From positions 1-20,124 of the IMG/VR virus record IMGVR_UViG_3300037808_000209: a stretch of 20,124 nt of DNA; one strand, written 5' to 3'. The position numbers and the translations under genes were made by a program. Positions 1 through 20,124 of the stretch are shown here, piece by piece. Origin of the DNA: a virus. Numbering within the stretch: the first letter of the stretch is position 1; each line of letters starts with the position of its first letter. The notes under the pieces are model-generated. The model was not told the origin of the DNA. It saw nothing but the letters and a program-made list of their open reading frames with translations, and did not search any database.

Positions 1-2160
1 CACAGATTCATATACCGCCTCAACAGCTTCTACTGCTTCAACCGATTGAATAAACTCTTGTTGAAATTCTGGAATCTTATTAATTAGGTCTGATTTTGTA
101 TCACCAGAATTGTAAGAAAGTGAATTGGTATCCATCCACGCTTTGATTTCATCTTTGGTATTTTCTTCGGAAGGCTTATCCGTCCAAGCAATCTCACTTT
201 GACCTATTACCGCTTCTACTGCTTGAATTGAAGGAGATACTTCTTTATCCATCATCGCATCTTTAGTGCCTGTAACACATTCTGGAACTACTTCACCCGC
301 TTCGTGTGCAAAGAAACCATCAACCGTTTTGTTCACATCTGATTTAAAATTAAACCTAATTGGTCTTAGTTGATTAAGTCTGTCTAATCCATCCGAAATA
401 AGGACATCGTTCTCTTTTAGTCTGTAATCGGATGATGTGTTGTAGGCTGTAGATGAACTAGTAACTGAGATACTACCTACAAAAGTATTTCCAGTGCGAT
501 AAAAATCAACAACTTGACCATCATCGCCTGATTTATATACTCTTAAAACACCAGTAGACGAACTATTTGTCCTACCCCATATAGAAACACAACCTGTTCC
601 TATTGTTGGGGCTGTTCCATCACTACTTGTTGTGCGCAATGTACCTGATGAATCTATACGGAGGCGTTCTGTTGGTCCGCCTGAATTAGCAGCTTTTGTA
701 TAGAACATAATCTTGCTATCTGCATCAGCACTACTAAGAGCTATTCGTGAAGGTGCTCTGGCAGAATCAAAAATCTGCCAACCGCCATCATAATATTCAT
801 TTGATTGAATATAGGTAGTTCCAGTATCAATGGCAATTCTTGATTGATAAGGAGATGTATCTAAATCAGAATTAAAAAAACCAATTCCTTGTAAAAATAT
901 AGCACTGGCATCTTCGCCAGTTGGAGCTCCAGATGTGTGAGCACCTACTTGTAATAAATCTTGAGGAGCTGTTGTCCCAATACCTACTCTGCCTGCTGAG
1001 TCGATGCGGAGGCGTTCTGTTGGTGTTGATGCCGTTGAAGTTTTAAAAACTAATTCGCCCTTAGTCCCATCTGCCCCAGACGTTTCCCCTACGATTTCTG
1101 CAGAAATAAACGCCCCAGATGATGCAGTGTTTTCAAATTTAATTCCTGCTCCTTGATTATCCCAGAAGTCGCCAGAGGTATCTTTGCTTTCTATTTTAAG
1201 AGGGTAGTTAGTAAAATTATGTGAGCCGATAGACGATTCTTCATATATATGCAATTTATTATCAGGACTATCAGTTCCAATTCCGACGTTGCCGTCAGTA
1301 TCAATTACAAAATCTGCTGTTCCCGATGTAATTGCACCAGCAGTTCCAAGTGTTGGGTCTGTAGTTGCATTTGAACTTCTTATTATTGCGAATTTATTTG
1401 CATTTAATGCGTTTGTTATTAAAAATTTATGTGCTGAACCTGTATAATTTCCATCAGCACTAAATAATATACCACCATAATTACCGTATGGATTTGTACC
1501 ATCACTAACTCCCATTCCTTTTAATTCTAATGGAACATCTGCTGAAGTAGAAGGTGCGTTTCCTATAACAGCCACACCATCTATATCTAATAATTTATCA
1601 GGACTATCAGTCCCAATTCCGACCCGATTTGTGTCTCCTTCAACGACTAAAGTAGTGCCATCTACAATGAAATCATCACCAACATCAGAGCCAAGCACCA
1701 CATTAATTGAAGTCCCTGCATCAGAAGAAATACTATCTAAAGATATATCTCCCACATTTGTTATATTACCATCAGAGACACTTAAAGAATCAACAGTTGT
1801 GGCTCCAAATGTATCAAGATTGGCTTCCATATAAACTTCAAAATCTGATACCAAAGCCTGTTTCATTGTACCGTCATCTGATATTACAACGCCATCAGTC
1901 CCTGCCAATGTAACAGTGGCTTGTGCTGTCTCACTGCCATCCATTACGTTTAGTTCTGTTGCGGAAGCTGTTACTGCCGACCCACCAAGTTCAAATCCAC
2001 TTGATATGTTTACCGCTGAAGAGCTTAGTTCTAATGGTGATTCCGTAGCCTCTCCATCGGATACTGCTCTTTTAGTCCCATCAATCCCAGAATTTGAATT
2101 ACTTACTTGTAATAAATCTTTATACGTTGATGCAATTGTTTTACCTGTTAATGTTGCCAT
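1..2160 (-). CDS. Tail fibre or spike with C-terminal peptidase S74 intramolecular chaperone (partial, C terminus off window)
   Basis: The reading frame opens at ATG (2160-2158), 7 bases or so after an AAGGGA ribosome site, and stays open for 720 codons to the window edge, so the C terminus is missing. The body is Gly/Ser/Thr/Asp-rich with fibre repeats of the type VGIGTDSPDKLL (three copies) and TERLRIDSSG (two copies), as in trimeric beta-structured fibres. At residues 576-582 comes SSDYRLK, the hallmark of the S74 chaperone that trimerises the fibre and then cuts itself off. Ser577 and Lys582 have the five-residue offset of the known Ser/Lys dyad, so cleavage is predicted just before Ser577. 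Downstream is the usual L-rich, FFAHE and VVPECV sequence. About residues 664-697 look like an inserted HeH/LEM-type helical domain, flanked by AVEAV repeats. It is the last gene of the leftward late block and should bind the host receptor. Confidence 0.92.
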   Translation of the reverse strand, partial: MATLTGKTIASTYKDLLQVSNSNSGIDGTKRAVSDGEATESPLELSSSAVNISSGFELGGSAVTASATELNVMDGSETAQATVTLAGTDGVVISDDGTMKQALVSDFEVYMEANLDTFGATTVDSLSVSDGNITNVGDISLDSISSDAGTSINVVLGSDVGDDFIVDGTTLVVEGDTNRVGIGTDSPDKLLDIDGVAVIGNAPSTSADVPLELKGMGVSDGTNPYGNYGGILFSADGNYTGSAHKFLITNALNANKFAIIRSSNATTDPTLGTAGAITSGTADFVIDTDGNVGIGTDSPDNKLHIYEESSIGSHNFTNYPLKIESKDTSGDFWDNQGAGIKFENTASSGAFISAEIVGETSGADGTKGELVFKTSTASTPTERLRIDSAGRVGIGTTAPQDLLQVGAHTSGAPTGEDASAIFLQGIGFFNSDLDTSPYQSRIAIDTGTTYIQSNEYYDGGWQIFDSARAPSRIALSSADADSKIMFYTKAANSGGPTERLRIDSSGTLRTTSSDGTAPTIGTGCVSIWGRTNSSSTGVLRVYKSGDDGQVVDFYRTGNTFVGSISVTSSSTAYNTSSDYRLKENDVLISDGLDRLNQLRPIRFNFKSDVNKTVDGFFAHEAGEVVPECVTGTKDAMMDKEVSPSIQAVEAVIGQSEIAWTDKPSEENTKDEIKAWMDTNSLSYNSGDTKSDLINKIPEFQQEFIQSVEAVEAVEAVYESV
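659..1024. repeat. Direct repeat pair inside the fibre gene (18 bp)
   Basis: CGGAGGCGTTCTGTTGGT occurs identically at 659-676 and 1007-1024. On the coding strand it encodes the repeated fibre motif TERLRI. Identical DNA, not only similar protein, suggests recent duplication or recombination within the fibre. Confidence 0.8.
1260..1623. repeat. Direct repeat pair inside the fibre gene (28 bp, one mismatch)
   Basis: A 28-base segment beginning TATCAGGACTATCAGT and ending CCAATTCCGAC occurs at 1260-1287 and 1596-1623 with a single C/T difference. It encodes the VGIGTDSPD fibre motif and marks an internal duplication of about 336 bases. Confidence 0.8.
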
Positions 2161-2171
2161 AATATTTTCCC

Positions 2172-2237
2172 TTATAGTTTCCTTGTGTTAATAATACAAC
2201 TTACCGCCCGAAACTTGTTTGACATGGTTGTATTCAT
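2172..2237 (-). CDS. Possible 21-residue peptide (doubtful)
   Basis: An ATG at 2237-2235 lies one base after the stop of the preceding small reading frame and runs 21 codons to TAA just before the fibre ribosome site. The peptide has no recognisable features and there is no clear Shine-Dalgarno sequence. It may only be leader sequence for the fibre gene. It is recorded because the stop-start spacing resembles that of its coupled neighbours. Confidence 0.15.
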   Translation of the reverse strand: MNTTMSNKFRAVSCIINTRKL

Positions 2238-2238
2238 A

Positions 2239-2370
2239 TTATCCTGTTAAATCTTCCCACTTTGATGTGGTATGTTCCCATTTAAGCATTACGCCTTCAA
2301 CTCCACCCCATCCTACATCTAAGATAGTTTGAGCTACAGAAGCAAATACCGTTTTAAATACAGTAAGCAC
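2239..2370 (-). CDS. Small protein, 43 residues, probable tail-region gene with GTG start
   Basis: The GTG start at 2370-2368 shares its first G with the TAG stop of the upstream spike base-like gene (TAGTG), an arrangement typical of translational coupling. The product has a hydrophobic first half (VFKTVFASVAQTILDVGWGG) and a Trp-rich end (LKWEHTTSKWEDLTG). I do not recognise the family. Its place between the spike base-like protein and the fibre suggests a small tail-tip or adaptor component. An alternative is a frameshifted extension of the upstream gene, but that gene already has a natural C terminus. Confidence 0.5.
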   Translation of the reverse strand: MLTVFKTVFASVAQTILDVGWGGVEGVMLKWEHTTSKWEDLTG

Positions 2371-2645
2371 TATTTCAATGCAACTAAATCAGTAGCTGTA
2401 GTGCTTGTGCTATCTACTCTATCGAAAACCACTGGTAATAATTGTCCACTTGCTAAGTTTTTAAATACAATTGCTTCCCCTTCTTCATTGAGGTCTAAAG
2501 CAATATCTCCACCTACGCCTACATATAAAGCTGTGTAGGGCGCTCCACTAACATCTGCGCTATCGTTAGGGGTTACACTTACCGCATAATTATAAATCAT
2601 TTGGTTTAAAGATTCTTTAACTGCGTATTTTTGTAGTTTCGCCAT
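2370..2645 (-). CDS. Spike base-like structural protein (91 residues)
   Basis: The ATG at 2645 follows AAAGGAAAACAAG, a good ribosome site. The pattern YVGVGGDIALDL, then VFKNLASGQLLPV, then FDRVDSTSTTATDLVAL resembles the small spike base proteins first named in the gene transfer agent of Rhodobacter capsulatus (Rcc01079-type) and found in many phages: a GVGGD start, a central KN-x2-x-G-x2-LPV strand and a C-terminal TTATD-x-V-AL. Such proteins sit under the receptor-binding spike or fibre. The position two genes before the fibre agrees. The family match is from memory of its motif layout. Confidence 0.6.
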   Translation of the reverse strand: MAKLQKYAVKESLNQMIYNYAVSVTPNDSADVSGAPYTALYVGVGGDIALDLNEEGEAIVFKNLASGQLLPVVFDRVDSTSTTATDLVALK

Positions 2646-2704
2646 CTTGTTTTCCTTTCTTTAATGCCTTACCGAGCGTAGCATATCTCATGGGCATTTT
2701 TTTG

Positions 2705-3136
2705 TTATCTTAAATCAACTGGAGAAACAGCTCTTGTCCCGCCAACTTTATCTCGTTTACGCATTCCGTATTTACGAGAAATCTTTTCATAATTCTTTCT
2801 ATGCGAATTTGCCATTTGTAAAGCCATTTGATGACTCTCAGGCTTTACTGAATTTCCAGCTTTATCTTCATATAATTTCATTTTAACATAATCTACTATT
2901 GCCAATTGAAGCGTATTATCTATATCTAATGAATCACTTAATGCGGATACCTTGTTTGGCTCTGCTTGATATTTAAGTAAGATACCATCAGTCACAGTTT
3001 CTCTTATTGCTTTCCACGCTTTTCTTTCTGACGATACTGTGTCTCCATCACTATCTACGTTAGTTATTATAGCTAAGTTACTACCCTCAACATACCACAT
3101 GCAAGCGTTTTCTGGATATTTTATATTAGATGCCAT
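2705..3136 (-). CDS. Phage structural protein, probable head-tail connector or tail component (143 residues)
   Basis: The ATG at 3136 lies directly after the stop of the neighbouring gene (one-base gap). The N-terminal half has alternating hydrophobic residues and ends in a helix with DIDNTLQLAIVDYVKMKLYEDKAG. The C-terminal third is very basic (SHRKNYEKISRKYGMRKRDK), which could contact DNA or the acidic portal ring. The helix with aromatic and acidic residues resembles the C-terminal helices of small connector proteins of short-tailed phages. The assignment to connector is inference from size, position and pattern. No catalytic motif is seen. Confidence 0.55.
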   Translation of the reverse strand: MASNIKYPENACMWYVEGSNLAIITNVDSDGDTVSSERKAWKAIRETVTDGILLKYQAEPNKVSALSDSLDIDNTLQLAIVDYVKMKLYEDKAGNSVKPESHQMALQMANSHRKNYEKISRKYGMRKRDKVGGTRAVSPVDLR

Positions 3137-3137
3137 A

Positions 3138-3488
3138 TTAGTCTGGAACCTCTAAGTTTAACTCACTTGTCACGTCAGTCATTAATGAATCTTTATTTAA
3201 AAGTCTTGGTATTTTAATATAATCTCCGTCATTATCCATAATATATACACTTGATACCTTATTTAATTCTAATTTGTTAGAAGATGAATCTACGCTCCCA
3301 TCGCTTAAATCATACCACATTTGGTCGGCAGTAGCGGTTAGCTTAGCGCTAACTATTTTATTATTATACATCCCCAACTCTACTAAAGAATCATTAATGA
3401 GATTCATCATATACGACTCTTGGACACCTGGGAATACTTGCCTTACTCTACTTATTAATTTCTTAACTGTAATTGAATGAACTGCCAT
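3138..3488 (-). CDS. Small phage structural protein, putative head-tail adaptor (116 residues)
   Basis: The ATG at 3488 is preceded by AAGGAATAAT, a good ribosome site. The N-terminal 40 residues form a helix-rich piece (ITVKKLISRVRQVF, then MMNLINDSLVELGMY) followed by beta-strand-like sequence with LSDGSVDSSSNKLELNKVSSVYIMDNDGDYIKIPRL. Small adaptor proteins that stack under the portal often combine an alpha-helical N terminus with a beta part. Order and length fit, but the family is not recognised. It is tightly packed with the next gene. Confidence 0.5.
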   Translation of the reverse strand: MAVHSITVKKLISRVRQVFPGVQESYMMNLINDSLVELGMYNNKIVSAKLTATADQMWYDLSDGSVDSSSNKLELNKVSSVYIMDNDGDYIKIPRLLNKDSLMTDVTSELNLEVPD

Positions 3489-3497
3489 TATTATTCC

Positions 3498-4037
3498 TTA
3501 TGACCCTATTAAATATTCTATCTCAGAAGTTCCGCTAGCCGTCTTGACATAAACTTCATTTAATTTTAAATTAACGCTATATCCTCGAAACATAGTGCTT
3601 GCTCCGCTTGAGATTTGAAGAGGATAAGTTAAATTACCATCTAAAGATATCTTGATGCCTTCGCTTCCCAAGTTCTTAATATAACAAAATTGCAAATCAC
3701 TTCCATTAGATAAAAGTTGATACGCAGTAGTAGTAATACTTATACTCCCGCTTTCGTTTTCCCAAGCGCCCATAAGATTCCATACACCATCTATATCTTC
3801 CCATTCTAAATCAAAAGAAGCTCCCGATGATGACCATCCATCGCCCCATTGCGATGCACTTATGTCGGTTAATAAACTATTTCCCCCAAGTCTCCCTATG
3901 GAGCTTTTAATAACATTTTTATTATAAGAAGCACGCCCAATATCATATTCTTCTAAAGCCCCAGGGACAGATGGGTATACTGATTGTTCAGTCGCTAAAA
4001 CGCTTGTATGCATTGTTATTCTTCTATCTTGAGCCAT
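3498..4037 (-). CDS. Structural protein sharing a C-terminal domain with its neighbour (179 residues)
   Basis: The ATG at 4037-4035 overlaps the upstream TAA as TAATG. Residues from about 117 on (FCYIKNLGSEGIKISLD ... ISSG ... EVYVKTASGTSEIEYLIGS) match the C-terminal half of the 4037-4414 product (FIFVRNISGSDVKVSFD ... LSSGESF ... VIIGTDGTSEIEYLSGT). The shared unit looks like a small beta-sandwich ending in TSEIEYL-x-G. The N-terminal 100 residues are unique and include a Trp-rich SQWGDGWSSSGASFDLEWEDIDGVW stretch broken by turns. A virion protein is inferred from context; the precise role is unknown. Confidence 0.6.
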   Translation of the reverse strand: MAQDRRITMHTSVLATEQSVYPSVPGALEEYDIGRASYNKNVIKSSIGRLGGNSLLTDISASQWGDGWSSSGASFDLEWEDIDGVWNLMGAWENESGSISITTTAYQLLSNGSDLQFCYIKNLGSEGIKISLDGNLTYPLQISSGASTMFRGYSVNLKLNEVYVKTASGTSEIEYLIGS

Positions 4038-4414
4038 TATGTTCCGCTGAGATATTCGATTTCACTTGTTCCGTCGGTGCCTATAATCACATTCGCAACC
4101 GATGAATCTAACTCAGATGCAAAAGATTCTCCACTTGAAAGAGCAATTAAAAAATTAGCTCCATTATCGAAAGATACTTTTACATCACTCCCGCTAATAT
4201 TCCTTACAAATATAAAATCTTTTGCGCTTAATACAGATTCATTACTTGTAATTAGTTTAGACGCTACATAAACTAAAGAACCACTCCCCATAGCTATATT
4301 AGCCTTACCAGATAACTTTTTACCAATATCGCTATCTCTATACCATCTAACTCCAGTAGCCTCTAATTCTTGCGGAGAACATCCATTAGAATATGTAATG
4401 ATTTCATTAGCCAT
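4037..4414 (-). CDS. Structural protein with the shared TSEIEYL beta domain (125 residues)
   Basis: It starts at ATG 4414, overlapping the end of the 779-residue gene by 8 bases, and ends in a TAATG overlap with the next gene. Most of the protein after residue 45 is the beta domain duplicated in the downstream 179-residue protein; the N-terminal part (ELEATGVRWYRDSDIGKKLSG) is short. The pair looks like a tandem duplication followed by acquisition of a new N-terminal region in one copy. Location among head-tail genes suggests a virion component such as a decoration or tail-collar protein. This is inference. Confidence 0.6.
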   Translation of the reverse strand: MANEIITYSNGCSPQELEATGVRWYRDSDIGKKLSGKANIAMGSGSLVYVASKLITSNESVLSAKDFIFVRNISGSDVKVSFDNGANFLIALSSGESFASELDSSVANVIIGTDGTSEIEYLSGT

Positions 4415-6746
4415 TAGATGAAACCCCTATCAAAAGCTTTAGTCCTTTATCATAATCCTGTTGTAATTTCAATTGCTGAGATTGATACCATTCATACTCC
4501 TTTGAATCCACCCCTAATCTAGCTGATACTTCTTGTGCATATCCCCCTGCTTGCGCTATCCTAGATTGAGCCTCTTGTAAGTATGCGTTACCAGCCGCTA
4601 CCCCAGATTGAGCTTCTTTTAAATATGCGCCCTGAATTTTAATAGAAGAATCAAGTTCCGCAATTTGTTGGTTTAAATTTTGTTGATATTCTTTAACCTC
4701 AGCGTCTACCTCAGCTTGATATTGCTGGAGCTCACTAGAATACTTTTGAAGTTTTTTGCCCTCTTCCGAATCTTCTAATTGGGCATTTTGTATTGAAATT
4801 TGCAATTGAGCTTTATATTCAGTGCTGTCATCATTAAATTCATTTAAAGCATCTTGCAACTTAGCTTGATACTCTGCGACTTTCATAGTTGTTTGCGAAA
4901 GAAGAGATTTTACTTCATTTGAATAACCTTTAGACGTTTCTAAATATCCACTAACTGCTTTATACTTAGCATCAGTAAATCCACCCCTTGCATTTACCTC
5001 TTGAGCGTATCCGTTAGCTTGTGATATATAACCCTGTGCCTCTTGTAAGTATGCATTACCAGTATTAATAAAAGCTTTCATTGTAACTATATTAGACTGT
5101 ATCTCATTAGCATATCCATTAGCCGAAGATAAATAAGCTTGTGATGCCTGAGCATAAGCCTGTGCCGACGCAAAGTATCCATTCCAAACTTGAGCTTTTG
5201 CAGATGTCCAAGCTCCCCTAGCCTTAACTTCATTTGCAAAACCTTGAGCCTCAGCGGAAAGTGATTGTACGACTGTATTCCATTCGGAAATATGAGTCTG
5301 AGCCCTTTGTATTTCTGTTTGAGCCGTTTGAAGAGTCGCTGTCACTAATTCAATATCTTCGGATTGTAATAAATCAAATACATCATAACTAGCAGCTGGT
5401 AAATTTTCATCAATCAACTTCTGTGCATTCTCTAATGCATTTTTAACATGAGTCATTCCAACGCCAGTCTCATATTGTGATTCATCTCCAAATAACGCAG
5501 GGTCACTAGCGTCTTCTCTAAATTTTCCCAAAGCCGTAGTTATAGCATCGGCAGCTGTCTTTATTTCAGAAGATGAAGTATCTGTATCTACAGCCGATTC
5601 AGTAATCTCTGCAACACCCAATACAATATTGGCGACCATCTTATTAGCATCTTCTATCTCATCCTCAGCATTTAAAACAGAGGCTTTTAAAGCGTCTAAA
5701 GCAGTTTTCAATACACCACTATTATAAGCTCCAGATAAATTTTTAGCTTCATCAAATTCTGCACTAGCCTCTACAATAACACTATCAACCTTATCAAGTT
5801 CAGTTACCATAGCGGATAAAGCAGTACTAAAAGAAGATGAATTATCAGTTTGAGTTGCTATTTCACTTACTTCTATTTTTGCTAATCCAACTTCTGTTGT
5901 AATAGCACTAAGTGCTATATTTATAGCAGTGTATTCATCAGGATAAGCAGTCGCCCATGCAGTACCGCTAATCGTTGTAGTTGGTGATGTATATGATGGA
6001 GCTGTAGTACTAAAATTTACCGTAGAAGCTAATATTGTTGGAACATCTGGAGGGACTGCAGCGATAGATAAATCATTTATACTTAATGCTGTAACAGTTG
6101 AATCACGAGCTTTTTTAATTGGTGAGTCTACACTGCCAGCTACTTGAGTAGCTACTTCATCAAATTCATCATTAGCTAAATCGCATATTTCATCAACCTT
6201 ATCTAATTCTTCATTTATAGCTGTTAATGCAGTAGAGATATCAGTATTCCCATTTTTATCATTCATCTTTTGCTGTAATGCTTTTATAGATGCATATAAA
6301 ACCACTAAATATTCTGCTTCATCTGGAAATAATGCAATAGACGAGACAGCACTAGCATCAATACTTGGGAATTGAACCTCTGAATATTCGCATGAACCCG
6401 ACGAAGGAAGAACGTCAATTGAATTATTTTTTATAAAAAATACTGGGTCTGTATCTGTGGCATAATCCATATCATCGGCATCACTAGCCCTACCGCTTAA
6501 TCTCGCAGGTATTTCTCTACATGGTTGGTCTATTGTCCCATCGCTACGGGTGACAAATAAAATCTTTGAAGTATTTAGAGTAGAAGGCGTGCCAGACGTG
6601 AATGTTTGCTCGGAAGCACATAATTCAAGTTTATCGCTTGGGAGTATATTTATAATCTCTTTAGCGCCATCAGCCATCCATGTATCCATTGCTGTTTGGT
6701 CTGTGAAAGTTCCCACTAAATCTTGAATTTGAGCATCGAAAGCCAT
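4407..6746 (-). CDS. Large virion protein with helical repeats (779 residues)
   Basis: It begins at ATG 6746 in a TAATG overlap with the zinc ribbon gene. Residues 1-165 look like a mixed alpha/beta connector-type domain ending in PDEAEYLVVLYASIKALQQK. Residues 170-380 hold a repeated helical unit: ALTAINEELDKVDE...EFDEVA at about 174-200 and ALSAMVTELDKVDS...EFDEAK at about 309-335. From about 470 to 770 the protein is Ala/Gln/Tyr-rich helix with repeats: GNAYLQEAQ at 563 and 719, and GYA-x-EV-x-AR at about 579 and 736 with a variant GFANEVKAR at 502. This predicts long coiled coils. It could be a tail needle or long collar protein, an ejected internal protein, or a tape-measure substitute. 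The sequence alone does not decide. Confidence 0.75.
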   Translation of the reverse strand: MAFDAQIQDLVGTFTDQTAMDTWMADGAKEIINILPSDKLELCASEQTFTSGTPSTLNTSKILFVTRSDGTIDQPCREIPARLSGRASDADDMDYATDTDPVFFIKNNSIDVLPSSGSCEYSEVQFPSIDASAVSSIALFPDEAEYLVVLYASIKALQQKMNDKNGNTDISTALTAINEELDKVDEICDLANDEFDEVATQVAGSVDSPIKKARDSTVTALSINDLSIAAVPPDVPTILASTVNFSTTAPSYTSPTTTISGTAWATAYPDEYTAINIALSAITTEVGLAKIEVSEIATQTDNSSSFSTALSAMVTELDKVDSVIVEASAEFDEAKNLSGAYNSGVLKTALDALKASVLNAEDEIEDANKMVANIVLGVAEITESAVDTDTSSSEIKTAADAITTALGKFREDASDPALFGDESQYETGVGMTHVKNALENAQKLIDENLPAASYDVFDLLQSEDIELVTATLQTAQTEIQRAQTHISEWNTVVQSLSAEAQGFANEVKARGAWTSAKAQVWNGYFASAQAYAQASQAYLSSANGYANEIQSNIVTMKAFINTGNAYLQEAQGYISQANGYAQEVNARGGFTDAKYKAVSGYLETSKGYSNEVKSLLSQTTMKVAEYQAKLQDALNEFNDDSTEYKAQLQISIQNAQLEDSEEGKKLQKYSSELQQYQAEVDAEVKEYQQNLNQQIAELDSSIKIQGAYLKEAQSGVAAGNAYLQEAQSRIAQAGGYAQEVSARLGVDSKEYEWYQSQQLKLQQDYDKGLKLLIGVSSNG

Positions 6747-6991
6747 TAATTTGTCGCCTTACTTGAAACGTCTTGCCAAAACTTTCTACCCTTAGTCTCT
6801 CTCTCGCTTACAAGTTGGTCTACATGAGAATTCATATCCATAGATGAAAATTCTACATCAGTTCTAGACGATAGGTCTCCACGCATCCATAAATTTGAAG
6901 TATAATTATTCATAGCTGTTTTCTCTCCACAAGTTTTACAATAAAACCATTGTTCTGGATTAGGTGTTTTACATTTAATACATTTATTCAT
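6746..6991 (-). CDS. Small zinc ribbon protein in the head gene cluster (81 residues)
   Basis: The N terminus has C4-x2-C7-x10-C18-x2-C21 (CIKCKTPNPEQWFYCKTCGE), a zinc ribbon that should bind one Zn. The remaining 60 residues are polar and probably extended or helical. The ATG at 6991 has no obvious Shine-Dalgarno, and the stop overlaps the next start as TAATG. Zinc ribbons are unusual between major capsid and connector genes. It may be a minor virion protein or a regulator of late expression. The Zn-binding call is firm; the role is unknown. Confidence 0.7.
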   Translation of the reverse strand: MNKCIKCKTPNPEQWFYCKTCGEKTAMNNYTSNLWMRGDLSSRTDVEFSSMDMNSHVDQLVSERETKGRKFWQDVSSKATN

Positions 6992-7009
6992 AATAATTTT
7001 TTAGATTTC

Positions 7010-7069
7010 GGGGGTAGCCCTTTATACGACCACCCCCACAGTTCTACACTGTTAATCCTTTATAGGATT
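7010..7069 (-). other. Three successive hairpins 3' of the major capsid gene
   Basis: Between capsid stop and zinc ribbon start, the leftward transcript can form AATCC/GGATT (7054-7069, overlapping the capsid stop codon), ACAGT/ACTGT (7038-7052, 5-base loop) and GGGGGT/ACCCCC (7010-7037, 16-base loop). None is followed by a clear T-tract. They could attenuate read-through, protect the capsid mRNA 3' end, or be processing sites that set capsid expression above its downstream neighbours. Confidence 0.5.
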
Positions 7070-8387
7070 ATGCTTGCTCTATATTAAATAAAGCATGAGT
7101 CTCTGGTAATGAGACCTCAAGACCAGCTTCAGTAAGAATCATATCCTTACGTGAATCAACGTCTGGAGATTGAACGTTAGTCGTAATATGAGTATCACGA
7201 TTTACGCCATTACCTATCAATGGACGATAAGCCACTTGGTCTAAGTCGACTAAAGCGAGGTATTTTGAAGCAATACCGCGGAATAGAGGTTCTTTCACAA
7301 GTGAAATGTCTCCATGGACGGTATCAATCTTCATAACCTTATGCCCGAATGCACCTTCTTTACTATCGAAGTTATATGCATATGGGTTAGCTGAGTGCCC
7401 AAGTGAAGCATCAATAAATGCGCCATCACCAAGTTTATTAAACATAGTGATTACAGGTAAACTAGCTAATGCTAATTTACTTGAGCTTCCGCCGCGAGCT
7501 GGGTCAAATACCACCTCAAGGTCTTTCAAGAACATATCATATGTCATTGAATCAACCGAGCGATAGTAAGCTGCATCTTCTGAATACGCTAACGCAGTGC
7601 CATCAGCAACTACGGGGGTTGAATTAGCTAGAATACTACCAACGATACCAGCTGTATTTTGAATCCCATCTGCGCTTGAAGCTTGACCAAAGAGCATAGC
7701 TCTTTCAATGTCAACCTTGTGTTCACGAAGCTTTAGGTTCCAAATACGTTGCCATTCGTCAGCATACCCTCGATAAACAGTCGCACGAGCAGTATTAGAT
7801 AGTTCACAAGCCGTTTTAAAGATTTGTGTATATCCAAACCCGTGGTCAAGTTCTTGAGACCATACGTCAGGTGCACCAGTTCCCTCTTGAAAAGAAGTCC
7901 CGATTACTTGACACGTAAACGCCGTTGTCGAGCCATCTAAATCAGAAGCACTAGGTTCTGTCAACCACTCAATGACGATAGTCGTCGCATTGGTCACAGA
8001 TGTGATTTTGAAAGTTGGATGATTTGGTGCTCCATCTGAATCATTTGAAGCTGCCATTGCAACCATTCCTGCAATTACCCATGGAGACGATGAAATTGTC
8101 CATGTCTCTGTGCCACCAACAGCTGTTGCTGTAGCATCTGTGGAGACCGTAAACGAACGGTCTGTAATTGCTATTTTTGTTCTATCCTCTAAAAATCTGA
8201 AGTAAGGGTCAGATGTAGGGACTTTTGCTACTTTGGACAAATAAACGAAAAACGGAGATTCATCGGGTGCAAGGTCAGCGACTCTGTCGCTGAAATCATA
8301 CAACCTACGAGACGCATTAGATAAACTTAATGCTGTCTGAGAACCAGGAGTTCCTACGTTTACTGTTCCACTATTATAATTAGCCAT
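7068..8387 (-). CDS. Major capsid protein, SU10-like HK97 fold (439 residues)
   Basis: The ATG at 8387 is preceded by AAGGAAAAATA. The N-terminal region has RRLYDFSDRVADLAPDESPFFVYLSKV, and the centre has GFGYTQIFKTACELSNTARAT followed by DEWQRIWNLKLREHKVDIERAMLFGQ. This is the layout of SU10-type (DUF5309) major capsid proteins: a YTQIF-x-T-A-E-S-like strand, then a long helix ending in DIE-x-A-LFG. Residues from about 80 to 165 contain Thr/Ser-rich beta sequence that may be the E-loop or an insertion. The neighbours (scaffold upstream, connector-type genes downstream) agree. It should be the most abundant virion protein. Confidence 0.88.
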   Translation of the reverse strand: MANYNSGTVNVGTPGSQTALSLSNASRRLYDFSDRVADLAPDESPFFVYLSKVAKVPTSDPYFRFLEDRTKIAITDRSFTVSTDATATAVGGTETWTISSSPWVIAGMVAMAASNDSDGAPNHPTFKITSVTNATTIVIEWLTEPSASDLDGSTTAFTCQVIGTSFQEGTGAPDVWSQELDHGFGYTQIFKTACELSNTARATVYRGYADEWQRIWNLKLREHKVDIERAMLFGQASSADGIQNTAGIVGSILANSTPVVADGTALAYSEDAAYYRSVDSMTYDMFLKDLEVVFDPARGGSSSKLALASLPVITMFNKLGDGAFIDASLGHSANPYAYNFDSKEGAFGHKVMKIDTVHGDISLVKEPLFRGIASKYLALVDLDQVAYRPLIGNGVNRDTHITTNVQSPDVDSRKDMILTEAGLEVSLPETHALFNIEQA

Positions 8388-8403
8388 TATTTTTCCTTAA
8401 TAG

Positions 8404-9153
8404 TTATAGTATGTTACTTCTACTCCCAGCATTCATAACTTGATTCCATACGTCATCTACTTCATTTGGTTTTTTAGGCTCTCCACCTTGGACTATACCA
8501 GCCGTTTGAGGCACTTGTTGTGCTCTCTTAACAGCTTCTATATTGGGCGAAGTATCCTTTTGAGACATGCCATTACGCTGTCTAAATACATCTACCAATA
8601 CATCCAATGGGACATCCTCTTTTGGATTAGTCGCAAATTGAATAAATTGTTCAACCTGCGCATTATCTTCCATTCCAAACTTTGAAGACAACTCACTCTT
8701 CAAGCTATTTAATGCCATAGCTTGTTGCATACCGCCCAGTTGCTCTTGGACAATCTCATTTGCAACAGCTCTTTCTTGACTCACTCTCATTTGATATGAG
8801 GGAGAATCTGGTTTATAGTAGGCATCCCATGGGTCAAATGAATCTGCATCCAATTTCTCCTTGGGACTGTTTGAGTTATTGTTCGATAGTGTATTTTTCA
8901 TAGCTTCAACAACATCAGGTCTTTCTTCTAAGATTTTCCCTAGTTGCTCGTATTTGCGTAATTCTTGCGCCTCTGTATTAAGTTTTTCATACTCAGAATT
9001 TCTTTTATCATACATAGATTGAAACTTCTTGGTCTCAGTCTCGTAATCAATTTCCGACTCTTGTTCAGTCGCCTCTAAGTTACTTACCTCAACACCTTCG
9101 TCTAAAACAACGCCCTCTATACCTTCAATAACTTCTTCTCTATTTTCTTCCAT
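8404..9153 (-). CDS. Scaffolding protein (249 residues)
   Basis: The ATG at 9153 has a GAGGAAAATA ribosome site. The first 60 residues are strongly acidic (MEENREEVIEGIEGV and onward), followed by a charged coiled-coil stretch (TETKKFQSMYDKRNSEYEKL) and a Gln/Ala-rich helix. The C-terminal 50 residues are polar with PKKPNEVDDVWNQVMNAG. There is no catalytic motif. Composition and its place between portal and major capsid are typical of scaffolding proteins that guide procapsid assembly and are then lost. A fused protease is not present. Confidence 0.8.
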   Translation of the reverse strand: MEENREEVIEGIEGVVLDEGVEVSNLEATEQESEIDYETETKKFQSMYDKRNSEYEKLNTEAQELRKYEQLGKILEERPDVVEAMKNTLSNNNSNSPKEKLDADSFDPWDAYYKPDSPSYQMRVSQERAVANEIVQEQLGGMQQAMALNSLKSELSSKFGMEDNAQVEQFIQFATNPKEDVPLDVLVDVFRQRNGMSQKDTSPNIEAVKRAQQVPQTAGIVQGGEPKKPNEVDDVWNQVMNAGSRSNIL

Positions 9154-9235
9154 TATTTTCCTCGATTTCTCTTTGTTTAGTTATTAGCATCACCCTTTCA
9201 GATGTCTTTAAACTCCAAGCAGAACCGCCAACCAA
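9140..9235 (-). CDS. Possible 31-residue peptide between portal and scaffold (TTG start)
   Basis: A frame opening at TTG 9235-9233, five bases after the portal stop codon and preceded by TAGGAACA, runs 31 codons and overlaps the scaffold start by 14 bases. The product (with WSLKTSERVMLITKQREIEE) is amphipathic and protein-like. It would fill the only non-coding gap between the two genes. The start codon and ribosome site are weak, so it may simply be spacer. Confidence 0.35.
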   Translation of the reverse strand: MVGGSAWSLKTSERVMLITKQREIEENNGRK

Positions 9236-9240
9236 TGTTC

Positions 9241-11214
9241 CTACTCTTTACGTTCTTCAACTTCTTGCGCATCGACTATACTTGAAAGTCTATCAATATT
9301 AGACTTTTGCTTGTATTTTGCATCCGTAAGAACTTCTTTTAATTGCGATTTGAATTTTTGAGCTTCTACCTGCTTCTTTGAGTGCACATTTTCTCTTTGT
9401 GCTGTTTGTAAGTCTCCAGTAAGCTCTTTGATTTTCTCCTGCAATTGTTGTATTTGTCCTTGCGCTTGCATCATTGCGCCTTTACGTTTTAGAACGCCTT
9501 CTTTGTCAAAGATTTCAGTTTTCTTTAAAACCTCGACATCATCTACCAAGCCTAATTTATACGCCTCTAAATACATATTGTATTCAGCCACCCTATTGGA
9601 TGGAAGCGTTGAGCCTGATATAATTTTTAAATCATATTGTCCTATCGTAATATCATTATGGATAGATGCAATATCTTTTGATTTATCCTCATACAATTGA
9701 TTAACCGTAAATTCGGTTAAATCATTATTTGCCTGCACGATTCTAAAAGTCTTTTGGAAGCTATAATGCCCCTTTGCTAAGTTATAGATTACACGACCAA
9801 GTCTATTAAGACTCCCCTCAATATCTCTAAGTTTTGCTTTTCCACGAGTCTCTCCCATTTCAGCTAGCATAGAAGTTCCACGAACCGTGCTATGCGCCCC
9901 ATCCTTAAAACCTTGCATCAGTTCGGGGACACCGAAACTTAAATCTATATAATGCTCTACCCTATCAATAAGTGCATAGAATTCACCAGCCAATGATTGT
10001 GGGGCAGGAAAATGTGGGGTTCCGAATTCAGGATTGTAGGAGATAACCGCATTGGGATTTGCCCAATCCTGCTCCAGCTGCCCCAAATCATCTACGCTTC
10101 CTTCTGGGACTAAAAGTTTTAAACCAGCGGAAGCTTGTGCGTGTGAAAGGGTCAATGAAAATAACTTATTTAATAATCTTTGCGAATCCTTTACCTTACT
10201 TATATCCGATTTAGGGTAAGGTGTATTTGTCCATATATTAGGGACGGGGATAATAGGGTATATATCTGTATTTAAAATATTTTCATATAATAATACATTT
10301 CCTATAGTAGCAGATACCTTAATTCTTGTCTGCTTGACTTCTATAACATCAATAAGCCCAGCCTCAATTGCAAGTCCATTCTTTTCGATAAAAAGGCTAT
10401 AATCTTTCTCATCAAGAACAGTTTCCTCTCCATTCTCTTTATTATATAAGCGATAAAACGGAACTTTAACTTTAGTAAATCTTTCCAATACCCTATAGCG
10501 GTCAATATCAAGTGCGCGATTACCGCTAACGACATCTGGTGTGAATGTAATAGATGAATTTCTTTTAGAAGAATTAGGATAATCGTCTTCATTAGCATAA
10601 GTGTCAATATTCTCTAAATGCTCTTCTAATTGTGGGTATAGGTTAATCAATTGGTCTTGAGTAAGAATAGTGGAGAGTATCATTCCCGATGCATCGCCAA
10701 AATATCTATCTCTTGTGGATGGGTCTACATATACTCTAAATGGGTCTATATAAGTAAATTTAACCTCACCTCTGCCGTAGTCAGCTTCTGGGTCTATATA
10801 GGCATAGAAATAACCAAGCCCCGAGGTAGCGTAGTCATGGATGGTATGTTTAAATTGCGTATCACCATCAGATATATCCCATATATACTCTAATATGGTG
10901 CGCCAAACTGAGGCGAGTCGATTGTCGGAATCTTCTCTTCCTATAGCGCTAAACTTAGGAGAGCGAGAAGTGAGTAATGATTTTAACTTTTCAACCGCAG
11001 CATATACACGGTCTATAATAAAATCAGCTTGCCCGACGGCACGCAATGCGTTTGACTCGTCTTGAGTATAGTGATTTCCAAGAAAAAAGTCTATTGCTTC
11101 TCGAGCCTCTACATCCCAAGCCGTCCTACTATCTCTCCATGACCGCCACAATTGGTCATTTACGTCAGAATGAGTGGTGTTTTCCTCAAGTTCTAAATCT
11201 TTGATACTTGCGAT
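9241..11214 (-). CDS. Portal protein, P22-like type (657 residues if begun at ATC; 636 from TTG 11151)
   Basis: The portal is the 12-subunit ring through which DNA is packaged and ejected. Diagnostic stretches are RSWRDSRTAWDVEAREAIDF near the start, VEKLKSLLTSRSPKF, YIDPFRVYVDPSTRDRYFGDA, and the later HSTVRGTSMLAEMGETRG, followed by a C-terminal coiled coil rich in Gln and Lys. The frame has no ATG near its beginning. TTG at 11151 lacks a good ribosome site and would remove 21 plausible residues (ASIKDLELEENTTHSDVNDQ and onward). Six bases after AAAGGGG (11227-11221) lies in-frame ATC (11214-11212) followed by GCA, which would give (M)ASIKDLELEEN. I therefore extend the gene to 11214 with an unusual AUC start; TTG at 11151 is the fallback. 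The function is firm, the start is inference. Confidence 0.88.
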   Translation of the reverse strand: MASIKDLELEENTTHSDVNDQLWRSWRDSRTAWDVEAREAIDFFLGNHYTQDESNALRAVGQADFIIDRVYAAVEKLKSLLTSRSPKFSAIGREDSDNRLASVWRTILEYIWDISDGDTQFKHTIHDYATSGLGYFYAYIDPEADYGRGEVKFTYIDPFRVYVDPSTRDRYFGDASGMILSTILTQDQLINLYPQLEEHLENIDTYANEDDYPNSSKRNSSITFTPDVVSGNRALDIDRYRVLERFTKVKVPFYRLYNKENGEETVLDEKDYSLFIEKNGLAIEAGLIDVIEVKQTRIKVSATIGNVLLYENILNTDIYPIIPVPNIWTNTPYPKSDISKVKDSQRLLNKLFSLTLSHAQASAGLKLLVPEGSVDDLGQLEQDWANPNAVISYNPEFGTPHFPAPQSLAGEFYALIDRVEHYIDLSFGVPELMQGFKDGAHSTVRGTSMLAEMGETRGKAKLRDIEGSLNRLGRVIYNLAKGHYSFQKTFRIVQANNDLTEFTVNQLYEDKSKDIASIHNDITIGQYDLKIISGSTLPSNRVAEYNMYLEAYKLGLVDDVEVLKKTEIFDKEGVLKRKGAMMQAQGQIQQLQEKIKELTGDLQTAQRENVHSKKQVEAQKFKSQLKEVLTDAKYKQKSNIDRLSSIVDAQEVEERKE

Positions 11215-11220
11215 ATACTA

Positions 11221-11227
11221 CCCCTTT
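11221..11227 (-). promoter_or_regulatory. Ribosome site AAAGGGG deciding the portal start
   Basis: On the leftward strand AAAGGGG ends six bases before in-frame ATC GCA AGT ATC. No ATG, GTG or TTG lies at suitable distance in the portal frame, and the codon before this segment is a stop (TAG 11220-11218). This supports ATC as the initiation codon. Confidence 0.5.
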
Positions 11228-11230
11228 GTT

Positions 11231-11256
11231 TAAAAATCCCTATATATAATATAGGG
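11231..11256 (-). terminator. Intrinsic terminator after the large terminase gene
   Basis: Leftward transcript: CCCTATAT, loop TAT, ATATAGGG, then ATTTTTA. The perfect 8-bp stem (11238-11256) plus a five-T run 34 bases beyond the TerL stop fits a rho-independent terminator. It would separate packaging from structural genes or lower read-through. Confidence 0.6.
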
Positions 11257-11276
11257 GTAAATTAGCGTTTTTGCAA
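11248..11276 (-). promoter_or_regulatory. Candidate promoter for portal and head genes
   Basis: Leftward -35 TTGCAA (11276-11271), 17-base spacer, -10 TATATT (11253-11248). It matches sigma70 consensus at 4/6 and 5/6. The -10 lies inside the terminator stem, so the same DNA may end terminase transcription and start head-gene transcription. Confidence 0.35.
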
Positions 11277-11289
11277 CAATTATTTTCAT

Positions 11290-12867
11290 TTATTTTACTT
11301 TTTGCCCAGTAATCCACGAAATCATACGTTTTTTAATCTTTTTCTTAGCTATCTTTTCTGACTTTACTTTAAACTCACTTGCATCAAATTTTTTACTAAC
11401 AGGAGACCTTGCCTTCGTAACCGCATACCAAAGTCCGTCTAATAAATCGTCATGCTTTCCTTTCGGGAATTGAAACATTTCATCAACTAAGTGCTGATGT
11501 TTTCTTTTAATAAAAAGCTTTCCTCTATTAACTAAGGGGGCGAGTAACGATTCAAGCCTATCTTCTTTTTTAATACCAGCTGGCGGTCTTACCCCCATAG
11601 CAATCCCAGGCATTACTCGCTTATCGGTAGATGATAATTTATTAACCGCATCTTTTATGATACCCTGAGCCCCTACATGTTCTACATTAGCTCTTTTAAT
11701 TGGGGCATATTGTTTCGCATAGTCCATAATTTCATTAGGCATATCATATAAAGGAATATGCTCTCTAAAATAGTCTAATACATAAATATTTCTATCGCTA
11801 TCAATCCCTATAACCATAATAATTTGAAAATCGCTCCTAGCAGTCGCTTCATAAGCAAGGTCAACCCCAAGGTATACATTAATAGGAATCACTTCCTTAT
11901 TATTAGCTATATACGTAAAGTCATCCTTAGACATAAACTCATGGTCGTAATATTCAAGTCTATCAATTTTAAACTTAGCATTTTGTAAATCTCTCGCTTC
12001 ATTCAGATATTCTTGCGCAAATTTATGGACTAATCCTACATCCTCAAAGCGCTGTCTAATAATTAGAAGCTTCTCTCTAGAAAAGTAATCTGGCCAGAGA
12101 ATATTATCTCCGTCAATTGCCTTGCGATATAAAACATCCCAAGCGTATCCTCGTTTATCTCTTTTAGCCTCTTGCCACCCATCGTATATGCCTTGTAAAA
12201 ACGAGTCGAAATGAACAATAGTTCCAATAAGCCATATAGACCCCTCATTGCCAGCAGAATTTTCAAGAGCAGGCTCAACCGTAGACATTACCCATTCTTT
12301 AATCTCGTTACGCCTTTGGGGCGTTTTTGTATTTAATTCAGACTCAAAATCATCAAGGATAATATTTGTATATCGAAGTCCCAATTGAGACCTACCGCGA
12401 AGTCTCTGTGATGTCCCTTTAGCTATAATCCTATCTCCTTTACTGGTAGTAAACTCCTTCTCTGTCCATTTATTCCCACGTAAGTCGCCAAAATAATAAT
12501 TAAGAGCTGGGTTCATATCAATATGGTTTTGTATATACTTAATATGGTCAATAGCTTGAGATTGCTCCTCAGCTACCCACGCAATAAACTCACGTTTCCC
12601 CTCGGGATTAAAATAAAGTTTATACATAAGAGCAGCCTTAGCTAGCGTGCTTTTAGAATGACCCCGAGGGAGAATAATACAATTTCGCTTCTTATTGCCG
12701 TCAAGAAGAAGATTACTTAATTCGTAATGATATGGAGCTGGAGAAGACTTCATAAAATCTTCAGGCATAAAAAGTTGCCCAAATGAAACAATATCTCTAC
12801 GAGCTATCTCTAAGACTCGCTCCTTCTCATTTATATTATTTTTGTTTATGTTAAACGATTCAGCCAA
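11290..12867 (-). CDS. terL: Terminase large subunit (525 residues)
   Basis: The packaging motor and headful or site nuclease. ATPase half: Walker A-like LPRGHSKST at residues 66-74, Walker B IILDD at 169-173 with catalytic Glu175, and coupling motif WLIGT at 212-216. Nuclease half (RNase H-like): GVDLAYEATARSDF with Asp336, a central acidic residue near 397, and KHDDLLDGLWYA with Asp473/Asp474. Length is normal. The first codon is TTG at 12867, six bases after GAGGG inside the preceding gene, which it overlaps by 22 bases. No nearby ATG is available. It is followed by a terminator. Confidence 0.95.
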   Translation of the reverse strand: MAESFNINKNNINEKERVLEIARRDIVSFGQLFMPEDFMKSSPAPYHYELSNLLLDGNKKRNCIILPRGHSKSTLAKAALMYKLYFNPEGKREFIAWVAEEQSQAIDHIKYIQNHIDMNPALNYYFGDLRGNKWTEKEFTTSKGDRIIAKGTSQRLRGRSQLGLRYTNIILDDFESELNTKTPQRRNEIKEWVMSTVEPALENSAGNEGSIWLIGTIVHFDSFLQGIYDGWQEAKRDKRGYAWDVLYRKAIDGDNILWPDYFSREKLLIIRQRFEDVGLVHKFAQEYLNEARDLQNAKFKIDRLEYYDHEFMSKDDFTYIANNKEVIPINVYLGVDLAYEATARSDFQIIMVIGIDSDRNIYVLDYFREHIPLYDMPNEIMDYAKQYAPIKRANVEHVGAQGIIKDAVNKLSSTDKRVMPGIAMGVRPPAGIKKEDRLESLLAPLVNRGKLFIKRKHQHLVDEMFQFPKGKHDDLLDGLWYAVTKARSPVSKKFDASEFKVKSEKIAKKKIKKRMISWITGQKVK

Positions 12868-13202
12868 TCTTTACCCTCAATTTCTTCAAATACCCCTACA
12901 TCGTTATACATTAATGTACCAATAGAATACATCCATGCGTCAATATCTTCGCCATTAATATCTACCTTTACTTGCCGTCTTTCATACAACCCAGAGTCCA
13001 CCCCCTCATATCTATCATATCCAACTAAATCAGCAATATCAACATCTATTACCTCAACAACAAGCTTCTTTGCGTCTTTTGATGGGATAGCCACAGGAAA
13101 GTTCTTATGCCCTGGATACGCTAATTTAAAACCATTTACAAGCCCTATGTCTCGACTCCCATTCCTTAATGTTCCATATACGGCTAATTTATCTATTATC
13201 AA
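12846..13202 (-). CDS. Gamma-glutamylcyclotransferase-like (AIG2/GGCT fold) protein (118 residues)
   Basis: The N terminus VYGTLRNG (residues 8-15) is the substrate-binding loop signature of the GGCT/AIG2 fold. YDRYEGVDSGLYERRQVKV (62-80) carries the catalytic Glu66 and the usual LY-x-R strand. Family members release 5-oxoproline from gamma-glutamyl amines or peptides. It starts at TTG 13202, overlapping the TerS stop as TTGA, with GGGAG eight bases upstream, and its end overlaps terL, so it is embedded in the packaging operon. A metabolic-type enzyme here is unexpected. It may act on gamma-glutamyl amide bonds made by the amidoligase system at the right end of the window. Fold assignment is good; substrate is unknown. 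Confidence 0.85.
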   Translation of the reverse strand: MIIDKLAVYGTLRNGSRDIGLVNGFKLAYPGHKNFPVAIPSKDAKKLVVEVIDVDIADLVGYDRYEGVDSGLYERRQVKVDINGEDIDAWMYSIGTLMYNDVGVFEEIEGKDWLNRLT

Positions 13203-13963
13203 ACTTCTTTCTCCCTATACCCTTCGGCTAATTTTTTAGTTTTTCCGCCTCCAATAGCGGTTAATTGGTCTTGCGAGAATCCTTGAAATACTGTTACGGA
13301 CTCAGACCTCTTCTCAGTGTCTTTCATACCAGCAATAGTAACAAGCTCCTTTAACACTGAGACCTTGTCGCTATCTTTAGCACTCGTATCCTCTACAATA
13401 TCCTTCATCTTATTGAGGAGATAAAGAGGTGTTATTTCTGCCTTATGCATTATTTTATCAATCTCTTCTCTTATCAAGCTTATTATCCTTTCTTGTTTAA
13501 TTAATGTGCTTCCTTGTCTTTCTGCGTAATCTTTTTGGTTAGTTGGGAAAGCGTGCATAAACGCAGTAGCTATATCCTCCCCTTTTGCAATATACTTAGC
13601 AAATAGAAATTCCTTCTTAGTGGGGTTTACTCGGTCATGTTGAATGTCCCACCAAGACTTGTCGCTAACGCCAAAAGAATACATATTAAGGCGCATCTTC
13701 CCTTCCATTTTATATTTAGAGGAACATACAAAGCTTCCTACAATAGTCCTAATATACTCGCCCTTCTTCACGAGTTTGCTTTTTGTATTCATATGCTTCC
13801 GCTTTAAAACTTGGCATACACGACCATCGTCGGTCTTTACCCAATCCCCCTCAGCTCCAACACGCCAATCGTCTATAATACCCACATCAGGGTGGTCTCT
13901 CTTAAATTCCTCTATATCGTTATAGATATTATGAGTAATCTTTTTAATAGTCCTACTTTCCAT
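13199..13963 (-). CDS. terS: Terminase small subunit (254 residues)
   Basis: Residues about 113-170 (NPTKKEFLFAKYIAKGED, IATAFMHAFP, then ERQGSTLIKQERIISLIREE) follow the helix-turn-helix pattern of DNA-recognising small terminases: a KE-F--YI-G start, an A-A-AFP turn and a helix ending near a L-K-R-I segment. It lies immediately before the GGCT-like gene and terL. The first 100 residues form a beta-rich domain with EGDWVKTDDGRVCQVLKR and EYIRTIVGSFVC, which may be an extra nucleic acid or protein binding module. The C-terminal tail (SESVTVFQGFS and onward) probably contacts TerL. The ATG at 13963 overlaps a small membrane-peptide frame. Confidence 0.75.
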   Translation of the reverse strand: MESRTIKKITHNIYNDIEEFKRDHPDVGIIDDWRVGAEGDWVKTDDGRVCQVLKRKHMNTKSKLVKKGEYIRTIVGSFVCSSKYKMEGKMRLNMYSFGVSDKSWWDIQHDRVNPTKKEFLFAKYIAKGEDIATAFMHAFPTNQKDYAERQGSTLIKQERIISLIREEIDKIMHKAEITPLYLLNKMKDIVEDTSAKDSDKVSVLKELVTIAGMKDTEKRSESVTVFQGFSQDQLTAIGGGKTKKLAEGYREKEV

Positions 13964-14042
13964 TGCGTGTCAATACCCATAAGGCTATAGAAAGCCATAT
14001 AGCTTCAAACGCATACATAATAGTCATCGCCATATTCTTCAT
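13953..14042 (-). CDS. Single-span membrane peptide, 29 residues
   Basis: The ATG at 14042-14040 overlaps the stop of the HExxH gene as TAATG, and the TAG stop lies 11 bases inside terS. The product is MKNMAMTIMYAFEAIWLSIA followed by LWVLTRNGK: a Met/Lys start, one transmembrane helix of about 20 residues, and a basic end. Both borders use tight coupling, supporting translation. It could be a small holin-like or membrane regulatory peptide, but no lysis enzyme is seen beside it. Confidence 0.55.
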   Translation of the reverse strand: MKNMAMTIMYAFEAIWLSIALWVLTRNGK

Positions 14043-14326
14043 TATTTTTTTAATTGCTTCCATATATACTCTCCAACGCCAATTTGATGTAATCCATTCG
14101 CTACTCCATCAATCCAATCTTCGTTATGCTCATGCCCAGCATTCGTAAGCACCACATGAACTATTTCGTGTATCAATGTCTCCATCTTACGGCTATGGAT
14201 TAAATTCTTATCAAGTCTAATCTCGCAATTACGAGCATCATGCATTCCAAGAAGCATCTTCCCATCATGCTCCAATTTATCATTCTCTATAATTGTGTAT
14301 TTATGCCCACCTATATCAAGTCTCAC
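14042..14326 (-). CDS. Putative zinc metallopeptidase-like protein with HExxH (94 residues)
   Basis: The core is METLIHEIVHVVLTNAGHEH, with zincin-type H53-E54-x2-H57 (numbered from the GTG start) on a helix, followed by NEDWIDGVANGLHQI, where an acidic residue could be the third Zn ligand. Small phage proteins of this kind are known but their substrates are not. The start is taken as GTG 14326-14324, because AAAAAGGAG ends five bases before it and it follows the preceding stop by one base (TAAGGTG). The in-frame ATG at 14353 would overlap the upstream gene and has no good ribosome site. It leads the packaging operon with its Cys4 neighbour. Confidence 0.7.
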   Translation of the reverse strand: MRLDIGGHKYTIIENDKLEHDGKMLLGMHDARNCEIRLDKNLIHSRKMETLIHEIVHVVLTNAGHEHNEDWIDGVANGLHQIGVGEYIWKQLKK

Positions 14327-14327
14327 C

Positions 14328-14540
14328 TTATCTCCTTTTTGTTGTTTTTTCATTATTTATAGACTTAAGCACTATGTTTTGAAAATATTCACACTTATCC
14401 TCAATACAATTTTTCATAGCTAAGTCAGAGTCCACCCATTGGTAGAGTTTTTTGCCTTTATGCTTAATCATAACTCCCAAACACTTACCGTTGTTCCAAT
14501 TAGCGCAATACGTCTTTGCTATATTTGATGCTTTTTCCAT
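14328..14540 (-). CDS. Cys4 mini-protein (70 residues)
   Basis: From ATG 14540 the product has C12, C20, C45 and C50 in the pattern YCANWNNGKCLG ... KNCIEDKCEYFQNIVL, a spacing that suggests one Zn or another metal site or two disulfides. The C terminus is basic (NNEKTTKRR). The frame is open further up to a TTG at 14558 (six more residues), but that start has only a poorly spaced AGGG. I do not recognise a named family. It is the first gene of the leftward block and may be regulatory. Confidence 0.6.
   Translation of the reverse strand: MEKASNIAKTYCANWNNGKCLGVMIKHKGKKLYQWVDSDLAMKNCIEDKCEYFQNIVLKSINNEKTTKRR
14332..14340 (-). promoter_or_regulatory. Ribosome site AAAAAGGAG deciding the HExxH gene start
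   Basis: Leftward AAAAAGGAG ends at 14332, five bases before GTG 14326, inside the last codons of the Cys4 gene. It favours GTG over the ATG at 14353. Confidence 0.7.
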
Positions 14541-14706
14541 ACTGTATATTACAAACAAAACCCTATACCATCCAACAAAAATAAATTATTTTTAAATATT
14601 GAAAGAAAGTTGTTGGATACCTACCCTTTTATGTTGTAACTTACAGGGCGGTAGTTGCCCAAAGTCTATTTATTTACTTATATAACTATATATTTATTTA
14701 TCTCTA

Positions 14707-14742
14707 TTCTTTCTTTCTTTGGTTCTTTCTTTCTTTCTTTGG
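14707..14742 (+). repeat. TTCTTTC simple repeat, two units ending in TTTGG
   Basis: Two runs of (TTCT)n-type sequence each end in CTTTGG (14707-14722 and 14723-14742), giving a pure pyrimidine/purine strand bias of about 36 bases. It could affect DNA structure or be a slippage-prone tract. Confidence 0.7.
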
Positions 14743-14780
14743 AAATGAAAAATGTCTTAAATCCCTCTAAAATAGCCCTT

Positions 14781-14809
14781 AAAATACTAAACCTTACTAT
14801 ATATGCCAA
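14781..14809 (-). promoter_or_regulatory. Candidate leftward promoter of the late block
   Basis: On the minus strand TTGGCA (14809-14804), 17-base spacer, TATTTT (14786-14781). The -35 matches 5/6 and the -10 4/6 of the sigma70 consensus. It would give a leader of about 240 bases before the Cys4 gene. AT-richness makes chance matches likely. Confidence 0.25.
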
Positions 14810-14941
14810 CCTAATAAGAAAATGCGGTCAGTATATCAAATATCGCTAAAAATAACCATATCTATATAATACTACATACCTATAATTAACTAATTTAAAA
14901 TAAAGCTTGGATACTTACCATATAAATTCGTAATTTCTACT

Positions 14942-15013
14942 ATGAAAAATAATATAATAATCATCAAAATTGAAAAACAGGCACAAAATCTAATAAAAAC
15001 AGAAAAAGGTTGA
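14942..15013 (+). CDS. Possible 23-residue leader peptide
   Basis: ATG 14942 runs 23 codons (Asn/Ile/Lys-rich) to TGA, three bases before the start of the next gene, and contains that gene's AAAGG ribosome site. There is no Shine-Dalgarno of its own. Low complexity makes it doubtful. Confidence 0.2.
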   Translation: MKNNIIIIKIEKQAQNLIKTEKG

Positions 15014-15016
15014 GAA

Positions 15017-15292
15017 ATGTATATAATAATAGAAAGAAACTTCGATAATACAATAAAATACCTCCTCGGAGGTAATGCTTTTATAAATAAAATATCACCA
15101 GATTATAAAATAACAGCATTTAGAATAAGAAAACAAGCTGAGCATAAAAAAATGATGCTAGAACTATATGAAGATAGATTCAGACTAGAGATATGCGACG
15201 CAACAGAAATGAACCTCCCACCGCACAGCACAAGAATTGCAAGGGAAAAAGATAAAATTACATACGACGAACCAAGAGAAAATAAAGAATAA
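15017..15292 (+). CDS. Hypothetical protein (91 residues), first clear rightward gene
   Basis: The ATG at 15017 has AAAGG seven bases upstream. The product begins with a hydrophobic strand and polar turn (MYIIIERNFDNTIKYLLGG), has a basic central helix (RIRKQAEHKKMMLELYEDRF) and ends acidic and Lys-rich. No family or catalytic motif is recognised. An antisense frame of 102 residues across it is very hydrophobic with no ribosome site and is judged a shadow. It probably belongs to early host-takeover genes by position only. Confidence 0.55.
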   Translation: MYIIIERNFDNTIKYLLGGNAFINKISPDYKITAFRIRKQAEHKKMMLELYEDRFRLEICDATEMNLPPHSTRIAREKDKITYDEPRENKE

Positions 15293-15306
15293 TATATATA
15301 TATTTG

Positions 15307-15327
15307 TATAATACAAGTATTATATTT
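15307..15327 (+). terminator. Weak terminator-like hairpin
   Basis: TATAATA, loop CAAG, TATTATA, then TTT. The stem is entirely A/T, so it would be unstable. It lies 15 bases after the 91-residue gene stop. Confidence 0.25.
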
Positions 15328-15377
15328 ACACAGTAAAACTATAAAAAATAGGGGCAGATTGTGTGTGAGCTTACCTA

Positions 15378-15396
15378 CCCGCCGCCCCGCCCCCCC
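15378..15396 (-). other. G-quadruplex-type tract
   Basis: The plus strand reads CCCGCCGCCCCGCCCCCCC, so the minus strand has four or more G-runs of at least three separated by 1 to 4 bases. In a genome this AT-rich the tract stands out strongly and fits a canonical quadruplex pattern. Confidence 0.65.
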
Positions 15397-15491
15397 GCTG
15401 ATTAAATCCATTTCAGCATTTTAGTTGATAATCAGGATTTGAAACCCTGGACATTGGAACCACTGAACCCGCCTAAGTACCATACCTTTAA

Positions 15492-15518
15492 TTGATATTG
15501 AGTCTCAATAGCTATAAT
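15492..15518 (+). promoter_or_regulatory. Candidate promoter with operator palindrome in the spacer
   Basis: TTGATA (15492-15497), 15-base spacer, perfect -10 TATAAT (15513-15518). The spacer coincides with the palindrome TATTGAG-T-CTCAATA (15496-15510), a position where a dimeric repressor would block RNA polymerase. The spacer is short by two bases, which weakens the call. Confidence 0.4.
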
Positions 15519-15678
15519 AAAAGTTATACCATGTGCCGCTATTCAATTATACATAAATCTTTAACACCATACCAAGCATAAAGTCAAGCTATATATTTTC
15601 ATAAGTTTAATATAATTTAATTTCATATAATCTAAAAAAAGACTTGCGGCTTATTATTCGTATGTCTATATTCTTGCA

Positions 15679-15691
15679 CGTCAAGTTGACG
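15679..15691. promoter_or_regulatory. 13-bp palindrome upstream of the 82-residue gene
   Basis: CGTCAA-G-TTGACG is a perfect inverted repeat with one central base, 30 bases before the start codon. TTGCAC at 15674-15679 with TACTAA 18 bases on could be a weak promoter overlapping it, making it a candidate operator. Confidence 0.4.
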
Positions 15692-15720
15692 AAATACTAC
15701 TAACTAACAAAAGAGGTAAA

Positions 15721-15969
15721 ATGATGAAGAAACTCACAATCCAGGAATATGAAGCTAAGCTGTCAGAATTTAAGGCACTTGGTATGAATAAAGAGCAAAT
15801 TGAAGCCGTGGCTGAGACTATGAATGTAGCAAAGCCAAGTAATATAGATACTTGCTTACAAGCCAAACCAGAACTAAGGGTTCACTTCAAAGCCATTAAT
15901 GAAGCTGGCAATTTTACAGTTGACGGGCAAGAGTATAGCTCGCACATGGTGGTAAAAAAAGTCAAGTAA
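15721..15969 (+). CDS. Hypothetical protein (82 residues)
   Basis: Start ATG 15721, with AGAGGT six or so bases upstream (a second ATG follows at once). The N-terminal 35 residues form an amphipathic helix pair (TIQEYEAKLSEFKALGMNKE and on), the C-terminal 40 a beta-like region (VHFKAINEAGNFTVDGQEYS). No known family is recognised. It follows two palindromic elements and precedes a long stem-loop, so it may be separately regulated. The product is small, soluble and slightly basic at its end. Confidence 0.65.
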   Translation: MMKKLTIQEYEAKLSEFKALGMNKEQIEAVAETMNVAKPSNIDTCLQAKPELRVHFKAINEAGNFTVDGQEYSSHMVVKKVK

Positions 15970-15976
15970 AGCTGAA

Positions 15977-16022
15977 GGAATATGCAGGTAACCTGAAGAA
16001 AAACTCAGGTTGCCTGTATTCC
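15977..16022 (+). ncRNA. Long stem-loop between small genes
   Basis: GGAATA-(TG bulge)-CAGG-U-AACCTGA pairs with TCAGGTT-G-CCTG-TATTCC across an eight-base loop, giving about 18 pairs. No T-run follows, so it is not a standard terminator. It could protect the upstream mRNA end, be an RNase III site, or bind a protein. It starts eight bases after the 82-residue gene stop. Confidence 0.55.
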
Positions 16023-16037
16023 TGTAACCTTTATAAT
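16010..16037 (+). promoter_or_regulatory. Candidate promoter overlapping the stem-loop
   Basis: TTGCCT (16010-16015), 16-base spacer, perfect -10 TATAAT (16032-16037). The -35 lies in the 3' arm of the stem-loop. It would drive the operon that starts with the 113-residue gene. Confidence 0.4.
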
Positions 16038-16424
16038 AACTGGAGTAAATTTACAATAACTGGAATAAATTAAGGATATGAAAATGATTAAAAAAATGAT
16101 TAAAGATAAAAAGATAGATTATAAGTTACCTGAAAGTCAAATGAGTTTTAAAAATATGTTTTTTGAAATAGAACGGTTTGGTTTTTCAATTAAGGGAAAC
16201 AAAAGAAAAATAAAGAAACAACGCTTTGGAGAGTTATTCTTTAATGATGTTTTTTGCGGAATAGTCGAGGAGGATGAAAATACAAAATGCTGGAAAATTA
16301 TAGTTCAGACAAAAAAGGGAATGGATTTAATAGATGAAAAAGTTAAAAATAATGCCTCTGTATGGGTACCATTTCTCAGGCGTATATTCCTTTACTTTCC
16401 ACAGCAAACTGGAGTAAATTTATG
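16035..16424 (+). repeat. Repeated ribosome-site cassette AACTGGAGTAAATTTA
   Basis: AATAACTGGAGTAAATTTA (16035-16053) is followed in tandem by AATAACTGGAATAAATTAA (16055-16073), with a 20-base period. AAACTGGAGTAAATTTATG occurs again at 16406-16424, where it is the working ribosome site and start of the next gene. A shorter form, ACTGGAGT, precedes the amidoligase start at 18917-18924. The tandem copies look like leftover gene starts. Confidence 0.6.
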
Positions 16425-16425
16425 A
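16084..16425 (+). CDS. Hypothetical basic protein (113 residues)
   Basis: Of two in-frame ATGs (16078, 16084) the second is preferred, because TTAAGG then lies at about eight bases rather than two. The product starts very Lys-rich (MIKKMIKDKKIDYKLP), has FKNMFFEIERFGFSIKG and a mixed strand-rich middle (CWKIIVQTKKGMDLIDE), and ends in an aromatic stretch. I do not recognise it. The stop overlaps the next start as ATGA, so the two are translated together. Confidence 0.6.
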   Translation: MIKKMIKDKKIDYKLPESQMSFKNMFFEIERFGFSIKGNKRKIKKQRFGELFFNDVFCGIVEEDENTKCWKIIVQTKKGMDLIDEKVKNNASVWVPFLRRIFLYFPQQTGVNL

Positions 16426-16823
16426 ATAACTTTGAGCATAGAAAATCTTTAGAAGTAGCTGAGTTTATTATATCAGAATCTGCTTCTCAGGGTTTTGATA
16501 TTAACTGTCGGAACATTATGAATAATGGGACTTTGACAGATATGCCAACACTGAAGTCAGTTTACAGTGTCTTAGGAATAGCTTATAGAATGGCTCAAGC
16601 TGAAGGTAAAATTTTGAAAGTGAGGGATTTATACAGCACTTTGACAGTAGAACTGAATGAGCTTTATAAGATATTGGATTGTCAAGCTGAAGCTAAAGTG
16701 AATGATATTGAGTTTATAAGGCTGAGGAAGGCTCGAAGACAGAAAAAGAGCGGCGAACCTCAGTTTAAAAAAGTAAGACAGTATGACCCCAGAACTTTAC
16801 GACCTTATGAACGAACATGGTAA
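16422..16823 (+). CDS. Hypothetical helical protein (133 residues)
   Basis: I place the start at ATG 16422, seven bases after GGAG (16411-16414), in ATGA overlap with the upstream stop. An in-frame ATG at 16362 would lie deep in the upstream gene without a ribosome site. The product is mostly helix (SLEVAEFIISESASQG, VLGIAYRMAQAEGKIL, YSTLTVELNELYKIL) with a very basic tail (RLRKARRQKKSGE, then VRQYDPRTLRPYERTW) that could bind nucleic acid. No family is recognised. Confidence 0.6.
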   Translation: MNNFEHRKSLEVAEFIISESASQGFDINCRNIMNNGTLTDMPTLKSVYSVLGIAYRMAQAEGKILKVRDLYSTLTVELNELYKILDCQAEAKVNDIEFIRLRKARRQKKSGEPQFKKVRQYDPRTLRPYERTW

Positions 16824-17014
16824 AGCATGTAAATTACCACAGGATTGAAAAGCCACTGAGGAGGTATTATTTCAATTTGAAGAAATTTGATTTACAGCTT
16901 AAAGGCATCTGTTCTTATTCTGAGGACAGGGCTTTAAGTATAGCTGTTGAGCAATATAAACAATATAAGTGTGAAGCTTCAGAGCTTACGCTTAGGAAAA
17001 TAACCCACTTATAA
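16817..17014 (+). CDS. Hypothetical basic protein (65 residues)
   Basis: ATG 16817 overlaps the preceding gene by seven bases. The ribosome site is weak, so translation may rely on coupling. The product is rich in Tyr, Lys and Arg (RIEKPLRRYYFNLKKFDLQL) with a helix SEDRALSIAVEQYKQYKCEA. Function is not recognised. It belongs to the string of overlapping small genes from 16084 to 17488. Confidence 0.5.
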   Translation: MVKHVNYHRIEKPLRRYYFNLKKFDLQLKGICSYSEDRALSIAVEQYKQYKCEASELTLRKITHL

Positions 17015-17023
17015 GGAGAAATC

Positions 17024-17155
17024 ATGCTTAGTATAATTTTATTTCTGATAATAGTGATATTATTAACAAAGATTATAGAACTTAGAGCTGACGTAGTGTT
17101 TTGGAAAAACTCAGCTTTGGAATTGAATCAAAGGATAAATGGGAGAATAAGATGA
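17024..17155 (+). CDS. Small membrane protein (43 residues)
   Basis: A strong AAGGAG lies five or so bases before ATG 17024. Residues 2-15 (LSIILFLIIVILLT) form a transmembrane helix or uncleaved anchor, followed by KIIELRADVVFW and a helical tail (NSALELNQRINGRIR). The stop overlaps the next start as ATGA. Size and form (N-terminal anchor then coiled tail) resemble spanin-like or holin-associated phage peptides, but no lysis neighbour is identified. Confidence 0.7.
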   Translation: MLSIILFLIIVILLTKIIELRADVVFWKNSALELNQRINGRIR

Positions 17156-17352
17156 AACCTGTAACGAATAGAAAAACTCTTAGACGATTAGTTTCTGAGG
17201 GTTTAATCAAAGAACCGAAATATGATAAGTTCCCCAGGGTTGATGAACAGAATTTATATAACTTAGACAGTCATGGATATAAATATAGGGCTGTTTATAC
17301 TGATGGAAATTTTTATCCGTTTTTATATAGAATAGAGAAATACTATGTCTGA
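17152..17352 (+). CDS. Hypothetical protein (66 residues)
   Basis: ATG 17152 overlaps the previous stop (ATGA) and has GGGAG about seven bases upstream. A TTG further up at 17101 lies within the membrane gene and is not preferred. The product begins KPVTNRKTLRRLVSEGLIKE, which looks like a short helix-turn unit, then Tyr-rich sequence (NLDSHGYKYRAVYTDGNFYP). Family unknown. It overlaps the next gene by eight bases. Confidence 0.6.
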   Translation: MKPVTNRKTLRRLVSEGLIKEPKYDKFPRVDEQNLYNLDSHGYKYRAVYTDGNFYPFLYRIEKYYV

Positions 17353-17488
17353 GATTATGCATCAATTCTTACATCATTTCACAGGAATTTGCGGCGAATC
17401 GCATCCCAGTTTGCTTTTATTATTAAGCGGTGCTGGGTTACTTAAACTTAAACAAGTTCTTATATACTTAAAAGAGATTCTTAAATGA
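17345..17488 (+). CDS. Small HFTGICGESHPS protein (47 residues)
   Basis: ATG 17345 lies inside the end of the preceding gene. The product is MSEIMHQFLHHFTGICGESH followed by a Leu-rich stretch (PSLLLLLSGAG) and a basic helix ending EILK. The FTG-x-CGE-x-HP core resembles very small phage proteins I recall from other phages, with no known function; this similarity is from memory. The hydrophobic middle could insert in the membrane. Confidence 0.6.
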   Translation: MSEIMHQFLHHFTGICGESHPSLLLLLSGAGLLKLKQVLIYLKEILK

Positions 17489-17501
17489 GAAGCTCAGAAT
17501 C

Positions 17502-17518
17502 GGGCAAAAGAATTGCCC
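17502..17518 (+). other. Hairpin before the amidotransferase gene
   Basis: GGGCAA, loop AAGAA, TTGCCC is a perfect 6-bp stem with no following T-run, 32 bases before the ATG of the glutaminase gene. It may limit read-through or stabilise the downstream mRNA. Confidence 0.5.
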
Positions 17519-17550
17519 CTAACTAAATAAAAAAAGAAAAGGAGACTGAT

Positions 17551-18645
17551 ATGTGTGGACTGTTTGGTTTTGCTAAGAAACAAAATAGCCAGAATGACGA
17601 GCAACTTGCTATTGCAAGAGCGGTTCTGGAACACCTCGCTATTGAATCACAAACAAGAGGAAAGGATAGCACAGGGCTATCTTTAATTACACCTGATGCA
17701 AGAAAGACTTATAAGGGTGCGATTGCAGCTACTGAATTCGTAAAGAATAAGAAGTGGAAAGAAATATCAGCCACTATTACCTCAGACACAACGATTGCTA
17801 TTGGACATACAAGATTCGCTACTCATGGGACTGTGAGCATACGAAACGCGCATCCATTTAACGTGGGACAGGTTACTGGCGCTCATAATGGAATAATCTT
17901 CAACTACAATAAACTTGCTAAGGAAATGGGGAAGTCTGTGGAGGTGGATTCTGAGGTAATCTTTGGTAAACTTAATACGACAGAAAAAACAAAAGCTTTT
18001 GAGGATATTTATGGCGACTTTGCTGTCAGTTGGGTTAAGGATGATAATAGAATACTGCATTTAGCGAGAGAAGATGGAAGACCCCTCAGCATTGCGTATT
18101 GGAAGAGAGCAAGAATAATGTTTTATGCTTCTACTGATACAATACTTCGCTCTGCTTTAAATAAAGCTGGAATGACGTTAAACATATCTGATTTTCCTAA
18201 AGATATGATTTATACTTACAATACAGAGAAGTTCAATAAAACGACAAATCCCGAAAAAGCGAAGTTCCATACAGTAAGTCAAGATTATACTCAGCCTATT
18301 GCTTTGTATAAGACCTATGAAGATGCATCGTATCAGGATTACTGTGAAGTGTGCGGAGACCATGCCCATGACTACACAGGGAGATGTAAGATTCATTATG
18401 AATCGCTCTATGGAAACCATACAGTCATTTGTTCTCAATGTAATCAAGAATATCCTGAAAAGAATACATATTTTGATGAAGCATTTTGTGTAGATATATG
18501 TGAAAACTGCATTGAAATTGAAAATGAATGCGCTTACTGTGGGGACTTAATCCTTGATTTAAGCCCAGCTACACGAGGCGTTTATACGATGTGCGTCCAC
18601 TGTGCTGACATATTTGACAATGAATTTACAACAGAAAAGGAGTAA
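17551..18645 (+). CDS. Class II glutamine amidotransferase with C-terminal zinc modules (364 residues)
   Basis: The start MCGLFGF gives N-terminal nucleophile Cys2 after Met removal, as in Ntn-hydrolase glutaminases. The further signature is GlmS/PurF-like: TRGKDSTGLS (35-44), GHTRFATHG (85-93), RNAHPF (98-103), GAHNGIIFNYN (110-120) and VDSEVIF (132-138). All expected glutamine-binding pieces are present, but no sugar isomerase or transferase domain follows. Instead residues 265-351 carry metal-binding pairs: C265-x2-C268 with C279/H282, C294-x2-C297 with C317-x2-C320, and C327-x2-C330 with C348-x2-C351. The enzyme should release ammonia from glutamine for a partner, most likely the amidoligase two genes on. 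Start ATG 17551 has AAAGGAG seven or so bases upstream. Confidence 0.92.
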   Translation: MCGLFGFAKKQNSQNDEQLAIARAVLEHLAIESQTRGKDSTGLSLITPDARKTYKGAIAATEFVKNKKWKEISATITSDTTIAIGHTRFATHGTVSIRNAHPFNVGQVTGAHNGIIFNYNKLAKEMGKSVEVDSEVIFGKLNTTEKTKAFEDIYGDFAVSWVKDDNRILHLAREDGRPLSIAYWKRARIMFYASTDTILRSALNKAGMTLNISDFPKDMIYTYNTEKFNKTTNPEKAKFHTVSQDYTQPIALYKTYEDASYQDYCEVCGDHAHDYTGRCKIHYESLYGNHTVICSQCNQEYPEKNTYFDEAFCVDICENCIEIENECAYCGDLILDLSPATRGVYTMCVHCADIFDNEFTTEKE

Positions 18646-18648
18646 AAA

Positions 18649-18927
18649 ATGAAAAAGGTAATTTTACTGGGGTTTGATGCCCCTGTTAAAAAGAAATCCA
18701 AGTCTTTTGTTCTTAAGGCTCTCTATAAACGGGCTAAAAAAAATCCATTTATATCAGATAAATCTTATAAGGAATATTTGGAATATCTGAAGGAGCAGAT
18801 AGAATTTTTTAATGATACATACGACCTTTCAAGTGAAAATAAAATTTACGACAGTCTTAAAAAGATTGGCTGGATTAAAGTTATAGGTTCTATGATTGCT
18901 ATTGTTTCCGTAAACACTGGAGTCTAA
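18649..18927 (+). CDS. Hypothetical protein between amidotransferase and amidoligase (92 residues)
   Basis: ATG 18649 follows the glutaminase stop by three bases, with AAGGAG just upstream. The N-terminal 40 residues are Lys-rich and partly hydrophobic (KKVILLGFDAPVKKK), then comes a charged helix (SYKEYLEYLKEQIEFF) and a hydrophobic end (GWIKVIGSMIAIVSV). It is not recognised. The tight three-gene spacing suggests it belongs to the same system, perhaps as a carrier, regulator or target. Confidence 0.7.
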   Translation: MKKVILLGFDAPVKKKSKSFVLKALYKRAKKNPFISDKSYKEYLEYLKEQIEFFNDTYDLSSENKIYDSLKKIGWIKVIGSMIAIVSVNTGV

Positions 18928-18928
18928 A

Positions 18929-20124
18929 ATGACAGAAAAAGAGAAATCTAATCAAGATTTACTTGAATGCTTTGCCTGTGACACTCTTATTCCATGCGAT
19001 GAAATGTCGTCCCTGTATGATGATGTCTGTGTTGATTGCGAGGATAATGTGCATTCCTGCGGTGAATGCTCGGACATAATCCTGTCTGGCGACGAGATAT
19101 ATGCAGGCTCAACTTCAGATTATTATTGCGAATCCTGTTTTGACGAATTCTTTCGTTACTGTTCTAATTGTCAAGAAGATGTCCAAGGCGATGATGTAAA
19201 TTATTCTGAAGGTGGCGACGCATACTGTTATGATTGTTATGGTGAAATTTATAGCTTCTGTTATGATTGCGGAGAAGAATGGGCTGAAGAAGAATTACAT
19301 TACGATAACGGTGATGGCTACTGTGACGAATGTCATAGCAACGTTGTGAACAATGCTTCTACATTCATTCAGAATTCCCCACAATCAGTTAATGTAAGGC
19401 ATATACCTTCTGATACTTTTAATAAACTTAATGTAAGGCGACTAATAGGGGTAGAATTAGAATGTGTATATCCAGAACCGCATGGTATTATTTCTAATCC
19501 AAATAGTTGGCGCTCTACGTCAGATAGTAGTATTCAGTCCGACCAAGGATTTAATGCCACAGAACTTGTTTCTATACCAGCTAATGGGAATGCTCTTATC
19601 GGGGTTATTGACGAAGCTATTGAATGGAGCAATACTTGGAATGCTGATGTTAATAAAAGCTGCGGGATGCACGTTCATGTAAACGCAGTGGATACTGATT
19701 GGGAAGATTTAAGGGCTATTGCAATGGTAGTTTCTCATTTTGAAAGATTTATCTTCCAGATGATGCCCCCATCGAGACAGAATGGTAGGTGGGCTAAAAA
19801 ATTAGATACAGATTTTGACGAATTAAAGCAAACGTCATCTGAGGAAGAATTTGTTGAAGACTGGTATCGTTACGAGAGTATTTCAAGGTCAAAATATAAT
19901 GGAGCAAGGTATCGTGGTCTGAATTTACACGCAAGATGTTATTTAGGGACAATTGAATTTAGATATCATTCAGGAACAATGAATAAAACAAAAATAATTA
20001 ACTGGATTAAAATATGCAATTCCATAGTAGAGACAGGAATGGCTTTGTCTCAAATGATGAAAGATGGAGATGCATCTGGGAATTATTTTTTCAATGAAGT
20101 GAATACGTCAGACACTCTCGATAC
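18929..20124 (+). CDS. Amidoligase_2 family COOH-NH2 ligase with four N-terminal zinc modules (partial, C terminus off window)
   Basis: ATG 18929 is preceded by GGAG and follows the upstream stop by one base. The frame is open for 398 codons to the edge. Residues 14-135 hold eight C-x2-C pairs that group into four modules: C14/C17-C34/C37, C44/C47-C67/C70, C78/C81-C100/C103 and C111/C114-C132/C135, spaced about 30-34 residues. From 174 comes the amidoligase domain: GVELE (174-178), a WRSTSDSSI element (194-202), TELVS (211-215), SCGMHVHVN (244-252), HFERFIFQ (270-277) and ARYRGLNLH ... LGTIEFRYHSGT (326-350). This is the layout of Amidoligase_2, glutamine synthetase-like enzymes that use ATP to join a carboxylate to an amine. 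GVELE supplies metal-binding Glu and H-x-H the paired His. The partner glutaminase lies upstream. Confidence 0.87.
   Translation, partial: MTEKEKSNQDLLECFACDTLIPCDEMSSLYDDVCVDCEDNVHSCGECSDIILSGDEIYAGSTSDYYCESCFDEFFRYCSNCQEDVQGDDVNYSEGGDAYCYDCYGEIYSFCYDCGEEWAEEELHYDNGDGYCDECHSNVVNNASTFIQNSPQSVNVRHIPSDTFNKLNVRRLIGVELECVYPEPHGIISNPNSWRSTSDSSIQSDQGFNATELVSIPANGNALIGVIDEAIEWSNTWNADVNKSCGMHVHVNAVDTDWEDLRAIAMVVSHFERFIFQMMPPSRQNGRWAKKLDTDFDELKQTSSEEEFVEDWYRYESISRSKYNGARYRGLNLHARCYLGTIEFRYHSGTMNKTKIINWIKICNSIVETGMALSQMMKDGDASGNYFFNEVNTSDTLD

Follow-up and report, generated by a model that had tools for sequence, protein, structure and literature searches.

Gene organization of the locus

The window, which is the whole stretch of DNA analyzed here and the complete record of a viral contig, has a length of 20,124 bases, and three genes in the same direction fill its last 2.6 kb (Table 1). 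They encode a class II (Ntn) glutaminase, a 92-residue protein (U92), and an Amidoligase_2 enzyme, and are separated by gaps of 3 and 1 nt. An earlier note, made from the sequence alone, had described a tight operon of these three genes, and both the spacing and the profile matches confirmed this description. The ribosome-binding sites of U92 and the amidoligase are likely located inside the last codons of the preceding genes. In two relatives (L010 and L021), a TAGGAG motif places the ribosome-binding site of the amidoligase as in the window. Promoter and terminator scans gave results at chance level, PADLOC returned zero defence-system matches, and NCBIfam returned none above the cut-off.

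Table 1 Features of the glutaminase–amidoligase locus and the associated cyclotransferase gene.
Feature	Coordinates	Strand	Basis
Class II (Ntn) glutaminase, 364 aa, Cys-rich C-terminal tail	17551..18645	+	GATase_6, PHROG 4736, catalytic residues
Cys-rich, probably zinc-binding, C-terminal tail of glutaminase (residues 265–352)	18343..18606	+	Five CxxC
U92, 92-aa conserved protein, predicted helical	18649..18927	+	Kept in 18 relatives
Probable ribosome-binding site (GGAG) of amidoligase	18919..18922	+	Within final U92 codons, ...ACTGGAGTCTAAAATG
Amidoligase_2 enzyme, 398+ aa, 3' side cut by contig end	18929..20124	+	PF12224, conserved residues, GS/YbdK fold
LIM-like zinc array at amidoligase N-terminus (residues 14–135)	18968..19333	+	Eight CxxC
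AIG2-like gamma-glutamyl(amine) cyclotransferase (GGACT)	12846..13202	-	PF06094 4.4e-12

The GGACT gene, whose product commonly accompanies such cassettes, is outside the coordinates of the earlier note and on the opposite strand, between the genes for the terminase small and large subunits, and it likewise adjoins the large subunit gene (TerL) in relatives whose loci reach that far. Elsewhere on the minus strand, the contig start cuts the gene of a tail-fibre-like protein (1–2160), whose C-terminal part matches several PHROG tail fibre families, and positions 14042–14353 encode a small putative zinc metallopeptidase (SprT-like 8e-4, M78 0.006, PHROG 1233 9.6e-16). A 'peptidase' is also encoded close to the corresponding cassette in Alcaligenes phage QDWS535. 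A repetitive tctttctttctt stretch (14700–14745) is located within the AT-rich gap that separates the two divergent gene blocks.

Enzymes of the operon

The glutaminase gene starts with an ATG at 17551 and its stop codon ends at 18645. The protein matched the Pfam profiles GATase_6 (2.6e-15; 57 bits against a cut-off of 27) and GATase_7 (4e-9), as well as PHROG 4736 (2.9e-41). The Ntn catalytic residues C2, R88, N113, G114, and D133 were invariant in an alignment with five diverse phage homologues, and the protein was without an acceptor or synthase domain, as the earlier note had claimed for a complete Ntn-type glutaminase. Judged from its family and these residues, the enzyme is predicted to release ammonia from glutamine. 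Its tail contains CxxC motifs at residues 265, 294, 317, 327, and 348, which had been overlooked before; the tails of the nearest relatives, of several LUZ24-like glutaminases, and of glutaminases from diverse cassettes contain two. No relatives were retrieved when viral contigs were scanned with the single proteins P0001 or P0002 (the latter being the window amidoligase).

The amidoligase matched PF12224 at 1.2e-27 (97.8 bits against a curated cut-off of 22) and at 4.5e-30 in a six-frame search, although Pfam itself labels this family 'putative'. Twelve residues (G174, E176, E178, D199, S201, E212, H248, H250, R283, N332, E343, and R345) were invariant, and the conserved pattern ExE...D.S...E...H.H...R...N...EFR was present together with a glutamine synthetase (GS)-like fold. 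An AlphaFold2 model built from a 35-row alignment had a pLDDT of 80. The top chains in a Foldseek search with this model were glutamine synthetases, at a weak E of about 0.005, and VIA-align gave Z scores of 11.6 for glutamine synthetase (4bax) and 11.1–11.3 for YbdK over about 200 residues; the fold matches also included glutamate-cysteine ligase. The predicted fold of residues 163–398 is shared with the glutamine synthetase/YbdK (GCS2) superfamily, but with a sequence identity of about 10–16%, at which substrates are not transferable. The conserved positions are those expected for a working enzyme of the superfamily, and the protein is probably active. Both family assignments of the earlier note and the glutamine-synthetase-like fold that it anticipated agree with these searches. 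A scan with the ligase of relative L075 returned itself only, and a single distant relative, from Parabacteroides, came up when bacterial genomes were scanned.

A LIM-like zinc array on the amidoligase

The N-terminal part of the amidoligase contains eight CxxC motifs with a spacing of 16-6-19-7-18-7-17, which the earlier note had also overlooked. Among the short or single downstream amidoligases of this lineage, all those read had 4–8 CxxC motifs before the catalytic domain, with more in the single ligase of L075, while any CxxC was found in 1 of 80 in the amidoligase-led sample. A profile of the lineage ligases matched LIM chains (E 9e-4), the Pfam LIM profile matched 2 of 35 homologues (best 1.9e-6), and Foldseek showed a resemblance to PINCH LIM4-5 (probability 0.99, E 0.017). 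We call the array LIM-like rather than LIM because its finger spacing is 6–7 residues, compared to two in a LIM domain, and because Pfam gave no LIM match for the window amidoligase. LIM-like arrays are usually protein–protein modules. The array and the Cys-rich tail of the glutaminase are probably docking modules that hold the partners or the target together. The array and the catalytic part showed discordant identities among relatives (0.51 and 0.84 for L010/L013; 0.61 and 0.44 for L013/L014, respectively), which suggests that modules may have been exchanged by domain swapping.

The small protein U92

U92 had no Pfam match and one weak PHROG match (E 0.008), to a family whose function is unknown. 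The gene is real, since it was conserved in 18 relatives with identities of 45–55%, where it lay immediately downstream of the glutaminase and, where the locus was long enough, upstream of the short amidoligase. The AlphaFold2 model of U92 (pLDDT 63) was too weak for a fold search. A kinship with the protein preceding the amidoligase in LUZ24-like cassettes was rejected (hhalign probability 0.1%, both alignments being thin). The conserved tail NIGV/NTGV was also considered as a modified peptide tail, but this idea was weakened by the ribosome-binding site of the next gene, which is embedded in the same codons and partly explains the conservation. A sister branch (L027–L073) is without U92, yet has kept the array and the ligase.

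Co-occurrence of the glutaminase and amidoligase genes

A pattern scan of IMG/VR based on the glutaminase alignment yielded 80 loci, whose open reading frames were searched with profiles of the partner genes. An amidoligase was present within 3 kb of the glutaminase in 73 of the 80 loci, and the other seven were cut close to the glutaminase. Where at least 3 kb was visible on both sides, the amidoligase was beside the glutaminase in every case (55/55), so the co-occurrence that the earlier note had proposed to check was borne out. These loci are not independent counts, since the set, once the window and four named phages had been added, formed 19 clusters at 50% glutaminase identity, the two largest having 47 and 20 members. 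In the reverse search from amidoligases, a glutaminase was found within 5 kb in 18 of 80 loci, and in 6 of the 31 with a wide view. The other 62 had no glutaminase within this distance, many of them being cut short, which implies that the ammonia supply is not always needed. Taken together, the glutaminase appears to depend on the ligase, while the ligase often occurs without it.

The closest branch (L010–L026, L070) contained a second, paralogous amidoligase upstream of the glutaminase, usually of about 600 aa and with CxxC motifs in the middle of the protein, which was not found at this position in the window. In one relative (L080, 3482–6205), the frames of the second ligase and the amidoligase were each split in two, either through a frameshift or because of an error in sequencing. 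Searches of 14 related contigs (31–57 kb) revealed no ATP-grasp or PF14395 ligase, with LUZ24-type controls being positive; the window contig is incomplete, and the sensitivity of the PF14395 profile is limited, as it missed the gene found by a home-made profile in L085. This pattern is suggestive of a lineage without ATP-grasp and PF14395 ligases.

Pairwise dN/dS values among relatives were 0.12–0.26 for the glutaminase, 0.02–0.23 for U92, and 0.24–0.47 for the amidoligase, compared to 0.03–0.07 for the terminase. The three genes of the operon are under purifying selection, which is weakest on the ligase.

Comparison with known phage cassettes

The pairing of a glutaminase and an amidoligase is already known from many phages as a 'peptidoglycan modification' cassette. 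The pair occurs in LUZ24-like, RIO-1-like, OM43, and Alcaligenes phages, in most cases accompanied by GGACT, ATP-grasp, and a second ligase (PMC3890496, PMC5498523, PMC10580990). We also found the full combination in Alcaligenes, Vibrio, and LUZ24-like phages (see also PMC3890496). The cassette was predicted to alter the peptidoglycan side chain and to block superinfection (Iyer 2009 and Hardies 2013, through PMC5498523, PMC10580990, and PMC11945000). The earlier interpretation therefore held for the enzyme classes, for the operon, and under the profile, fold, and co-occurrence tests that it had named against itself, but its description of the substrate as undefined in phages gives too little credit to a literature that already has a name and a proposed target for the cassette. 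In the literature that we read, no enzyme product, substrate, or biochemical proof was given for a phage Amidoligase_2. A degradative role of the glutaminase and a recycling reading of the cassette have also been offered (PMC5498523). In the RIO-1-like phage HP1, the cassette genes were among those expressed immediately upon infection (PMC7082346).

The LUZ24-like cassette (UFV-P2 ORFs 21–29; PaP4; PMC3890496) resembles that of the window in having Amidoligase_2 and the class II glutaminase (GAT-II) in one operon and AIG2/GGACT in the genome, and the GAT-II of PaP4 also has C-terminal CxxC motifs (a pair). Unlike the window, it has an extra ATP-grasp and a PF14395 COOH-NH2 ligase, GGACT lies within the cassette, the amidoligase is without a zinc array, and there is no U92. 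The RIO-1-like cassette (PSA-HP1 ORFs 40–47; Hardies 2013; PMC5498523), from a marine phage, shares GAT-II, amidoligase, and GGACT, but is contiguous and has two named amidoligases and an ATP-grasp. The aquatic OM43 phages MEP401 and MEP402 have PF12224 and PF13522, for which a cell-wall role has been suggested after Iyer 2009 (PMC10580990). Genes 65–66 of Arthrobacter phage Ottawa form a similarly minimal amidoligase–GAT-II pair, in which the order is reversed and the zinc array and U92 are absent. What is new in our study is a lineage variant with an N-terminal LIM-like array, a Cys-rich glutaminase tail, and GGACT between the terminase genes, and for which the search of 14 related contigs yielded neither an ATP-grasp nor a PF14395 ligase.

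Proposed function and alternative explanations

We propose that, early in infection, the cassette uses ATP and nitrogen from glutamine to amidate or aminoacylate a carboxylate, most likely in the cell wall, and give this statement as a whole a probability of about 0.45. The enzyme classes and the joint pathway are very probable, while the cell-wall target, taken from the published prediction, is tentative. The glutaminase would free ammonia from glutamine, and this ammonia is presumably transferred to the ligase. The amidoligase, being of the glutamine-synthetase/glutamate-cysteine-ligase type, would use ATP to activate the carboxylate as an acyl phosphate and then couple it to ammonia or to an amino compound, while the LIM-like array and the Cys-rich tail may dock the partners or the target. 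The modification would most likely affect the peptide side chain in the peptidoglycan of the host, or in peptidoglycan precursors, so that the altered surface would hinder a second phage, and GGACT, placed with the late genes, may trim gamma-glutamyl-amine products. The profiles, catalytic residues, GS fold, 55/55 adjacency, occurrence of the same pair in Alcaligenes, Vibrio, and LUZ24-like phages, purifying selection, early expression in HP1 (PMC7082346), and superinfection prediction support this proposal, in which the early timing, target, and benefit of the cassette are predictions. Since the lineage seems to be without ATP-grasp and PF14395 ligases, the published peptidoglycan model may apply to it only in part.

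Of the alternatives, the strongest has a protein as the target, recruited through the array. The amidoligase would then be a protein ligase that uses the array to bind a single protein of the host or phage, or U92, and that amidates or aminoacylates it. The LIM matches of the array and the usual role of such modules point in this direction, as do its absence from nearly all other sampled phage amidoligases and the high dN/dS of the ligase relative to the terminase, as expected for a partner in host conflict; R2K ATP-grasp ligases in phages, for which such a role has been predicted, provide a precedent (PMC4431377). However, no partner was identified, the embedded ribosome-binding site accounts for part of the conservation seen in the U92 tail, and the sister branch retains the array and the ligase without U92. 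We consider this explanation rather unlikely, and its fuller form, in which the GS-fold ligase, fed by a dedicated glutaminase, acts on one particular protein of the host or phage (possibly U92) that the array brings to it, somewhat more doubtful still.

The cassette could also act on a small molecule, with the ligase building a gamma-glutamyl or other amide metabolite and the glutaminase and GGACT breaking it, for nitrogen or amino-acid economy. The known GGACT family acts on gamma-glutamyl amines, which fits this explanation, as do the fold matches to YbdK and glutamate-cysteine ligase, the existence of some phages with the ligase and GGACT only, and the recycling reading in the literature (PMC5498523). 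This is unlikely given that the zinc array points to a macromolecule as the partner and that GGACT lies outside the operon here. That the glutaminase has a different purpose and was merely inherited beside the amidoligase is highly improbable, because all 55 fully visible glutaminase relatives keep an adjacent amidoligase despite changes in order and copy number, even though most sampled amidoligase loci show no nearby glutaminase.

The cassette of this lineage is real and ordinary in kind, with a lineage-specific domain design. Such cassettes are widespread in phages, and a change of the host surface has been predicted for them since 2009. With a glutaminase, a ligase, and one small protein, the lineage has a reduced version, for which expression and assays are easier than for the seven-gene cassettes, and the zinc array can serve directly as bait in a search for the target. 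If the protein-targeted system were true, it would represent a new type of protein modification made by a phage, and not a change of the cell wall.
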